NCBI RefSeq assembly: GCF_003025005.1
Contig: NZ_PVSS01000005.1
Coordinates: 62,001 to 126,000, forward strand
DNA length: 64,000 nt
DNA from: Brumimicrobium mesophilum
GTDB lineage: Bacteria > Bacteroidota > Bacteroidia > Flavobacteriales_D > Crocinitomicaceae
Direction of reading: 5' to 3'
Shown here: in pieces, positions 1 to 64,000 of the stretch
Numbering within the stretch: position 1 is the first letter of the stretch
How the letters are laid out: every line of letters starts with the position of its first letter
The notes under the pieces: generated by a model
Seen by the model: the letters and a program-made list of their open reading frames with translations, nothing else
Told to the model about the DNA's origin: nothing
The model's database searches: none
Made by a program: the position numbers and the translations under genes

Positions 1-1
1 A

Positions 2-766
2 ATAATTTTTCTCTCGATAATATTTACATCCACCCTTCTATTTACAGATTTGAATCAAGCTCTTGCGCAAAGAGATGTATCTGAATCTATTGGAACACCT
101 TATATCGGAATTCATTATGGAGGAAATTGGACCGGAGGAGATTTAGCCGATCGTTATGGATTCACAAATTCTTTAGGTTCCCACGCAGGTTATAAAACCA
201 AGAAAAATTGGATATATGGAATCGATGGAAATTTCTTTTTTGGCGACAACATATTAATTGATGGATTAGCCCAAAACTTACAAGACAAAAATGGTCAAGT
301 TTTTAACTCATCAGGATCTCCTGCAACTGTCCTTTTGTTTAATAGAGGTTTCAATATAAACGCATCTGTAAGTAAGATTTTCCCAGTATTAAGTCCAAAT
401 CCGAACTCTGGAATTATGTTACAGTTGAGTGCTGGGTATTTATGGCATAAGCTTAGAATTGAATCTCAAGAAGACGAAATACCGCAACTTCAAGGAGACT
501 ACTTACAAGGCTATGATCGCTTAACGACAGGGGCAAATACATCTCAATTTATAGGATACAACTTCATGGCCAACAGAGGTATTTTTAACTTTTACGCCGG
601 AATCTATTTCCTTCAAGGATTTACAGTAAACCAAAGGGATGTTTTTTGGGACCATCCAGATGAAAAAGTGAGTAAAGACCTTAGAATTGAAAATATGACT
701 GGTTTCCGATTTGGTTGGTTAATTCCAATTTACAAAAGAGAAACAAAAGACTACTATTTCAATTAA
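2..766 (+). CDS. Outer-membrane beta-barrel-like protein, 5' end outside window
   Basis: The reading frame is open from base 2, and the first codons give a hydrophobic stretch ending in ALAQ before RDVSES. This looks like the end of a signal peptide, so the true start lies upstream of the window and the TTG at position 50 is not the start. The visible part (about 254 codons) is rich in glycine and in aromatic residues that alternate with polar ones, for example GIHYGGNW, GIDGNFFFG and FRFGWLIPIY at the C-terminus, as in small outer-membrane barrels. Only 6 bases separate it from waaA, so the two are probably co-transcribed. An envelope role next to LPS synthesis is inferred; the exact function is unknown. 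Confidence 0.75.
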   Translation: MIFLSIIFTSTLLFTDLNQALAQRDVSESIGTPYIGIHYGGNWTGGDLADRYGFTNSLGSHAGYKTKKNWIYGIDGNFFFGDNILIDGLAQNLQDKNGQVFNSSGSPATVLLFNRGFNINASVSKIFPVLSPNPNSGIMLQLSAGYLWHKLRIESQEDEIPQLQGDYLQGYDRLTTGANTSQFIGYNFMANRGIFNFYAGIYFLQGFTVNQRDVFWDHPDEKVSKDLRIENMTGFRFGWLIPIYKRETKDYYFN

Positions 767-772
767 AACCTT

Positions 773-1987
773 ATGTTCTATACTCTGGGTATATATTTTT
801 ATGGCTTTCTGATGCGTGTTGGAGCTTTGTTTCATACAAAAGCAAAAAAATGGAGAATTGGCCGTAAAAACTTTTGGACAAAAATTCCAGACCTCAGTAA
901 AGAAAATGTGATTTGGTTTCACTGTGCTTCTCTAGGTGAATATGATCAAGGTAAGCCTATCATGGAAGCATGGAAAAAAGAAAATCCTTCCGATTACATA
1001 TTGGTTACATTTTTTAGTCCTTCAGGATATGAAAACATTAAAGATAAGTCTCTAGGAGATTTCACGTGTTATCTTCCTCTTGATACAAAAAGAAATGCCC
1101 GAAAATTCATGAAATACTTTAATCCTTCTAAAGTATTTTTTATTAAATATGAAATTTGGGTTAACCATTTAAAAGCAGCTAAAAGACATGGAGCAAAACT
1201 CTATTCAATCAGTGCTTCATTCCGAAAAAATCACCGCTTTTTCAAATGGTATGGTGGAACATTTAGAAAAGCTCTATTTTTATTCGATCATATTTTTGTA
1301 CAATACAAGTTAAGTAAGGAGCTTTTATCCACTATTGGGATAAACCAAGTTACGGTTTCTGGCGATACAAGATACGATCGTGTTGCCCAAAGAGCAGAAG
1401 AAGAAAAAGAAAATTCAACCATTTCTCCCTGGGCAAAGGACGAATCAATTTTTGTAATGGGCAGTTCTTGGCCAACAGATGAAGAAATGATTATTCCTTA
1501 CATCAATGATTACAAAATTAATACGAAAGTTATCATCGCTCCTCATGAAGTAGACAGAGCACATATTCAGCAAATTGAAAACAGGTTAAAAGTCAACTAT
1601 CAACTGTATACGAATATCCAAAAAGGAGAAGAATTAAAACAACATACACAAGTGCTTATTTTGGATTGTATTGGAGTATTGGCCGACGCCTATCGCTATG
1701 GCAACATTGCATACGTTGGTGGTGGATTCGGAACAGGATTGCACAACATCTTAGAACCAGCAGCATTTGGCTTACCAGTAATCTTTGGTCCAATTCACCA
1801 CAAATTTCCAGAAGCACAAGCATTCATTGATGCAGGAATTGGTAAGAGCTGCGATGAAAATAAAGCATTTTTTGAAGCTTACTTAGCATTTACAAAGAAT
1901 AACGATATTCAAAAGGAAGTTAAGCGATTTATTGAAGGTCAGCGTGGAGCCACAAGCATTGTAATGGAGGAATTACAATTACATTAA
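773..1987 (+). CDS. waaA: 3-deoxy-D-manno-octulosonic acid (Kdo) transferase
   Basis: Transfers Kdo from CMP-Kdo to lipid A precursor at the inner face of the cytoplasmic membrane (LPS inner core). The 404-aa length is normal for the family. An N-terminal membrane anchor (about residues 1-20) is followed by the acceptor-domain motif FHCASLGEYDQG. The GT-B C-terminal half has GSSWPTDEE (about 230) and the nucleotide-sugar motif YVGGGFGTGLHNILEPAAFG (about 313-332). The gene starts 6 bases after the upstream outer-membrane protein gene and ends before a set of hairpins facing a convergent gene. Whether it adds one or two Kdo residues cannot be read from the sequence. Confidence 0.95.
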   Translation: MFYTLGIYFYGFLMRVGALFHTKAKKWRIGRKNFWTKIPDLSKENVIWFHCASLGEYDQGKPIMEAWKKENPSDYILVTFFSPSGYENIKDKSLGDFTCYLPLDTKRNARKFMKYFNPSKVFFIKYEIWVNHLKAAKRHGAKLYSISASFRKNHRFFKWYGGTFRKALFLFDHIFVQYKLSKELLSTIGINQVTVSGDTRYDRVAQRAEEEKENSTISPWAKDESIFVMGSSWPTDEEMIIPYINDYKINTKVIIAPHEVDRAHIQQIENRLKVNYQLYTNIQKGEELKQHTQVLILDCIGVLADAYRYGNIAYVGGGFGTGLHNILEPAAFGLPVIFGPIHHKFPEAQAFIDAGIGKSCDENKAFFEAYLAFTKNNDIQKEVKRFIEGQRGATSIVMEELQLH

Positions 1988-2029
1988 GGAGTAATTGGGT
2001 AAGGCAGTATTGAAGCCAATTATAATACC

Positions 2030-2074
2030 AAACCCAGGCTACCACGAACTACAAGCTTTCGGCAGCCTGGGTTT
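2030..2074. repeat. Palindromic repeat, diverged copy of the element found at 8600-10805
   Basis: A perfect 11-bp outer stem (AAACCCAGGCT / AGCCTGGGTTT) encloses an inner pair CGAA/TTCG. The order outer CCCA..TGGG stem, internal CCACGA and 3' GGCAGC matches the palindromes at 8600-8646, 9654-9699, 10500-10545 and 10759-10805. This copy lies far from those, between the convergent waaA and Bax-inhibitor genes. No T-run follows, so it is not a standard terminator. Confidence 0.6.
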
Positions 2075-2104
2075 GTAGCTCTAAGGAGTTTTGAGAAGGG
2101 AATT

Positions 2105-2132
2105 AAGAGACGAGTTCAAAGGAGCGTCTCTT
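2105..2132 (+). terminator. Hairpin downstream of waaA
   Basis: AAGAGACG pairs with CGTCTCTT across a 12-base loop, with only three T's after it. It lies 118 bases past the waaA stop and may end that transcript. The weak T-tract makes this uncertain. Confidence 0.3.
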
Positions 2133-2173
2133 TAGAATTGAAATTACCATTACTTAACATAATTAGAAATTGA

Positions 2174-2234
2174 CTAAAAAAACAAAACCCTCCAAAAATA
2201 CTTAGCTAATTGCTATGTAATCTTGGAGGGTTTT
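2174..2234. terminator. Bidirectional terminator between convergent genes
   Basis: AAAACCCTCCAA (2184-2195) pairs perfectly with TTGGAGGGTTTT (2223-2234). On the minus strand the stem is followed by TTTTG and seven T's, a strong signal for the Bax-inhibitor gene that ends at 2360. On the plus strand the TTTT is part of the stem and could serve waaA. Confidence 0.75.
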
Positions 2235-2359
2235 GATTAAAAGATACCCTCTTTAAATATAATCTTTTAAATACTATTTTAAACTTCGAGATTTACGTTT
2301 AAATCTTTGCAGTAGTGCTTTCAATTGAAACGGAGATAATCAATTCTCTAAAAAATCAA

Positions 2360-3091
2360 TTAATCTCTACCGCCTAACAAATGAAGTAAGGACATAAACA
2401 AGTTGATAAACAAAATGTAAAGTGTCAAACCACCCATTAAACTCGCTTTCCCTTTATCTTCTGATGAAATAGAAGTATCCATTGCAATTGCTTTTAGTCT
2501 TTGCATTTCCCAAGCTGTAAGTCCTGTGAAAACGAATACTCCAACAATTGAAATCAAATAAGCCAACCATTCGCTATTCATAAACATGTTTACGATAGCC
2601 GCGATAAAGATCCCGATAAAAGCCATATATAAAAGACTTCCCATTTTCGATAAATCTACAGAAGTTGTGAATCCAAGTATTGCCATAGCACCGAATGCTC
2701 CAGCTGTTACGAAGAAAGTGATTGCGATATCTCCCAAACTGTAATATAAGAAAACCGATGCCAAACTTGCTCCGATTAATGCTGAATAAAGAACAAAAAG
2801 TCCTACCAAGGCAGGCAAAGAAAAACTTCTAAGTTTTGCTTGAATTAAGAACACCAAACCTAATGGTGAAAAAGCTACAACATAAAACAACATCTTTGGA
2901 GACTGTGTCTCTTGGTTTAAAAACCATTCTGAGAATAATCCAGAACTTGCTAAATACCAAGACACAACACCTGATACTACTAGCGCCATAAACATATAGG
3001 TGTATACCGCTGTAAAAAATTCTTTAACCTGAGTTTTAGAAGCAGTTTGATTCATTTGAGAATCCATAGGTGAATCAATGTAATTTTCCAT
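2360..3091 (-). CDS. Bax inhibitor-1 / YccA family integral membrane protein
   Basis: 243 aa, with a short polar N-terminus (about 25 residues) and then about seven closely packed hydrophobic segments to the C-terminus, the layout of the BI-1 (TMBIM/YccA/YbhL) family. Segments such as ALVVSGVVSWYLA and the late motif FVFTGLTAWEMQRLK, with its following polar loop, are typical. Some bacterial members act as pH-sensitive calcium leaks or interact with FtsH; that is family knowledge, not visible here. It is a single gene with its own promoter (3116-3149) and terminator. Function in this organism is open. Confidence 0.9.
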   Translation of the reverse strand: MENYIDSPMDSQMNQTASKTQVKEFFTAVYTYMFMALVVSGVVSWYLASSGLFSEWFLNQETQSPKMLFYVVAFSPLGLVFLIQAKLRSFSLPALVGLFVLYSALIGASLASVFLYYSLGDIAITFFVTAGAFGAMAILGFTTSVDLSKMGSLLYMAFIGIFIAAIVNMFMNSEWLAYLISIVGVFVFTGLTAWEMQRLKAIAMDTSISSEDKGKASLMGGLTLYILFINLFMSLLHLLGGRD

Positions 3092-3115
3092 TTTTTCTTA
3101 TAAATTAATTAAATG

Positions 3116-3149
3116 CAAATATACTAAATTTCGAGATTATTTTATCAAA
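3116..3149 (-). promoter_or_regulatory. Bacteroidota-type promoter for the BI-1 gene
   Basis: On the minus strand TTTG (3146-3149) is followed after 22 bases by TATATTTG (3116-3123), matching the -33 TTTG / -7 TAnnTTTG consensus. It sits 25 bases before the ATG at 3091. Confidence 0.75.
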
Positions 3150-3204
3150 GATTATAGCATTCTAAAACACTATTTTATACAAATTTAAGATTTTAAAATT
3201 TGTT

Positions 3205-3597
3205 TTACCAGTCTTCATTGAGGCTATCATCATGTAGGAAATTCCCTAATATTCGACGCTCTTTTTTGGTAGGCTTTCCTGTTCCGTGTCCACGGTATGC
3301 ACTTTGGGCAGCTTGATATGTCTTATACTTTTCGATTTCTTCGATTGGAGTAATATCTATCAAATGATCTTCAACTAATTTAGCTCCTACTCTATTCTTC
3401 AATAACGATTTAACCTTGTAAGTGAAAAGTGAAGTATGTTTTACAATTCCAATAACATCACCTTCCTTAACCTCTCTAGAAGGCTTAATACCTTCACCAT
3501 TCAGTTTTACTTTTCCTTTTTTAACTAGTTCTGTCGCTATTGAGCGTGTTTTGCATAAGCGGGTAAACCAAATAAATTTATCTATTCGAACACTCAT
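3205..3597 (-). CDS. S4-domain RNA-binding protein, Hsp15 (HslR)-like
   Basis: 130 aa. The S4 RNA-binding fold is at residues about 1-60: RIDKFIWFTRLCKTRS, then GKVKLNGEGIKPSREV. A basic tail ends in GTGKPTKKERRILGNF. In E. coli, Hsp15 binds stalled 50S subunits carrying nascent peptidyl-tRNA. The gene starts inside the stop of the upstream YjbR-like gene (ATGA, 4-base overlap), so translation is probably coupled, and it is the last gene of a desaturase - YjbR - S4 operon. A narrower role than RNA binding is inferred by homology. Confidence 0.88.
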   Translation of the reverse strand: MSVRIDKFIWFTRLCKTRSIATELVKKGKVKLNGEGIKPSREVKEGDVIGIVKHTSLFTYKVKSLLKNRVGAKLVEDHLIDITPIEEIEKYKTYQAAQSAYRGHGTGKPTKKERRILGNFLHDDSLNEDW

Positions 3598-3950
3598 TCA
3601 CTTAACTCTTTTTGAATTTTCTTTGAAAACGATTGAAAAACGAGGTCATAAGAATGGTCAATTAACTCAAAAATTAATTGCTCTGGAACGTCCTCATTAA
3701 AAGAAACCGTATTCCAATGCTTTTTACTCATGTGATAACCTGGAATAATTCCTGAGAAATCGGCTCTAAGTTCTAATGCCCTTTCTGGGTCACACTTCAG
3801 ATTACAAGCGTTTTTTCTTTCATCCTTTAAACTCAACAAGGCAAACATTTTGTTATTTACTTTAAAAACTAAAGTATATTCATCAAAGGGAAGCGTTTCC
3901 TCGACATGTTTCTTTTGAAGGCAATAGTCGCGAAATATTTCCAAATTCAT
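3594..3950 (-). CDS. MmcQ/YjbR family protein
   Basis: 118 aa, the usual length for this small domain. Family signatures are the N-terminal FRDYCLQKKHVEETLPFDEY, the core KVNNKMFALLSL, CDPERALELRADFSGIIPGY in the middle and KKHWNTVSF. The fold resembles that of double-wing DNA-binding proteins, but no biochemical role is well established. It lies 10 bases after the desaturase gene and overlaps the S4-domain gene by 4 bases, so it is the middle gene of an operon. Confidence 0.9.
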   Translation of the reverse strand: MNLEIFRDYCLQKKHVEETLPFDEYTLVFKVNNKMFALLSLKDERKNACNLKCDPERALELRADFSGIIPGYHMSKKHWNTVSFNEDVPEQLIFELIDHSYDLVFQSFSKKIQKELSE

Positions 3951-3960
3951 AATGAATATT

Positions 3961-5058
3961 TTATAGTTCGTCTTGTCTACCCAATTTTTTCAACATCATC
4001 GCATGACTCTTAATTGCAGATCCGAAAGTCTTTTCTGAATTATAAGGCAAACCAAACTCTTCAGCAGTTTCACGCACGATTTTAGAAATTTTCTTGTAGT
4101 GTACGTGACAGATATTTGGAAATAAATGATGCTCAACTTGGAAATTCAAACCACCAACATACCAAGAAAGGATTTTACTATCTGGCGCAAAATTACAAGT
4201 ATTAATCAATTGACTAACAGCCCAATCCGCTTTAATATTACCAGTTTCATCTGGCAAAGGATAATTCGATGAAGGAACAACATGAGCAGATTGAAAAATT
4301 AATCCTAAAATTACTCCGGTGATAAAATGCATTAAAAGGAATCCAATAACCACTATGTACCATGCAACAGGTGCAAATATTAAAGGAAGAACTAAGAATA
4401 TTGCATGATAAAGAACTTTGTGCACTACAATTTTAGATAAGATTCTAGAAAAACTAGCTCCTTGTGTTTTTGTCAAACCTAATTTCTTATAGCGAATGGC
4501 TTGTTTAAAATCTTTAACCGTACACCATAAAATAGTCATCAAACCATAAAGGAACCAAGCATAATAGTGTTGATATTTATGGAAAGGTTTTCTTTCTTCA
4601 TGAGGACTGAATCTCAGAACAGAACCTGGATCGATATCTTCATCCATCCCAGAAACGTTTGTATATGTGTGATGCAAAACGTTGTGTTGAATTCTCCACA
4701 TTGAATCACTACCACCAACCACAGAGATTAGGTCTCCCATGAAATTGTTTACGTATTTGTTCTTAGAATAAGCACCATGGTTTGCATCGTGCATAATTGA
4801 AAGTCCGATTCCCGACATTCCTAAAGCCATTAAAATCCACATTACAAAAGACAGCCAAACTGAGTCAACAACTGTTAGAATAAGAATAAATGGAACAAGG
4901 TATAGTGCAATCATGAAAATCGATTTAAAAACCATCGATCCATTCCCATATTTGGAAGAATTCGTGTCTTTAAAATGCTTTCTAACTTTTTTTTGTAATG
5001 TTTTATAGAAATCTACATTTTTAGTATCTCTCTCAAACTTAATATTTGAATAATCCAT
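3961..5058 (-). CDS. Membrane fatty-acid desaturase (acyl-CoA/acyl-lipid type)
   Basis: 365 aa with all three histidine boxes of the membrane desaturases: HDANHGAYS (about residue 90), HNVLHHTYTN (about 125) and QVEHHLFPNICHVHY (about 308). The Q-x-x-H-H form of the third box is that of front-end (linoleoyl-CoA type) desaturases. Four or more hydrophobic segments separate the boxes. It is expected to introduce double bases into membrane acyl chains, using di-iron and an electron donor not encoded nearby. It is first in a three-gene operon with its own clear promoter; regulation by temperature is plausible but not shown. Confidence 0.92.
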   Translation of the reverse strand: MDYSNIKFERDTKNVDFYKTLQKKVRKHFKDTNSSKYGNGSMVFKSIFMIALYLVPFILILTVVDSVWLSFVMWILMALGMSGIGLSIMHDANHGAYSKNKYVNNFMGDLISVVGGSDSMWRIQHNVLHHTYTNVSGMDEDIDPGSVLRFSPHEERKPFHKYQHYYAWFLYGLMTILWCTVKDFKQAIRYKKLGLTKTQGASFSRILSKIVVHKVLYHAIFLVLPLIFAPVAWYIVVIGFLLMHFITGVILGLIFQSAHVVPSSNYPLPDETGNIKADWAVSQLINTCNFAPDSKILSWYVGGLNFQVEHHLFPNICHVHYKKISKIVRETAEEFGLPYNSEKTFGSAIKSHAMMLKKLGRQDEL

Positions 5059-5096
5059 ATTTTTATTTTAAAAATTGCTTTAGCATAAGCGTGCGG

Positions 5097-5130
5097 CAAA
5101 GGTAAACAAATTAATTCTTTTTAACACAAA
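5097..5130 (-). promoter_or_regulatory. Promoter for the desaturase operon
   Basis: Minus strand TTTG (5127-5130), 22 bases, then TACCTTTG (5097-5104), an exact TAnnTTTG match. It leaves a short leader of about 30 bases before the ATG at 5058. Confidence 0.78.
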
Positions 5131-5448
5131 AAAACCTCACAGCCCGAGCAATAATGATTATAGTCATGCAACAATAAAGCCATTAATGACAAATACATCT
5201 TTATAGCAATTTAAATAGAAGTATCAACACTAACGATTAAAGTTCCTTTTTAGTATCAGGTAAACAAATTAAATACTTGCTAGAAATAATAAACGAACAC
5301 GATCAGACATCAACAAATCTATTCATCCTCTTTTGGTGCATTCTAGATATTAAACGTTTGGCAGCCCAAAGTGTTTACAAGCAAATTGACTTATGTCACA
5401 TTTGAATAGAAATGTTTCTTTTTAAACCTGAAAAATAGAATAAAACTC
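5131..5448. other. Intergenic region between divergent operons, no gene seen
   Basis: AT-rich sequence between the divergent desaturase and mrp promoters. I see no convincing reading frame, RNA gene, repeat or riboswitch-like fold in it. Long regulatory spacing is the only interpretation I can offer. Confidence 0.5.
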
Positions 5449-5456
5449 TAATTTTG
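5449..5456 (+). promoter_or_regulatory. -7 element of the mrp/nfu promoter
   Basis: TAATTTTG matches TAnnTTTG and lies 18 bases before the mrp ATG at 5475, implying a very short leader. No good TTTG is seen at the expected -33 distance, so confidence is moderate. Confidence 0.5.
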
Positions 5457-5474
5457 GGGACCAAATAATGATTT

Positions 5475-6527
5475 ATGGAAATTACAAGAGATAGAGTTTT
5501 AGAAGCGTTAGGAAATGTTATAGAACCAGACCTCAAAAAAGATATAGTATCACAAAATTTAGTTGAAGAATTAAAGATTGAGGGAAATAAAATTACATTA
5601 TCAGTTAATGTTGTTAATCCAGCGATGCATGCTAGAAAAAGAATGCAAGAAGCAATTAGTTTTACTTTAAAGCGAATTTTGGGTGATGATATTGAAGTTG
5701 AAACAAGCGTTAAAGGGATGTCTACAGAAGCTAAAGGAGCCCGTAGAAAAGTATTACCTGATGTAAAACACATAGTTGCAATAGCTTCCGGAAAAGGAGG
5801 TGTTGGTAAATCCACGGTAACAGCAAATTTAGCTGGTGGATTAGCAAAAGCAGGATATAAAGTTGGTATCGTTGATGCAGACATTTATGGTCCTTCAATG
5901 CCAACAATGTTTGATGTTGTTGGAGAACGCCCAAATTCTATAGAAGTAAATGGCGAAACGAAAATGACACCTGTTATTTCCTATGGAATTTCAATTATGT
6001 CTATTGGTTTTTTCACTGAACAAGATGATGCTGTAGTTTGGAGAGGTCCAATGGCAGCCAAAGCTTTAACGCAAATGTTCACTGATACCCATTGGGGAGA
6101 ATTAGATTATTTACTCATTGATTTACCACCTGGAACAGGAGACATCCACCTTTCATTGGTTCAAAACATACCATTAGATGGAGCGATTATCGTTTCAACC
6201 CCACAAGAGGTTGCATTAGCAGATGCAAGGAAAGGAGTGAATATGTTTCAATTAGATACAATCAAAGTACCGGTTTTAGGATTAATCGAAAACATGGCTT
6301 GGTTTACACCAGAAGAATTACCAGAATATAAATATTACATTTTTGGTAGAGATGGGGTAAAGAATTTAGCCAAAGGAATGAATCAACGTTTCTTAGGCCA
6401 TATTCCATTGGTTCAAAGTGTTCGTGAGTCGGGAGACATAGGTCGTCCAGCAGTTATGCAACAAAACACAGTTGTTTCTGAGGCTTTTGATGAATTAGTT
6501 CGTAATTTTGTAGAGATAACCAAGTAA
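5475..6527 (+). CDS. mrp: Mrp/ApbC (NBP35-like) iron-sulfur cluster carrier ATPase
   Basis: 350 aa. An N-terminal MIP18/DUF59 domain (about 1-90) is followed by a deviant Walker A P-loop ASGKGGVGKST (about 103-113), then DADIYGPSMP and DLPPGTGD. These proteins load Fe-S clusters onto apoproteins in the cytoplasm. The CPxC cluster-binding pair usually found near residue 280 is absent; the segment reads ENMAWFTPEELPEYKYYIFG. From memory this replacement is common in Bacteroidota homologues. It is followed after 9 bases by an Nfu-type scaffold gene, which supports the Fe-S role. Confidence 0.93.
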   Translation: MEITRDRVLEALGNVIEPDLKKDIVSQNLVEELKIEGNKITLSVNVVNPAMHARKRMQEAISFTLKRILGDDIEVETSVKGMSTEAKGARRKVLPDVKHIVAIASGKGGVGKSTVTANLAGGLAKAGYKVGIVDADIYGPSMPTMFDVVGERPNSIEVNGETKMTPVISYGISIMSIGFFTEQDDAVVWRGPMAAKALTQMFTDTHWGELDYLLIDLPPGTGDIHLSLVQNIPLDGAIIVSTPQEVALADARKGVNMFQLDTIKVPVLGLIENMAWFTPEELPEYKYYIFGRDGVKNLAKGMNQRFLGHIPLVQSVRESGDIGRPAVMQQNTVVSEAFDELVRNFVEITK

Positions 6528-6536
6528 TAAAAAAAC

Positions 6537-6803
6537 ATGCCAGAAGCATTTCAAACATTAACAGATACAGTGAATAAAGCGCTTGACCAACTGCGTCCAT
6601 TTTTGGAGCAAGATGGTGGAAACATGGAATTGGTTGAAATCACCGAAGACAAAGTTGTTCGTGTTAGACTTTTAGGAGCATGCCGCGACTGTTCTATGAG
6701 TGCAATGACTATGAAAGCAGGATTAGAAGAAGCAATTAAGAAAGCTGCACCTGAAATCTTGAGAGTTGAAGCTGTTGATCCATCAGAGACTTTCGTGAAT
6801 TAA
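6537..6803 (+). CDS. NifU C-terminal domain (Nfu) iron-sulfur scaffold protein
   Basis: 88 aa consisting only of the NifU C-terminal domain. The start LRPFLEQDGGNMELVEI and the cluster-binding CxxC in GACRDCSMS (about residues 45-53) are diagnostic. Nfu proteins hold a [4Fe-4S] cluster bridged between two monomers and hand it to targets. The gene directly follows mrp in the same operon, so the two probably act in the same Fe-S delivery route. Confidence 0.93.
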   Translation: MPEAFQTLTDTVNKALDQLRPFLEQDGGNMELVEITEDKVVRVRLLGACRDCSMSAMTMKAGLEEAIKKAAPEILRVEAVDPSETFVN

Positions 6804-6822
6804 TTCCTTAAAACAGTAGAAC

Positions 6823-7155
6823 ATGTTCGGTTTTAAACATGCGATTCGTGGATTATTTTTGATGATAAAAACCGAACGTAATTTTAAAATCCATGTATTT
6901 GCCCTTGTATGTGTTCTTTCGCTCGGATTTCTTTTAGATATAACTACTCAAGATTGGATTTCAATTTTAATGGTAAGCGCGCTGGTAATCTCATTAGAGA
7001 TCATAAACTCAGCAATTGAAAAAATTTGCAACCTTTACTCTACCGACAAAAACGAAAAAATCAAAAACATAAAAGATATAAGCGCTGGGGCAGTTTTAAT
7101 GGCTGCCCTTGTTGCTTTTATAGTCGGGGTTTTAGTTTTCTATCCCTATATATGA
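6823..7155 (+). CDS. dgkA: Diacylglycerol kinase family membrane protein (DgkA-like)
   Basis: 110 aa with three membrane segments and the family motif SLEIINSAIEKICN, followed by KNIKDISAGAVLM (about residues 65-95). The first motif carries the catalytic Glu and Asn of prokaryotic DgkA/undecaprenol kinases. The enzyme phosphorylates diacylglycerol or undecaprenol in the inner membrane; substrate choice cannot be decided from sequence. It lies 19 bases after the Nfu gene, probably in the same transcript. Confidence 0.88.
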   Translation: MFGFKHAIRGLFLMIKTERNFKIHVFALVCVLSLGFLLDITTQDWISILMVSALVISLEIINSAIEKICNLYSTDKNEKIKNIKDISAGAVLMAALVAFIVGVLVFYPYI

Positions 7156-7191
7156 GTTGCAATGCCAGAAAATGTTTTCAGATAAATATTG

Positions 7192-7222
7192 AAAAGCTGA
7201 CATTTTCCCACATCCAGCTTTT
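7192..7222 (+). terminator. Weak terminator after the mrp-nfu-dgkA operon
   Basis: AAAAGCTG (7192-7199) pairs with CAGCTTTT (7215-7222) around a 15-base loop and is followed by one more T. The stem is short and the U-run is part of it, so termination is only likely. Confidence 0.4.
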
Positions 7223-7267
7223 TGGATAACTTTTAAACTTTCTTTATCTTGTTAAAAATATCAAGAT

Positions 7268-8110
7268 ATGAAAAAGATACTTGTTCCTACAGATTTTTCC
7301 GAGTTTGCACTAAATGCCGCTAAAATGGCTGCTAGCATAGCAAAAAAGTTCGATGCTCGAATTTATTTCTTGCATGTTGTTAATATGCCACAATATGAAA
7401 CAGGAATAATGCCTGGTCAATCAAGCCAAGATATAGCAGAAGGGTTATTTATTCTGAAAAAAGTTAAAATGGATTTTGAAAAACTCGTGAGTCAAGACTT
7501 TCTTAAAGGAGTAAATTTTGCCACGGCCATTCAATATGATGGAGTTTACGAATCAGTTGTTAGTCAAGCTAAAAAGCATGAGATAGACTTGATTGTCATG
7601 GGTACACATGGTTCTTCAGGATATGTCAATGATTTCTTTATAGGAAGTAATACGGATAAAATTGTTCGGTTGTCTGAAACACCCGTTTTAACAATTAGAG
7701 ATGAAGTAATCAATCCAAAATTTGACAAGATTGTTTTTGCTAGTGATTTTGGAGAAGGAGTTGGAAATTCATTTAGGCGAATAGCTTCTATTGCTGATCA
7801 ACTTAAGTCAAATGTTGAACTCGTAAGGATAATTACAAGAGACGATTTTTATTTCTCAGGCCCAATGCTAGATGCGATGGATGTTTTTGCCAAAGAACAC
7901 GGCTTATCAAACTACAATTGCCATGTTTATGCTGCAGAAAGCGTTCAAATAGGAATCAATGAATTCTCTCAACGCAAAAATGCAGATTTAGTAACTACAA
8001 TTACACATGGTAGAAGAGGATTAGCACGTCTTTTTAATGGTTCAATTACTAGCGACATCATGAAATCTAGTCCACTTCCAGTATTATCTATCCGTGCGGA
8101 CAAAAAATAA
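7268..8110 (+). CDS. Tandem-domain universal stress protein
   Basis: 280 aa made of two UspA domains. The first starts KKILVPTDFSEFALNAAK and ends with the nucleotide-loop sequence VMGTHGSSGYVNDFFIGSNT (about 115-134). The second starts FDKIVFASDFGEG (about 150) and ends THGRRGLARLFNGSITSD (about 250). The G-(2x)-G-(9x)-G(S/T) ATP-binding signature is partly kept in both. Such proteins are cytoplasmic and respond to stress or energy state; a specific role is not predictable. It stands alone between the dgkA operon and tRNA-Asn. Confidence 0.92.
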   Translation: MKKILVPTDFSEFALNAAKMAASIAKKFDARIYFLHVVNMPQYETGIMPGQSSQDIAEGLFILKKVKMDFEKLVSQDFLKGVNFATAIQYDGVYESVVSQAKKHEIDLIVMGTHGSSGYVNDFFIGSNTDKIVRLSETPVLTIRDEVINPKFDKIVFASDFGEGVGNSFRRIASIADQLKSNVELVRIITRDDFYFSGPMLDAMDVFAKEHGLSNYNCHVYAAESVQIGINEFSQRKNADLVTTITHGRRGLARLFNGSITSDIMKSSPLPVLSIRADKK

Positions 8111-8172
8111 TTATCTGATTACATGGGAGTTGCAAAAAAGATTAAAAAAAAGTGATTTTTTTTGAAATAATT

Positions 8173-8205
8173 TTTGCTTTAAAAGAAATAAAATCTGTAT
8201 ATTTG
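8173..8205 (+). promoter_or_regulatory. Promoter for tRNA-Asn
   Basis: TTTG (8173-8176), 21 bases, TATATTTG (8198-8205) match the Bacteroidota consensus. Transcription would begin about 85 bases before the mature tRNA, so a 5' leader must be removed. Confidence 0.72.
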
Positions 8206-8295
8206 CACTCGCAGTTAAGGAAATGATTTTTTTATAAACGAATAAAGAAACCTCAACTAAAGATTTTAACCAGAATATAATTACAAAAAATATAT

Positions 8296-8369
8296 TCCTC
8301 CTTAGCTCAGTTGGTTAGAGCATCTGACTGTTAATCAGAGGGTCCAAGGTTCGAGTCCTTGAGGAGGAG
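8296..8369 (+). tRNA. tRNA-Asn (anticodon GTT)
   Basis: The 74-base cloverleaf has acceptor TCCTCCT/AGGAGGA, a D-arm starting GCTCAGTTGG, an anticodon loop with GTT and T-arm CAAGG/CCTTG around TTCGAGT. The discriminator is G, as usual for tRNA-Asn. CCA is not encoded. The accessory toxin region starts directly beyond its 3' end. Confidence 0.97.
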
Positions 8370-8373
8370 CAAA

Positions 8374-8405
8374 AATCCAGAGCACAATGTGTTCTGGATT
8401 TTTTG
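8374..8405 (+). terminator. Intrinsic terminator of tRNA-Asn
   Basis: A 12-bp stem with one G-T pair (8374-8385 with 8389-8400) and an AAT loop runs into TTTT starting at 8399. It begins five bases after the tRNA. Confidence 0.9.
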
Positions 8406-8508
8406 TTTTATAGAAGTTTACTTATGTGGTGTTGAAAGCCAACCTAGAAACTTTCATCGAAAGTGAATGCACTCGACAACTGTTTTGAATTCTAGCTAAT
8501 ACCAAGTT

Positions 8509-8646
8509 TAAAAATACAAATATTTTCAAATACCAATAACCACAATTCTATTTCAAACATCTTTTCAAGTAATTATCAAGAGCACTATAGTGTATAGAGA
8601 CCCAAGGCCACGAGAAGCTGCGCTAAATCTCGCGGCAGCTTGAGGG
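8509..8646. repeat. Intercassette repeat, copy A (most diverged)
   Basis: Aligns with copies B (9525-9699) and C (10371-10545) with many substitutions and one 1-base indel. Shared landmarks are AAAAATACAAATAT, TATTTCAAA, ATCAAG, the perfect 10-bp palindrome CACTATAGTG (8583-8592) and the terminal palindrome (8600-8646), whose last arm is damaged (TTGAGGG). It lies just past the end of the GldM-like gene, at the outer edge of the array. Confidence 0.8.
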
Positions 8647-8663
8647 AGTAACACCTCTATTTC

Positions 8664-9365
8664 TCAGCCCCCTCTAAAATAATAACAAATCTCTCTACCA
8701 ATGTGGCGTTTACCTCCTCGATCCGCATCAGTACGTACTACAAGAAAACATATCACAGAGTTTTTAGGTATGGTTTTTAAGAATTCTACTTGCTCTTTGG
8801 TTAGTGTATCGTTTAAAATTTCTGGATATTCCTTAAGGATCTTTCCATCATGATCAAAAATAGTTAATTGGTAAGATTCTGTCTTAATCCAAGGCTCAGG
8901 TATCGCAAATCCAGCGTACATTATAAAGTATGGTTTTTCTATAAAAGCATTTAAATCGTCAATGATTGTGTCTTTAATGCCACCAAAATATGGCCTAATA
9001 GGTGGGTGATACTGAATTTTAAACGGTATAGTATTAACTAAATTATTTTGTACATCTTTAATTTGAAAGTAAACTATGAGGTCTGTAACATCATGATCAA
9101 AAAAACGAATAAAAAAATTACAGCTATTATCATTACGCACAATTTTCATCCTATCATTTAGTGAATCAGGAATATTAATAGAGTATTTTTTACAACTGCT
9201 GGCTAAAGAGTCGTCAGTTACTATTTTTAAGGTTGGACTTTCAAGTATCATTACCTTAATACTATCCTCAACTACATTTGTACTGATGATATCAACTTGA
9301 GAAATAGAATCATTGAATTTTATAATTACTGCAATTAAAACTAAGATTTTCCATTTTATAAACAT
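8664..9365 (-). CDS. Secreted protein with GldM C-terminal-like domain; candidate partner of an orphan toxin tip
   Basis: 233 aa from the ATG at 9365 (two in-frame GTG codons lie just upstream). A signal peptide is likely (FIKWKILVLIAVIIKF ... SISQ). The second half (about 125-233) has YFGGIKDTIIDDLNAF, YQLTIFDHDGK, LTKEQVEFLKTIPKNSVICF and GGKRHIG, which resembles the order and motifs of the last domain of the gliding/type IX secretion protein GldM. No other GldM domain is present. It follows a degraded toxin tip (9377-9550), as immunity genes do, but an immunity role is inference. Confidence 0.6.
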   Translation of the reverse strand: MFIKWKILVLIAVIIKFNDSISQVDIISTNVVEDSIKVMILESPTLKIVTDDSLASSCKKYSINIPDSLNDRMKIVRNDNSCNFFIRFFDHDVTDLIVYFQIKDVQNNLVNTIPFKIQYHPPIRPYFGGIKDTIIDDLNAFIEKPYFIMYAGFAIPEPWIKTESYQLTIFDHDGKILKEYPEILNDTLTKEQVEFLKTIPKNSVICFLVVRTDADRGGKRHIGREICYYFRGG

Positions 9366-9376
9366 CACCACATTTT

Positions 9377-9550
9377 TTAATGATTAGATTTTTGGTCTTT
9401 AGGGAGTACATTTTTCCTATATGGCTCATCTTTATGTAATGACACTCTTTTTACTATTCTTTCAATTTGATCTTGAGGAATGAACCAATCAGCTTTATAA
9501 AGGTCATCTCCACTACCACGAGATTATTCTCGTGGTCGTCTGAATCCTAA
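9377..9550 (-). pseudogene. Orphan toxin-tip remnant (module 3)
   Basis: Inside repeat copy B the minus strand reads LGFRRPRE, then stop TAA (9524-9526), then SRGSGDDLYKADWFIPQDQ and a natural-looking tail ending KDQKSNH before its stop. Copy C encodes the same LGFRRPRE but has TAT (Tyr) where this one has TAA. It is thus a displaced C-terminal tip without a start or the rest of the toxin, followed 12 bases later by the GldM-like secreted protein gene. The toxin activity cannot be named. Confidence 0.5.
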
Positions 9551-9699
9551 TTATTCTTGCAGAAAAATACAAATATCCTCAAAAACCAACAACCGCAATA
9601 CTATTTCAAATATTTTTTTTACGTAATAATCAAGGGCACTATAGTGTATGGAAACCCAAGGCCACGAGAAGCTGCGCTCAATCTCGCGACAGCTTGGGT
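9525..9699. repeat. Intercassette repeat, copy B
   Basis: 175 bases that match copy C (10371-10545, offset 846) without gaps and with 6 substitutions by eye. Contains CACTATAGTG at 9637-9646 and ends in the long palindrome 9654-9699 (ACCCAAG ... CTTGGGT with inner CGAGA/TCTCG). Just before it, 9515-9536 forms a perfect 8-bp hairpin, ACCACGAG/CTCGTGGT. Confidence 0.9.
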
Positions 9700-10166
9700 G
9701 AATACGGCGCTGTCGTTTTAGGAATCTCTTTTTCAATCAAAGAGTATAAAAGTCTACTTCTATAAAGATTACCATCAATAAAAATAGCTCTGCTATAATT
9801 TAAACAAATTTCTCTTTTTAAATTATTTGAAATATAAAAATCTAATACCATTCTAATATCCGCTTTTTCTTTTTTCATAATCAGTGATATCTCCACTAAT
9901 GACAATGCTTTTATAAACTTTTTTATAACAACCTTATTCGTTATAACATATTTTGCATTTCGACCTTCATTGAAGTCTTTCACGTCCTCACAAGATAATG
10001 CGGCTTGGGTCTTTAGGTTCCAATCAAGGTAGGAGACAACGATACTATCTATCTCATCATAATAAGTTATTTTTTCAAAATCTTTATTACGTGAGAGCAT
10101 ACTACTACATGATAATGATGCAATAATCACTAGTAGCGCTATTGCTAATAAACTTTTTTTATTCAT
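9678..10166 (-). CDS. Small lipoprotein, candidate immunity protein (module 2)
   Basis: 162 aa with a type II signal peptide: MNKKSLLAIALLVIIASLSC, Cys20 in a good lipobox. The mature protein is charged, with no recognised domain. Its ATG overlaps the stop of the preceding toxin-tip frame as ATGA (10163-10166), so the two are translationally coupled, the usual layout of toxin-immunity pairs. The last residues (SPKLSRD) are encoded inside the palindrome of repeat copy B, so the C-terminus may have been replaced by recombination there. Family unknown; the immunity role is inferred from position. Confidence 0.6.
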   Translation of the reverse strand: MNKKSLLAIALLVIIASLSCSSMLSRNKDFEKITYYDEIDSIVVSYLDWNLKTQAALSCEDVKDFNEGRNAKYVITNKVVIKKFIKALSLVEISLIMKKEKADIRMVLDFYISNNLKREICLNYSRAIFIDGNLYRSRLLYSLIEKEIPKTTAPYSPKLSRD

Positions 10167-10396
10167 TCTTTTATTTCAGATTCTGTAGGACCTTCTGTAG
10201 AAAATGGTGTTTTTGCTTTATATTTTTCTTTATAAGAATGAGCTTTTCTTTTAGCTCCTCCATTCCCTCCTTCAACCTCCTCAATAATCCATTTATCAGA
10301 GGGGCTATGATAATCACCCATCTTCTTCACCATATCATCTTCATATTTAATCCCCCCACTACTGCGAGAATATTCTCGTGGTCGTCTGAATCCTAA
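10163..10396 (-). pseudogene. Orphan toxin-tip fragment (module 2)
   Basis: An open frame of 78 codons without an obvious start begins inside repeat copy C with LGFRRPREYSRSSGG, continues with KYEDDMVKKMGDYHSPSDKW and ends PFSTEGPTESEIKE before TGA. It is coupled (ATGA) to the lipoprotein gene downstream. It looks like the last part of a polymorphic toxin that has lost its carrier; a full carrier with the same LGFRRPREY junction may exist elsewhere in the genome. The activity is not recognisable. Confidence 0.5.
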
Positions 10397-10545
10397 TTAT
10401 TCTTGCAGAAAAATACAAATATTCTCAAAAACCAACAAGCGCAATACTATTTCAAATATTTTTTTTACGTAATAATCAAGAGCACTATAGTGTATGGAAA
10501 CCCAAGGCCACGAGAAGCTTCGCTAAATCTCGCGGCAGCTTGGGT
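10371..10545. repeat. Intercassette repeat, copy C
   Basis: Gap-free match to copy B. Contains CACTATAGTG at 10483-10492 and the palindrome 10500-10545. The upstream hairpin has decayed on one arm (ACTGCGAG, 10361-10368) compared with ACCACGAG in copy B. Confidence 0.9.
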
Positions 10546-10653
10546 CATTCACAAAAATGTCTCGCTCATTTACAGGATTCGTAAAAATTTGGTTGAACTT
10601 ATTGTTTTTGTTGATAATAGGGATGAACATGGGTTTTAGTAAGGTTGCCTTTA

Positions 10654-10740
10654 TTAATTCAATTTTATTGCCATTCTCTTAAACCACGTAACATCCTGTT
10701 TTTCAATAAACTTCGTTACAACGAAGGGTTCTTTTCGCTT
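10654..10740 (-). pseudogene. C-terminal gene remnant between palindromes C and D
   Basis: A 28-residue open tail (KRKEPFVVTKFIEKQDVTWF, then KRMAIKLN, stop) begins after a stop codon with no start of its own. Between it and repeat C another startless frame reads FIPIINKNNKFNQIF ... and ends PSCREI inside the palindrome. These look like ends of genes lost by recombination between repeats. No family recognised. Confidence 0.35.
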
Positions 10741-10758
10741 TTATCTCGGGAGTAGCCT

Positions 10759-10805
10759 CCCCAAGGCCACGAGAAGGCTTCGCTTATTCTCGCGGCATCT
10801 TGGGG
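10759..10805. repeat. Palindrome, copy D (without the long repeat arm)
   Basis: CCCCAAG (10759-10765) pairs with CTTGGGG (10799-10805). The inner stem GCCACGAGAA (10766-10775) pairs with TTCTCGCGGC (10787-10796) apart from one A-C mismatch, and a two-base bulge (10797-10798) follows. The mismatch is kept in copies A and C. The ~130 bases that precede the palindrome in copies A-C are missing here. Confidence 0.85.
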
Positions 10806-10938
10806 TGAATATAGGAATATTCATGACCGTAACAAATGGTTTGAAACCTCTAGTATATTGCAGAAGGAACCATGCATAAAAACCAGGGTAATGAGATATT
10901 ATCCAAGTACCATTGTTAAGGTCTCCAGGGACTATCAC
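10806..10938 (-). pseudogene. Possible gene fragment ending in palindrome D
   Basis: After the stop of the lipoprotein gene, a short frame reads IVPGDLNNGTWIISHYPGFY and AWFLLQYTRGFKPFVTVM before running into the palindrome. The composition (W, Y, F, G) looks like real protein, but there is only a GTG candidate start overlapping the previous stop, and the continuation is cut by the palindrome. It could be a remnant of another module; chance cannot be excluded. Confidence 0.25.
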
Positions 10939-11483
10939 ACTTTTGACACACTACCAGTTTTTTGAATAAATTTAATTGAGATTTTACTTATTCCAACTTT
11001 ATCATTATCCAAAGGATAATATATCAACGAAAAATTGTCTTTTCCCTTGGACATATTCAAATTTGTATATTCTAAGCCTTCAAAATTAAACAAATCACAT
11101 TTTTCAAATATAATTTTCCCTCCTCCTTGAGATAATTTATAATTACAAATAGGTTCCAATTTATCATTCAATAATTTACCTTTCCTAAAGTAAACAGTTA
11201 ATGAATCTTTGTATTCACTACAATCTACATTATCTTTACTAACACAAATTTCAATAATCTCCCAAGTACTACTCTCAAGAAAACTTTCAATTCTGAGTGT
11301 TCCTAATTCTAATTTCAATAATTTCTCTTCTATTAGAATAGAATCACTTTCACCTAATTTTACATCTTGATCCCTTCTGATATTATCATTTGTATTTTGT
11401 TTAATATCACTATCATTAAAATCACACGAATGTAAAACACAAATCAGTATAAAATAAATTTTTACAATCTTATTTCTTTTCAT
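10935..11483 (-). CDS. Lipoprotein, candidate immunity protein of the Rhs toxin (module 1)
   Basis: 182 aa from the ATG at 11483, chosen because it gives a clean type II signal peptide (MKRNKIVKIYFILICVLHSC, Cys20). The five residues upstream would spoil it. The mature part is acidic and beta-rich in character, with no recognised family. Its start overlaps the last 14 bases of the toxin frame that ends at 11470, so translation is coupled. Position, size and periplasm- or outer-membrane-facing lipoprotein form fit an immunity protein against a toxin delivered to the envelope; this is inference. Confidence 0.65.
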   Translation of the reverse strand: MKRNKIVKIYFILICVLHSCDFNDSDIKQNTNDNIRRDQDVKLGESDSILIEEKLLKLELGTLRIESFLESSTWEIIEICVSKDNVDCSEYKDSLTVYFRKGKLLNDKLEPICNYKLSQGGGKIIFEKCDLFNFEGLEYTNLNMSKGKDNFSLIYYPLDNDKVGISKISIKFIQKTGSVSKV

Positions 11484-12514
11484 AAAACTTGAAATCACTT
11501 TTTGATAACGTTAACCCTGTCCTTTCTTTAACTTGTTGTTGAACTTTGTCGAAAGTACCAATTTCTACTTCTCCCTGTCTATAATTTGATTGATAAATAA
11601 AATTCCCCGATTCATCCTTTCCTATAATACTAATTGCATGTCCGTCTCCATTCCCATCAGACCAAAAGCCAATTGCTCCTACTTTCTCGTTATTTAACAG
11701 ACGATAATCATCTTTCAATATGTTTTTCAAAAACTGTCCCTGTCATTATACCTTTCAATCCTAGAGCGTCAGCAAAGCAATTAGAATAAAAATCCAAAGA
11801 TTCTTCAGAAAGCAAAGTCACAACATCTGAAAAAGACGTCATATATTGAGAATCGTATCCTAAAGATGCTAAAGGAAGTGAAAAAGAGTGTTTATTTCCT
11901 TTAGAAGATTTATATTCCAAATCTAAAACTATACCCAATTCCTCTGGATCATCTTTTCCACCACCTCCTATAAAATCTGTTGAAACTGGATATGAAGTAT
12001 GATTTATTTCTCTTGTTTTATTACCTGGATCTAATACAGTTCTATTTTCTTTATGAGTTTTATGAATGTAAATATTCTTTGATTCTGGGCTCATCTTCGC
12101 ATATCTCTCGTATCCAACCCCAGTAACTCTATATAACTTGTTAGTGAAGTTTTCATTTTCGTTTAAAAATTTAGGTAAATTGATATAATGAAAATTTTTA
12201 CACTCAGGAGAGAACTCAGCTTGAGCATAAAGCATTGCGTTATAGGCCAACTTTGGCTCTTCTTTCGCTGGCCCTCCAATCAATCCAGTTGGGTCAACAA
12301 AATAAATCGGATTATTATTGAAAGCAACATAAGGACTATACCATGGCTGAATCTTCATCAACGGATCTAACGATTTCCATCTCCCTAACCTCGGGTCATA
12401 CTGTCTAAACTGGGTAGTATAAGAATTCCCATCCCCTGATACTTCCACGTCTGCCTACATTCCGTTGAACAAGTGACGGTAAGAACCCAAATCATCATAA
12501 ATTATTCTTACCCT
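11470..12514 (-). pseudogene. Rhs-family toxin C-terminus, broken by in-frame stop and frameshift
   Basis: The frame starts without its own ATG at about 12514 with RVRIIYDDLGSYRHLFNGM, meets TAG (12455-12457, where homologues have Glu), then gives the Rhs core signature RQYDPRLGRWKSLDPLM and NNNPIYFVDPTGLIGG (about 12400-12270). The tip continues to FYSNCFADALG, then runs out of frame near two 5-base homopolymers (11723-11727 and 11729-11733). The next frame gives DGNGDGHAISIIG and YQSNYRQGEVEIG. Read together, Cys, His and a later polar residue suggest a papain-like fold toxin. The N-terminal Rhs shell is missing, so this copy is very probably inactive or an orphan recombination donor. Confidence 0.75.
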
Positions 12515-13436
12515 CGTAGTAATCATATTTTCTTAACTCTATTACCTTTATAAATTCAGTTGAGATATATTGAAACAAAACATCATCAACTAACATTGTT
12601 TCTTCATCATAGAGAACTTGGTATTGAGAAACATACGTTCCGTTTTTAAACTCTTCCTTCTTTAATAGATTTCCTTTTCTATCGTAACCAAAAACAAATG
12701 ACCTATCTTGGAATCCATAAATATTTGAACGCACAGTTATACTGTCTATTTCACTTTTATGATTATAGTGGAATTGTGTAATTTTAGAACCTGGCATTCT
12801 TTCGAATTTTTCAACTTCTTCCGTTACCAATCCTTTCCTGTTAAATTGAGTAAAAATGTTTTTATATGGTAATCCTTCACTATTATAAACTATTCTTTTC
12901 TGTCCATTTGCAAAATCCACATAAGATGACTTTTCAGCAGAGACCGTGAATTTTTCATTCAATTCAAAATCTTCATTGTTATTCACATTAGTGGAAAGAC
13001 TCCTTCGGTACTCTTCATTTACAACCCTTCCTTTTTCGTCATAATCATATATATAAGCATAATTTCCAAATGCATCAAATAATCTAATTGCGGTAATATT
13101 CCCTATGGAATCATAGTCATAAAAAGTTACTAAAGTATCAGCTTCTTTAGTTAACTCCACACTTTCAAGCATCTGTACCAACTGACCTTCTTTATTAAAA
13201 TTATAGGTTCTAAAATATTCAGTTTCTCTAGGTTTATCGCCTAACTTATAATGAATTTCTGTGCCTGAAATAGATTTTATACCTCTCTCACGAATCACCT
13301 CCTCATTGAAAAAAGGTTTATCTGTGAAAAACTCGCCGTGTGTGTTATCAATTAACTGAGCAGATGTTGTGAGGGGGTGAAACCCTATTAAAACAGTAGA
13401 TAAAAACAATGCTAGTACTATCGAAGGAATTTTCAT
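12495..13436 (-). CDS. Secreted protein with YD/Rhs-like repeats
   Basis: 313 aa with an N-terminal signal peptide (KIPSIVLALFLSTVLIGF ... TSAQ). The body has repeated beta units typical of YD-repeat proteins: YDYDSIGNITAIRLFD, YDYDEKGRVVNEEY and FGYDRKGNLLKKEEF. There is no DPxGxxx core or toxin domain in frame. The last about six residues (EGKNNL) are encoded by DNA that in the next frame is Rhs sequence (RIIYDDLG), so the 3' end of this gene appears to be a recombination junction. Function unknown; it may be a cell-surface protein or the carrier stump of the toxin locus. Confidence 0.7.
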   Translation of the reverse strand: MKIPSIVLALFLSTVLIGFHPLTTSAQLIDNTHGEFFTDKPFFNEEVIRERGIKSISGTEIHYKLGDKPRETEYFRTYNFNKEGQLVQMLESVELTKEADTLVTFYDYDSIGNITAIRLFDAFGNYAYIYDYDEKGRVVNEEYRRSLSTNVNNNEDFELNEKFTVSAEKSSYVDFANGQKRIVYNSEGLPYKNIFTQFNRKGLVTEEVEKFERMPGSKITQFHYNHKSEIDSITVRSNIYGFQDRSFVFGYDRKGNLLKKEEFKNGTYVSQYQVLYDEETMLVDDVLFQYISTEFIKVIELRKYDYYEGKNNL

Positions 13437-13454
13437 AATCTATTTATTTATTGC

Positions 13455-13489
13455 AAAAGACCCCTACTTTGAATAAGCAGAGGTCTTTT
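13455..13489 (-). terminator. Terminator after yqeY (end of the dcw transcript)
   Basis: Minus strand: a 15-bp stem with two G-T pairs (13455-13469 with 13475-13489) around a 5-base loop ends in TTTT. It lies 36 bases past the yqeY stop and separates the dcw cluster from the YD-repeat gene. Confidence 0.8.
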
Positions 13490-13524
13490 ATATGATAACC
13501 GATTTTATATTAACAAGTAATTGG

Positions 13525-13971
13525 CTATTTATTTAACTCTTCTTTTACGATCGTAGAAATAAGTTTTCCATCCGCTTTCCCAGCTAAAGAACCAGATAAT
13601 GGGCCCATCACTTTCCCCATGTCTTGAGGACCAGATGCGCCTGATTTGGCAATAGCTTCTTTCACAAGCACTCTTATTTCATCTTCATTCATCATTTTCG
13701 GCATATAGTTTTCGATGATTTTTGCTTCGAACATTTCTGCTTCAGCTAAATCCTCTCTTCCTTGATCAACATAAACTTGATGCGAATCCATACGTTGTTT
13801 ATGCAATTTTATGATGATTTTATTCTCTTTTGCTTCATCCATTTCTCCTTGCCCAGAAGTAGCTTCATTCAAAAGTTTTGCCTTAATATCACGTAAAGCG
13901 CCCAATTTCTCTTTGTCTTTAGCGCGCATTGCGTCTTTGATATCTTGGTTTATTTGTTCTGTTAAAGTCAT
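13525..13971 (-). CDS. GatB/YqeY domain protein
   Basis: 148 aa, the YqeY family length. Begins MTLTEQINQDIKDAMRAKDK, followed by LGALRDIKAKLLNEAT, and ends in the tRNA-binding-like tail SGASGPQDMGKVMGPLSG, all standard. The domain is related to the C-terminal domain of the GatB amidotransferase subunit, though free YqeY has no proven reaction. It follows ftsZ by 10 bases and is the last gene of the dcw cluster, an arrangement I recall from other Bacteroidota. Confidence 0.93.
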   Translation of the reverse strand: MTLTEQINQDIKDAMRAKDKEKLGALRDIKAKLLNEATSGQGEMDEAKENKIIIKLHKQRMDSHQVYVDQGREDLAEAEMFEAKIIENYMPKMMNEDEIRVLVKEAIAKSGASGPQDMGKVMGPLSGSLAGKADGKLISTIVKEELNK

Positions 13972-13981
13972 TTTTCTTATA

Positions 13982-15613
13982 TTAATCTACGTTATCGTGT
14001 AGAAATGAATTCGTACCACGTAAAGTTGTATTGTTATCGCTGTTTTTTGGATCTGAGACTTCATATCTTGAAGTTGAATCATCAGAAGAATTTACGTTAT
14101 CACTTAAGTTTATTTTTCTTCTTTTGAATGCTGGTTCACGCTCCAATTCACTTAATCCTTCAGCACTATTCAAGTGAGAAGTATAGTTACGAATACGTTC
14201 CAAACGTTCTTGGGTACGACTTTGTTGCTCTTCTTGTGTTAATTCTTGTGAACTCACATTTCCTTCAAATGAAGTCTCTTCATCCATCTCATCATCAAGG
14301 AAGTAACGTTTTACTTCTTTTTTCTCCGAAACCTCAGACTCAACAGGCTTTGAAAGCTCTTGAGAAACTTCTTGTTTAGGTTCAGTCTTTTCCGATTTTG
14401 GAGTTGGATTTGGAGTTGACTCTGATTCAGGAACAACCGTTTTCACTTCCCAATTCATCGTTGGTGATTTTGTTTCCTCAATTTTATCAACCACTTCATC
14501 CTCGTCCTTTGATTTCATGTATGGTTCTTCAACCTTAGGCTCTTTGTACTGATTTTGCGCAATAGCATTAGCCAACGGAGTTGAAATTTCTTTTTTATTC
14601 ACCTCTTCTAGGATTTGTACTTTTTTTTCGGGAGCTTTTTCGAATCCTGTTACTGGAGTGTGATTAAAACCAGTAGCAATGATCGTTACACTTAAGCTTT
14701 CTCCTAAAGTTTCATCATAACCATGACCCCAAATCACATCTGCAGTTGAGCCAGCCTCATCCTGAATATAATCAGTGATTTCAGAAATCTCATCCATCAA
14801 CACTTCTTTAGAACCATAAGTGATGTTTAGCAACACATATTCCGCTCCAGAAATATCATTATCATTCAACAATGGAGAAGATAAAGCTGCCTGAACAGCT
14901 TCTAAAGCCCTGTTGTCTCCTTCAGCAATTGCTGAACCCATAACAGCAACTCCACTGTCCTTCATTACAGTATTCACATCGTTAAAATCGACGTTGATTG
15001 CACCTGTTACAGAAATCACATCAGCGATTCCTTTTGCAGCCGTTGATAAAACGTCATCTGCTTGGGCAAATGCATTTCCTAAGGTTAAATTCCCAGAGAT
15101 TTCACGTAACCTTTCGTTATTAATAACCAATAATGTATCAACCGATTGACGCATTGTTTCCAAACCTTCTTCTGCTTGTTGGCGACGTTTTCTTCCTTCA
15201 AAATTGAAAGGAACTGTAACGATACCTACAGTTAAGATTCCTAATTCTCTCGCTACTTTTGCAATCACAGGAGCTGCACCAGTACCGGTACCACCACCCA
15301 TTCCAGCAGTAACAAAAACCATTTTAGTACTATTTGACAATAAATCTCTAATGTCATCAATATTTTCGATAGCTGCGTTCATTCCAATTTCAGGAATAGA
15401 ACCTGCTCCACGACCTTCCGTTAAAGATGGTCCAAGCTGGATCTTATATGGTACAGGGGAAATATCGAGTGCCTGACGATCAGTGTTACAAACAATGAAG
15501 TCTACTCCATCAAAACCCTGGTTATACATGTGATTCACCGCGTTGCTACCTCCACCTCCAACACCAATTACTTTGATGATTGACGAGTGATCTTTTGGGA
15601 TATCAAATTCCAT
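13982..15613 (-). CDS. ftsZ: Cell division GTPase FtsZ
   Basis: Tubulin-like GTPase that forms the Z-ring. 543 aa, longer than the about 380 of E. coli because of a long C-terminal tail. Visible features are GVGGGGSNAVNHM at the N-terminus, the tubulin signature GMGGGTGTGAAPV (about 104-116), NVDFNDV and GSAIAEGDNRA. The core ends at about residue 320. A disordered linker rich in E, K, S, T and P follows to about 490, and the C-terminus has a basic stretch (EREPAFKRRKINL) before a polar tail. Lies 29 bases after ftsA. Confidence 0.98.
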   Translation of the reverse strand: MEFDIPKDHSSIIKVIGVGGGGSNAVNHMYNQGFDGVDFIVCNTDRQALDISPVPYKIQLGPSLTEGRGAGSIPEIGMNAAIENIDDIRDLLSNSTKMVFVTAGMGGGTGTGAAPVIAKVARELGILTVGIVTVPFNFEGRKRRQQAEEGLETMRQSVDTLLVINNERLREISGNLTLGNAFAQADDVLSTAAKGIADVISVTGAINVDFNDVNTVMKDSGVAVMGSAIAEGDNRALEAVQAALSSPLLNDNDISGAEYVLLNITYGSKEVLMDEISEITDYIQDEAGSTADVIWGHGYDETLGESLSVTIIATGFNHTPVTGFEKAPEKKVQILEEVNKKEISTPLANAIAQNQYKEPKVEEPYMKSKDEDEVVDKIEETKSPTMNWEVKTVVPESESTPNPTPKSEKTEPKQEVSQELSKPVESEVSEKKEVKRYFLDDEMDEETSFEGNVSSQELTQEEQQSRTQERLERIRNYTSHLNSAEGLSELEREPAFKRRKINLSDNVNSSDDSTSRYEVSDPKNSDNNTTLRGTNSFLHDNVD

Positions 15614-15642
15614 ATTATTTATTTTTATCGGTTGCTAATTAA

Positions 15643-16914
15643 TTATTCTACATCTTCCTCAAACCAGCTTTTCCCTTTTTCAAGAAGCTTATCAAAGAAT
15701 GATCCTTTTGTTTTTTTAGAATGGCCTTTTACTGCCGCAACTGAACGTTTATTGCGTTCATTTGACTCAAAACCTTTCAATACAAGACCAACACCAGTGG
15801 CATACATCGGACTTGTTAACTCTTCATCTGTCGCAGATTGACCTAAATGCTCATTAGGATAACCAATACGAGAATTCATTCCCGTAACGTATTCAAACAA
15901 TTGATTGATATTGCTTAATTCTGCTCCACCACCTGTTACTACAATTCCACCAATGAGTTTTTTCTCATATCCAGAATTTTTAATTTCGTAATAAACGTGT
16001 TCAATAATTTCCTCCATTCTCGCCTGAATAATTCCAGACAATGCTTTAATAGAGATTTCTTTTGGCTCTCTTCCTCTCAATCCAGGAATACAAACCACTT
16101 CATTTATTTGCGTTTCACTTGCCAAAGCACTTCCGAATCTTATTTTCAAAGTTTCAGCTTGACGTTGTAAAATTGTACATCCTTCTTTGATGTCATCTGT
16201 AATCACATTTCCTCCAAAAGGAATAACCGCAGTGTGACGAATAATTCCACCATGGAAAATCGCTACATCTGTTGTTCCACCTCCAATGTCCACCAAAACA
16301 ACACCTGCTTCTCTTTCTTCATCTGAAAGAACAGCTGCCGCACTAGCAAGAGGCTCCAAAATTGTCTCTTCAACTTCTAAATCAGCTTTTTGAATACATT
16401 TTTGAATATTCTTAGCAGCTGCAATTCGACCTGTAATGATGTGGAAATTTGCTTCCATTCTGACACCTGACATTCCGATTGGATCAATTATTCCTTGTTC
16501 ACCATCCACAATGTACTCTTGTGGTAGTACGTGAATAATTTCCTCACCTGGCTCCATCACTAATTTGTACATATCATCAATCAAAGCATCAATATCAGCT
16601 TGTGAGATTTCTTCCTGCGTTGAATTTCGTGTATAAATACCACGGTGCTGTAAACTTTTTATGTGCTGACCAGCAATACCTACATTCACCAAACCAATAG
16701 TCAATTCACCTTCAACCTTTTCTTGAGCTTGATTTACAGCTTCCCTTATAGATCTAACCGTTTTTTCAATATTGGAAACCATTCCACGGGTTACCCCAAG
16801 AGATTCGGTTTTTCCCATAGAAAGAATTTCAATCTTTCCGTGTTCATTTTTACGCCCAACAAAACATGCTATTTTTGTTGTCCCAATATCGATTCCTACA
16901 ATTATTTCTGACAT
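15643..16914 (-). CDS. ftsA: Cell division protein FtsA
   Basis: Actin-like ATPase that tethers FtsZ to the membrane. 423 aa. The phosphate-binding motif VGIDIGTTKIACFVG is at residues 5-19. The 1C (SHS2) subdomain follows (about 85-165), then the second phosphate loop VVLVDIGGGTTDVAIFHGG (about 205-223) and the adenosine motif VVTGGGAELSN (about 325). The C-terminus GSFFDKLLEKGKSWFEED is the expected amphipathic membrane helix. Two bases separate it from ftsQ. Confidence 0.98.
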   Translation of the reverse strand: MSEIIVGIDIGTTKIACFVGRKNEHGKIEILSMGKTESLGVTRGMVSNIEKTVRSIREAVNQAQEKVEGELTIGLVNVGIAGQHIKSLQHRGIYTRNSTQEEISQADIDALIDDMYKLVMEPGEEIIHVLPQEYIVDGEQGIIDPIGMSGVRMEANFHIITGRIAAAKNIQKCIQKADLEVEETILEPLASAAAVLSDEEREAGVVLVDIGGGTTDVAIFHGGIIRHTAVIPFGGNVITDDIKEGCTILQRQAETLKIRFGSALASETQINEVVCIPGLRGREPKEISIKALSGIIQARMEEIIEHVYYEIKNSGYEKKLIGGIVVTGGGAELSNINQLFEYVTGMNSRIGYPNEHLGQSATDEELTSPMYATGVGLVLKGFESNERNKRSVAAVKGHSKKTKGSFFDKLLEKGKSWFEEDVE

Positions 16915-16915
16915 C

Positions 16916-17713
16916 CTATTCTTTTTTCTTGGCTACAATTTGATCCTTAAACCTCAAATTGATCGATTCATATTTATCCCATCCTTCGTAAGGAATCACT
17001 TCGTCATAAAATGTTGTAAGCTTTTTAAACTTATCTACAACCATTTCATCTGATTCTGCATTTCCAAAAATAATTTTATGATCTCCTACCCTTGGAATCA
17101 TCACAAAACCTTCTTCAATCGTATAATGAACTTGAACAATTTGTGCATTATAAAATGCATCATTACAAACATACTTCGAAATACGATAGATTTGATCCAA
17201 CTTACAGATAGTTTTCAAACTATCATTGTTAATTATCTCGTCGTAACCCATCTTACTATTAATGAGTTGCTCTAAACCCGTGAAAGCAAGTATTTTCGGT
17301 TTCGCATATGGAGAAAGTCTCATTAGTTGGTAATCCTTATCAATATAAAAATCATCAACTAAGTTTGCTATCACTCTCGCTATTGGCCTTTTGGTTTCAA
17401 CATCAATATGCCATTTATTATCCAACTGCATATAAACATCCGCATTCAAAACTTCATTCATGCCTTCCAAATAATCTTCAATTTCTTCAATTTTAATTTC
17501 AGACTTTGACAAACTATCTCGAAATAAATGCAGAACACGTAATTCATTTAATATTTCTTCTTCCGTTAACAAGGAAATGCCGTCTTGAACATTCAGTTCT
17601 ATGATTGGACTCTCTAATCGCTGTTCTGATATTTTTTTATTCGCAGCAATCAATAAAAAGACCGTTCCCGCAAAGATCAAAACCAAAAGCGCTATTTTGA
17701 GGATTCTGATCAT
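16916..17713 (-). CDS. ftsQ: Cell division protein FtsQ/DivIB
   Basis: Bitopic divisome protein linking early and late division proteins. 265 aa: a short cytoplasmic start, one membrane helix (LKIALLVLIFAGTVFLLIAA, about 5-24), then the extracytoplasmic POTRA/beta domains. Sequence is poorly conserved as in all FtsQ proteins, but the topology, the fragment YLEGMNEVLNADVYMQLDNK and the place between murC and ftsA identify it. The ATG overlaps the murC stop by 4 bases. Confidence 0.9.
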   Translation of the reverse strand: MIRILKIALLVLIFAGTVFLLIAANKKISEQRLESPIIELNVQDGISLLTEEEILNELRVLHLFRDSLSKSEIKIEEIEDYLEGMNEVLNADVYMQLDNKWHIDVETKRPIARVIANLVDDFYIDKDYQLMRLSPYAKPKILAFTGLEQLINSKMGYDEIINNDSLKTICKLDQIYRISKYVCNDAFYNAQIVQVHYTIEEGFVMIPRVGDHKIIFGNAESDEMVVDKFKKLTTFYDEVIPYEGWDKYESINLRFKDQIVAKKKE

Positions 17714-19068
17714 GACAGCATATTTGAAATTGGTTCAACAAGTAAATCAATATTTCCAGCTCCGACAGTTAAAATAACACCCTGATCAACATTCTGCAAG
17801 GCCAATAACGCATCATTTGGTGATAAAACTTGAGACTTCACTGATATCATTCCAGATAAGACTTCACTCGTCACGCCTTCAATTGGCTCTTCTCTAGCAG
17901 GATAAATTGGTAATAAAATCACATCATCTGCCTTACTTAACGAAGTTGCAAATTCAGCCATAAAATCTTGTGTTCTTGAAAATAAATGTGGCTGAAAAAC
18001 AACATGAATTGGCAGGTCTTTATAAATTAATCGAACTGAATCAATCAATATTGTAATGGCAGTTGGATGGTGAGCATAATCATCGATATAAATTAATTTA
18101 TCTTTTTGAGCCACCAATTCAAATCTACGCTTAACACCTTTAAAACTTTCTAAGGCAGGTTGAATTTCTTCCATACCAACACCTATAGACTCGCATAATG
18201 CGATAACTGAAAGTGCATTCTCTGCATTATGAATTCCAGGCAAACCAAGAACGACATTCTTAAACAATTGAGTTGGAGTTTCAACATCCATCAAAAATTG
18301 TCCATTTTCCATTCTTAAATTAGAACCTTTGTAATCTGTATTAATCTCTGCACTAACTCCATAAGTTAAACTTGGAATATTTTCACAAACTCCTACAGAA
18401 TGATGCAAAATCAACTTTCCTAGAGGATCAATCAAATTACCATATTCTTCAAAAGCTTGCACCAAAGCTTCTTTACTTTTGTAAATATCCAAATGATCAG
18501 CGTCCGTTGAAGTTATGATGGACGAAAAAGGCCTTAACTGATGAAAACTTCTATCGTACTCGTCTGCCTCAACCACCATCCAAGGACTATTAGGAGTAAC
18601 CAATAAATTAGAATTGAAGTTTGCGCTAATTCCGCCTAAGAATGCATTGCATTTTTCCGTTGTAGATGAGAGTACATGAGCTAACAAGGTAGAAGTTGTG
18701 GTTTTCCCATGAGTTCCAGCAACAGCTAGGGTTTTAAAATTTGCAGTAATTATTCCTAAAACCTCTGCTCGTTTCTTAATTGTGAATCCATTTTCTTTCA
18801 AAAATTGAAGTTCTTTCATATCTGCAGGAACCGCCGGTGTGATTACAACTAAAGTTGAAGATACATCATTAACAAATTGATTTACATCACTTCCAAAGTC
18901 AGAGTAATGAATATTAATTCCTTCGCGCACCAATTGTTTTGTAAGCAGAGTTTCCGTTTTATCGTAACCTGCAACCTGCATTCCTTTTAGATTAAAAAAG
19001 CGTGCAAGAGCAGACATTCCAATTCCTCCGATTCCAATAAAATAGATATTTGAATAATTCAATTTCAT
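17710..19068 (-). CDS. murC: UDP-N-acetylmuramate--L-alanine ligase
   Basis: First amino-acid-adding step of cytoplasmic peptidoglycan precursor synthesis, ATP-dependent. 452 aa with FIGIGGIGMSALARFF (UDP-binding N-terminal domain), the ATP loop AVAGTHGKTTTSTLLAH (about 113-129), the central VVEADEYDRSFHQL (about 165) and DDYAHHPTAI (about 327). The C-terminal domain has VFQPHLFSRTQDF. Start overlaps the murG stop by one base (TAATG). Confidence 0.98.
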   Translation of the reverse strand: MKLNYSNIYFIGIGGIGMSALARFFNLKGMQVAGYDKTETLLTKQLVREGINIHYSDFGSDVNQFVNDVSSTLVVITPAVPADMKELQFLKENGFTIKKRAEVLGIITANFKTLAVAGTHGKTTTSTLLAHVLSSTTEKCNAFLGGISANFNSNLLVTPNSPWMVVEADEYDRSFHQLRPFSSIITSTDADHLDIYKSKEALVQAFEEYGNLIDPLGKLILHHSVGVCENIPSLTYGVSAEINTDYKGSNLRMENGQFLMDVETPTQLFKNVVLGLPGIHNAENALSVIALCESIGVGMEEIQPALESFKGVKRRFELVAQKDKLIYIDDYAHHPTAITILIDSVRLIYKDLPIHVVFQPHLFSRTQDFMAEFATSLSKADDVILLPIYPAREEPIEGVTSEVLSGMISVKSQVLSPNDALLALQNVDQGVILTVGAGNIDLLVEPISNMLS

Positions 19069-20168
19069 TATTTCATTATACTTTTTATCACGTTTACAAT
19101 TCTCTCATCTGCATTATCGATAGCCTTCTTTTGAATATTGGCTGCTAATACTGATTGCTTCTCTTCATTTTTTATTAATTCCAATAATGTAGAAACTAAT
19201 TTTTCTCTGGCTTCAACATCTTTAACCAATAATGCTGCATCATCTTTAACTAAAGCCATTGCATTTTTCGTTTGATGATCTTCGGCTACATTTGGAGATG
19301 GAACCAAAATAATAGGTTTTCCAATTATACATAATTCTGAAATTGCAATAGCTCCTGCTCTTGAAATAATGACATCTGCAGTGGCATAAGCCATTTCCAT
19401 TTCATTGATGAATTTTGTCAAGACAATTCCTTTCATATCCAGATTGTCTGTTTTGGCTTTCATCTCATTGTATTGATAGCTTCCACATTGCCAGATTACT
19501 TGGACATCGTCCTTTTGTAGTAGTTTTAACTTATCTACAAAACTTTCATTTAGTGTTTTCGCACCAAGACTTCCTCCAACAACTAATACCGTTTTTTTAT
19601 TAGGATCTAATTTATAATGAGCATAACCTTTATCCCTTAAACCATCTATTTTCACCACTTCTGACCTCACTGGATTTCCAGTAATTACAATGTTATCCTT
19701 TGGGAAAAATTCTTCCAAACCAGCATATGCTACACATACTTTTGAAGCTTTTTTAGATAGGAACTTATTCGTTTTACCAGGGTAAGAGTTTTGTTCTTGA
19801 ATAATAGTTGGAATACCCAGCATACTAGCAATTTTCAAAGTTGGTGCGCTTGCATATCCTCCAACGCCAATGACAACATCGGGATTAAAATTCTTAATAA
19901 TTTTTCTCGCCTTCATTAAAGATGCTAAAATCTTAAAAGGTAAAGATAAATTCTTGAATGTAATTCTGCGTTGAAAACCACTAATCCAAAGTCCCACAAT
20001 TTTATATCCTGCAGCAGGAACCCTTGTCATTTCCATTCTGCCTTCCGCTCCAATAAATAGAATTTCAGCCTTAGGATATTCCTTCTTGATTCGGTTTGCA
20101 ATAGCAATTGCTGGAAATATATGTCCACCAGTTCCACCACCCGATATAATCACCTTATTAATGCTCAT
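19068..20168 (-). CDS. murG: UDP-GlcNAc:undecaprenyl-PP-MurNAc-pentapeptide GlcNAc transferase
   Basis: Makes lipid II from lipid I at the inner membrane face. 366-aa GT-B enzyme. The N-terminal glycine loop ISGGGTGGHIFPAIAIA (about 8-24), VIGVGGYASAP (about 98) and the second loop VVGGSLGAKTLNES (about 197) are diagnostic, as is SRAGAIAISELCIIGKPIIL for the donor site. It lies one base after ftsW. Confidence 0.98.
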   Translation of the reverse strand: MSINKVIISGGGTGGHIFPAIAIANRIKKEYPKAEILFIGAEGRMEMTRVPAAGYKIVGLWISGFQRRITFKNLSLPFKILASLMKARKIIKNFNPDVVIGVGGYASAPTLKIASMLGIPTIIQEQNSYPGKTNKFLSKKASKVCVAYAGLEEFFPKDNIVITGNPVRSEVVKIDGLRDKGYAHYKLDPNKKTVLVVGGSLGAKTLNESFVDKLKLLQKDDVQVIWQCGSYQYNEMKAKTDNLDMKGIVLTKFINEMEMAYATADVIISRAGAIAISELCIIGKPIILVPSPNVAEDHQTKNAMALVKDDAALLVKDVEAREKLVSTLLELIKNEEKQSVLAANIQKKAIDNADERIVNVIKSIMK

Positions 20169-20169
20169 A

Positions 20170-21339
20170 TTATTCCGATTTAGTATTTGAATTCAAAGAT
20201 TTACCTTTAGCATCAGTTTTACGAGAAATACTCAACACAATACCCAAAGAAACACAACTCATTACCATCGCCGAACCACCCATTGCGAGAAAGGGCATAT
20301 TCTGACCTGTAACAGGCATTATTCCAGTACAAACAAACATATTAATCATTGCTTGAGATAATAGCAAAAGCCCTATCCCTACAGAAAGATAAGTTTCAAA
20401 TAAATTTTTAGAATTCAAGCCCACTTTTAAGATACGGTAGAACAAAATAAGGTACATGAAAATCAATAAAATCGCACTTATGAGTCCAAACTCTTCAACG
20501 AATGAGGAATAATAAAAATCGGCATAAGCTTCTGGAGTGTAATGTTTCAAATCACCATCACCTACTCCGACGCCTGTATAACCACCATTGTGAATTGCCA
20601 ACTTAGCATTGATGGCCTGCATATTTTCAACTGAAGCACCTTCTTCACCATAGGCTTTAAAAAATCGGTTAACCCATGTATCAAAACGAGGTAAAAGATT
20701 AGCAGCAGGCAGTGCAATATGAGTCAAAATGAGTCCTCCAGCCAAAACTGCACCACTCCCAATAACCGTAAATATTTTTGTCATAGGAAATTTCCCTACA
20801 AACAAAAGCAACAAACTCACCATAAAAATTATGGCAGAAGTAGAAAAATTATCCTTTGCGATCAATAAACAAATCAATAGAATTGGACCTACAATAGAGA
20901 GCAAACTGCTTTTCCAAGAGTCAAAACTATCTTGTTTTGTAACTAAGCGACGAGAAAGTAAAATAACCAAAGCCAGCCTCGCAAAATCTGAACTTTGGAA
21001 GGTAAGCCCAATAATAGGAACCCTTACCCAACGCGAAGCATCATTAACACGCACCCCAAAAAAGAAGGTGAAAATCAATAGTGCCACTGCAACAATAAAA
21101 ATAAATTTAGATAATTTCTCAAAGTATTTTGGATCCTGTCGATGAACCCAAAACATAGCTAAAAAACCAATAACAATATAAATCGTATGCTTAAACAAAT
21201 AGCTAAATGGCCTTCCCCCTTCTGTTTTAACCAAAATAGGCACAAAACTGTAGACACTAACCATCGACAACCCTAAAAATAGAATTGTGACGATCCAAAT
21301 TACTTTGTCTCCTTTTAGATATTTGAATATATTTTGCAC
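20170..21339 (-). CDS. ftsW: FtsW/RodA/SpoVE-family peptidoglycan polymerase
   Basis: SEDS glycosyltransferase that polymerises lipid II at the division site together with FtsI. 389 aa with about ten membrane segments and the family loop GYTGVGVGDGDLKHYTPEAY, then ADFYYSSFVEEFG (about 255-285) and TGQNMPFLAMGGSAM near the end. The start is GTG (21339). Position in the dcw cluster supports FtsW over RodA. An unknown 146-aa gene ends 10 bases upstream. Confidence 0.96.
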   Translation of the reverse strand: MQNIFKYLKGDKVIWIVTILFLGLSMVSVYSFVPILVKTEGGRPFSYLFKHTIYIVIGFLAMFWVHRQDPKYFEKLSKFIFIVAVALLIFTFFFGVRVNDASRWVRVPIIGLTFQSSDFARLALVILLSRRLVTKQDSFDSWKSSLLSIVGPILLICLLIAKDNFSTSAIIFMVSLLLLFVGKFPMTKIFTVIGSGAVLAGGLILTHIALPAANLLPRFDTWVNRFFKAYGEEGASVENMQAINAKLAIHNGGYTGVGVGDGDLKHYTPEAYADFYYSSFVEEFGLISAILLIFMYLILFYRILKVGLNSKNLFETYLSVGIGLLLLSQAMINMFVCTGIMPVTGQNMPFLAMGGSAMVMSCVSLGIVLSISRKTDAKGKSLNSNTKSE

Positions 21340-21349
21340 CTAGTAATAA

Positions 21350-21790
21350 TTAAACCTTAAGTTGTTTTTCAAAATGACTTCTCCATTCATTAGAGGAAGG
21401 AAGCGTACCTTCATGATAACACAGAACTAAATCATCTTGGTCCGATTCAAACAATTTCATAGCTGTTTTAATATTGTTCTCTAACCAAGTTTTTATTTCG
21501 ACATTTTCCATGGACTCAATTCCTTCATCGATCCAATCAAAAATCAAAAAATTATGTAGTTCTTTCTTTTCCCATATTTTATCTTCCAAATCTACTTCTT
21601 CAGAATTTGAAAAAAACCATATAGAAGGATGTTTTGTAATTAAAAGTTCATTTAATTCATTTGAAAGATTTATCTCTTTGTAATGAAAACAAGGTTTATT
21701 ACCGTACCACTTTTGCATGAAACGAAGTTTAAAATCCTCCATTGCATTCCCACGAGCTACCCTAATTAAATCTTCTGTCGAACTTTTCAT
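21350..21790 (-). CDS. Unknown 146-aa protein inside the dcw cluster
   Basis: A soluble, acidic protein of 146 aa between murD and ftsW, with 10 bases to each neighbour on the same strand. No signal peptide, membrane segment or familiar motif is visible. Patches such as EDFKLRFMQKWYGNKPCFHY, HPSIWFFSNSEE, FLIFDWIDEGIES and SNEWRSHFEKQL suggest a compact mixed alpha/beta fold with many aromatic residues. Composition resembles its neighbours, so it does not look newly acquired. A role in division or wall synthesis is suggested only by position. Confidence 0.8.
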   Translation of the reverse strand: MKSSTEDLIRVARGNAMEDFKLRFMQKWYGNKPCFHYKEINLSNELNELLITKHPSIWFFSNSEEVDLEDKIWEKKELHNFLIFDWIDEGIESMENVEIKTWLENNIKTAMKLFESDQDDLVLCYHEGTLPSSNEWRSHFEKQLKV

Positions 21791-21800
21791 CTAAAAAAAA

Positions 21801-23144
21801 TTAAAGTGAACGAACAGCGTTTTTAAATTGCTGACCACGGTCTTCATAGTTTTCAAACAAATCAAAACTAGCACAAGCTGGCGACAACAATACAGTTTCA
21901 TCCTTTTTAGCAAATTGATATCCAAAACCAACTGCTTCAACTGGAGATTGTGTTTCGATAATTGTATCCACTATTCCTGAAAATGCTTCAATAATTTTTG
22001 AATTATCTTTTCCAAGACATACAATTGCTTTTACTTTTTCTTGAACCAAAGGAATTAATTCTTCGTAGTCATTTCCCTTATCCACACCACCAACTATCCA
22101 AACTGTTGGGTTGTGCATACTTTCCAAGGCATACCAAGTAGAATTGATATTTGTTGCTTTTGAATCGTTGATAAATTCAATTCCATTTACTTTTGCTACA
22201 AATTCTAAACGGTGTTCTACGTTAGTGAAGTCAGCTAAACTTTCACGGATATTCTCCTTACGTAATTCAACTAATCTTCCAGAAATTCCGGCTACTAAAG
22301 AATTTTGAACGTTGTGCTTGCCTTTTAAGGCTAAATCATGAATCGACATAGTTAATATATTATTTATTGTTATTGTTTGATCTTCGTCTCTATAAAACCC
22401 TCCTTCAACAGTTTCATCCTTTAATGAAAAAGGAAGGGTTTGCGCATTAATCTTATGCGTTTTTAATTGTTTCTTAATCTCTTTATCATCAGCATTATAG
22501 ATAAAAACATCATTTGCTGTCTGATTTTGAATAATTCTCATTTTCGCTTTGCCATATTCTGTAATACTCTCATTATAGCGATCTAAATGATCTGGAGTAA
22601 TATTCAATAGAATTGCGATATCAGCCTTAAATTCGTACATGTCTTCCAATTGGAAAGAACTTAATTCGATTACATAATAATCTGACTCATCTTTTATTAC
22701 GCTTCTGGCCAAACTCACACCCACATTTCCAGCCATTTCAGATTTTAATCCCCCACCATTAAACACATGGTTAACCAAATATGTGGTTGTCGTTTTTCCG
22801 TTACTCCCAGTAATAGCAATTAACTTTGCTTTTGTGTATCTCGCTGCGAATTCAACATCACAAATTGGTCTTAAGCCCGCATCAAGAATCTCCTTTATTA
22901 ATTTACTACTGTTTGGAATTCCAGGACTTTTGATCACCTCATCCGCAGCCAAAACCTTAGACATTGTATGACCTCCCTCTTCCCAAGCAATGGAATTTTC
23001 ATTCAGCTCTGATTTAAATTTATCCTTGATTTTACCAGCATCACTAACGAATACATCATAGCCTTTAACTTGCGCCAATAACGCAGCTCCGACTCCACTT
23101 TCGCCAGCACCCAAAATCACGATATTTTGTTTATTCGTTTCCAC
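21801..23144 (-). CDS. murD: UDP-N-acetylmuramoyl-L-alanine--D-glutamate ligase
   Basis: Adds D-Glu to UDP-MurNAc-L-Ala in the cytoplasm. 447 aa with NIVILGAGESGVGAALLA at the N-terminus, the ATP loop AITGSNGKTTTTYLVNHV (about 115-132), LLNITPDHLDRY (about 185), NDSKATNINSTWYALE (about 325) and LLSPACASFDLFENYEDRG at the end, all typical. The start is GTG, directly after the mraY stop. Confidence 0.98.
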   Translation of the reverse strand: METNKQNIVILGAGESGVGAALLAQVKGYDVFVSDAGKIKDKFKSELNENSIAWEEGGHTMSKVLAADEVIKSPGIPNSSKLIKEILDAGLRPICDVEFAARYTKAKLIAITGSNGKTTTTYLVNHVFNGGGLKSEMAGNVGVSLARSVIKDESDYYVIELSSFQLEDMYEFKADIAILLNITPDHLDRYNESITEYGKAKMRIIQNQTANDVFIYNADDKEIKKQLKTHKINAQTLPFSLKDETVEGGFYRDEDQTITINNILTMSIHDLALKGKHNVQNSLVAGISGRLVELRKENIRESLADFTNVEHRLEFVAKVNGIEFINDSKATNINSTWYALESMHNPTVWIVGGVDKGNDYEELIPLVQEKVKAIVCLGKDNSKIIEAFSGIVDTIIETQSPVEAVGFGYQFAKKDETVLLSPACASFDLFENYEDRGQQFKNAVRSL

Positions 23145-24389
23145 TTATCTTAGTTTCAAGGTAACGATTGTAATTACGGCCAATAAAATTCCAACAATCC
23201 AGAAACGCGCTACGATTTTTGCTTCGTGCATTCCTTTTTTCTGGTAATGATGATGCAAAGGTGCCATCAAGAAAATCCTTCTTCCTTCTCCAAATTTTTT
23301 CTTTGTGATTTTAAACCATCCAACCTGAAGAATTACAGACAGGTTTTCAACCAAGAAAACTCCGCATAAAACAGGAATTAATAGTTCTTTACGAATCGCT
23401 ATTGCAAAAACTGCGATAATCCCCCCAATTGCTAAACTTCCTGTATCTCCCATAAATACTTTCGCCGGATAAGCGTTGTACCACAAAAAACCTATACATG
23501 CACCTACGAATGCTGAAATAAAAATCACGAGTTCCTCCGCATACGGGATATACATTACGTCCAAATAGTCTGCGAATTGAACGTGAGCACTTACATAAGC
23601 TAAAACAGCTAAGGCAATTCCTATAATTGCCGAAGTCCCAGTCGCAAGTCCATCCAATCCATCGGTCATATTAGCTCCATTTGAAACGGCAATAACTATA
23701 AAGATTACGATTGGAATGAAAATTAACCAACCCCAAGACCTTGAATCTTCTCCTAAAAACCAATTGTAGTTGATTTCATTGTTTTTCACAAAAGGAATTG
23801 TCGTTGTCATATCACGTGTTTCAATCCATTGTGTGGTTTCTCCTGGCGCATTTCTGTGTGATTCTGTTACAAAAGTTTCACCTGTTTTCAACTCATATTG
23901 CGCTGAAACTTCTTTGTGAACTTTAACATCAGGATGAAAAAACAGCATAGCCCCCACGATGATTCCAACACCAATTTGACCTACAACCTTGAAACGTCCA
24001 GCCAGACCGTCTTTGTTTTTCTTCAGTACTTTCAAGTAGTCATCAAGAAAACCAATAATCCCTAACCAAACGGTTGCAATTATCATTGTTAAAACATAAA
24101 CATTATGCAGTTTTGCGAAAAGTAAGGTTGGAATTAAAATCGCACCAATGATAATCAATCCACCCATTGTTGGCGTTCCTTCTTTCTCTTTCTGCCCTTT
24201 TAAACCTAAATCTCTAACATTTTCTCCCATTTGCATTTTGCGCAAAACGTTAATCAATTTGTTTCCAAAAAGAACAGAAATAATCAATGAAAAGATTAAC
24301 GCCATTCCCGCTCTAAAGGAAATAAAGTTAAATAATCCAGCCCCTGGAATATCGAATGTATCTAAGTAATTAAATAAATAGTACAGCAT
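23145..24389 (-). CDS. mraY: Phospho-N-acetylmuramoyl-pentapeptide transferase
   Basis: Integral membrane enzyme forming lipid I from UDP-MurNAc-pentapeptide and undecaprenyl phosphate. 414 aa, about 50 more than E. coli. Motifs are [22 protein letters not shown]-like [27 protein letters not shown] (about 238-252), [13 protein letters not shown] and [14 protein letters not shown]. The extra length is a polar insert of about 55 residues (about 155-210) between membrane segments, which I recall as common in Bacteroidota MraY. Overlaps the murE stop by one base. Confidence 0.97.
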
Positions 24390-25852
24390 TATTTCTCAAA
24401 TTTGATTAGTAATTCTTTTAATATTTCTAAATCATCGAAGTCATGTTTTACTCCGTTAATTTCTTGATATGTTTCATGGCCTTTTCCAGCGATTAAAATA
24501 ATATCACCTGATTCTGCCATACTACAAGCCGTTTTAATTGCTTCTTTCCTATTGGTTATGCTGATGGTTTTTTTGAAATGTTCACCACCAACACCCGTCA
24601 TCATTTCCTCAATGATTGCTTCAGGATCTTCAGTTCTTGGATTGTCAGATGTTAAAATCAACTTATCACTCAATTCACAACCAATCGCAGCCATTGTTGG
24701 ACGTTTTGTTCTATCACGATCACCGCCACAGCCTATCAAAGAAAAAACTGTTTCGTTTCCAGTACGGATATTTTTTATCGTTTTGAGTACATTCTCCAGG
24801 GCATCAGGTGTATGGGCATAATCTACAATTCCAATTACTCCTGTTTCACTTTTGAAGTATTCGAAACGACCTTCTACCGATTTTAGTTCCGACATTACAC
24901 GCATCACTTCCAATGGATTCTCTACTAATTGATCTGCTATTGCATAAACCAAAAGAAGGTTGTAAGCGTTAAAATCGCCTATCAATTGCGTATATAATTC
25001 TGTTCCATTAATAGAAAGCACCAAACCAGAAAAGTTATTTTCCAAAACCTTGGCCTTATATTCTGCGACACCTTTCAAACCATAAGTAACCTTATGAGCC
25101 TTAGTATTTTGAAGCATCACATCTCCATTTTTATCGTCAGCATTTGTAATTGCAAAAGCTGAAGAAGGTAATTCATCAAAGAATTTCTTCTTAACGTTAA
25201 TATATTCCTTAAATGTGTTGTGGTAATCTAAATGCTCATGTGTGATGTTTGTAAAAGCACCACCAGCAAACTGTAAATTACTTGTTCTGTGTTGGTGAAT
25301 TGCATGAGAACTCACTTCCATAAAGCAATATTCACAACCTGCATTCACCATTTCATCAAGTAACTTATTTAAACTTACCGCATCAGGAGTCGTTCTTTCT
25401 GTTGGAATTGATATGTCGTTGATCTTATTTACAACCGTTGAAATCAAACCTACAGGAATACCCATTTTCATAAAAAGGTTATATAACAAAGTGGTTGTTG
25501 TTGTTTTCCCGTTCGTCCCAGTAATTCCAATTAGCTTAATCTTCTTAGACGGCTGGTCATAAAAGTTATTTGCTAAAACAGAAAGTGTTTTATGTGCATC
25601 GTCAACAACAACATAGTTGATTCCAGCTTTTAAATCGCTTGGCTTATCTTCACAAATTATAGTTGTAGCTCCTTTTTCAATAGCTTTATCAATAAATTTA
25701 TGACCATCTACCGCAGCTCCTTTTATAGCCACAAACAAATCGTTATCATTGACTTCTCTTGAGTCAAAAACAATTTGTTCGATTTCAGTTGCAGTTGTTC
25801 CCACTACTTCTTTTATGGAACTTCCATATAATATGTCGCGTACACTTTTCAC
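24389..25852 (-). CDS. murE: UDP-MurNAc-L-Ala-D-Glu:meso-diaminopimelate ligase
   Basis: Adds the third stem-peptide residue. 487 aa with the ATP loop [17 protein letters not shown] (about 108-124), [19 protein letters not shown] and [14 protein letters not shown] (about 340). The motif SDNPRTEDP (about 401) contains DNPR, which marks meso-DAP rather than L-Lys specificity, so the wall is a DAP type. Start codon is GTG at 25852, three bases after the ftsI stop. Confidence 0.97.
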
Positions 25853-25855
25853 TTT

Positions 25856-27961
25856 CTAATAAGGTTTTAATTTCAATTCAATAACTCCACCTGGAGCCGA
25901 TTTTGTACCAGCTGCCAAAGATTGCTTTACTACAGTTCCGTATCCTTCCGAATGGACAATCATGCCTTGTTTTTCCAATAAATACATCGCATCAATCAAT
26001 CCCATTCCCTTAACATCAGGAATTCGATTCTTTTTTAGGGTATAATCAGTAAAGGAAACTGAATTACCTCCTCTCGATTTAGTTGTTACCCAACTTTGAC
26101 TTCCTTTAAAATCTTTTTTAACCTGAAAACGATTCAAAACAGTATTTATATCATATCTACTCCCGTTTTGAACATAAGGAAGACTAGCTATAGAAGGGTT
26201 TTCATTAACGGCCTTATGGTAATTATAACTTGATGCATAAACCTTATTGGCAATTGCAGAAAATACTGTTCCCGACACAGAAGCACCATAAATATCATCT
26301 GTTGGAGCAGCTACAACTACTATACATGAGTATATTGGATCATCAGATGGGAAGAATCCTGCAAAAGATGCAATGTATTTCTTCTCCCCTTTAGCACCGT
26401 AACCTTGATTTCTATTTGCAATTTGAGCAGTTCCTGTTTTTCCTGAAATTCTGAAGAAATTAGACCCTAACTTCTTACCTGTCCCATTTACCACGACTCC
26501 TTCTAATGCTTCTTTCATTAAATCAATTGTCGCTTGGCTACTAATTCTTTCATGCACGACAACCGGTTCAAATTCTTCTATTACTTTTCTATTGTTGATA
26601 ACCTGTGTCACAAACTGAGGCTTCATATATTTTCCGTCGTTTGCTACAGCGTTATAAAAAGCAAGCAATTCAAGAGGTGTTAATTGAAATTCATACCCTA
26701 TAGATAACCAAGCCAAAGAACCACCCCACCATTGTGAACTTCCTGGAGTTGAATAAGTAGGGTCAACCTCCCCTTTAATATTAATACCTGTTCTGTCCGT
26801 TAAACCAAATTGCTTCATTCTATCGATGTAACGTTGAGGTTCGTTTCTGTAACTATCAAATATTACTTTGGAAATAACGTTTGAAGACTTCTCAAAAGCC
26901 TCCTTAATTGTGATTTTACCATAACCCCATGCACGAGAATCACGTAAACTTCTGTCGAAAAACTGGTATTTACCTACCGCATTAACAGTATCCGTCATTT
27001 TGATTTTTCCATCCTCCAGTGCAGCCATCAAAGAAGCCAACTTCATAGTTGAACCTGGAACTTCACGCGTTCCGATAGCATGATTATAAACTTCACCATA
27101 TTGTCTATCTCCTATTTTCTCAAGGTTTACCATTGCTTTAACAAAGCCGGTTTTCACATCCATCACAACCACACAGCCATATCTACCTCCTAGGTTTTTC
27201 AATTGATTTTCTAGCTCTGTGTGCGCTACCTCTTGAATATCTTTGTCAATCGAAGTCACTACATCATAACCGTTAATTGCTTCTCGAACAACTGTTCCCG
27301 TTGGCTTCCATGAATGAGAAATTTTTTGCTCAACAATTACTCCGTTTTGACCAGATAAATATTTATTATAAGCCCCTTCTAGGCCAACAAGTAAAGTATC
27401 ATTTTCATTATGCTTTACATAACCTAAAGTACGGGCTAGCAGATCATCATTTGGCCTTTTTCTAATTATTGTTGCGTTGTTATCTATAATCCCACCTTTA
27501 AATCTTCCTTTTTCAAAAATTGGTAATTCACGCAATTTTTTCCTCACTTCATTTGTTACTTTCTTTTGGATAAGGACATATCTTCTTTTTCTTGCACGGG
27601 CTTCTCGTAAATACTCTTCATATTCCCTAGCTGTTTTATCCTTAAACAACTTAGACAAGCCAACACTTAAACCTCCAATTCCTTTCGTCCATACTTCATC
27701 TTTCACAGTTAAAGGATCCATATAAATATCATAAAACGAAACTGAAGTAACCAACGGATTTAAATGAGCATCTAAAATCTCACCTCTTCTAGGCTCTACA
27801 TTCGCTGAACGCTGCTGAAGTTTATCAGAAGTTGTTGTAAAAATATTGTCGCGACCATCTATAATAATAGAAAAAGTTTTTCCTATTACCACAAGCATAG
27901 CAATGACTACTAAAAAGTAGATCAAGTATGTTCTTATTATGACAGCTTTTGGCAATTTCAT
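25856..27961 (-). CDS. ftsI: Penicillin-binding transpeptidase FtsI (PBP3) with PASTA domain
   Basis: Septal peptidoglycan transpeptidase. 701 aa: one N-terminal membrane helix (about 8-28), the non-catalytic dimerisation domain (about 50-230), then the transpeptidase with STMK in VPGSTMKLASLM (about 302), SSN in FEKSSNVISK (about 360) and KTG in RISGKTGTAQIAN (about 507). A single PASTA domain closes the protein (about 640-701: RIPDVKGMGLIDAMYLLEKQ). It partners with FtsW, five genes downstream in the same cluster. Confidence 0.96.
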   Translation of the reverse strand: MKLPKAVIIRTYLIYFLVVIAMLVVIGKTFSIIIDGRDNIFTTTSDKLQQRSANVEPRRGEILDAHLNPLVTSVSFYDIYMDPLTVKDEVWTKGIGGLSVGLSKLFKDKTAREYEEYLREARARKRRYVLIQKKVTNEVRKKLRELPIFEKGRFKGGIIDNNATIIRKRPNDDLLARTLGYVKHNENDTLLVGLEGAYNKYLSGQNGVIVEQKISHSWKPTGTVVREAINGYDVVTSIDKDIQEVAHTELENQLKNLGGRYGCVVVMDVKTGFVKAMVNLEKIGDRQYGEVYNHAIGTREVPGSTMKLASLMAALEDGKIKMTDTVNAVGKYQFFDRSLRDSRAWGYGKITIKEAFEKSSNVISKVIFDSYRNEPQRYIDRMKQFGLTDRTGINIKGEVDPTYSTPGSSQWWGGSLAWLSIGYEFQLTPLELLAFYNAVANDGKYMKPQFVTQVINNRKVIEEFEPVVVHERISSQATIDLMKEALEGVVVNGTGKKLGSNFFRISGKTGTAQIANRNQGYGAKGEKKYIASFAGFFPSDDPIYSCIVVVAAPTDDIYGASVSGTVFSAIANKVYASSYNYHKAVNENPSIASLPYVQNGSRYDINTVLNRFQVKKDFKGSQSWVTTKSRGGNSVSFTDYTLKKNRIPDVKGMGLIDAMYLLEKQGMIVHSEGYGTVVKQSLAAGTKSAPGGVIELKLKPY

Positions 27962-27968
27962 CTGACTA

Positions 27969-28382
27969 TTAATTCTCTTTCTCGTTTTTAATTCTAATCA
28001 CCTTTGTTGGATTTATAGTCTCCTTCAATCCTAAAGGCTTTAACTTTTCAATCATTTGGGTTCTTCTTGTCAATTCTTCCAATTTTGCCTTTGTCTCAAC
28101 ATAATCGGCAGTAATATCACCAACAGCCTTCTCCTCTTTGGCAATATCATTTGACAATTGATTCACATAATATCCCTTTGACACCATTAAAATCATTAGG
28201 AAAATCACAAAGAAGATGTAAATCAAATTATTCAACACAAAGTCCCTAGTCAAAAAATCGCCATTCATGATTTGCACCAATGATTGCGATTGTTTTCTGC
28301 TAGCAGTAGCAAAACGACTCTTTTTCTTTTTTGTCGTTTTTGCGTCCTTTTGCGAATCTGATATATAATTATTCCCCTTCAT
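27969..28382 (-). CDS. FtsL-like divisome protein
   Basis: 137 aa: a basic cytoplasmic start (KKKKSRFATASRKQSQ), one membrane helix (LIYIFFVIFLMILMVSKGYY, about 53-72) and a short coiled coil (IAKEEKAVGDITADYVETKA). This is the architecture of FtsL, which recruits FtsB/FtsQ. Sequence conservation is low in the family; the position between rsmH and ftsI is the main evidence. Start overlaps the rsmH stop by 14 bases. Confidence 0.82.
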   Translation of the reverse strand: MKGNNYISDSQKDAKTTKKKKSRFATASRKQSQSLVQIMNGDFLTRDFVLNNLIYIFFVIFLMILMVSKGYYVNQLSNDIAKEEKAVGDITADYVETKAKLEELTRRTQMIEKLKPLGLKETINPTKVIRIKNEKEN

Positions 28383-29298
28383 TTCTCTCTGCTACTCTCA
28401 ACTTCGCACTTCTTGCTCTAGAATTACGCTCTAATTCCTCTTCATTCGCTATTAAAGGCTTTCTAGAAATTCCTTTGAATGGCTTCAAGATATTTCCAAA
28501 AAAGTCCTTTTCAACTTTTCCAGAAAAACTTCCACTTTTTATATAATTCTTAACCAATCGATCTTCTAAAGAATGATAAGACATTACGACCAACCTTCCT
28601 CCAGGCTTTAAAACCTCTGATGTTTGCTCTAGCATTCTCTCCAACACATTCATTTCGTCGTTTACCTCGATACGAATTGCTTGAAACACTTGAGCATAAA
28701 ATTTATTTTCTTTGAACTTAGGAGCTATTGGCTCCAAAACAGCAATCAATTGACCAGTTGTCGCAATTGGTGAACTTTGGCGCTTTAAGCAAATGGCTTG
28801 AGCAATACGACGTGGGGACTTAACCTCACCATACTTCCCTACCATCGTCATAATTTGCTCCTCAGAATAATTATTGACAACATCATATGCTGAATCACCA
28901 CTCCTTTGATTCATTCGCATATCTAACTTTTCGTCAGAACGAATACTAAACCCTCTTTCCGGTTCATTAAATTGATGAGAAGAAACCCCTAAATCAGCCA
29001 ATATCCCATCAACTTTAGAAATTCCAAGCATGCGCAATTGGTTTTTCAAGAATGAAAAATTTGAAGCTACAAAATGAAAATTTGGAGCTGACCAAGCATT
29101 TTTCTTAGCATCAGCATCTTGGTCAAAGACAATTAACTTCCCTTTTTCAGAAAGTAATTTATACATTTCTCTTGCATGTCCACCACCTCCAAAAGTAAGG
29201 TCAATATAAATGCCATCTGGATTAATATCCAACCCATCAAGGCACTCTTGAAGCATTACCGGTACGTGATATTCGTATTGATCTTTATTCTCCTCCAT
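28369..29298 (-). CDS. rsmH: 16S rRNA (cytosine1402-N4)-methyltransferase
   Basis: 309 aa. SAM-dependent methyltransferase with HVPVMLQECLDGL, the SAM loop YIDLTFGGGGHAREM (about 30-44), DGILADLGVSSHQF (about 96), EPERGFSIRSDEKLDMRMNQ and MSYHSLEDRLVKNY (about 250), all diagnostic of MraW/RsmH. It modifies C1402 in the decoding site. Overlaps mraZ by 14 bases at its start and ftsL by 14 at its end, so the three are tightly coupled. Confidence 0.97.
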   Translation of the reverse strand: MEENKDQYEYHVPVMLQECLDGLDINPDGIYIDLTFGGGGHAREMYKLLSEKGKLIVFDQDADAKKNAWSAPNFHFVASNFSFLKNQLRMLGISKVDGILADLGVSSHQFNEPERGFSIRSDEKLDMRMNQRSGDSAYDVVNNYSEEQIMTMVGKYGEVKSPRRIAQAICLKRQSSPIATTGQLIAVLEPIAPKFKENKFYAQVFQAIRIEVNDEMNVLERMLEQTSEVLKPGGRLVVMSYHSLEDRLVKNYIKSGSFSGKVEKDFFGNILKPFKGISRKPLIANEEELERNSRARSAKLRVAERNEGE

Positions 29299-29746
29299 CT
29301 TCCAAATTACCCATTACTTCATCTGCTAAATCAGCAAAATCGGACATGCTTCCTTCGATCATTTCGAAGTAAGTAGATTTATCCCAAATCTCTATTCGGT
29401 CGTTGTATGCAATTAACATTACATCCTTATTCAGACCGACACGCTCCATGTGTGACGTCGGAATCAAAACACGTCCTGTTTTATCAAGCGACACATCTTT
29501 TGCACCTTGATGAAACAATCGGTAAAACATTCGATTCTTCGGTTTAAACAAATTGATTTTGGAAAGTGATTCACTCAACTTCTCCCACTCATTCATTGGG
29601 TAAAGCGTCAAGCACTCTTCAAAACCTTTGTTCAACATAAAACTTTCTTGGGCAGCAGGAGAAAGTTGCCTTCTCAAATGAGACGGAAATAAGAAACGCC
29701 CTTTGGCATCCAATTTCACTTCATATTCTCCTACTAATCCTGCCAT
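29285..29746 (-). CDS. mraZ: Transcriptional regulator / division protein MraZ
   Basis: 153 aa with two tandem AbrB-like half domains: EVKLDAKGRFLFPSHLRR (about 8-25) and VSLDKTGRVLIPTSHMER (about 83-100). Each has the DxxGR signature. MraZ binds short repeats upstream of its own gene and represses the dcw cluster in other bacteria. Two AAAGTGG repeats spaced 10 bases apart lie between the -33 and -7 elements just upstream, consistent with autorepression here. Confidence 0.96.
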   Translation of the reverse strand: MAGLVGEYEVKLDAKGRFLFPSHLRRQLSPAAQESFMLNKGFEECLTLYPMNEWEKLSESLSKINLFKPKNRMFYRLFHQGAKDVSLDKTGRVLIPTSHMERVGLNKDVMLIAYNDRIEIWDKSTYFEMIEGSMSDFADLADEVMGNLEDGGE

Positions 29747-29774
29747 GTTCTTTAATAATGCGTAAAAATAATGG

Positions 29775-29806
29775 AAAATCTACCACTTTTTACCACTTTA
29801 AAACAA
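29775..29806 (-). promoter_or_regulatory. mraZ (dcw) promoter overlapped by MraZ boxes
   Basis: Minus strand: TTG (29804-29806), 21 bases, TAGATTTT (29775-29782, one change from TAnnTTTG). Two direct AAAGTGG boxes occupy the spacer (29783-29789 and 29793-29799), with a period of 10 bases. Binding by MraZ there would block RNA polymerase. Confidence 0.7.
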
Positions 29807-29900
29807 GTGTTGAAAACTATTTACGATAAAAGACACTAAAAAGTTACATATTCTTTACTCTATCGTTGTAATAGATGCAAACATAAGTAAAATTAAGCTT

Positions 29901-29921
29901 GTGGTAAAAAGTGGGAGATTT
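29901..29921 (+). promoter_or_regulatory. Second MraZ-like box pair in inverted orientation
   Basis: This 21-mer matches the reverse complement of 29776-29796 at 20 of 21 positions. It contains GTGG and AAAGTGG at a 10-base period, now pointing to the right. The two copies are separated by 104 bases. It could let two MraZ rings act together, or control a rightward transcript. Confidence 0.55.
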
Positions 29922-30129
29922 ATTCCAATGTTGATAATTTCACTCTTTTAATTTAATTCAAACCAAAAATCAAAAGCGCTAAACATCACATCAAAAGGGT
30001 TGATTTATCTATCATTTAACAGAAAAAAATAAAATAAACACTGAGCACTCAACTAATTTTAAATAGCAAATCATGAAAGCAACATTTCGAAAAAACTTCA
30101 TCAGATTTCGAAAAAATAAAACCGGATAA
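29922..30129. other. Intergenic stretch upstream of the dcw cluster, no gene supported
   Basis: Apart from the MraZ boxes to the left and the sorting-domain remnant to the right, I see no gene, RNA or clear repeat. Short frames here have the composition of random AT-rich sequence. Confidence 0.45.
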
Positions 30130-30375
30130 AAGTCCATATCCCCAATACAGGTTATCTCATTTCTCATTTTGGAGCTCATCCATTCTGTACCAAGAATTGA
30201 TTGAATCACTTATGAAAATGGATTACTTGAATCTGTAGAGCTAGTAGTGGCAGCATGTAGAATCGTTTATTCTTCAAGTAAACTTGAAATAAATGTTGCT
30301 GACGTAAGTAGTGGAGTTTACTTTGTAAATGTTAGATCCGCAATTAGCGCCAAAACATTTAAGATCATTAAATAG
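30130..30375 (+). pseudogene. Degraded type IX secretion C-terminal sorting domain
   Basis: The end of the frame 30205-30375 reads LEINVADVSSGVYFVNVRS and ends AKTFKIIK before TAG, the classic end of a type A T9SS sorting domain. In another frame just upstream, VHIPNTGYLI resembles the domain's usual YPNPxxG opening. Stops and frameshifts separate the pieces and the rest of the protein is absent, so this is the decayed 3' end of a secreted-protein gene, still followed by its terminator. Confidence 0.6.
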
Positions 30376-30408
30376 TTTCAAATATTTCGAATGATTTAAG
30401 GAATTGAA

Positions 30409-30438
30409 GCTGTCTCAATCGAGGCAGTATTTTTTTTT
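30409..30438 (+). terminator. Terminator after the sorting-domain remnant
   Basis: CTGTCTC (30410-30416) pairs with GAGGCAG (30421-30427) around AATC, followed by TA and a long T-run. It points rightwards, so it belongs to the lost gene and not to the leftward genes around it. Confidence 0.75.
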
Positions 30439-30451
30439 AAAAAATAAGCTT

Positions 30452-33400
30452 TTAGAAAAACGCTCGAACTTCAACTCCGCCAGAATGAATTGTCTTACTG
30501 TCTTCTGACTGACGTCCATTATACTGAATACTGATCTGCAAATTAGTGGATATATTTCGTTGATAATTTAAGTTCCAGGTATAATTCCTACCAGGCTTTA
30601 AAGATTCCAACATTTCGTACGATAATGCACTGTTTTCTACTCCTGAATAATTAATAGAAACAATTTTTACTTCGGCATTAAGACTACCTTTCTCCAGTTG
30701 ATTCCATTTCAACCCCAAGCCTAAATCACCAATAAAAGCTTTTTCTCCACCAAACTCAGGCTTATTACTCTTTTCTTCATAACGTCCTGATAAGGACAAT
30801 CGAAAAGTTGTACTCGGTTGGTAAACGAATTCAGGTTTTACATTATGATAATCAATCGTATAATCTCTTCCAGAGGTATAATCCGCCGAAGAAGATTTAA
30901 ATCCTTGCTCAGCCTCAAATTTCAGGGTAAATTTCCTCAATACATTCCACCTGAAAGAAACCGCATTAAAGCTAACATCTCGTGCATCAAACCCGTTGGC
31001 CAACAAAGTTTTTGAACCAATATTGGAGTAAGTATAATCTGCAGCAAATATTGGATTTGTTCTATTGAAGAATACAGTATTCCTTATCGTTGAATTAAAA
31101 CTAATCAAATTCGTATCTGCTATTTCTTGGTCTAATGGATTATAAGTTCTTGCAGATTGGTTAGACATTTTTCTGTTTACTCGAAATCTCGTTTGGTTGG
31201 AAAACCTAGAAAGCGTTCTTAAAAAATTCCCTTTACCTTTCCATATTCGCTCTGGTCTCCAAAATAAAGTCTGGTTAAATTCATTAGAATAAGTCCTTAC
31301 ATATTCATTACTTGGCGTAAAAACACGAATATATTTTGCTTGATCTTGATATTGAGCAATTTCAAATTCATTCAAATCTTTAACGCCATCTCCATTATAA
31401 TCAATCCAAGTATAAACACCCTGACCTGCATTAACTTCTATGTAAAGAAATTCTTTTTTCAATTCCAGTCCTGATCCCACTTCATAAAATGTACTGGCAG
31501 TCAATGCGTTTTTCCATAAATTCAATCTATAATCTATTCTTCCTAAAAATGTATTTTCAGGTTCTTGGTCAATCAATTGTTCATCCTTAATTTCCAACAT
31601 ACGATAACTCATGAGCGTTGTTAAAGTTGAAGTTTCGTTGGTCACCCAATTATAGTTTGCCCCAATACTCCTTCCTTTAGCGGCCTTCGATAAACGAGAA
31701 GAATCACTTTTCCAATCGTATCTTTCCTGATAAAAAACAGTAAATTTATTTTCTAAGCTATCTGCATTAGCGATGTAAACCTTCCAATCATACCATTGGT
31801 AGGAGTTGGTTTGAAGTAAGGTATCACCTAATTGAAATTGATTCAATTCATGGTCATCTTCGAAACCAATCTTAAACTTACCAATCTCTTTACTCACTTT
31901 TGCTTTATGCCTAAGAAAGGTATTTTTCCCTTCAGCATTTGCATTTAGATAACTCCCTTCAATTGATGATTTAAAACCATCCTTAGACCAATCTCCTAGA
32001 ACTTGAGCTCGATTTCCCTGATAATCATTTCCTAATGTGTAGTTCTGAGCTTGTACTTCTACACCTCCGTAATCATCATGTTTTATTCCTCCTGAAAGGT
32101 TAGCTAAAACCTCTTGACCAGAATAATCTTGATTTCTAACATTCCAATCTCTGTCAAATTCGACACCACGATATCTTTCAATTTCGTTAAAATACTTCGT
32201 TCGAAATTCAAAATCTAACCCTGTTGACGCCGTCCATTTTGAGGTAGAATCATCTCTCAGTTTAAACAATCCATCTATCGTTGTTTTATTAGCAAAAGCT
32301 CTGTTGTCATCGTTATTAATTCTTGAAAAAGTATTCTTATCATTATTGGAGGTACTCAGCTCTGTCATCATTTCCCACTTCTTATTTAATCGATATTTAA
32401 CTCCGGCTGTAACCATTGAAGTCTTTTTAGGAGTCACAATTAATCTGGAAGGCTCAAAATCTCCTTGCGGAACACCTCCTATTGGAGCTACCCATTGATA
32501 AACACGTCCAACTGCAGTAAATCGATCAAAAATATAATTCCCATTTCCAAACCCTACATTTGTAAAACTAGCCCTGTAAAAAGCTGAATCTGGACTAACC
32601 GAATAAACCAGAATAGAATCAATTCCCAAAGAATCGACCAACTTATAAGTTACCTGATTATCTACAAACCCTATACTGTCTAAAGAGCTCGTTCTTGCCA
32701 ACTCGAGGCTGTCCCCAATTTCGGTTAACAAAAGCTTATCACTATTGCTTAATTTTTGTTGAAGCGATTGATTTTTAGCATCTTGCTCACTAAACATGTT
32801 CAACCAAAAATCAATATTCTCACTTTCATAATTTATACTGGTTTGAAATAAAGATCTTGCATAATTTTGATCCGTATATTGAAATTCAACTACAATTCTT
32901 GAATCCTTTGTGATTTGATTGCGTGGAGTAAAAATTAATTCAGCGCTATTGTAGTTAATGGTATAGTCAAATTCTTGACCTCTTTCCAATAGCCTACCAT
33001 CTAGGTAAACACTTTCTGTTCCCGACAACACCATAATAAATGGTTCATTTTCGTTTCCCTGCAATCTATATGGCCCTTGGCTTCCCTCCAGCCCCTGAAT
33101 CACATTTCTTGAAAACTTACCTTTAGAGAGTGCTCCAGCACCTTGTGCTGTCCATTTTGAGTTTTCATCTCCCCAAGAATACTGACCATATAAACCTTGA
33201 GCCCGTTTATTGTAATTCATAAAGTAACCTGTTGGTTTTTTTAGCCAGAAATCTCCTGCAATTATTTTATACTCTTTTCCATAAAGTTGAATAAAAACTT
33301 GATCAAATTCTTGGATTTGATTTGTGTTTCCGTCTGGTTGAATAGGTAAATTATCATCTGTAACAGTGGCTAAAATGTTTACGTTTTGGGCAATTTCTCC

Positions 33401-33895
33401 AGATAATTGAAGATTTAAGGTAGAATTTACAGATAAGTCTTGTGAATTACCAAAACTAATACCTCTAGAGATACTACCTGATTTTTTAATCCCTTCATCA
33501 GAGAAAAAATTAAGTGGTTTGCTTTCATTCTGATAAAAGAAATCGTTTACCTTCCCAACATTTTGATAAATCATAGAAGTATCTATTGTTTGGAAACGTT
33601 TTTGGAAATCAATTGAGAATACACGATATCTTAATTGTAAAGAATCACTACATTCACCTTTAAAGGAAAATTTTCTACTATTCCCATCGAAGAAATAGGT
33701 AGATGGACTGACTAGAGAATCACCACAAAACACATTGAAACTACCTTGATAAATGGTCAATGAATCAATAACTAAGGTATCATTTTGAGGCAGGATTTTT
33801 TTCCATCTAAAATTAGATGTCTGACTTCTCAACGGCAAAGCCAATACCGTGAAAAGCATAAAAAACAGTATTATTATTCTCAAGCTAGGATTCAT
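30452..33895 (-). CDS. Large outer-membrane protein of unknown function
   Basis: 1147 aa with a signal peptide (RIIILFFMLFTVLALPLRSQ). The N-terminal 130 residues look like a globular domain. From about 135 on there are long runs of alternating polar/aromatic residues, for example GSISRGISFGNSQDLSVNST and LNLQLSGEIAQNVNILATVT, and NYNSAELIFTPRNQI (about 315). The protein ends with a strand finishing in Phe (HSGGVEVRAFF), typical of outer-membrane barrels. An EF-hand-like DYNGDGVKDLNEFE (about 830) could bind calcium. I recall no named family; size and style recall SprA-like proteins, but no firm match. Confidence 0.75.
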   Translation of the reverse strand: MNPSLRIIILFFMLFTVLALPLRSQTSNFRWKKILPQNDTLVIDSLTIYQGSFNVFCGDSLVSPSTYFFDGNSRKFSFKGECSDSLQLRYRVFSIDFQKRFQTIDTSMIYQNVGKVNDFFYQNESKPLNFFSDEGIKKSGSISRGISFGNSQDLSVNSTLNLQLSGEIAQNVNILATVTDDNLPIQPDGNTNQIQEFDQVFIQLYGKEYKIIAGDFWLKKPTGYFMNYNKRAQGLYGQYSWGDENSKWTAQGAGALSKGKFSRNVIQGLEGSQGPYRLQGNENEPFIMVLSGTESVYLDGRLLERGQEFDYTINYNSAELIFTPRNQITKDSRIVVEFQYTDQNYARSLFQTSINYESENIDFWLNMFSEQDAKNQSLQQKLSNSDKLLLTEIGDSLELARTSSLDSIGFVDNQVTYKLVDSLGIDSILVYSVSPDSAFYRASFTNVGFGNGNYIFDRFTAVGRVYQWVAPIGGVPQGDFEPSRLIVTPKKTSMVTAGVKYRLNKKWEMMTELSTSNNDKNTFSRINNDDNRAFANKTTIDGLFKLRDDSTSKWTASTGLDFEFRTKYFNEIERYRGVEFDRDWNVRNQDYSGQEVLANLSGGIKHDDYGGVEVQAQNYTLGNDYQGNRAQVLGDWSKDGFKSSIEGSYLNANAEGKNTFLRHKAKVSKEIGKFKIGFEDDHELNQFQLGDTLLQTNSYQWYDWKVYIANADSLENKFTVFYQERYDWKSDSSRLSKAAKGRSIGANYNWVTNETSTLTTLMSYRMLEIKDEQLIDQEPENTFLGRIDYRLNLWKNALTASTFYEVGSGLELKKEFLYIEVNAGQGVYTWIDYNGDGVKDLNEFEIAQYQDQAKYIRVFTPSNEYVRTYSNEFNQTLFWRPERIWKGKGNFLRTLSRFSNQTRFRVNRKMSNQSARTYNPLDQEIADTNLISFNSTIRNTVFFNRTNPIFAADYTYSNIGSKTLLANGFDARDVSFNAVSFRWNVLRKFTLKFEAEQGFKSSSADYTSGRDYTIDYHNVKPEFVYQPSTTFRLSLSGRYEEKSNKPEFGGEKAFIGDLGLGLKWNQLEKGSLNAEVKIVSINYSGVENSALSYEMLESLKPGRNYTWNLNYQRNISTNLQISIQYNGRQSEDSKTIHSGGVEVRAFF

Positions 33896-33947
33896 TCCAT
33901 TAGCATAACGTTTTCAAGGAGGGTTTGGTGTTCAAATTCTAAAAAAC

Positions 33948-35054
33948 TTACAACCCTAGCGCTTTTTCTACATTATCGCAAAATTTCTCAGCGTCGTATT
34001 CCTTAGCCGCTTCTTTATTCCTATTGGTATCGAAATTTTCATCATTTATCGCTATCAGTATTTTGCTGGCTAAATCATCCGAATTACCAGACTCAAAAAG
34101 TTCACCCAATTCACCATGCTTCAAAATCTCAACAGTACCGCCTTTATTACTTCCCACTATTTTGCACCCCGATGCCATTGCTTCTATAGTAACCATTCCA
34201 AAAGTCTCAGAATTAGTAGCCATAACAAAAACATCTATTGCCGCATAAAAGGTTTCCACATCATTTCTAAATGGAACAAAGTGAACTCTTTTTTCCATGT
34301 TATTTTGACTTACGAAATCTTTCAATTTATTAAAATACGCATCTGATTCTCCATGTGTAGATTCTCCTAAAAAGACAAGATTATGTTCTATTTCACTCTT
34401 AATTTTACTAAAAGCTTCTAATAGTAAAAGTTGACGTTTTTGCTCATCAAAGCGTCCTACTAAACCAATGTATTTTTTATTTGCATCTAATGCTAACAAC
34501 ACCTTAGCTTCACTTGCAGAAGGAGCATTAAAAAATTTATTTAAAACTAAACCTGGGGGAATAACTTTAGTTTTTTCTTCTGGAAAACGTGTTAACTCAT
34601 TAACTTGCTTTTTCAACCACGGAAGAAGACAGGACCAGAGATCTAACTTACTAAATCTCAAGGTATGCAAAAAATCTCGTTTAGCAATCCCTAATTGCAT
34701 CCCTGTGAAATATGCTAAAAACAACTTGTTAAACATTAAAGTTTTAGCCAAAGCACAAATACTCATATCTTTAGGATCTCTAAAGACCAGATGTGTGATT
34801 TGATGTTGCCTTAGTATTTTAACCAGTCTAGAGGCTTTAATAAAATCATAGTACTTTCTATGTTGCTGTACGAAATCCACATCAATATCCAGTAATTCGG
34901 ACTCTTGATGGATTCTACTGCCATGTTGAGCAATGATCATCACGTTATGACCTTTATTCCTCATCCAACTTGCATTTTTAAGCAGGGTCATTTCTAATCC
35001 TCCCCAACTTAATGAGGGGCAGAAATAAGCAATACGATTTCCTTGATTCTTCAT
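33948..35054 (-). CDS. Glycosyltransferase family 4 (GT-B fold)
   Basis: 368 aa. The N-terminal domain starts IAYFCPSLSWGGLEMTLLKN. The C-terminal donor domain starts at about 180 (KVIPPGLVLNKF, then IGLVGRFDEQKRQLLLLEAF). The retaining-GT motif is AIDVFVMATNSETFGMVTIE with AMASGCKIVGSNKGGTVEIL (about 275-310), where the E-x7-E pair lies. Such enzymes build LPS, O-antigen or exopolysaccharide from NDP-sugars; donor and acceptor are unknown. It stands alone between two unrelated genes. Confidence 0.9.
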   Translation of the reverse strand: MKNQGNRIAYFCPSLSWGGLEMTLLKNASWMRNKGHNVMIIAQHGSRIHQESELLDIDVDFVQQHRKYYDFIKASRLVKILRQHQITHLVFRDPKDMSICALAKTLMFNKLFLAYFTGMQLGIAKRDFLHTLRFSKLDLWSCLLPWLKKQVNELTRFPEEKTKVIPPGLVLNKFFNAPSASEAKVLLALDANKKYIGLVGRFDEQKRQLLLLEAFSKIKSEIEHNLVFLGESTHGESDAYFNKLKDFVSQNNMEKRVHFVPFRNDVETFYAAIDVFVMATNSETFGMVTIEAMASGCKIVGSNKGGTVEILKHGELGELFESGNSDDLASKILIAINDENFDTNRNKEAAKEYDAEKFCDNVEKALGL

Positions 35055-35065
35055 AAATACATTAT

Positions 35066-35098
35066 AAAAAATGCCTCAAGCTTGTCACTTGAGGCATT
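35066..35098 (-). terminator. Terminator of lpd
   Basis: Minus strand: an 11-bp perfect stem AATGCCTCAAG / CTTGAGGCATT with a 7-base loop runs into a T-run. It lies 26 bases past the lpd stop. Confidence 0.88.
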
Positions 35099-35123
35099 CA
35101 ATTATTCAAAAATAAGCATTTTT

Positions 35124-36527
35124 TTACATATGAATTGATCGGTCACCTGTTGCATTCATTGCAGCTTCACGAATTGCTTCAGAATATGTAGGGTGAGGAT
35201 GGGACATACGTACTAAATCTTCTGCAGAAGCACGATATTCCATTGCTACAACACCTTCCATAATTAAATCCGCTGCACGCGCGCCTATCATATGGAAACC
35301 TAGAATTTCATCTGTTTCTTTATTCGTTATGATTTTAACCAACCCTTGAATATCACCAGACGCTCTTGATCTTCCCAAAGCTTTCATAGGGAAAGAACCT
35401 GTAGAGTATTCCACTCCTGAATCCTTAACTTCTTGTTCTGTTTTACCCACAGATGCAACTTCTGGCCAAGTGTAAACAACACCAGGAATTAGATCATAAT
35501 TAATATGAGGAATTTGCCCTGCCATTTTCTCAGCAACAAAAGTCCCTTCTTCTTCAGCTTTGTGTGCTAACATCGCTCCACGAACTACATCTCCAATTGC
35601 ATAAATATTATCAACTGAAGTTTGTAGATTTTCGTTAACATCAATCTGTCCACGATCAGTAGTTTTAATATCTACATTATCTAATCCTAAACCTTCAGTA
35701 TAAGGCTTTCTTCCTACTGCTACTAAACAATAATCGGCTTCGAAAGTAACTTCCTTATCTTTTTTATCGAGGGCAGTAACAATTACACCTTTACCAGTAT
35801 TCTCAACCTTTTGAACCTTGTGCTTCATGTTGAATTTCATTTTCAACTTTTTCAACACACGTGTTAATTCTTTCCCCATAGTTTCATCCATGGTTGGGAT
35901 AATTGAATCTGCGAATTCAACGACTTCAACTTCAGTACCTAAACGTGCATATACTGAACCTAATTCAAGACCAATTACTCCACCCCCAATAACAATCATT
36001 TTTTTAGGAATCTCCTTTAATGAAAGTGCTTCTGTTGAGGTAATAATTCTGTCCTTATCTGGCTCCATTCCTTTGAAGAAATTTGGTTTAGAACCTGTAG
36101 CTATAATTGCTTTATCAGTTTTCAATTCAGTTTCTTTACCTTCTGAATCAACCACCTTAATTGTATTTTTATCAACGAAAGATCCAACTCCATGATGAAC
36201 ATCAATTTTATTTTTGTCCATCAAGAAATCAATTCCACTACATGTTTGATCAACAACTTTATTTTTACGCTCAACCATTTTTAAGAAGTCAGGCTTTAAG
36301 TCATTCAACATTATCCCGTGATCTTCGAATGAATGCTTGGCATTATGAAAATGCTCACTTGAATCCAATAATGCTTTAGAAGGAATACAACCAACATTTA
36401 AACAAGTACCACCTAATGTGTCATACTTTTCAATTATTGCTGTTTTCATACCTAATTGAGCACATCTTATAGCTGCTACATATCCACCAGGTCCTGACCC
36501 AATGATTGTTACATCGTATTTACTCAT
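35124..36527 (-). CDS. lpd: Dihydrolipoyl dehydrogenase (E3)
   Basis: FAD enzyme reoxidising dihydrolipoamide in pyruvate and 2-oxo-acid dehydrogenase complexes, with NAD+ as acceptor. 467 aa: FAD-binding IIGSGPGGYVAAIRCAQLG (about 7-25), the redox disulfide GGTCLNVGCIPSKALL (about 39-54), the NAD loop VIGGGVIGLELGSVYARLG (about 178-196), YAIGDVVRGAMLAHKAEEEG (about 310) and the catalytic SHPHPTYSEA (about 445). It stands alone; no E1/E2 genes are nearby. Confidence 0.97.
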   Translation of the reverse strand: MSKYDVTIIGSGPGGYVAAIRCAQLGMKTAIIEKYDTLGGTCLNVGCIPSKALLDSSEHFHNAKHSFEDHGIMLNDLKPDFLKMVERKNKVVDQTCSGIDFLMDKNKIDVHHGVGSFVDKNTIKVVDSEGKETELKTDKAIIATGSKPNFFKGMEPDKDRIITSTEALSLKEIPKKMIVIGGGVIGLELGSVYARLGTEVEVVEFADSIIPTMDETMGKELTRVLKKLKMKFNMKHKVQKVENTGKGVIVTALDKKDKEVTFEADYCLVAVGRKPYTEGLGLDNVDIKTTDRGQIDVNENLQTSVDNIYAIGDVVRGAMLAHKAEEEGTFVAEKMAGQIPHINYDLIPGVVYTWPEVASVGKTEQEVKDSGVEYSTGSFPMKALGRSRASGDIQGLVKIITNKETDEILGFHMIGARAADLIMEGVVAMEYRASAEDLVRMSHPHPTYSEAIREAAMNATGDRSIHM

Positions 36528-36562
36528 GATAAATGTATATTATATTTTTAATGATTATCTAA

Positions 36563-36877
36563 TTATGCTTCTGTGGGAGGAGTTCCAAAATTAATAGGAG
36601 GTAAGTTAGAACCACCAGTATTTATGTTCCCAACATTCTCTTCATACTTGCGTATATTATCTTGCAAAGCATTCAAAAGTCGTTTAGCATTTTCAGGTGT
36701 CATAATTACGCGTGATCTCACTTTTGCCTTCGGCATTCCTGGCATCATTTGTACAAAATCACATACAAATTCTGAAGGGGAATGTGTAATTAAAGCTAAG
36801 TTGCTGTACACTCCATCCGCAATATCTTCTGATAAATCTATATTGATTTTATTTTCTTTTTCGTTCTGATTTTCCAT
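36563..36877 (-). CDS. DUF3467 protein
   Basis: 104 aa from the ATG at 36877; ten upstream in-frame residues fall in the rpoC terminator and are unlikely to be translated. Core motifs are INIDLSEDIADGVYSNLALI, FVCDFVQMMPGMPKAKVRSR and VIMTPENAKRLLNALQDNI, which define this small family; the tail is rich in N, G and P. Function unknown. I recall it next to rpoC in many Bacteroidota. It sits directly behind the rpoC terminator, so expression may depend on readthrough. Confidence 0.9.
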   Translation of the reverse strand: MENQNEKENKINIDLSEDIADGVYSNLALITHSPSEFVCDFVQMMPGMPKAKVRSRVIMTPENAKRLLNALQDNIRKYEENVGNINTGGSNLPPINFGTPPTEA

Positions 36878-36892
36878 AATAATAAAGGTAAT

Positions 36893-36923
36893 AAAAAAGG
36901 CTATCAATAAAAATTGATAGCCT
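36893..36923 (-). terminator. Terminator of the rpoBC operon
   Basis: Minus strand: perfect 11-bp stem AGGCTATCAAT / ATTGATAGCCT with a four-base loop, followed by TTTTTATTA. It starts 28 bases beyond the rpoC stop. Confidence 0.92.
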
Positions 36924-36950
36924 ATAAATTATTTATTTTTTAAAAGATAA

Positions 36951-39900
36951 TTAATTCTCTTCATAATTAGCAGCGGAAGAAACCTTAACACCTTGGAACA
37001 CTCTAACACCAGTTCCTGCAGGTATTTTATGTCCAACAATAACGTTTTCTTTCAACCCTAATAAGTGATCTTCTTTCCCTGCAATTGCAGCCTCGTTAAG
37101 CACCTTAGTTGTTTCTTGGAAAGAAGCAGCTGAGATAAACGATTGTGTTTGTAAAGAAGAACGAGTAATACCTTGTAACATCGGTTTAGATGTTGCAGCA
37201 ATTGCTTCACGAGCGACCACCAAATTAGCGTCTTCACGTTTCAATTGAGTATTCTCATCACGTAATCTTCTAGAAGAAACGATTTGACCAGCTTTTAATT
37301 CTTGTGAATCTCCAGCATCCGTCACAACCATTTGTCCAAATATACGGTCATTTTCCTCCATGAAATCAGCTTTATGAATAGCTTGATTTTCCAAGAATTT
37401 AGTATCACCAGCATCAGAAATCTCAACTTTAAGCATCATCTGACGTACGATTACTTCAAAGTGCTTATCATTGATCTTTACACCTTGTAAACGGTATACC
37501 TCTTGTACTTCATTAACAATGTATTCTTGAACAGCTGTTGGTCCTTCAATATTCAAAATATCTTTTGGAGTAATCGCTCCATCTGATAAAGATTGACCAG
37601 CACGAACGAAATCGTTCTCTTGTACAAGTATGTGCTTAGACAAAGGAACTAAGTATTTCTTAGTTTCTCCAGTTTTAGCTTCAATGATTACCTCACGGTT
37701 ACCACGTTTGATTTTACCATAACTAGCAATACCATCGATTTCAGAAACTACTGCTGGGTTAGAAGGGTTACGTGCTTCGAAAAGCTCAGTAATACGAGGT
37801 AGACCCCCTGTAATATCTCCCCCTTTTCCACCAACACGTGGAATCTTAACTAAACTATACCCTTGTTGCATTTCGTCACCTTCTTTTACAGAAACGTGAG
37901 CGTTTACTGGAATAGGGTATGATTTTAAGATTTCTCCTTTTTTATCCTTAATAAGGATAATTGGGTTTTTCTTTTTATCTCTAGTTTCAGTAATTACCTT
38001 TTCAGTAAATCCTGTTTGCTCATCGACCTCTTCACGGTAAGTAATACCTTCAATAACGTTATCAAATTCGATAGTACCGTTATATTCAGAAATAATTACT
38101 GCGTTGTATGGATCCCACTTACAAATCACATCACCTTTAGAAATTTCCGCACCATTTTCTGCAACCATCTCAGCACCATAAGGAACATTTGATGTCATTG
38201 CCGCAAGGCCAGTTTTCTTATCAATAATTTTCATTTCAGCTGAACGACCAACAACGATTTCTCTTTGTGTTCCGTCTTTATCAACTTTCGTGATTGTTCT
38301 TAACTCGTCGATTTCCAATCTACCTGTAGCCTTCGCTTTCAAGTCATTCTCATCCGCAATGTTAGAAGCTGTACCCCCAACGTGGAATGTACGAAGTGTT
38401 AACTGTGTACCTGGTTCACCAATTGATTGTGCAGCTACTACACCAATGGCATCACCAATTTGAGCTTCTCTGTTAGTTGCTAAGTTACGCCCGTAACATT
38501 TAGCACAAACTCCTCTTCTTAACTCACAAGTAAGTACAGAACGGATTTCTACTTCATCGATTCCTGCTTTGTCAATTGCAATAGCAATATCTTCAGTAAT
38601 CAATTCTCCACCTTCAACAATTAGCTCATCATTGTCATCAAATACATCATGCACAGCACTACGCCCTACAATTCTGTCATATAATGGCTCAACGATATCG
38701 TCATTTTTCTTCAATGGAACGGCAACGATACCTCTTAAAGTACCACAATCAAATTCATTAACTACAACATCTTGAGCAACATCCACCAAACGACGAGTTA
38801 AATAACCCGCATCAGCTGTTTTCAATGCTGTATCGGCAAGACCTTTACGTGCACCGTGAGTTGAGATAAAGTATTCAAGAATAGATAAACCTTCCTTAAA
38901 GTTAGAAAGAATTGGATTTTCAATAATTTCTTGACTTGAAGCTCCAGATTTCTGAGGTTTTGCCATCAGACCACGCATTCCTGAAAGCTGACGAATCTGC
39001 TCTTTAGAACCACGTGCACCAGAGTCAAACATCATATAAATTGAGTTGAATCCTTGCTTATCCGTTTTTAACTGCTCCATTAACGTGTTTGTTAATCGAG
39101 AATTAGTACGTGTCCAGATATCAATAATCTGGTTGTATCTTTCATTATTAGTAATAAGACCCATGTTGTAGTTGTCCATAACTTCGGCAACACTAACATT
39201 CGCTTTATCAACTAAAATTTCTTTTTCTTTTGGTATAATAATATCATCCAAGTTGAAAGATAGTCCACCTTTAAAGGCCATATCGTAACCAACTGTTTTA
39301 ATATCATCTAAGAATTGTACAGTACGTGAAGTTCCTGAGATTTTCAATACACCTCCAATAATATCTCGAAGCGCTTTTTTAGTCAATACATCATTGATGT
39401 AACCAACTTCTCTTGGAACCATTTCATTAAATATTACACGTCCAGCTGTAGATTCAATAATCTTAAGTACTGGTTCACCTTCTTCATTTAAAACTTCAGT
39501 TTTAACTTTGATGTGAGCGTGTAAATCTAAACGACCTTCATTCAATGCGATTCTTACCTCTTCAGGAGAATAGAATGTTAATCCTTCACCAAGCATTACT
39601 CTATCCTCATCTGTTTTTCTTCCTTTGGTCATGTAATATAGACCCAAGACCATATCCTGTGAAGGTACAGCAATTGGAGCTCCATTCGCAGGATTCAAAA
39701 TATTATGAGAAGAAAGCATTAACAATTGAGCTTCAAGAATTGCAGCATTACCTAAAGGTAAGTGAACTGCCATCTGGTCACCATCAAAATCGGCGTTGAA
39801 TGCCGTACATACTAATGGGTGAAGTCTAATCGCTTTTCCTTCAATTAATTTTGGTTGGAAAGATTGAATACCTAGACGGTGAAGCGTAGGAGCACGGTTA

Positions 39901-41222
39901 AGTAACACAGGATGCGACTTAATAATGTTCTCCAAAATATCCCATACTATTGCTTCTTTCTTATCAACTATTTTCTTTGCAGATTTTACAGTTTTAACAA
40001 TCCCTCTTTCAATTAGTTTTCTAATGATAAATGGTTTGTATAGCTCTGCAGCCATATCTTTAGGAAGTCCACATTCGTGAAGTTTCAAAGAAGGTCCAAC
40101 AACAATTACCGAACGTGCTGAATAATCCACACGTTTACCAAGTAAGTTTTGACGGAAACGACCTTGCTTTCCTTTTAATGAATCAGAAAGAGATTTTAAA
40201 GGTCTGTTTGATTCAGTTTTAACAGCACTAGATTTTCTAGAATTGTCAAATAATGAATCTACCGATTCTTGAAGCATACGTTTTTCATTACGTAAAATTA
40301 CTTCAGGAGCTTTAATTTCAATTAATCGCTTCAAACGATTATTTCTGATAATTACTCTTCTATATAAATCATTTAAATCCGATGTTGCAAAACGACCTCC
40401 ATCTAAAGGAACTAATGGTCTTAATTCTGGTGGAGTTACAGGAACAACTTTGATAATCATCCATTCTGGACGGTTTTCAATTCTATCCTGAGAATCACGC
40501 ATTGCTTCAACAACTTGAAGACGTTTCAATGCTTCGTTTTTACGTTGCATTGAAGTTTCATGATTCGCTTTGTGTCTTAAATCGTAAGATAACTGGTGAA
40601 GATCTAAACCTTTCAGCAAGTCATAAAGTGCTTCCGCACCCATCTTAGCGATAAACTTATTAGGATCTGAGTCATCCAAATATTGGTTATCTTGAGGAAT
40701 TTCATCAAGGATATCCAAATATTCCTCTTCAGTAATGAATTGCATTTGATCTAAAGGTTCCCCATCAGCATTTTTAGCAAGACCAGACTGAATAACTACA
40801 TATCTTTCATAATAAATAATTTGATCAAGCTTTTTAGTCGGAAGACCTAAAAGATAACCAATCTTATTTGGCAATGATCTAAAGTACCAGATGTGTGCTA
40901 CAGGAACAACCAATTGGATGTGCCCCATGCGCTCACGACGTACTTTCTTCTCTGTTACTTCTACACCACAACGGTCACAAACGATTCCTTTGTAACGAAT
41001 ACGTTTGTATTTACCACAGTGACATTCATAGTCCTTAACAGGTCCAAAAATACGTTCACAAAACAAACCATCTCTTTCTGGTTTATATGTTCTGTAGTTT
41101 ATCGTTTCCGGCTTTAAAACCTCTCCACTTGACTGCTCCAGAATTAATTCTGGAGAAGCCAATGAAATGGTGATTTTATTAAAATCTTTCACCGTATTTT
41201 GAGTATCTTTTTTATACGCCAT
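36951..41222 (-). CDS. rpoC: DNA-directed RNA polymerase subunit beta'
   Basis: 1423 aa from the ATG at 41222 (MAYKKDTQN); an in-frame TTG three codons upstream is less likely. The N-terminal zinc site [20 protein letters not shown], the catalytic [16 protein letters not shown] (about 479, three Mg-binding Asp), the bridge helix region and the second zinc site [16 protein letters not shown] are all present. Lies 33 bases after rpoB and ends at a strong terminator. Confidence 0.99.
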
Positions 41223-41255
41223 TTTAAACAAGTGTTTTCAATTAAACTTTGACTA

Positions 41256-44200
41256 TTAATCCATCTTGATATTCAATCCTAGTCCTCTCAATTCATGAAG
41301 AAGAACGTTAAATGATTCAGGAATACCAGGCGTAGGGAGATTATCTCCTTTTACGATTGCTTCGTAAGCCTTAGCTCTTCCGTTCACATCATCAGATTTA
41401 ACAGTCAAGATTTCTTGTAGGATGTTAGATGCACCAAATGCCTCAAGTGCCCACACCTCCATCTCTCCAAAACGCTGACCTCCGAAGAGTGCCTTACCAC
41501 CTAATGGCTGTTGCGTAATTAAAGAGTATGGTCCGATTGAACGAGAATGCATTTTATCATCTACCATGTGAGATAATTTCAACATATAGATTACACCTAC
41601 TGTTGCAGGTTGGTCAAAACGTACTCCTGTTCCACCATCATACAAGTATGTCTTACCTGCACGTGGAATTCCAGCTTTATCACAGTATTCAGCAACTTCT
41701 GAAGGCAAAGCACCATCAAAAATTGGTGTAGCAAACTTAACATTCAATTTCTGACCTGCCCATCCAAGAACAGTTTCATAAATTTGACCTAAGTTCATAC
41801 GTGAAGGTACCCCTAATGGGTTCAACACGATATCTACCGGAGTACCATCGTCTAAGAAAGGCATATCTTCTTGACGAACAATGTTCGCTACAATACCCTT
41901 ATTTCCGTGACGACCCGCCATCTTATCACCTACTTTCAATTTACGTTTCTTAGCTAAATAAACTTTTGCCAATTTAACGATTCCAGCAGGTAACTCATCT
42001 CCTACAGAGATATGGAATTTTTTACGCTTATAATTTCCTAATAAATCATTGGCCTTAATAGTGAAGTTATGAATAACTCGCTGAATCATTGAGTTAGTTT
42101 CTTCTTCTTCAGTCCATTTACTAGGGTTTACTATAACATAGTCAACAATACTTAAAGCTTTCTCAGAGAATTTAGACCCTTTTTTGATTATCTCTTCTCT
42201 AAAGTTATTTGTTACACCAGCAGATTTCTTACCTTCTAGAATAACCAATAATTTTTGAACAAGAATACCTTTTAGGTCAGCTAAATCTTTCTCATAATCA
42301 GTGTCAAGATTTTCTAAAATAGGTTTATCTTGAGCTTTAGTTTTACGATCTTTTACTGCTCTAGAGAATAGTTTCTTATTAATTACTACACCTCTTAATG
42401 AAGGTCCAGCTTTCAAAGAAGCATCTTTTACATCACCAGCTTTATCACCAAAGATTGCACGCAATAATTTTTCTTCTGGAGATGGGTCCGTTTCACCTTT
42501 TGGTGTAATCTTACCAATCAAAATATCTCCTTCTTTAACCTCTGCACCAATACGGATTAATCCATGTTCGTCAAGATCTTTAGTTGCTTCTTCACTAACG
42601 TTAGGAATATCAGCTGTTAGCTCTTCCATACCACGTTTAGTATCACGCACTTCTAAAGAATATTCATCAATGTGAACAGAAGTGAATACATCCTCGCGCA
42701 CTACACGCTCAGAAATCACAATTGCATCCTCAAAGTTAAATCCTTTCCAAGGCATGAAGGCAACCTTCATATTTTGTCCTAAAGCAAGTTCACCTTGTTG
42801 TGTTGCATAACCTTCACAAAGTACTTGTCCTTCTTCAACGATATCACCTTTTTTAACAATAGGTTTCAAGTTCATTGTTGAACCTTGATTCGTTTTCTTG
42901 AATTTAGTTAAAACGTATGTTTTAGTATTTCCGTCGAATGATACAATCTCATCTTCTTCAGAAAGATCATATTTGATTACAATTTCGTTGGCATCAACAT
43001 ATTCAACAATACCATTTCCTTCAGCATTAATCAATACACGAGAGTCACGAGCTACTAAACGTTCGATTCCAGTTCCTACGATTGGAGATTCTGGTTTCAA
43101 TAACGGAAGAGCTTGACGCTGCATGTTTGATCCCATCAATGCACGGTTGGCATCATCATGTTCCAAGAATGGAATAGAAGAAGCCGCAATCGAAGCAATT
43201 TGATTTGCTCCAACGTCCATCAAGTTAATTTGCTTTGGCTCAACTACTGGGAAGTCTCCCTCCTCACGAGCTTTAACAACATCTCCAAGGAATTCACCTT
43301 CATCATTTAGAGGAGCATTTGCTTGCGCAATCATCATTGAATCCTCTTCTTCTGCAGATAAATAAATTGGTTCTTCATTCAATTGAACTTTTCCATCGAT
43401 AACTTTTCTATATGGAGTTTCGATGAAACCAAGCTTATTCACTTTAGCAAATACACATAAAGATGAAATCAAACCAATGTTTGGTCCCTCAGGAGTTTCA
43501 ATTGTACAAAGACGACCATAGTGAGTGTAGTGAACATCACGTACCTCAAATCCAGCACGCTCTCTAGAAAGACCACCAGGCCCAAGTGCAGAGAAACGTC
43601 TTTTGTGTGTTACCTCAGAAAGTGGATTCGTTTGATCCATAAACTGAGACAATTGATTCGTTCCAAAAAATGAGTTAATCACAGACGAAAGTGTTTTCGC
43701 GTTGATTAAGTCAATTGGAGTAAATACTTCATTATCTCTAACGTTCATTCTTTCACGAATTGTACGAGCCATACGGGCAAGTCCAACACCAAACTGAGAG
43801 AATAATTGTTCACCAACAGTTCTGACACGACGATTAGAAAGGTGGTCAATATCATCAACTTCTGCTTTTGAGTTAATCAACTCAATCAGATACTTAATGA
43901 TTTTAATTATATCACTTTTAGTTAAAACTCTTGACTCTTCATCGTCAGAAATTTTAAGTTTTTTATTGATTCTAAAACGACCTACCTCACCCAAGTCATA
44001 ACGCGTATCTGAGAAGAACAATTTATCGAATACACTACGTGCAGTTTCGATATCTGGCGGCTCAGCATTACGTAATTGTCTATAGATTACTTCAACTGCT
44101 TCTTTTTCAGAATTTGCAGTATCTTTTTGTAGGGTATTATATATAATAGTAAAATCAGCAGAATTTACATCTTCCTTATGAAGGATGATAGTTTTAGTTC

Positions 44201-45068
44201 CTGCATCAATTATTTCTTCAATATTGTCCTTATCAAGAACAGTATCACGATCTAAGATTACTTCGTTACGTTCAATAGATACAACTTCTCCTGTATCCTC
44301 ATCAACGAAATCTTCAATCCAAGATTTAAGAACTCTTGCAGCTAATTTACGACCAATAACCTTCTTAAGATTAGCTTTAGTCGCTTTAATTTCGTCTGCT
44401 AGATCAAAAATCTCTAAAATGTCTTTATCACTTTCGTAACCGATAGCTCTGAACAAAGTTGTAACAGGAAGCTTCTTTTTACGATCGATATATGCATACA
44501 TAACATTATTAATGTCAGTTGCGAACTCTATCCAAGATCCTTTAAAAGGGATAATTCTTGCAGAGTATAATTTTGTACCATTTGCGTGTCTAGATTGACC
44601 AAAGAAAACACCAGGTGAACGGTGTAACTGAGAAACTATAACACGTTCAGCACCATTCACTACAAATGACCCTTTAGGTGTCATATAAGGAATTGTACCT
44701 AAATAAACATCTTGAACTATCGTTTCAAAATCTTCATGTTCAGGGTCAGTACAATAAAGTTTCAATTTTGCTTTAAGGGGAACACTATACGTTAATCCAC
44801 GTTCGATACACTCTTCAATAGAGTAGCGAGGCGGATCAATGAAATAGTCCAGAAACTCAAGGACAAATTGATTTCTTGTATCAGTTATAGGAAAGTTTTC
44901 AGAAAAAACTTTAAAGAGACCTTCCTTTTCACGGTTCTCAGGAGTTGTTTCAAGTTGAAAAAACTGACGGAACGACTTTAGTTGAACATCCAAAAAGTCA
45001 GGATATTCAAAAACACTTTTGCTAGAAGCGAAATTAATTCTTGTAGCGATATTATTTGATGTTGCCAA
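41256..45068 (-). CDS. rpoB: DNA-directed RNA polymerase subunit beta
   Basis: 1270 aa. The start is TTG (45068), giving [17 protein letters not shown] then [13 protein letters not shown], which fits the usual start of Bacteroidota RpoB; no ATG is nearby. The rifampicin region shows [20 protein letters not shown], then [20 protein letters not shown] with wild-type-looking residues. The C-terminus has [12 protein letters not shown] and [20 protein letters not shown] hairpin separates it from rplL. Confidence 0.99.
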
Positions 45069-45128
45069 GACTACGAAATTTTGTTAGAAAAAAGAACCAG
45101 ATGCGTATAAATGCATAAAAACAGCACA

Positions 45129-45154
45129 AGGCATCCCGAAAATCGAGGATGCCT
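45129..45154 (-). terminator. Attenuator-like hairpin between rplL and rpoB
   Basis: AGGCATCC (45129-45136) pairs with GGATGCCT (45147-45154) and can extend by three more pairs past one bulged A. On the minus strand a TTTTT follows only after a 7-base spacer, so termination would be partial. This matches the known attenuator position between rplL and rpoB in E. coli. Confidence 0.6.
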
Positions 45155-45177
45155 GTACTGTATAATAAGTATAGTTA

Positions 45178-45549
45178 TTACTTAACTTCAACCTCAGCTC
45201 CTGCTTCTTCTAATGAAGATTTTAAGCTATCAGCTTCGTCTTTAGAAACTCCCTCCTTAACTGGAGCTGGAGCACCATCAACTAATGCTTTTGCTTCTTT
45301 CAAACCAAGACCAGTTAATTCTTTAACTAATTTTACGACAGCCAATTTACTACCTCCCGCAGCTTTAAGGATTACGTCAAACTCAGTTTTTTCTTCTGCA
45401 GCTTCTGCAGCAGCACCTCCTCCAGCAACTGCAACAGCAGCAGCAGCAGGTTCGATACCGTATTCATCCTTAAGGATAGTTGCTAATTCGTTAACTTCTT
45501 TTACTGTAAGGTTAACTAATGTTTCAGCGATGTCTTTTAATTCAGCCAT
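45178..45549 (-). CDS. rplL: 50S ribosomal protein L7/L12
   Basis: 123 aa. The N-terminal dimerisation helices ([20 protein letters not shown]) are followed by an Ala/Gly-rich hinge ([16 protein letters not shown], about 37-52) and the C-terminal factor-binding domain with [20 protein letters not shown] (about 75-94). It binds L10 as dimers on the ribosome stalk and recruits translation factors. Follows rplJ by 42 bases. Confidence 0.98.
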
Positions 45550-45591
45550 TTTATTTTTGTTTAAAAAAGGTTCTAATAAATAATATTTAAT

Positions 45592-46113
45592 CTATGCTCT
45601 TTCTGAGAGCGTTTTAAGAATTCCAACGATTTTACCACCTTGTCCTTTAAGTCCAGAAATAACATTTTTCGCTGGGCTTTGTAACAATGTAATAACTTCT
45701 CCGATAAGTTCATCCTTGCTTTTGATTTCAACTAATGCATCAAGATTCTCATCTCCAATGTAAATAGCTTCTTCAACGTAAGCTGCTTTTAAGATTGGTC
45801 TTTCGGCCTTCTTACGGAAATCCTTAATAATTTTTGCAGGCGCATTACCTACTTCAGCATACATAATTGCTGTTGGTCCTTTAAGAGCTTTTTTCAACTC
45901 ACTAAGATCTCTGTCCTCGATACGATCGATAGCTTTAGAAAGAAGAGTATTTTTGATTACTCTTAAACTTACATTAGCCTTAAAACATCTTGCTCTTAAG
46001 TCGTTTATTTTCTCTACAGATAACTGCGATGTATCAGCAAGGTAAAAAATACCTGCGTCTTTTAATTCTGCTGTTAAATTGTCAATGTACTGCGCTTTTT
46101 CTTCTCTATTCAT
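45592..46113 (-). CDS. rplJ: 50S ribosomal protein L10
   Basis: 173 aa, stalk base protein that carries L7/L12 dimers. Starts MNREEKAQYIDNLTAELKDA; typical parts are NDLRARCFKANVSLRVIKNT, GPTAIMYAEVGNAPAKIIKD and a C-terminal helix (LKGQGGKIVGILKTLSERA) for L12 binding. In E. coli L10 represses its own mRNA leader; I cannot see a matching leader fold here. It lies 11 bases after rplA. Confidence 0.97.
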   Translation of the reverse strand: MNREEKAQYIDNLTAELKDAGIFYLADTSQLSVEKINDLRARCFKANVSLRVIKNTLLSKAIDRIEDRDLSELKKALKGPTAIMYAEVGNAPAKIIKDFRKKAERPILKAAYVEEAIYIGDENLDALVEIKSKDELIGEVITLLQSPAKNVISGLKGQGGKIVGILKTLSERA

Positions 46114-46124
46114 ATTTAAAAATT

Positions 46125-46820
46125 TTAAGCGACAACAGATTTAGCGTCAATTTGAATACTTGGGCTCATTGTTGAACTCATGTAAATACTTTTGATGTAC
46201 ACTCCTTTAGCTGCAGATGGTTTCATCTTGATTAAAGTGCTTAACAATTCAGCTGCATTGTCCTTAATTTTACTACCATCGAAAGATGATTTTGCAATAT
46301 TAGAGTGAACAATACCGAATTTATCAACACGGAAATCGATTTTACCAGCTTTAACTTCTTGAACTGCTTTCGCTACATCCATTGTTACAGTACCAGTTTT
46401 AGGGTTAGGCATTAAACCTCTAGGTCCTAATATACGACCTAAAGCACCTACTTTCCCCATTACAGATGGCATGGTGATTATCACATCGATATCAGTCCAT
46501 CCTCCTTTTATTTTCTCAATGTACTCATCTAAACCAACGAAATCAGCACCTGCTTCTTTAGCCTCTTCTTCCTTGTCAGGTGTACAAAGTACAAGTACTT
46601 TAATATCCTTTCCAGTTCCGTGAGGTAGAGCAACAGTTCCTCTTACCATTTGATTAGCTTTTCTAGGATCAACTCCTAGACGAACACTGATGTCAACAGA
46701 AGCGTCGAATTTTGTATTAGTGATTTCCTTTACTAAATCACATGCTTCAGTCAACGAATACGTCTTGTCAAAGTCATACTTTGAAAGCGCTTCTTTTCTC
46801 TTTTTAGAAATACGTCCCAT
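46125..46820 (-). CDS. rplA: 50S ribosomal protein L1
   Basis: 231 aa. Family signatures are [37 protein letters not shown] and [18 protein letters not shown] (about 128-145). It binds 23S rRNA at the L1 stalk near the E site. Lies 12 bases after rplK in the conserved L11-L1-L10-L12 order. Confidence 0.98.
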
Positions 46821-46832
46821 GATTAATGTTTT

Positions 46833-47273
46833 TTAGTTTTTAGGAAAAGCCCCTTTTACAGTGATTCCCATACTTCTTGCCGTTCCAGCAACCATTTTCA
46901 TACCTGATTCAATTGTGAAACAGTTAAGGTCAGCCATTTTGTCTTCAGCAATTGCTTTAACTTGATCCCAAGAAACACTAGCCACTTTCAAGCGGTTAGG
47001 CTCTGAAGAACCTTTTTTAAGTTTTGCTGCATCCAATAATTGAACTGCTGCTGGTGGAGTTTTGATGATAAAATCGAATGATTTATCTCCATAAACAGTG
47101 ATTACAACAGGTAATACTTTTCCAGCCTTATCTTGGGTTCTTGAGTTAAACTGCTTACAGAACTCCATGATGTTAACCCCTTTTGCACCAAGTGCGGGAC
47201 CAACGGGCGGAGAAGGATTTGCTGCACCACCTTTGATCTGTAATTTGATCAAACCTGCTACTTCTTTAGCCAT
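46833..47273 (-). CDS. rplK: 50S ribosomal protein L11
   Basis: 146 aa. Begins [20 protein letters not shown], followed by [20 protein letters not shown]; the C-terminal rRNA-binding domain has [20 protein letters not shown]. Part of the GTPase-associated centre and the thiostrepton site. The gene is preceded by an 87-base gap after nusG in which I see no promoter. Confidence 0.98.
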
Positions 47274-47360
47274 TTATTTATAGTTTGTGTAGTCCTAACG
47301 TGATCGTATAGATGGGAAGCTTTAATCATCACCACCACTCCTACTGGTTAAAAAAACTTA

Positions 47361-47912
47361 TTAATTTTCTTTATCTACTTGCATATAGCTCAATTCGACC
47401 AAGTTTTTTCGACCGAATATTTTCACCATAACTTTCAATTTCTTTTTCTCTTCGTTAATTTCTTCAATAGTTCCATTAAAGTTATTAAAAGGTCCATCAA
47501 CAACCTTAACCGACTCTCCGATAACAAATGGAATTTTCATTTCCTCTTCATTTTCAGACATCTCGTCAACTTTACCTAGAATACGATTAACTTCCGTTTT
47601 TCTCATTGGTAAAGGATCTCCATGCTTTTCAGCACCCAAGAATCCTATAACATTTGGCACTCCTTTTATAACGTGAGGAACTTCTCCCACAAGTGCAACT
47701 TCCACGAGAACATAACCAGGTAAAAAAGTTTTTTCTTTGGTAATTTTCTTACCGTTTCTAATTTGAAAAACTTTTTCTGTAGGAATAAGGATTTGACCAA
47801 AAAAATCATTCAATTTTTGACGATTGATTTCCATTTCTAGGTACTCCTTAACCATTCCTTCTTTCCCGCTAATTGCGCGAACAACGTACCATCTTTTTTT
47901 AACTTCTTCCAC
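47361..47912 (-). CDS. nusG: Transcription termination/antitermination factor NusG
   Basis: 183 aa. NGN domain at the N-terminus (KRWYVVRAISGKEGMVKEYL; FLPGYVLVEVAL at about 65) and a KOW domain at the end (GESVKVVDGPFNNFNGTIEE, about 128-147). It binds RNA polymerase and ribosomal S10. The start is GTG at 47912, 27 bases after secE. Operon partners secE and rplK are the usual ones. Confidence 0.97.
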   Translation of the reverse strand: MEEVKKRWYVVRAISGKEGMVKEYLEMEINRQKLNDFFGQILIPTEKVFQIRNGKKITKEKTFLPGYVLVEVALVGEVPHVIKGVPNVIGFLGAEKHGDPLPMRKTEVNRILGKVDEMSENEEEMKIPFVIGESVKVVDGPFNNFNGTIEEINEEKKKLKVMVKIFGRKNLVELSYMQVDKEN

Positions 47913-47939
47913 AGTAATTCCGATAAAACGTATTATTAA

Positions 47940-48152
47940 TTATGGATAAATCAATCCAAGAACTCCTTTCCAGAAATATGTAGATGGATTTATTCCGAAA
48001 ATAAAATCCATTACAAATATAAGTAAGGAAAATATAACAGATCCAACAACTACCATAATAGTATTGTTCTGTAACTCTGTCCATGTTGGCCAGCTCACTT
48101 TGTGAACTAGCTCATGATATGTATCCTGAAGATATTCTACAATATTTGCCAA
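47940..48152 (-). CDS. secE: Preprotein translocase subunit SecE
   Basis: 70 aa: an amphipathic start with the conserved EYLQDTYHELVHKVSWPTWT, then one membrane helix (TIMVVVGSVIFSLLIFVMDF, about 32-51). It is the essential single-span clamp of SecYEG. The start is TTG (48152), as no ATG is available, and it lies only 15 bases from the 3' end of tRNA-Trp, so the tRNA must be cut from the secE mRNA. Confidence 0.95.
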   Translation of the reverse strand: MANIVEYLQDTYHELVHKVSWPTWTELQNNTIMVVVGSVIFSLLIFVMDFIFGINPSTYFWKGVLGLIYP

Positions 48153-48167
48153 TTTCTTTCAATTTTG

Positions 48168-48240
48168 CACGGGCGGTAGGATTCGAACCCACGACCAATG
48201 GTTTTGGAGACCAGTACTCTACCAACTGAGCTACGCCCGT
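48168..48240 (-). tRNA. tRNA-Trp (anticodon CCA)
   Basis: 73 bases; acceptor ACGGGCG/CGCCCGT, discriminator G, anticodon loop CTCCAAA. CCA end not encoded. Lies between tuf and secE, the usual Bacteroidota and chlamydial-type position. Confidence 0.97.
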
Positions 48241-48244
48241 AGTT

Positions 48245-48270
48245 AAAAAAAGGGAGTCAAAAAACTCCCC
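48245..48270 (-). terminator. Terminator after tuf
   Basis: Minus strand: GGGAGT/ACTCCC stem with a six-base loop followed by seven T's, right before tRNA-Trp. It must be leaky, or a promoter for the tRNA-Trp/secE unit must lie close by; no clear promoter is visible in the few bases between. Confidence 0.75.
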
Positions 48271-48291
48271 TTTTTCAATTATATTTTATGT

Positions 48292-49476
48292 CTATACGAT
48301 CTCAGTCACTTGACCAGCTCCTACAGTTCTACCACCCTCACGGATTGCAAAACGAAGACCTTTGTTCATAGCGATTGGAACGATCAATTCAACATTAATT
48401 GTAACGTTATCACCAGGCATAACCATGTCACGATCTTCTCCTAAAAGAATCTCTCCAGTTACATCCGTTGTACGGAAGTAGAACTGTGGACGGTAACGGT
48501 TATGGAATGGAGTGTGACGTCCACCTTCTTCTTTCTTAAGAACATATATCTCTGCCTTAAATTTAGCGTGTGGTGTTGTAGAACCAGGCTTACAAACAAC
48601 CATACCTCTACGGATCACTGTTTTGTCAATACCTCTTAAAAGAAGTCCAACGTTATCACCAGCTTCACCTCTATCTAAGATCTTACGGAACATCTCTACC
48701 CCTGTAACAACAGATTTAAGTTTCTCATCACCCATACCTAAGATGTCAACCTCTTCTCCAGAGTTAATAACACCAGTTTCGATACGACCAGTTGCAACAG
48801 TACCACGACCAGTGATCGAGAATACATCTTCAACAGGCATCAAGAATGGTTTGTCTACTTCACGAGGAGGTAATTCAATCCATGTATCAACTGCTTCCAT
48901 TAGCTCCATAACGATATCACTCCACTTCTCGTCTCCGTTAAGAGCACCTAAAGCAGAACCTTGAATCACTGGAGAGTTATCACCATCATAATCATAGAAA
49001 GATAAAAGCTCTCTAATTTCAAGTTCAACCAATTCTAATAATTCTTCGTCATCTACCAAATCCACTTTGTTCATGAAAACAACGATTCTTGGAATACCAA
49101 CCTGGCGTCCTAAAAGAATGTGCTCACGTGTTTGAGGCATTGGTCCATCTGTTGCAGCAACAACTAAAATCGCACCATCCATTTGAGCAGCACCAGTTAC
49201 CATGTTCTTAACATAGTCGGCGTGACCTGGACAATCTACGTGTGCGTAGTGACGATTTTCAGTTTCATACTCAATGTGAGATGTATTGATTGTAATACCA
49301 CGTTCCTTCTCCTCAGGAGCGTTATCGATTGAGTCAAAACTACGAGCTTCAGATAAGCCTTTTGCAGACAAAACCGCAGCGATAGCAGCAGTTAAAGTTG
49401 TCTTTCCGTGATCGACGTGACCGATTGTTCCAATGTTCAAGTGTGGTTTGGAACGATTAAATGTTTCCTTAGCCAT
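48292..49476 (-). CDS. tuf: Elongation factor Tu
   Basis: 394 aa GTPase that brings aminoacyl-tRNA to the ribosome. G1 [13 protein letters not shown] (about 19-31), switch I region [15 protein letters not shown]3 [13 protein letters not shown]4 [10 protein letters not shown] and G5 GSAL are all present; domains 2 and 3 follow with [13 protein letters not shown] and the end [15 protein letters not shown]. It is the protein gene of the tRNA4-tuf unit. Confidence 0.99.
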
Positions 49477-49531
49477 TTTTTATTTGTTACTTGTTAATAT
49501 ACTATTTATAAAACTTAATTGCTACATACGG

Positions 49532-49557
49532 AAAAATTCACTCATAATAATGAGTGA
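49532..49557 (-). terminator. Hairpin between tRNA-Thr(GGT) and tuf
   Basis: Perfect 8-bp stem TCACTCAT/ATGAGTGA (49538-49557) with a four-base loop. On the minus strand it is followed by ATTTTT. It could partly stop transcription between the tRNAs and tuf, or act as a processing signal. Confidence 0.5.
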
Positions 49558-49575
49558 CTCTCCATGTGTAATTCG

Positions 49576-49647
49576 AGCCAATGACGAGAATTGAACTCGT
49601 GACCTCTTCCTTACCAAGGAAGCACTCTACCCCTGAGCTACACCGGC
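49576..49647 (-). tRNA. tRNA-Thr (anticodon GGT)
   Basis: 72 bases; acceptor GCCGGTG/CATTGGC with two G-T pairs, anticodon loop TTGGTAA. CCA not encoded. Confidence 0.96.
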
Positions 49648-49672
49648 AGCGAGCCATTAAAAAGTTATATTG

Positions 49673-49745
49673 AGCGGGAGACGAGACTCGAACTCGCGAC
49701 CCTCAGCTTGGAAGGCTGACGCTCTACCAACTGAGCTACTCCCGC
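49673..49745 (-). tRNA. tRNA-Gly (anticodon TCC)
   Basis: 73 bases; acceptor GCGGGAG/CTCCCGC, anticodon loop CTTCCAA. CCA not encoded. Confidence 0.96.
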
Positions 49746-49771
49746 TTAAAATATAAAAGTTAAACTAAGTG

Positions 49772-49853
<82 letters not shown>

Positions 49854-49869
49854 AACTAAAAAGTTTATG

Positions 49870-49943
49870 AGCCGATGGAGGGACTCGAACCCCCGACCTG
49901 CTGATTACAAATCAGCTGCTCTAGCCAGCTGAGCTACATCGGC
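49870..49943 (-). tRNA. tRNA-Thr (anticodon TGT)
   Basis: 74 bases; acceptor GCCGATG/CATCGGC, anticodon loop TTTGTAA, T-arm with TTCGAGT. First gene of the tRNA-tuf transcript. Confidence 0.97.
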
Positions 49944-50010
49944 ACTTTTGTTGGTAAATTATAACCTTTTAAAGAACTCCCTAACATGATATACATCTCG
50001 TTCGGGGTTG

Positions 50011-50040
50011 CAAATGTAGTAAATAAATAAACTCCGACAA
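50011..50040 (-). promoter_or_regulatory. Promoter of the tRNA-tuf operon
   Basis: Minus strand TTG (50038-50040), 19 bases, TACATTTG (50011-50018), an exact TAnnTTTG. Directly upstream (50041-50072) lie A/T blocks repeated about every 12 bases, like an UP element. Confidence 0.8.
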
Positions 50041-50240
50041 GCATTTTTTTAAAATATTTTTAAAATATTTTTGATTCTTTTTTCACCCTCTGTAAAAACC
50101 AACATCTAACACATTGTTTTACAATGGTTTTATTAAAAAGTCAAGACCTAAAAAATTTATAAAAAAAATTCGATTTTTTTTTAAATTTCAAAATAAACTT
50201 AAGGTTAACCCTGCTGATTATAGATTATAATAACGGAAAA

Positions 50241-51119
50241 TCACTCCTCTTTTCCTCCTCTGGGATGAGATTGTTTATAGATTTTTGAAATCTGATCAAA
50301 TGAATTATGCGTGTAAATTTGAGTTGCACTTAAATTTGCATGTCCCAATACCTCCTTTAAGGTTTCTAGTCCCGCCCCATTATTTAACATGTGTGTTGCA
50401 AAAGTATGCCGCAAAACATGCGGACTTCTTTTTGTAAGGCTAGTTACCATAGAAAGATAATAATTCACTTTTCTATAAACAAACTTAGGATATAACTTTT
50501 TCCCTTTATCAGTTATGAATAAATAATTAACATTAGCCTCTACGTAAACCGGAGATCTTAAATAATCCTTTAATTGATTTGATAAATCGGATGTAATAGG
50601 AACAATCCTTTCCTTATTACGTTTACCTAAAACTCTTAAACTGTCATTCTCGAAATTAACCTGTTTCAACTCTATAAGTTCGGAGAGACGGATGCCAGTT
50701 TGATAAAAAACCTCTAATATTAATCGATCTCGCAATCCCGAAAACCCTTCAGGAAACAATTGTTCAATATTATTTAATTCGATTTCCTCTTCCTTAACAA
50801 ATTCAGGAAGTCTTTTCTCTTGCTTTGGGCCCCTAATTTTAGACATAGGGTTGATGTCGATTATTTGATTTTTCAAGGCCCATTTAAAAAACGTCCTTAA
50901 TGAAGACAATTTCCGATTTACTGTCCTGTTAGAATGCTTATTATTAATTAAATCAACTATCCAAGCTCGAATGTTTTGATACGTTAATTCTTTTAAATCA
51001 TCTTTACTTTCAATTTCAGCGAATTCTAAAAATGATTCAATATCTTTTTGATAAGCTATACTGGTATGATCAGATACTCTTTTCTCAGTATTTAAATATG
51101 TAATGAATTGGTCGAGCAT
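50241..51119 (-). CDS. xerC: Tyrosine recombinase XerC/XerD
   Basis: 292 aa from the ATG at 51119 (MLDQFITYLNTEKR); eight upstream in-frame residues overlap the rpsU terminator. N-terminal SAM-like core-binding domain (about 1-85). Catalytic residues: Arg in TGIRLSEL (about 143), HxxR in SPHVLRHTFATH (about 232-235), His in LGHANLSATQIYTH and Tyr in that last motif (about 269). It resolves chromosome dimers at dif. XerC versus XerD cannot be settled. Lies downstream of rpsU. Confidence 0.92.
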   Translation of the reverse strand: MLDQFITYLNTEKRVSDHTSIAYQKDIESFLEFAEIESKDDLKELTYQNIRAWIVDLINNKHSNRTVNRKLSSLRTFFKWALKNQIIDINPMSKIRGPKQEKRLPEFVKEEEIELNNIEQLFPEGFSGLRDRLILEVFYQTGIRLSELIELKQVNFENDSLRVLGKRNKERIVPITSDLSNQLKDYLRSPVYVEANVNYLFITDKGKKLYPKFVYRKVNYYLSMVTSLTKRSPHVLRHTFATHMLNNGAGLETLKEVLGHANLSATQIYTHNSFDQISKIYKQSHPRGGKEE

Positions 51120-51126
51120 ATATAAA

Positions 51127-51155
51127 CAAAAAAAGGAGTCCACAATAGACTCCTT
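51127..51155 (-). terminator. Terminator of rpsU
   Basis: Minus strand: AAGGAGTC/GACTCCTT stem (8 bp, 7-base loop) followed by a T-run. It lies 24 bases past rpsU and just before xerC. Confidence 0.85.
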
Positions 51156-51178
51156 AACGTATTCTTGAAAAGAATATT

Positions 51179-51370
51179 TTATATTTCTTTAGACTGTAAA
51201 CGTTGTTTGTAAGCCGCTTTAATACGAGCTTGACGTCCTAATATTGAAGGTTTAACAAATTCTTTACGTCTACGGATCTCTCTCATACGTCCAGTTTTTT
51301 CAAACTTCTTCTTATATTTCTTGAGAGCTCTTTCTATGTTCTCTCCTTCTTTTACAGGTACTACTAACAT
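51179..51370 (-). CDS. rpsU: 30S ribosomal protein S21
   Basis: 63 aa, very basic. Starts MLVVPVKEGENIERALKKYK, then KFEKTGRMREIRRRKEFVKP; the length and the basic tail (IKAAYKQRLQ) are typical. S21 helps mRNA binding on the 30S subunit; in Bacteroidota it is part of the pocket that hides the anti-Shine-Dalgarno sequence (family knowledge). It has its own promoter and terminator. Confidence 0.97.
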   Translation of the reverse strand: MLVVPVKEGENIERALKKYKKKFEKTGRMREIRRRKEFVKPSILGRQARIKAAYKQRLQSKEI

Positions 51371-51413
51371 ATTCTATATTTAATTTCGTTTTCTAATTCT
51401 ATAAATTGGTTTG

Positions 51414-51443
51414 CAAAGATAATAAGATAAATCTTATGAACAA
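51414..51443 (-). promoter_or_regulatory. Promoter of rpsU
   Basis: Minus strand TTG (51441-51443), 19 bases, TATCTTTG (51414-51421), exact TAnnTTTG. Confidence 0.78.
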
Positions 51444-51446
51444 TAC

Positions 51447-52586
51447 TTATTTCAAAATTTCTCTTGAAATAACTACTTTTTGAATTTCAGATGTTCCTTC
51501 ACCAATAGTCATTAACTTTGCATCACGTAGAAACTTCTCTGCTGGATACTCCTTTGTATAACCATAACCTCCCATAATTTGTACGGCTTCATTCCCACAC
51601 ATAACAGCAGTTTCACTAGCGAAATATTTAGCATAAGCTCCTTCTTCAGTTAACTTTTTACCAGCATTTTTCAATGCAGCAGCGTTGAAAGTCAATAATT
51701 CGGCTGCTTTTACATTTGTAGCCATATCAGCTAACTTAAAGCTAATTCCTTGAAATTGTGCAATTGGTTTACCAAACTGTTCACGTTCTTTAGCATATTT
51801 TACTGATGCTTCATATGCTCCACGAGCGACTCCACAACTTAAGGCAGCGATAGAAATTCGACCACCATCAAGAATTTGCATAGCTTGGACAAAGCCCATA
51901 CCTACTTCACCAATTAAATTAGCATTAGGAACACGAACATTGTCAAAAATTAGCTCTGCAGTTTCACTAGCTCTAACACCTAACTTCCCTTTAATTTGAA
52001 CTGCAGAAAAACCAGGAGTACCTTTCTCAACGATAAACGCTGATATACCTTTACTATCTAACAATTCACCAGTTCTTACTAAAACTACAGAAACATCTCC
52101 TGAAAGCCCATGAGTAATCCAGTTTTTGGCACCATTAATAATCCAATCATCACCATCTTTAACTGCTGTTGTTTTCATTCTCATAGCATCAGAACCTGTA
52201 TTAGGCTCTGTCAACCCCCATGCACCAATGAATTCTCCAGAAGCCAATTTTGGTAAAAATCTTTTCTTTTGTTCTTCAGAACCATGATAATAAATATGTC
52301 CAGTACATAATGAATTATGCGCAGCAACAGAAAGACCAACTCCTCCACAAACTTTACCTAATTCAATAAGTGCAGTTACATATTCATCGTAAGAAAAACC
52401 ACTACCACCATATTCTTCTGGAATGTAAATACCTAAAAGACCTAAATCTCCTAGTTTTTTCATCACATCAACTGGAAAGTGTTCTTTTTCATCCCATTCT
52501 AATAAATTTGGCTTAATTTCCTTTTCAGCAAAGTCTCTTACCATTTGTTGAATCATTATTTGATTCTCGTTAAGATCGAAGTTCAT
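51447..52586 (-). CDS. Acyl-CoA dehydrogenase (short-chain type)
   Basis: 379 aa FAD enzyme of the first step of fatty-acid beta-oxidation. N-terminal helices, then IYIPEEYGGSGFSYDEY, the FAD/substrate motif WGLTEPNTGSDAMRMKTTA (about 125-143), FGKPIAQFQGISFKLADMA (about 270) and the C-terminal IMGGYGYTKEYPAEKFLRDA, then IGEGTSEIQ (about 360-370). The Glu there is where short-chain enzymes have the catalytic base. Donates electrons to ETF. Single gene with a clear -7 element upstream. Confidence 0.95.
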   Translation of the reverse strand: MNFDLNENQIMIQQMVRDFAEKEIKPNLLEWDEKEHFPVDVMKKLGDLGLLGIYIPEEYGGSGFSYDEYVTALIELGKVCGGVGLSVAAHNSLCTGHIYYHGSEEQKKRFLPKLASGEFIGAWGLTEPNTGSDAMRMKTTAVKDGDDWIINGAKNWITHGLSGDVSVVLVRTGELLDSKGISAFIVEKGTPGFSAVQIKGKLGVRASETAELIFDNVRVPNANLIGEVGMGFVQAMQILDGGRISIAALSCGVARGAYEASVKYAKEREQFGKPIAQFQGISFKLADMATNVKAAELLTFNAAALKNAGKKLTEEGAYAKYFASETAVMCGNEAVQIMGGYGYTKEYPAEKFLRDAKLMTIGEGTSEIQKVVISREILK

Positions 52587-52623
52587 TCTATTTTGTATTT
52601 TAAATTATCAAAATTTCAAAAGG

Positions 52624-52631
52624 CAAATATA
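52624..52631 (-). promoter_or_regulatory. -7 element upstream of the acyl-CoA dehydrogenase
   Basis: Minus strand TATATTTG, exact TAnnTTTG, 37 bases before the ATG. No clear -33 element is seen. Confidence 0.5.
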
Positions 52632-52663
52632 GTATATTTTTATTCGTTCGTATAAGAATAAAA

Positions 52664-53593
52664 TTAATCTACCTTCAAGTATGGCGTTAACGCCTTTAAT
52701 TTATCTCTGTCAATATAAGGAGATAAAAGAATTTCATCTACTCTTTTATAAACCCTATAGTTTTCCCTAAAGTACACAATTGATTTTGCAATATCATAAC
52801 TAATCAAAGGATGGTTTCTTAATTGCTGCTCCGACGCTTTGTTGATATCCAGCTTTCTTAATTCATTTAAATTGATTACTAAGAATGGTTTTAAAGAATC
52901 TAACTTTCCTTGTCTCATCCCATAGATTCCCGATAATTGATCATGTGAAACGAATCCTCCATAAGCCTTTCGTAATTGAATTATTTCTTTTGCGTAAAAT
53001 TCACCAATTCCAGGTATACTTTTAAGTTCTTCGGCAGATGCCATATTTAAAGAAATCGGGGAAACAACCTTCGTTTTTTCAACACGGGGTTCAATTTCAT
53101 TTTCTAGTTCTTGACTATTCATTTCTTTATACGAAACCTCAGTGCTATAAAGTTCTTCAATTTCCTCCGGCAAGTCTATTTTAGGTTCCAACAAATCATA
53201 TAATTCTTGATCTACAACATAAAGTTTTTTAAGATCAGTTTTAACCTTCAATATTGCTCCGCTTGATAAATAATTTATAATAGATCCGGCTTGTTTCTCA
53301 GACAATCCAACATTCTTCCATTCCTCAACTGTATAATCATTTGGATCAAACATTGCTTTTGGCTGGGTATATCTACTATACTCTAGACTCTCGACCTTCA
53401 GTTTGTTCTTTTCTGCTTCAAATTTAGCTAATGGACGAATTTGAATTTCATATTCTTGCGGAACATGGATATAATTATAATACAACCTTGGACTTACTGC
53501 GACTATGACGAACGCAATAAGTAAAACGATTATACCTCGACGGGCTCTTTTTGAAAAATGAATCCAGTCACTATCCCAATTCTTTCTAACCAA
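52664..53593 (-). CDS. Membrane-anchored helix-hairpin-helix protein (ComEA-like)
   Basis: 309 aa with a TTG start (53593), 5 bases after the symporter gene. One membrane helix at about 20-40 (RRGIIVLLIAFVIVAV), then three helix-hairpin-helix units: FDPNDYTVEEWKNVGLSEKQ (about 80), LNMASAEELKSIPGIGEFYA (about 180) and DINKASEQQLRNHPLISYDI (about 245). HhH units bind DNA backbone non-specifically; extracytoplasmic ComEA-like proteins pull in DNA during transformation. That role is plausible but unproven here. Confidence 0.85.
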   Translation of the reverse strand: MVRKNWDSDWIHFSKRARRGIIVLLIAFVIVAVSPRLYYNYIHVPQEYEIQIRPLAKFEAEKNKLKVESLEYSRYTQPKAMFDPNDYTVEEWKNVGLSEKQAGSIINYLSSGAILKVKTDLKKLYVVDQELYDLLEPKIDLPEEIEELYSTEVSYKEMNSQELENEIEPRVEKTKVVSPISLNMASAEELKSIPGIGEFYAKEIIQLRKAYGGFVSHDQLSGIYGMRQGKLDSLKPFLVINLNELRKLDINKASEQQLRNHPLISYDIAKSIVYFRENYRVYKRVDEILLSPYIDRDKLKALTPYLKVD

Positions 53594-53598
53594 TATAT

Positions 53599-55674
53599 TT
53601 ATTTAAATCTTTTAATTGCACCTGATTTTATACGAGAAAAATAATCTTTTAAATCTGCTTTTACTTCTCCTGACATTATCAGAAGTCCTAGAATATTTGG
53701 AAAAGCCATACCTAAAATCATAAGATCTGAAAAATCAATTACGGCTCCAAGTCCTACAGAAGCTCCAATAACAATAAACACAAGGAATATAAATTTATAG
53801 ATTAAATCTGACATTTTAGATTGTCCAAAAACAAAAGTCCAAGCCTTTAAGCCGTAATAAGACCAAGAAATCATTGTAGAGAATGCAAATAATACTACTG
53901 CGAATGAAAGAACATACAATGACCAATCACCTAATGAAGATGAAAGTGCCGCAGATGTTAGCGCAGCTCCTTCTAATCCTTCGGGATCTTGTGCATACCC
54001 CGTAAATATAATTACTAAAGCAGTCATCGTACATACAACTACAGTATCAATAAACGGCTCTAAAATAGCAACGATTCCTTCACTAACAGGCTCATCAGTC
54101 TTGGCAGCAGCGTGAGCAATTGGTGCAGAACCTACTCCTGCTTCATTCGAGAATGCAGCACGTTGGAACCCTAAAATCAGTACTCCAATAAATCCACCAT
54201 ACATTGCATCCGGATTAAAAGCACCAGTAATGATTGTACTGAAACCATGCCCTAAATTATCGTAATTAAAACCAATAATTACCAAAGCCGAAATGACATA
54301 AATTCCAACCATCGTTGGTACAATTTTATCTGTAACACTGGCAATTTTCTTAATTCCACCAACAATTACTATTCCTACGAGAATTGCCATTCCAATTCCG
54401 AAATACAAACCATAAGAGGAGAATCCTTCCCATCCAGGGATTTCTGAGAGTTGGTTAAACGCTTGATTAACTTGGAACATGTTTCCACCTCCAAGTGAAC
54501 CACCAACACAAAGAATGGCAAAAAGTATAGCTAAAACCTTTCCTAATTGTTTGAAACCCGGTCCACGTTTCGCCAATCCACGACTTAAATAGTACATTGG
54601 ACCACCAGAAACTTCACCATCCTCTTTTAAGATACGGTATTTTACACCAAGGGTACATTCAACAAATTTTGAAGCCATCCCTACTAAACCAGCAAGAATC
54701 ATCCAGAAAGTTGCTCCCGGTCCTCCCATACTAATTGCAATTGCGACCCCTGCAATATTACCCAATCCAACTGTTGCTGAAAGTGCAGTAACTAGGGCTT
54801 GAAAATGAGTTACTTCCCCAGCTTCCTTAGACGGATTATCATATCTACCTTTAACTAAATCAATTGCGTGCCTAATACCTTTAAACTGGATGAACCCCAT
54901 CTTAAATGTAAAGAAAAACGCACCCGCCACAAGCCAAAGTACAATTAATGGAATTCCTTGTGATTTATTAGTAAGATTTTTGAAGTAAAAGGGTTGCGGT
55001 GAAGAATAATCAATTTTCCCTAAAATCTTTTCTGATAAGTTACCACGCTTGTTGATGAACGATACCTCATCACCAGCTACTACTTTCTTTCCTTTGTGTT
55101 CACCATGCATCAGAGTTCCATCACCCATTGCATAAAACGGAAATTCATTATCACCTTCCTTAAGAATTGCTATTATTTCTAGATGTTTAACCTCTTCACC
55201 ATCTTTCTTCACCCATTCTTTCAGCACATACTTAGGTGATGCTGTTGATAAAGCAAATGGAGCTTTCAAAACAAACTCCTTAACCTTCACAGTGTCAGAC
55301 CAAACATTTGCAAATAATATATCTTGTAATAAAGACACTGCTGGTTTCATTCCATTGTTTACATGTTCAGAAAAGCTATTTGGTTTAACGTATCCCGTTA
55401 CTTTTACAGTATCTAAATTCGCGTCGATTACAGTAACTTTTATTGAATCTCCTTCAGACCAACCGTTAAATTTCTTATTGTAAATCGATATATCCTCATT
55501 ATTCCACACATATTTATAAGGCTTTTTCCCTCCTTTGACGTCTATTTGTACTGAAACATCGTCAATTGCTTGCGATTTATCTTTGGTTGATAAGTTTGCT
55601 GATAAAGGAACATCTTGTCCAAATGCAAAACTTGTAAGCAGAAATAGGGTAGCCAAAACCTTAGCTAATCTCAT
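53599..55674 (-). CDS. Alanine/glycine:cation symporter (AGCS) with N-terminal lipoyl-like extension
   Basis: 691 aa, about 200 more than usual. The C-terminal about 450 residues are an AGCS carrier with about eleven membrane segments and the signatures [20 protein letters not shown] (about 290), [16 protein letters not shown] and [20 protein letters not shown] (about 510). The N-terminal about 230 residues start with a signal peptide and hold a small beta domain, then a lipoyl/biotinyl-like fold ([40 protein letters not shown]) that lacks a modified Lys. Takes up Ala/Gly with Na+ or H+. Confidence 0.92.
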
Positions 55675-55758
55675 AAATATTATTTTTTGTGTTCAATTTA
55701 ATAACCTTATTACTCTTGTAGATGAGCAGGTCGGATTTGCTAATTTATAAATATTATT

Positions 55759-56667
55759 TTAATTGTTAACGTCTATTAACGATAAGCTTTCTATAAAATC
55801 CGTTGACTTATAGGCCAATTCCGATTCTGCTTTGCCAATATCCAGACCAGATGAAAGCGGACGTTTAGCTTTTTGGTTCAATTTTTCAGATGTAATAGAA
55901 TTCACTTTTTCAGTGCTAACATTGAGGTATTTAGCAACTAATTTAATGTATTCATTCATTGAGAGAAGCTCCTTACCTGCAATATTATACACGCCAAACT
56001 CACTTAATTCAATAACTTTAGCACAAGCTTGAACAAGGTCTTCTACATAAGTTGGTGTTCTGAATTGATCATTGACGATGTTCAATTCCTTACCTAACCT
56101 CAACTCTGCCAAGGCCCAACTAAAAATATTCCCTTTATTTAACGCTTCACCCACACCATAAAGCAAGGAGGTTCTCAAAATCGTAAAATTATGGTAACCG
56201 CTTTCGAAGAGCAATTCTTCGGCATTCCATTTAGATAATCCATAATTACTTATTGGATTTGCAGTGTCTTCTTCGGTGTAAAGTTTCTTTTTACCGTCAA
56301 AAATAAAATCCGTAGAAATTTGAATTAAATGAGTATCAGAACAATCAATTTCTTCTATAATATTTGCTACTCCCCTTGTATTAATATTAAAACATTCTGT
56401 TTCGAAATCTTCACAAGCATCAACATTTGTCATTGCTGCCGCATTAATTATATGAGTAGGCTTGAAGTTATTAATAACCTCTCCCACTTGAACCATATTT
56501 GTAATGTCCAAAATTTCGAAATTCGTTTTGGGAAGAAACGACAGCTTATTATCGGATTTAGCTGTAGCTAGAAATTGAATATTGTTTTTCTGAAAATAGC
56601 TAACTAATTTTTGCCCTAGCAAACCGTTACTACCTGTAATTAAAACCTTTGTGCTTGATTCGCTCAT
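55759..56667 (-). CDS. SDR-family NAD(P)-dependent reductase, RmlD-like
   Basis: 302 aa from the ATG at 56667, which overlaps the PspC gene stop as ATGA; the TTG nine bases upstream is not needed. The Rossmann loop VLITGSNGLLGQKLVSYF is at about 8-25, and ISTDFIFDGKKKLYTEED, then NYGLSKWNAEELL holds the YxxxK pair (about 140-144). This is the extended-SDR pattern of dTDP-4-dehydrorhamnose reductases. No other rml genes are near, so the actual substrate is open. Last gene of the DUF2851-PspC-RmlD operon. Confidence 0.85.
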   Translation of the reverse strand: MSESSTKVLITGSNGLLGQKLVSYFQKNNIQFLATAKSDNKLSFLPKTNFEILDITNMVQVGEVINNFKPTHIINAAAMTNVDACEDFETECFNINTRGVANIIEEIDCSDTHLIQISTDFIFDGKKKLYTEEDTANPISNYGLSKWNAEELLFESGYHNFTILRTSLLYGVGEALNKGNIFSWALAELRLGKELNIVNDQFRTPTYVEDLVQACAKVIELSEFGVYNIAGKELLSMNEYIKLVAKYLNVSTEKVNSITSEKLNQKAKRPLSSGLDIGKAESELAYKSTDFIESLSLIDVNN

Positions 56668-56900
56668 AATTCCCAAATTGACTTTCGTTTTTTTCGCAGT
56701 TTAAAAATGTGTTTATTCTCCAATACCCAACCCATTGCTAAGTACATGATCAAAGGTGACCCCAATGCTAAAAATGAACTATAGATAAAAAATAGGCGAA
56801 CTTTAGTTGTTCTCACACCTAATTTCTTCGCCCACCATTCACTGACGCCGAAAGATCGCATCTCAAAAAAGAAAACAATTTTCTGAATAAACTTACGCAT
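56664..56900 (-). CDS. PspC-domain membrane protein
   Basis: 78 aa. The PspC core FGVSEWWAKKLGVRTTKVRL is followed by a membrane stretch (LFFIYSSFLALGSPLIMYLA, about 37-56) and MGWVLENKHIF. PspC proteins take part in envelope-stress control (phage-shock), but only the domain is present here. It overlaps both neighbours (1 base with DUF2851, 4 bases with the RmlD-like gene), so the three are co-translated. Confidence 0.85.
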   Translation of the reverse strand: MRKFIQKIVFFFEMRSFGVSEWWAKKLGVRTTKVRLFFIYSSFLALGSPLIMYLAMGWVLENKHIFKLRKKRKSIWEL

Positions 56901-58171
56901 TAATACTTTTCTAAATTTTCCATCCCTACTTTACAGGATAAACATTTTTTAAATTTACAAAATTCATTGTTTAATTCTAACAATCCTTGACTTTCTAATG
57001 CGTTTTGTGGCAAAAAACCGATGTTTTTCCAATAATTTATAACATTATTGCTTTCTGAAGGCAAGTTTTCCATTATTTCAACAGCCTTATCACTGTATGA
57101 AAAGTCGTTATTCAAATGTTTCAAAGCGACAAAATAAGGCACCAAACCATTTATGATTAAATTAAGTTTAAACAATTTTGAAAAGCCTAATTTTCTTTCT
57201 TTAGTGATACTCCCAAAAAGATAATGGTCCCTCCAATATCCATGAATAAATGAACCAGCTAAGTTATTTACTTTTTCTATGATTTGTTTTGATTCCAAAT
57301 GTAAAAAAGTTCTTAAATCAAATTGCAGCAGAAAACCGCAGACTTGTGCCAGTATATAACTAGGAAAACTTGTTGGACGAATCCCTCCAAATTTCCAAGC
57401 ACTTTTTTTCATTTCCAATAAACCATGTTTGTGCTTTAACAACTTCCAGGAATGTGAGAGCTCTTTATAGTACTTCTCTTCATAATCATTATTTAAGAAA
57501 CCCGCAGCCCCAAAAATCAACGCTTCTAATCGGGTTTTATCCCATTGTTCTTTCGCCAATAGCTGATATGGCAGAATACACGCTAATTCTTGCATAGGCA
57601 ATTTATTTACCCTACCACCAACCGCTTTTAATATAGCAGTAAAAAAAATTGAATCTTTATCTATTTGCTCGCGGTTAACAAATTCTAAAAGTGCTAATCC
57701 TTTTCTTTCAATTCTATGCAAAAATGAAACATCAATTTGTTGAAGAAGAGATAATTTAAAGTCCATAACCACATTTGAACATGCTACTTTAAATGGATTA
57801 GAAAGGATTTTTTGATAGCTGTGATAATGATGAACATCAATTTGATTTTTTAACTCGATAGTTGGCAGCCTACTTCCGTTAACATATACATCCTTATCAT
57901 GTTCATGAACAACATGGAGAACAACGTTATTGTAAGCTTCATCGAGATGATGTTTGTGAGCATACCAATCAGATGATTTGATATGTAGCTCAATATTTCC
58001 GGACCATTTTATTCCGTCAATGATCACAGTTCCATTAAAAAAATCTGGTCCAGCATCCAGATTATACCATCCAATTTCTTTAATTGTAACTGGAACGCCA
58101 TTTGTGAGATTTAGCTGATTAAAATTTAGACGTTTCATACGCCAGATATAATGCAAATATTCTTCTTGCAT
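56900..58171 (-). CDS. DUF2851 protein
   Basis: 423 aa. The conserved N-terminus EEYLHYIWRMKRLNFNQL is followed by WYNLDAGPDFFNGTVIIDGI and WSGNIELHIKSSDWYAHKHH (about 60-80), then NNVVLHVVHEHDKDV. These Asp/His-rich patches have a metal- or phosphate-site look. A C-terminal CKFKKCLSCKVG contains three Cys. No activity is known for the family. It is first of three overlapping genes and may have its own promoter, which I could not identify clearly. Confidence 0.9.
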   Translation of the reverse strand: MQEEYLHYIWRMKRLNFNQLNLTNGVPVTIKEIGWYNLDAGPDFFNGTVIIDGIKWSGNIELHIKSSDWYAHKHHLDEAYNNVVLHVVHEHDKDVYVNGSRLPTIELKNQIDVHHYHSYQKILSNPFKVACSNVVMDFKLSLLQQIDVSFLHRIERKGLALLEFVNREQIDKDSIFFTAILKAVGGRVNKLPMQELACILPYQLLAKEQWDKTRLEALIFGAAGFLNNDYEEKYYKELSHSWKLLKHKHGLLEMKKSAWKFGGIRPTSFPSYILAQVCGFLLQFDLRTFLHLESKQIIEKVNNLAGSFIHGYWRDHYLFGSITKERKLGFSKLFKLNLIINGLVPYFVALKHLNNDFSYSDKAVEIMENLPSESNNVINYWKNIGFLPQNALESQGLLELNNEFCKFKKCLSCKVGMENLEKY

Positions 58172-58256
58172 AATTAAGTGATTTAAGGGTTGCTAAATTA
58201 AGTTAGTGAAATTTAGGAGAATTCACCAAATTAAAATAGACTTTTCTTAAAGTAGA

Positions 58257-61200
58257 TTAGAACTTATTTCCACTCAAACCTATCATGGTAATATCATCAG
58301 TTTGTGAATATTCCCCTACCCAATTTGTTAATTGTTCATTTAGGATCTTATTCTGTTCTAGCATAGGAAGATGTGAAATCTCATTAATTAGATTTAGGAA
58401 TTTTTTGATTGTAAGTTTTTTATTTCGTTCACCACCAAATTGATCTGGGTAACCATCGGAGAAGATGTACATATTTTGATTTTCTTCTAGGGATAATTTT
58501 TCTGTTTTATAGGAGAAATTTGCCACCCTAGGAAGATCACCAATATGCTTAGATTGACCTTTAATTACTTCCAGTCTATTTTCAGTTTTATCAATAATAA
58601 CAAACCTACCACCAGCCAGGGCATATTCAAATTGATTACTCTTGTTATCAAATACACATACAACCACTTCCATTCCATCTTGAACATAATTTCGACCATC
58701 TCTTGGAAGTACTTCTGCCAAACGCTCATCAAGTTGGTTAAGGATCTCACCTGGATTAGTATTTTTGGCTTCAATAATTATTTGATTTAAAATATTTATT
58801 CCTAAAAGAGTCATAAACGAACCTGGAACACCATGACCAGTGCAATCAGAAAGAATAACAATCGTTTTACCATCAACTTCATGAAGCCAAAAGAAGTCTC
58901 CAGAAACAATATCTTTAGGTCTAAACAAGACTAAACTATCTTCAAACAATTCTTCAAAATCTTCGGAACTTGGAAGCATATTGAATTGAATTCTTTGTGC
59001 ATAATTTATAGATGCTGTAATATCTTTATTTTGATCCTTAATTATAGCATTAGCTTTTCTAGTATCTGTAATATCCCTGGCTAGACCCAAGAAACCAGTC
59101 ACCATGTTCTCAGATCCAATTCTTTTCATTGTGGTTAAATTCAATCCTAACCATTTCAGATCACTTTGAGGCGTATGAATTGGAAACTCCTTATAACCTC
59201 CTTTATTTCGAATTTTCAAACTCTCTTTAAAAAAATTGTTGACCTTTTCATTATAATTTGAATCAATTACATCTAATATAGAAAGTCCAAGTAACTCCTC
59301 TTTTGTTCTAGCAAATACTTCACAACATTTTTCATTTGCAAAAGTAAAGTTTCCGCTAGTATCTGTTTGGAAAATTAAATCATCAGCATTCCGAACAATT
59401 AATTCATAATAATTTTCAAGATTAATTTTTTCTGTAACATCTTGACCCAAAATTATGCGAACCTCATCAGAAAATTGTTTACACGACCATTGATAGTATA
59501 CAACTTCACTTTTAATCGTAATTAGTGGTGTAACAAAAATTGCCCCTTCTTTGAATTCATTAATTAAATTATCATTGGTAAAACCTTTTAAACCATTAAA
59601 CGTAGGTTGATAATCGTTTAAGGTGAGTACATTTTCTCCTTTTAAGGTTTTTTTCATTCCCAAAAGCAATTCTATATTTTCACTTGAATAGGAAACTTTA
59701 CCTTTCTTATCAAATGCCACCACTAAAGCGTTTCCTTTATTTACAATTCCAGATGTAAAGATTAATTGTTCTAATGAATTGTTTCTTAAATAAGTTTTGT
59801 AAATCATTAAGAAACTAGCTAATGCGACTCCCATCAAAAATAAGTATTGATTGAATTGCGCTTGATCTACCAAAAATATAATAATCACACTAAAAATCCC
59901 CATAGCCAACCCCACTAAAACAGCTGAACGGAGTTTTTCCAGTGTATAGGGAGCAACAAAGGTCACCAGTAATGTAGCCACGAAATAGAATGGATGAATA
60001 TCAGACAAATATGTAAAGGCTAAATTATAACCTAATAACAATAGGAAACCAAGGGCTAGGTAAATCCTCGTTTTCGTTAATGTACTATCAATAAATGTTA
60101 TCATAAAATAAAGCACTAAGATAATTAACCCAAAGGCAATCGCACTTAAATCATGGTTAACAAGGGTAGGATCAATTCTAGGAGCAAATAAATGACCAAG
60201 GGTATTTGCAGCCGCACCAAAAACTAAAATACTTTTTGCCATCGATCTATCTGCCACAATATCTCTGGATAGAATAATATTTTTACGGTTAAAATTACTT
60301 GATCGATCTAGAATGAGGATGTTTATCAATACAACCAAACCAATGACTATAATAATAAACCATTTATTTTTATAGAATGGAATTTCGACATTAAACCTTA
60401 ATGAACTCACATCACTCTCATTGTCTCCATCAATTGACGAAATGACCTCGAAAGTGTAAATTCCAGATTTTAAATTATTGTAGATTGCTTCTTGTTCAGC
60501 GTCCCAATCAGACCATTCAATATATTTTTTATCACCACCCAATAGTCTATATTTATAAACTACAAAATTCGACTTGGCGTTAACACTTTTGAAGTCTATC
60601 AACAAGTTATTGTCTTCCGAATTGAGATTAATGGTATCGCTCACATTTACAAGCTGCTCAATATTCTTGTTTTTAAAAGAATAGATTTTAGGTTTATTCA
60701 ATCTATTTTTCTTTGTAAAAAGACTAGGCTTAACTAAAATCACTCCACTTAAAGTTCCTAGTAAGATAGAGCCGTCTTCGGTTTGAAATGATGATCGCAT
60801 ATGTGTTTCATGTCCATAAAACCCATTCTCCTTATTGTAGGTCCTGCTAGAAAGAACTTCCCCATTATTTGAAACTTTTATTACTGTAATTCCTTTGTGG
60901 CTTCCAACTATCAAATTTCCAAATCGATCAGCATTTAAAGTATAAATTAGCAATGAAGGTAAAATCTTAGCCTCAGTAATAGCAATCCTTTTTCCTTTTG
61001 CGGTAATCCCCATTAAACCATCGTCAAAACTAAACCAAATTGTCCCATGGACATCCATTATTGAGTTTCCTACATAAGACCCTAATGATTGTCCATCGAC
61101 ATCTCTTGAAATAGTTTCCAATTCATCCTCTATTCTATCGTATCTAATCACTCCAGAGTTGGTTCCAAAAAACAAAGAAGATGAATCCTTAGACACTATG

Positions 61201-62582
61201 CCATTATAAAAATAAGATGGAGTAGTAATAAATTCGTCAATTTCACCGGTTTTTAAATCTTTTCTTTTAAGACCTTTACCCTCTATTGAGTACCACAAAT
61301 ATCCAAAAGCATTTTTGACCAAACTTATTTTCTGCCCCTTAATTTGTTCGAGAAATGGATAATTCTTTAATTCATTCCCATCAATTTCGTATACCCCACT
61401 TCTTGTAGAAACAATTTGAGTATCACCAATAGTTGTCAATGATGTAACATATATTTCTTTATTGTTTTTAAAACTCTTCTCATTAAATTCTTTTCCAATA
61501 AATGTTCCTTTACCAGCAACAGACATTAAATAAGTACTATCAATAGTTTTGGCAACAAAAGTAATATGTGGCTCGTTAAACAATTCAGAATTATTAAGAT
61601 TGGTAAAAGGCTCTAATGAAATTCTATATGCTCCATTAATGCTAGAAGTTACCCAAATATCATTGTTTCTATCAATTAAAATATCTGTTGCTCCTAGAAT
61701 CAATTGATCTGCATTACCTGACAGCAATTTAAAATTACAACTTTTAATATCGTATTCAATTACCCTACCTTGATTTGTAATGAAAGCAATAACATTGTCT
61801 TTTCTGTCCCATTTTAATATATGTTCATTAGGCAAAAGAATTGTTTTATCGCTTCTAGATATCCTTAAGTTTTCTTTCTTTACATTGTTAAGAGGCATGG
61901 ACAAAGTCTTGTAAAAGTACTTGTCCATCAAAAACAAAGTGTCTGACTTTTCATAAGCTATTTCATAATCACTTAACGTCTTTTCACTAACACCAAACCA
62001 TTCATACAATCCTTGTATACTATCGTTTTTGATATGAAAATTCATATCTGAGCTTAAAACTAAAAGCTCATCATCGAGCAAACAATTTCCGAAATGCTGA
62101 AAATTTGGATTATAAGGAGAAATAGTTCTTTCTTGAATAAGTACGCTGTCCTTATAAATTCTCAAGCCTTGATCCTGCAGAACAACATAAGTCCCATTAT
62201 GAAAGGATATTGCATGACTTCCAGAAACCTTATTAATAAATGACAGTTTATTGATTGACTTGTTTTCTAGTGAAAAAACACCTCTATACTTGGTTGAAAA
62301 CAACACTCCATTATCAATGAAATTGATATCATTAACATGCCGATTGTTTCTTCCTTGCTCTTCTTCAAGTGAATTAAATTCTTTACCATCGTAACGCATC
62401 AAACCAGCACCATCAGTTCCAAACCAAATGTATCCATCATCAGACTCCTCTACTGCAAGAATAGATACTAGGTTTAAACCTTCTTGGTAGTCGAAGTTTT
62501 TAAACGTATAAATTTGAGCAACTAACCTAAAAGAGCTAGTAACTAGAAAAATAATAAGAATGAGCCAACTTTGAAGTTTCAT
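58257..62582 (-). CDS. Giant membrane sensor: beta-propeller, Y_Y_Y, multi-TM, PAS and PP2C (SpoIIE) phosphatase
   Basis: 1441 aa. Signal peptide (about 1-22); two-component-type propeller repeats (GYIWFGTDGAGLMRYDGKEF at about 50; ships on to about 640); a Y_Y_Y domain (about 655-735); one membrane helix (about 739-757), then a further block of about six (780-927). In the cytoplasm: PAS 1 (about 937-1047), PAS 2 (about 1056-1170) and a SpoIIE-type Ser/Thr phosphatase (about 1190-1437) with SGDFFW, DCTGHGVPGSFMTLLG, FSDGYPDQFGG and TDDITMIG metal-site motifs. It should sense a periplasmic ligand and dephosphorylate an unknown target. Lies 58 bases after purK. Confidence 0.92.
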   Translation of the reverse strand: MKLQSWLILIIFLVTSSFRLVAQIYTFKNFDYQEGLNLVSILAVEESDDGYIWFGTDGAGLMRYDGKEFNSLEEEQGRNNRHVNDINFIDNGVLFSTKYRGVFSLENKSINKLSFINKVSGSHAISFHNGTYVVLQDQGLRIYKDSVLIQERTISPYNPNFQHFGNCLLDDELLVLSSDMNFHIKNDSIQGLYEWFGVSEKTLSDYEIAYEKSDTLFLMDKYFYKTLSMPLNNVKKENLRISRSDKTILLPNEHILKWDRKDNVIAFITNQGRVIEYDIKSCNFKLLSGNADQLILGATDILIDRNNDIWVTSSINGAYRISLEPFTNLNNSELFNEPHITFVAKTIDSTYLMSVAGKGTFIGKEFNEKSFKNNKEIYVTSLTTIGDTQIVSTRSGVYEIDGNELKNYPFLEQIKGQKISLVKNAFGYLWYSIEGKGLKRKDLKTGEIDEFITTPSYFYNGIVSKDSSSLFFGTNSGVIRYDRIEDELETISRDVDGQSLGSYVGNSIMDVHGTIWFSFDDGLMGITAKGKRIAITEAKILPSLLIYTLNADRFGNLIVGSHKGITVIKVSNNGEVLSSRTYNKENGFYGHETHMRSSFQTEDGSILLGTLSGVILVKPSLFTKKNRLNKPKIYSFKNKNIEQLVNVSDTINLNSEDNNLLIDFKSVNAKSNFVVYKYRLLGGDKKYIEWSDWDAEQEAIYNNLKSGIYTFEVISSIDGDNESDVSSLRFNVEIPFYKNKWFIIIVIGLVVLINILILDRSSNFNRKNIILSRDIVADRSMAKSILVFGAAANTLGHLFAPRIDPTLVNHDLSAIAFGLIILVLYFMITFIDSTLTKTRIYLALGFLLLLGYNLAFTYLSDIHPFYFVATLLVTFVAPYTLEKLRSAVLVGLAMGIFSVIIIFLVDQAQFNQYLFLMGVALASFLMIYKTYLRNNSLEQLIFTSGIVNKGNALVVAFDKKGKVSYSSENIELLLGMKKTLKGENVLTLNDYQPTFNGLKGFTNDNLINEFKEGAIFVTPLITIKSEVVYYQWSCKQFSDEVRIILGQDVTEKINLENYYELIVRNADDLIFQTDTSGNFTFANEKCCEVFARTKEELLGLSILDVIDSNYNEKVNNFFKESLKIRNKGGYKEFPIHTPQSDLKWLGLNLTTMKRIGSENMVTGFLGLARDITDTRKANAIIKDQNKDITASINYAQRIQFNMLPSSEDFEELFEDSLVLFRPKDIVSGDFFWLHEVDGKTIVILSDCTGHGVPGSFMTLLGINILNQIIIEAKNTNPGEILNQLDERLAEVLPRDGRNYVQDGMEVVVCVFDNKSNQFEYALAGGRFVIIDKTENRLEVIKGQSKHIGDLPRVANFSYKTEKLSLEENQNMYIFSDGYPDQFGGERNKKLTIKKFLNLINEISHLPMLEQNKILNEQLTNWVGEYSQTDDITMIGLSGNKF

Positions 62583-62640
62583 ATCAATTTGTCGAACTCA
62601 TAAATCTACAAAAAATACTGTAAGATTTGCTATAAACCCA

Positions 62641-63789
62641 TTAATTCGATATCACTTTAATGGATTCCTGAACATTACGTGCTTTCAATTTAACTTCGTC
62701 AAGGTGCTTTCCAGTAATTGTAATATGTCCCATCTTACGATTTGGTTTCGTAGTTGGTTTTCCATATAAATGAACATGAACTCCTTGCATACGCATCAAG
62801 TTCTCAACACCTTCATATTTTGCTGGTCCTTCATGATTTTCATCACCCAACAAATTAATCATTACCCCAGGCGACTTTATTTCTGTATCACCTAACGGAA
62901 GATTTAAAATAGCACGTAAATGCTGTTCAAACTGTGACACATAATTACACTCAATGGTATGATGTCCACTATTATGGGTCCTTGGAGCAACTTCATTAAC
63001 CAATAATTCTCCTTCTTGAGTCAAAAATAACTCAACTGCTAAAAGTCCAACCATATCCAGTTTTTCTATTACTTCCTTTGCTAAATTTGTTGCTTTTAAT
63101 TCAATTTCTTGAGAAATATTAGCTGGACTGAATAAAAACTCAACCAAATTTAATTTTTCACTGAATTCGCATTCAACAACAGGGAAAGTTTTCACTTCGC
63201 CATTTTCATTTCTTGCCACCAAGACGGATAGCTCCTTTGTAAAGTTAATCTTATCTTCAATTAAAGAAGGCACATCAAAAGCATTTTCAAGATCTGCACT
63301 TGATTTAATAATTGCTACTCCTTTACCGTCATAACCACCTTTTCTCATCTTCAAAATAAAGGGTATCTGATTACTGTAATCATGAAGCTCGGAGCGATCA
63401 TTAATTAGATGAAAAGGTGCAGTAGGAATCCCATTTACTTTATAAAATTCTTTTTGCAATCCCTTATCCTGAATTAATCTTAAAACACGAGGTTGAGGAA
63501 AAACTTTAACACCATTTGCTTCTAATTCTTCCAAAGCATCAACATTTATATGCTCAATTTCTACGGTCAAAACATCTTTATCCTTTCCAAATGCCATAAC
63601 ATCAGCATAAGATTGGATGTTTCCTTCAGTAAATTCATAGGCTAATGTTCCACATGGCGCAGTTTTAGAATTGTCCATTGTATAAACATGAACATCATAG
63701 TTCATTGCAGACTGAATAAGCATTCTACCTAATTGACCACCTCCTAATACACCTAATTTAAATGCATCTCCGTACCACTGTTTTTCCAT
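62641..63789 (-). CDS. purK: N5-carboxyaminoimidazole ribonucleotide synthase
   Basis: ATP-grasp enzyme of purine synthesis that turns AIR, bicarbonate and ATP into N5-CAIR. 382 aa with the N-terminal LGVLGGGQLGRMLIQSAMNY (about 12-31), VLTVEIEHINVDALE (about 72), the ATP-grasp LKMRKGGYDGKGVAI (about 145-160) and EVAPRTHNSGHHTIE (about 265-279) followed by FEQHLRAI. Divergent from the hpt-like gene on the right, another purine gene. Confidence 0.97.
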   Translation of the reverse strand: MEKQWYGDAFKLGVLGGGQLGRMLIQSAMNYDVHVYTMDNSKTAPCGTLAYEFTEGNIQSYADVMAFGKDKDVLTVEIEHINVDALEELEANGVKVFPQPRVLRLIQDKGLQKEFYKVNGIPTAPFHLINDRSELHDYSNQIPFILKMRKGGYDGKGVAIIKSSADLENAFDVPSLIEDKINFTKELSVLVARNENGEVKTFPVVECEFSEKLNLVEFLFSPANISQEIELKATNLAKEVIEKLDMVGLLAVELFLTQEGELLVNEVAPRTHNSGHHTIECNYVSQFEQHLRAILNLPLGDTEIKSPGVMINLLGDENHEGPAKYEGVENLMRMQGVHVHLYGKPTTKPNRKMGHITITGKHLDEVKLKARNVQESIKVISN

Positions 63790-63893
63790 TATTTTTAAGT
63801 TTTCAAAATCTTTGCGAAGTTAATGAAGCCTTTCGGAGAATAATACTTGAATCATAAAAAAGTTTATGAACAATAAAAATGTTTTAAAAATAT

Positions 63894-63901
63894 TATCTTT
63901 G
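63894..63901 (+). promoter_or_regulatory. -7 element of the rightward gene at 63926
   Basis: TATCTTTG is an exact TAnnTTTG, 24 bases before the GTG. No good -33 is seen. Confidence 0.5.
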
Positions 63902-63925
63902 TAGAAAGTACAAATCAAGAAATAA

Positions 63926-64000
63926 GTGCAAATACAAGATAAGAAATTCGAATTATACCTTTCTGAACAAGAAATTCTAAATTCTATAGAAGAAGTTGCT
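63926..64000 (+). CDS. Start of a gene resembling hypoxanthine phosphoribosyltransferase, cut by the window end
   Basis: 25 codons from GTG (a TAA stands directly upstream in frame and no ATG is available): VQIQDKKFELYLSEQEIL, then NSIEEVA. The order 'IxDKxFELxLSExEI' is what I recall for Bacteroidota Hpt proteins, which salvage hypoxanthine and guanine. The divergent neighbour is purK, so a purine role fits. The catalytic part is outside the window. Confidence 0.5.
   Translation, partial: MQIQDKKFELYLSEQEILNSIEEVA

Follow-up and report, generated by a model that had tools for sequence, protein, structure and literature searches.

Gene X, a 146-codon gene between murD and ftsW in the dcw cluster of Brumimicrobium mesophilum, appears to encode a catalytically dead, orphaned copy of MurD domain 3 whose role would be to bind MurD or partners of that enzyme (probability about 0.7 for the account as a whole). 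The descent of the X family from this domain is very probable. A non-catalytic binding or regulatory role is somewhat favoured, and MurD or membrane-side partners are proposed only tentatively as its target. Few bacterial gene clusters have been studied as thoroughly as the dcw cluster. X occurs in 136 of 200 genomes sampled from its family, or approximately two thirds, and is also present in further families of its order, yet neither a name for it nor a description of such a gene was found in the open-licence literature, including the available text of PMC4929429 and PMC8871954.

Gene X and the surrounding dcw cluster

The window, meaning the whole 64,000-nucleotide stretch of contig NZ_PVSS01000005.1 that was analysed, contains X on the minus strand with its neighbours (Table 1). 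An earlier note, made from the letters of the window, had described a 146-aa ORF separated by 10 bases from murD and by 10 bases from ftsW, as the ORF list and the spacing confirm. The packing of 0-10 bases that it gave for the other cluster genes is nearly right; the remaining gaps are -14 to 10 bases, with the exception of 29 bases between ftsA and ftsZ. Its description of the neighbours as classical dcw genes is supported for seven of them, with MurD, MraY, MurE, MurG, MurC, FtsA and FtsZ scoring above their own NCBIfam cut-offs. The others are less secure: FtsW and the cluster PBP have matches below cut-off only, ftsQ had no NCBIfam match in the cluster scan and, like mraZ, mraW and an ftsL-like gene, is named by position. 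MurD of the window is 91% identical to that of B. oceani, 90% to that of B. glaciale and 86% to that of B. aurantiacum.

Table 1. Coordinates of gene X and its neighbours in the window.
Feature	Position	Strand	Basis and remarks
Gene X	21350..21790	minus	ORF list; 146 aa, ATG start; very probably a free-standing, diverged descendant of MurD domain 3
murD, upstream neighbour and presumed parent	21801..23144	minus	TIGR01087 E 4e-118, above cut-off; PDB MurD matches
murD 3' part (last 160 codons and stop), segment homologous to the X family	21801..22283	minus	Order X vs MurD-C, hhalign probability 100, E 6.8e-49
ftsW, downstream neighbour	20170..21339	minus	ftsW is best NCBIfam model, below cut-off (253.8 vs 337.5 bits)

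As the earlier note had stated, no domain is recognised in the window protein: the NCBIfam search returned no match and the Pfam search nothing above chance (best E 0.075), with no Mur_ligase_C (PF02875) at E <= 10. Judged by its homologues in relatives and the pairwise dN/dS of Brumimicrobium copies (0.17-0.44), X is more than a chance ORF.

Homology of the X family to MurD domain 3

X is linked to MurD through successive hhalign profile-profile comparisons, each controlled with 100 column shuffles. No shuffle scored as high as the real alignment for genus X against family X (probability 96.8), family X against order X (99.0), family X against MurD-C (90.8) or order X against MurD-C (100). 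Direct comparison of genus X, which includes the window protein, with MurD-C gave a probability of 2.8 over eight columns (1/100 shuffles as high), and comparison with order X gave 1.7 (2/100 shuffles as high). Given that window X matches the X of G006 (E 4.4e-22), which leads in turn to the family, the order and MurD, its link to MurD is transitive, and its tie to the enzyme rests on this chain together with synteny. Genus and family X also have in common their slot, a similar length, an N-terminal helix with 'AR' and a P-x-x-W strand, the tryptophan of which is kept in 15/15 family and 7/8 genus copies.

Searches with partial profiles give a graded picture of the same chain. Profile A5, built without genus rows, recovered the X of G006 (E 2.8e-8) and that of G004 (E 0.008), both in the right place, and, with E values up to 10 admitted, missed window X together with five of the seven further genus copies; against PDB sequences, the best match of this family-X profile was MurD 4buc at an E of just 0.15. 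With profile A4, built without Crocinitomicaceae X rows, 10 of 60 family genomes yielded X frames at E <= 0.001, the best at 6.2e-23; its search of five genus genomes yielded none, although four of them have the gene. MurD frames are themselves among the weakest matches of the X profiles (G137 and G154 for A1; G026 and G229 for A3).

Order-level copies are plainly MurD-like, aligning across the whole of domain 3. The most similar, from G055, shares 43% identity with MurD of the window in a BLASTP alignment of 164 aa and carries the HRLE, INDSKAT and SPAC stretches of the domain. The NCBIfam murD model (TIGR01087) matched 19/19 order X, the first of them at profile positions 292-438 of 441, and 3/30 family and genus X (best 1.8e-11). 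Mur_ligase_C matched 16/19 order X at E <= 0.01, the same first member scoring 28.3 bits against a cut-off of 28.4, and a single one of the 30 family and genus copies (E 0.014); unlike these, window X matches no MurD model. Two tandem MurD-domain-3 ORFs, both matching MurD, lie between murD and ftsW at L150 (f2) and at L152, L155 and L159 (f4), and at L153 and L156 (f5) likeness to MurD in the second ORF is faint or cannot be recognised. X is thus not the unrelated newcomer that might have been supposed from the window, since the family very probably derives from the MurD C-terminal domain, though it is indeed both conserved and lineage-restricted.

In a 59-row tree, MurD proper is separated from every X except L089_X (support 99/100), and a single group (99/98) unites the second copies at L150, L152, L155 and L159. 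L089_X has a branch of 3.43 and an unsure position; it may have arisen independently as a copy, or be artefactual. The AU test does not reject one clade comprising every X (p-AU 0.335), which does not amount to proof of one origin. L153b, L156b, L167 and L169 were excluded from this tree and from the residue counts below.

Predicted structures

Structure prediction, one of the checks proposed in the earlier note, was informative for a family-level copy and uninformative for window X. The AlphaFold model of the G018 copy (pLDDT 89; 23 alignment rows, none of them MurD) has the predicted fold of the Mur ligase C-terminal domain: Foldseek ranks 1-27 all belong to the Mur-ligase superfamily (26 being FolC), two at E <= 0.001. 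VIA places MurD 4buc first (Z 13.1, rmsd 2.6 over 121 residues, chain residues 312-446) and MurD in seven of the first eight rows. For the model of window X (pLDDT 82), Foldseek gave no match at E <= 0.001 and listed no Mur ligase; nor did VIA list one, its best scores (Z 2.3) being to a 26S proteasome chain and MPN-domain proteins. The fold of window X may have drifted, or its model may be wrong. Read by eye rather than by computed superposition, the order of elements in this model seems to resemble domain 3 minus one strand and one helix.

Distribution and attachment to ftsW

With the window X sequence as query, homologues at E <= 0.01 were found in 9 of 59 relatives, namely 8 of 10 Brumimicrobium genomes (its own included) and G020, which is from a different genus. 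The two genus genomes without X are G003, with a murD-ftsW gap of 194 bases as in B. aurantiacum (L070), and G007, where X is absent from a gap of 28 bases; a search of the B. aurantiacum gap for an X remnant gave just 9-25 base matches at E 0.8 or more. At 19 loci of other Crocinitomicaceae genera, in which the gap was read directly, 12 hold an ORF, 133-159 aa long, for which tblastn gave no match to X at E <= 1e-3. Profile A1 (19 proteins) matched 137/200 family genomes at E <= 0.001, or 136 after removal of G137, where the match is MurD, and profile A3 (30 proteins) matched 116/299 order genomes, or 115 after removal of G229 for the same reason, some of the searched genomes in both cases having also contributed rows to the profiles. 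A3 used 11 of 29 loci, with L061, L062 and L068 left out and the others being repeats or near-copies; L027, a 133-aa ORF, was excluded from the alignments. In a phylum-wide draw, A4 gave MurD-size matches in 293/296 genomes; among the matches listed, all frames were at least 440 aa, and two matches occurred only in G396 and G567. One named contig, L089, carries an X-like ORF of unsure placement, and its FtsW falls outside the family grouping. Internal stops, among the matches listed, affect one row of the A1 family search and three of the A3 order search, and the length of X is 140-160 aa in 57 of 58 copies, those that are not truncated at a contig end.

A quick FtsW tree of 113 loci, 39 of which have X, requires 14 changes in the presence of the gene, at least nine of them forced by starred branches; this tree is unable to separate gain from loss. 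If X had a single origin, its patchy distribution is most simply explained by repeated loss. The earlier note had proposed checking whether the gene and its position are conserved, and both are, X occupying the same slot in many Crocinitomicaceae genera and in other families of the order. It had also posed absence from close relatives with identical clusters as a sign of chance insertion. Such absence does occur in G003 and G007, yet the family- and order-wide sharing of the slot argues for loss in these two genomes and not for a chance insertion in the window.

The position of X is tied more closely to ftsW than to murD. In 58 of 60 further family regions, X lies directly before ftsW with a gap of -4 to 27 bases, while in the remaining two (L243 and L244) the X match falls inside the murD-ftsW gap, further from ftsW. 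In 34 of these 58 regions, the stop of X runs into the start of ftsW by 1 or 4 bases, a count that is approximate because the ftsW start was placed by extrapolation from BLAST. Genomes of genus g13 have a break in the cluster between murD and X: in G021, murD is on a separate contig among other genes and X is the first gene before ftsW; in G063, murD is 6.4 kb from X, with six ORFs between (five on the opposite strand); and in G077, the distance is 9.0 kb with seven ORFs between (six on the opposite strand). X remains 3-5 bases from ftsW in all three, and in G259 it adjoins ftsW though two ORFs separate it from murD. Retention of X beside ftsW where the murD linkage is broken indicates that it is an independent gene whose place is tied to ftsW.

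Some murD-ftsW regions have other contents. In B. glaciale (L069:5800-6118), the X-ftsW gap is approximately 320 bases and consists largely of short GTTATCAAGTT-like repeats. L110, labelled Limnohabitans, has a 121-aa ORF between murD and ftsW (L110:5372-5737) that matches neither X nor MurD; its FtsW groups with Flavobacterium rows and the contig is probably misbinned. L085, labelled Saccharospirillaceae, is also probably misbinned, as its FtsW groups with Flavobacteriales rows.

Selection and erosion of the D-glutamate site

Nei-Gojobori dN/dS values, which are rough because dS is near saturation, are 0.020-0.067 for X of the G018 type (20/21 pairs with finite dS) and 0.17-0.44 for Brumimicrobium X (10 pairs from five copies). 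Those of MurD-C are 0.003-0.032, and for Brumimicrobium 0.018-0.041 (6/10 pairs with finite dS). Purifying selection on X thus looks strong in the G018-type genus and relaxed in Brumimicrobium, whose X lies towards the dispensable extreme of the family. Patchy presence and relaxed dN/dS in Brumimicrobium are compatible with a dispensable gene, and X cannot be essential throughout the clade.

MurD, an enzyme of approximately 440 aa, is described in the available text of PMC3527612 as having three domains that bind UMA, ATP and D-Glu, and T321, K348, S415 and F422 of the Escherichia coli protein as contacts of D-Glu or glutamate mimics. When these residue numbers were mapped by eye onto the PDB MurD matches, T321, K348 and S415 proved to be kept in 156/156 MurD locus rows, some of which represent one genome a second time. 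Order X retains much of the site (T321 in 14/19, S415 in 11/19, an aromatic at 422 in 17/19 and R425 in 17/19) and has lost the K348 lysine from its column in all 19 copies (15 loci), though a lysine lies no more than two columns from that place in L155b, L161 and L162. The alignment is unsure for family X, with T321 in 1/15 and K348 in 0/15, and for genus X, with T321 and F422 each in 0/8, S415 in 3/8 and K348 in 1/8. By the same unsure alignment, genus X has arginine at the R302 column in 8/8 and lysine at K319 in 4/8, residues that could be a retained part of a site. X is 146 aa long, belongs to a family homologous to domain 3 alone and does not have the D-Glu contact set; since it also has neither domains 1 and 2 nor the ATP site, it is not able to act as a MurD ligase.

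Proposed role and alternatives

The favoured account begins with a tandem partial duplication of murD, by which its last approximately 160 codons, encoding domain 3, would have been copied between murD and ftsW. This domain, which in MurD is taken to close over the active site and bind D-glutamate, would thereby have become a separate small protein. X would then act without catalysis as a 'third domain' in trans, binding MurD or an assembly of MurG, MraY and FtsW, and once bound it would either adjust precursor supply or tie MurD to the complex made with the ftsW and murG products; in Brumimicrobium, this role would have weakened. Domain 3 of MurD adopts distinct positions in the open and closed enzyme, as described in PMC3527612, and a detached copy could therefore imitate MurD's own or compete with it. 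MurG and MreB are presented in the available text of PMC4929429 as scaffolds for Mur ligases including MurD, with FtsW possibly belonging to the complex. The constant place of X beside ftsW, its frequent overlap with that gene and its retention after murD has split away favour the ftsW/murG side. The suggestion in the earlier note of a clade-specific divisome or wall factor holds to the extent that X is a conserved, clade-restricted cluster gene, whereas its role is one that we infer.

Two known systems are comparable. MurT is a multi-domain subunit that works with GatD, unlike X, which is a single lone domain. As proposed for X, MurT is a Mur-ligase relative put to another task, and its structure 7q8e ranks 48 in the VIA list of the G018 model (Z 10.3); MurT/GatD is the subject of PMC6085368. 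MigC, a COG0523 GTPase of Acinetobacter baumannii, is reported to bind MurD and inhibit it non-competitively (PMC12208494). It would thus be a precedent for a partner protein that binds and inhibits MurD, though it is an unrelated GTPase and not a MurD paralogue. Like the MurG/MreB scaffold and the movement of domain 3, MigC is an analogy and provides no evidence on X itself.

An alternative that deserves weight, though it is unlikely, is that X is a decaying remnant, a partial murD duplicate that survives by its operon position and is drifting to loss, chiefly in Brumimicrobium. This would suit the absence of X and of any detectable trace of it from the 194-base gap of B. aurantiacum, its absence from G007, its patchy presence on the FtsW tree and the elevated omega of Brumimicrobium X relative to MurD-C. 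Decay is difficult to reconcile with the low omega of G018-type X, the rarity of internal stops among the matches listed, the near-constant length and the retention of X as first gene before ftsW in G021 despite murD being elsewhere. It is improbable that X is a ligand sensor, one still able to bind D-glutamate, a Mur nucleotide or the product of MurD and to signal the level of precursor to FtsW or MurG: the T321, S415, 422 and R425 positions still kept in most order X and the nearby lysines of L155b, L161 and L162 are consistent with such a function, but K348 is missing from its column in every order copy, and family X, by its unsure alignment, keeps T321 in a single copy and K348 in none.

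Least probable of all is that unrelated orphans have entered one slot in each lineage, with likeness to MurD limited to the order- and family-level copies. Comparisons of genus X with MurD-C and order X are no better than their best shuffles, the window X model is unlike MurD, and the L110 gap demonstrates that an unrelated ORF can enter; against this, the genus-family link is significant in both directions tried, and slot, length, 'AR' helix and P-x-x-W strand are common to genus and family X. Descent from MurD domain 3 remains the preferred reading. A broader proposal, and one less likely than not, is that basal Flavobacteriales use a detached MurD domain 3 as a wall control protein, coupling D-Glu addition to the FtsW complex through binding of MurD (or MurG/FtsW) in trans, with tandem domains in two sampled families (f2 and f4).

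On this broader proposal, X would be a paralogue-derived regulator inside the division and cell wall cluster. A detached dead MurD domain would, if it controls MurD or ties it to FtsW, offer a native handle on an essential ligase. One gene slot here holds living intermediates in which an enzyme domain copy passes from plainly recognisable to unrecognisable, providing a test case for remote homology.

Other features of the window

Elsewhere in the window, an RHS-repeat-like ORF lies on the minus strand at 12495-13436 (region 11708-13436), its match to PF05593 (E 3e-4) being just below cut-off. It is followed by a 246-aa ORF, without a Pfam match, in which an RHS-core-like stretch can be discerned by eye.
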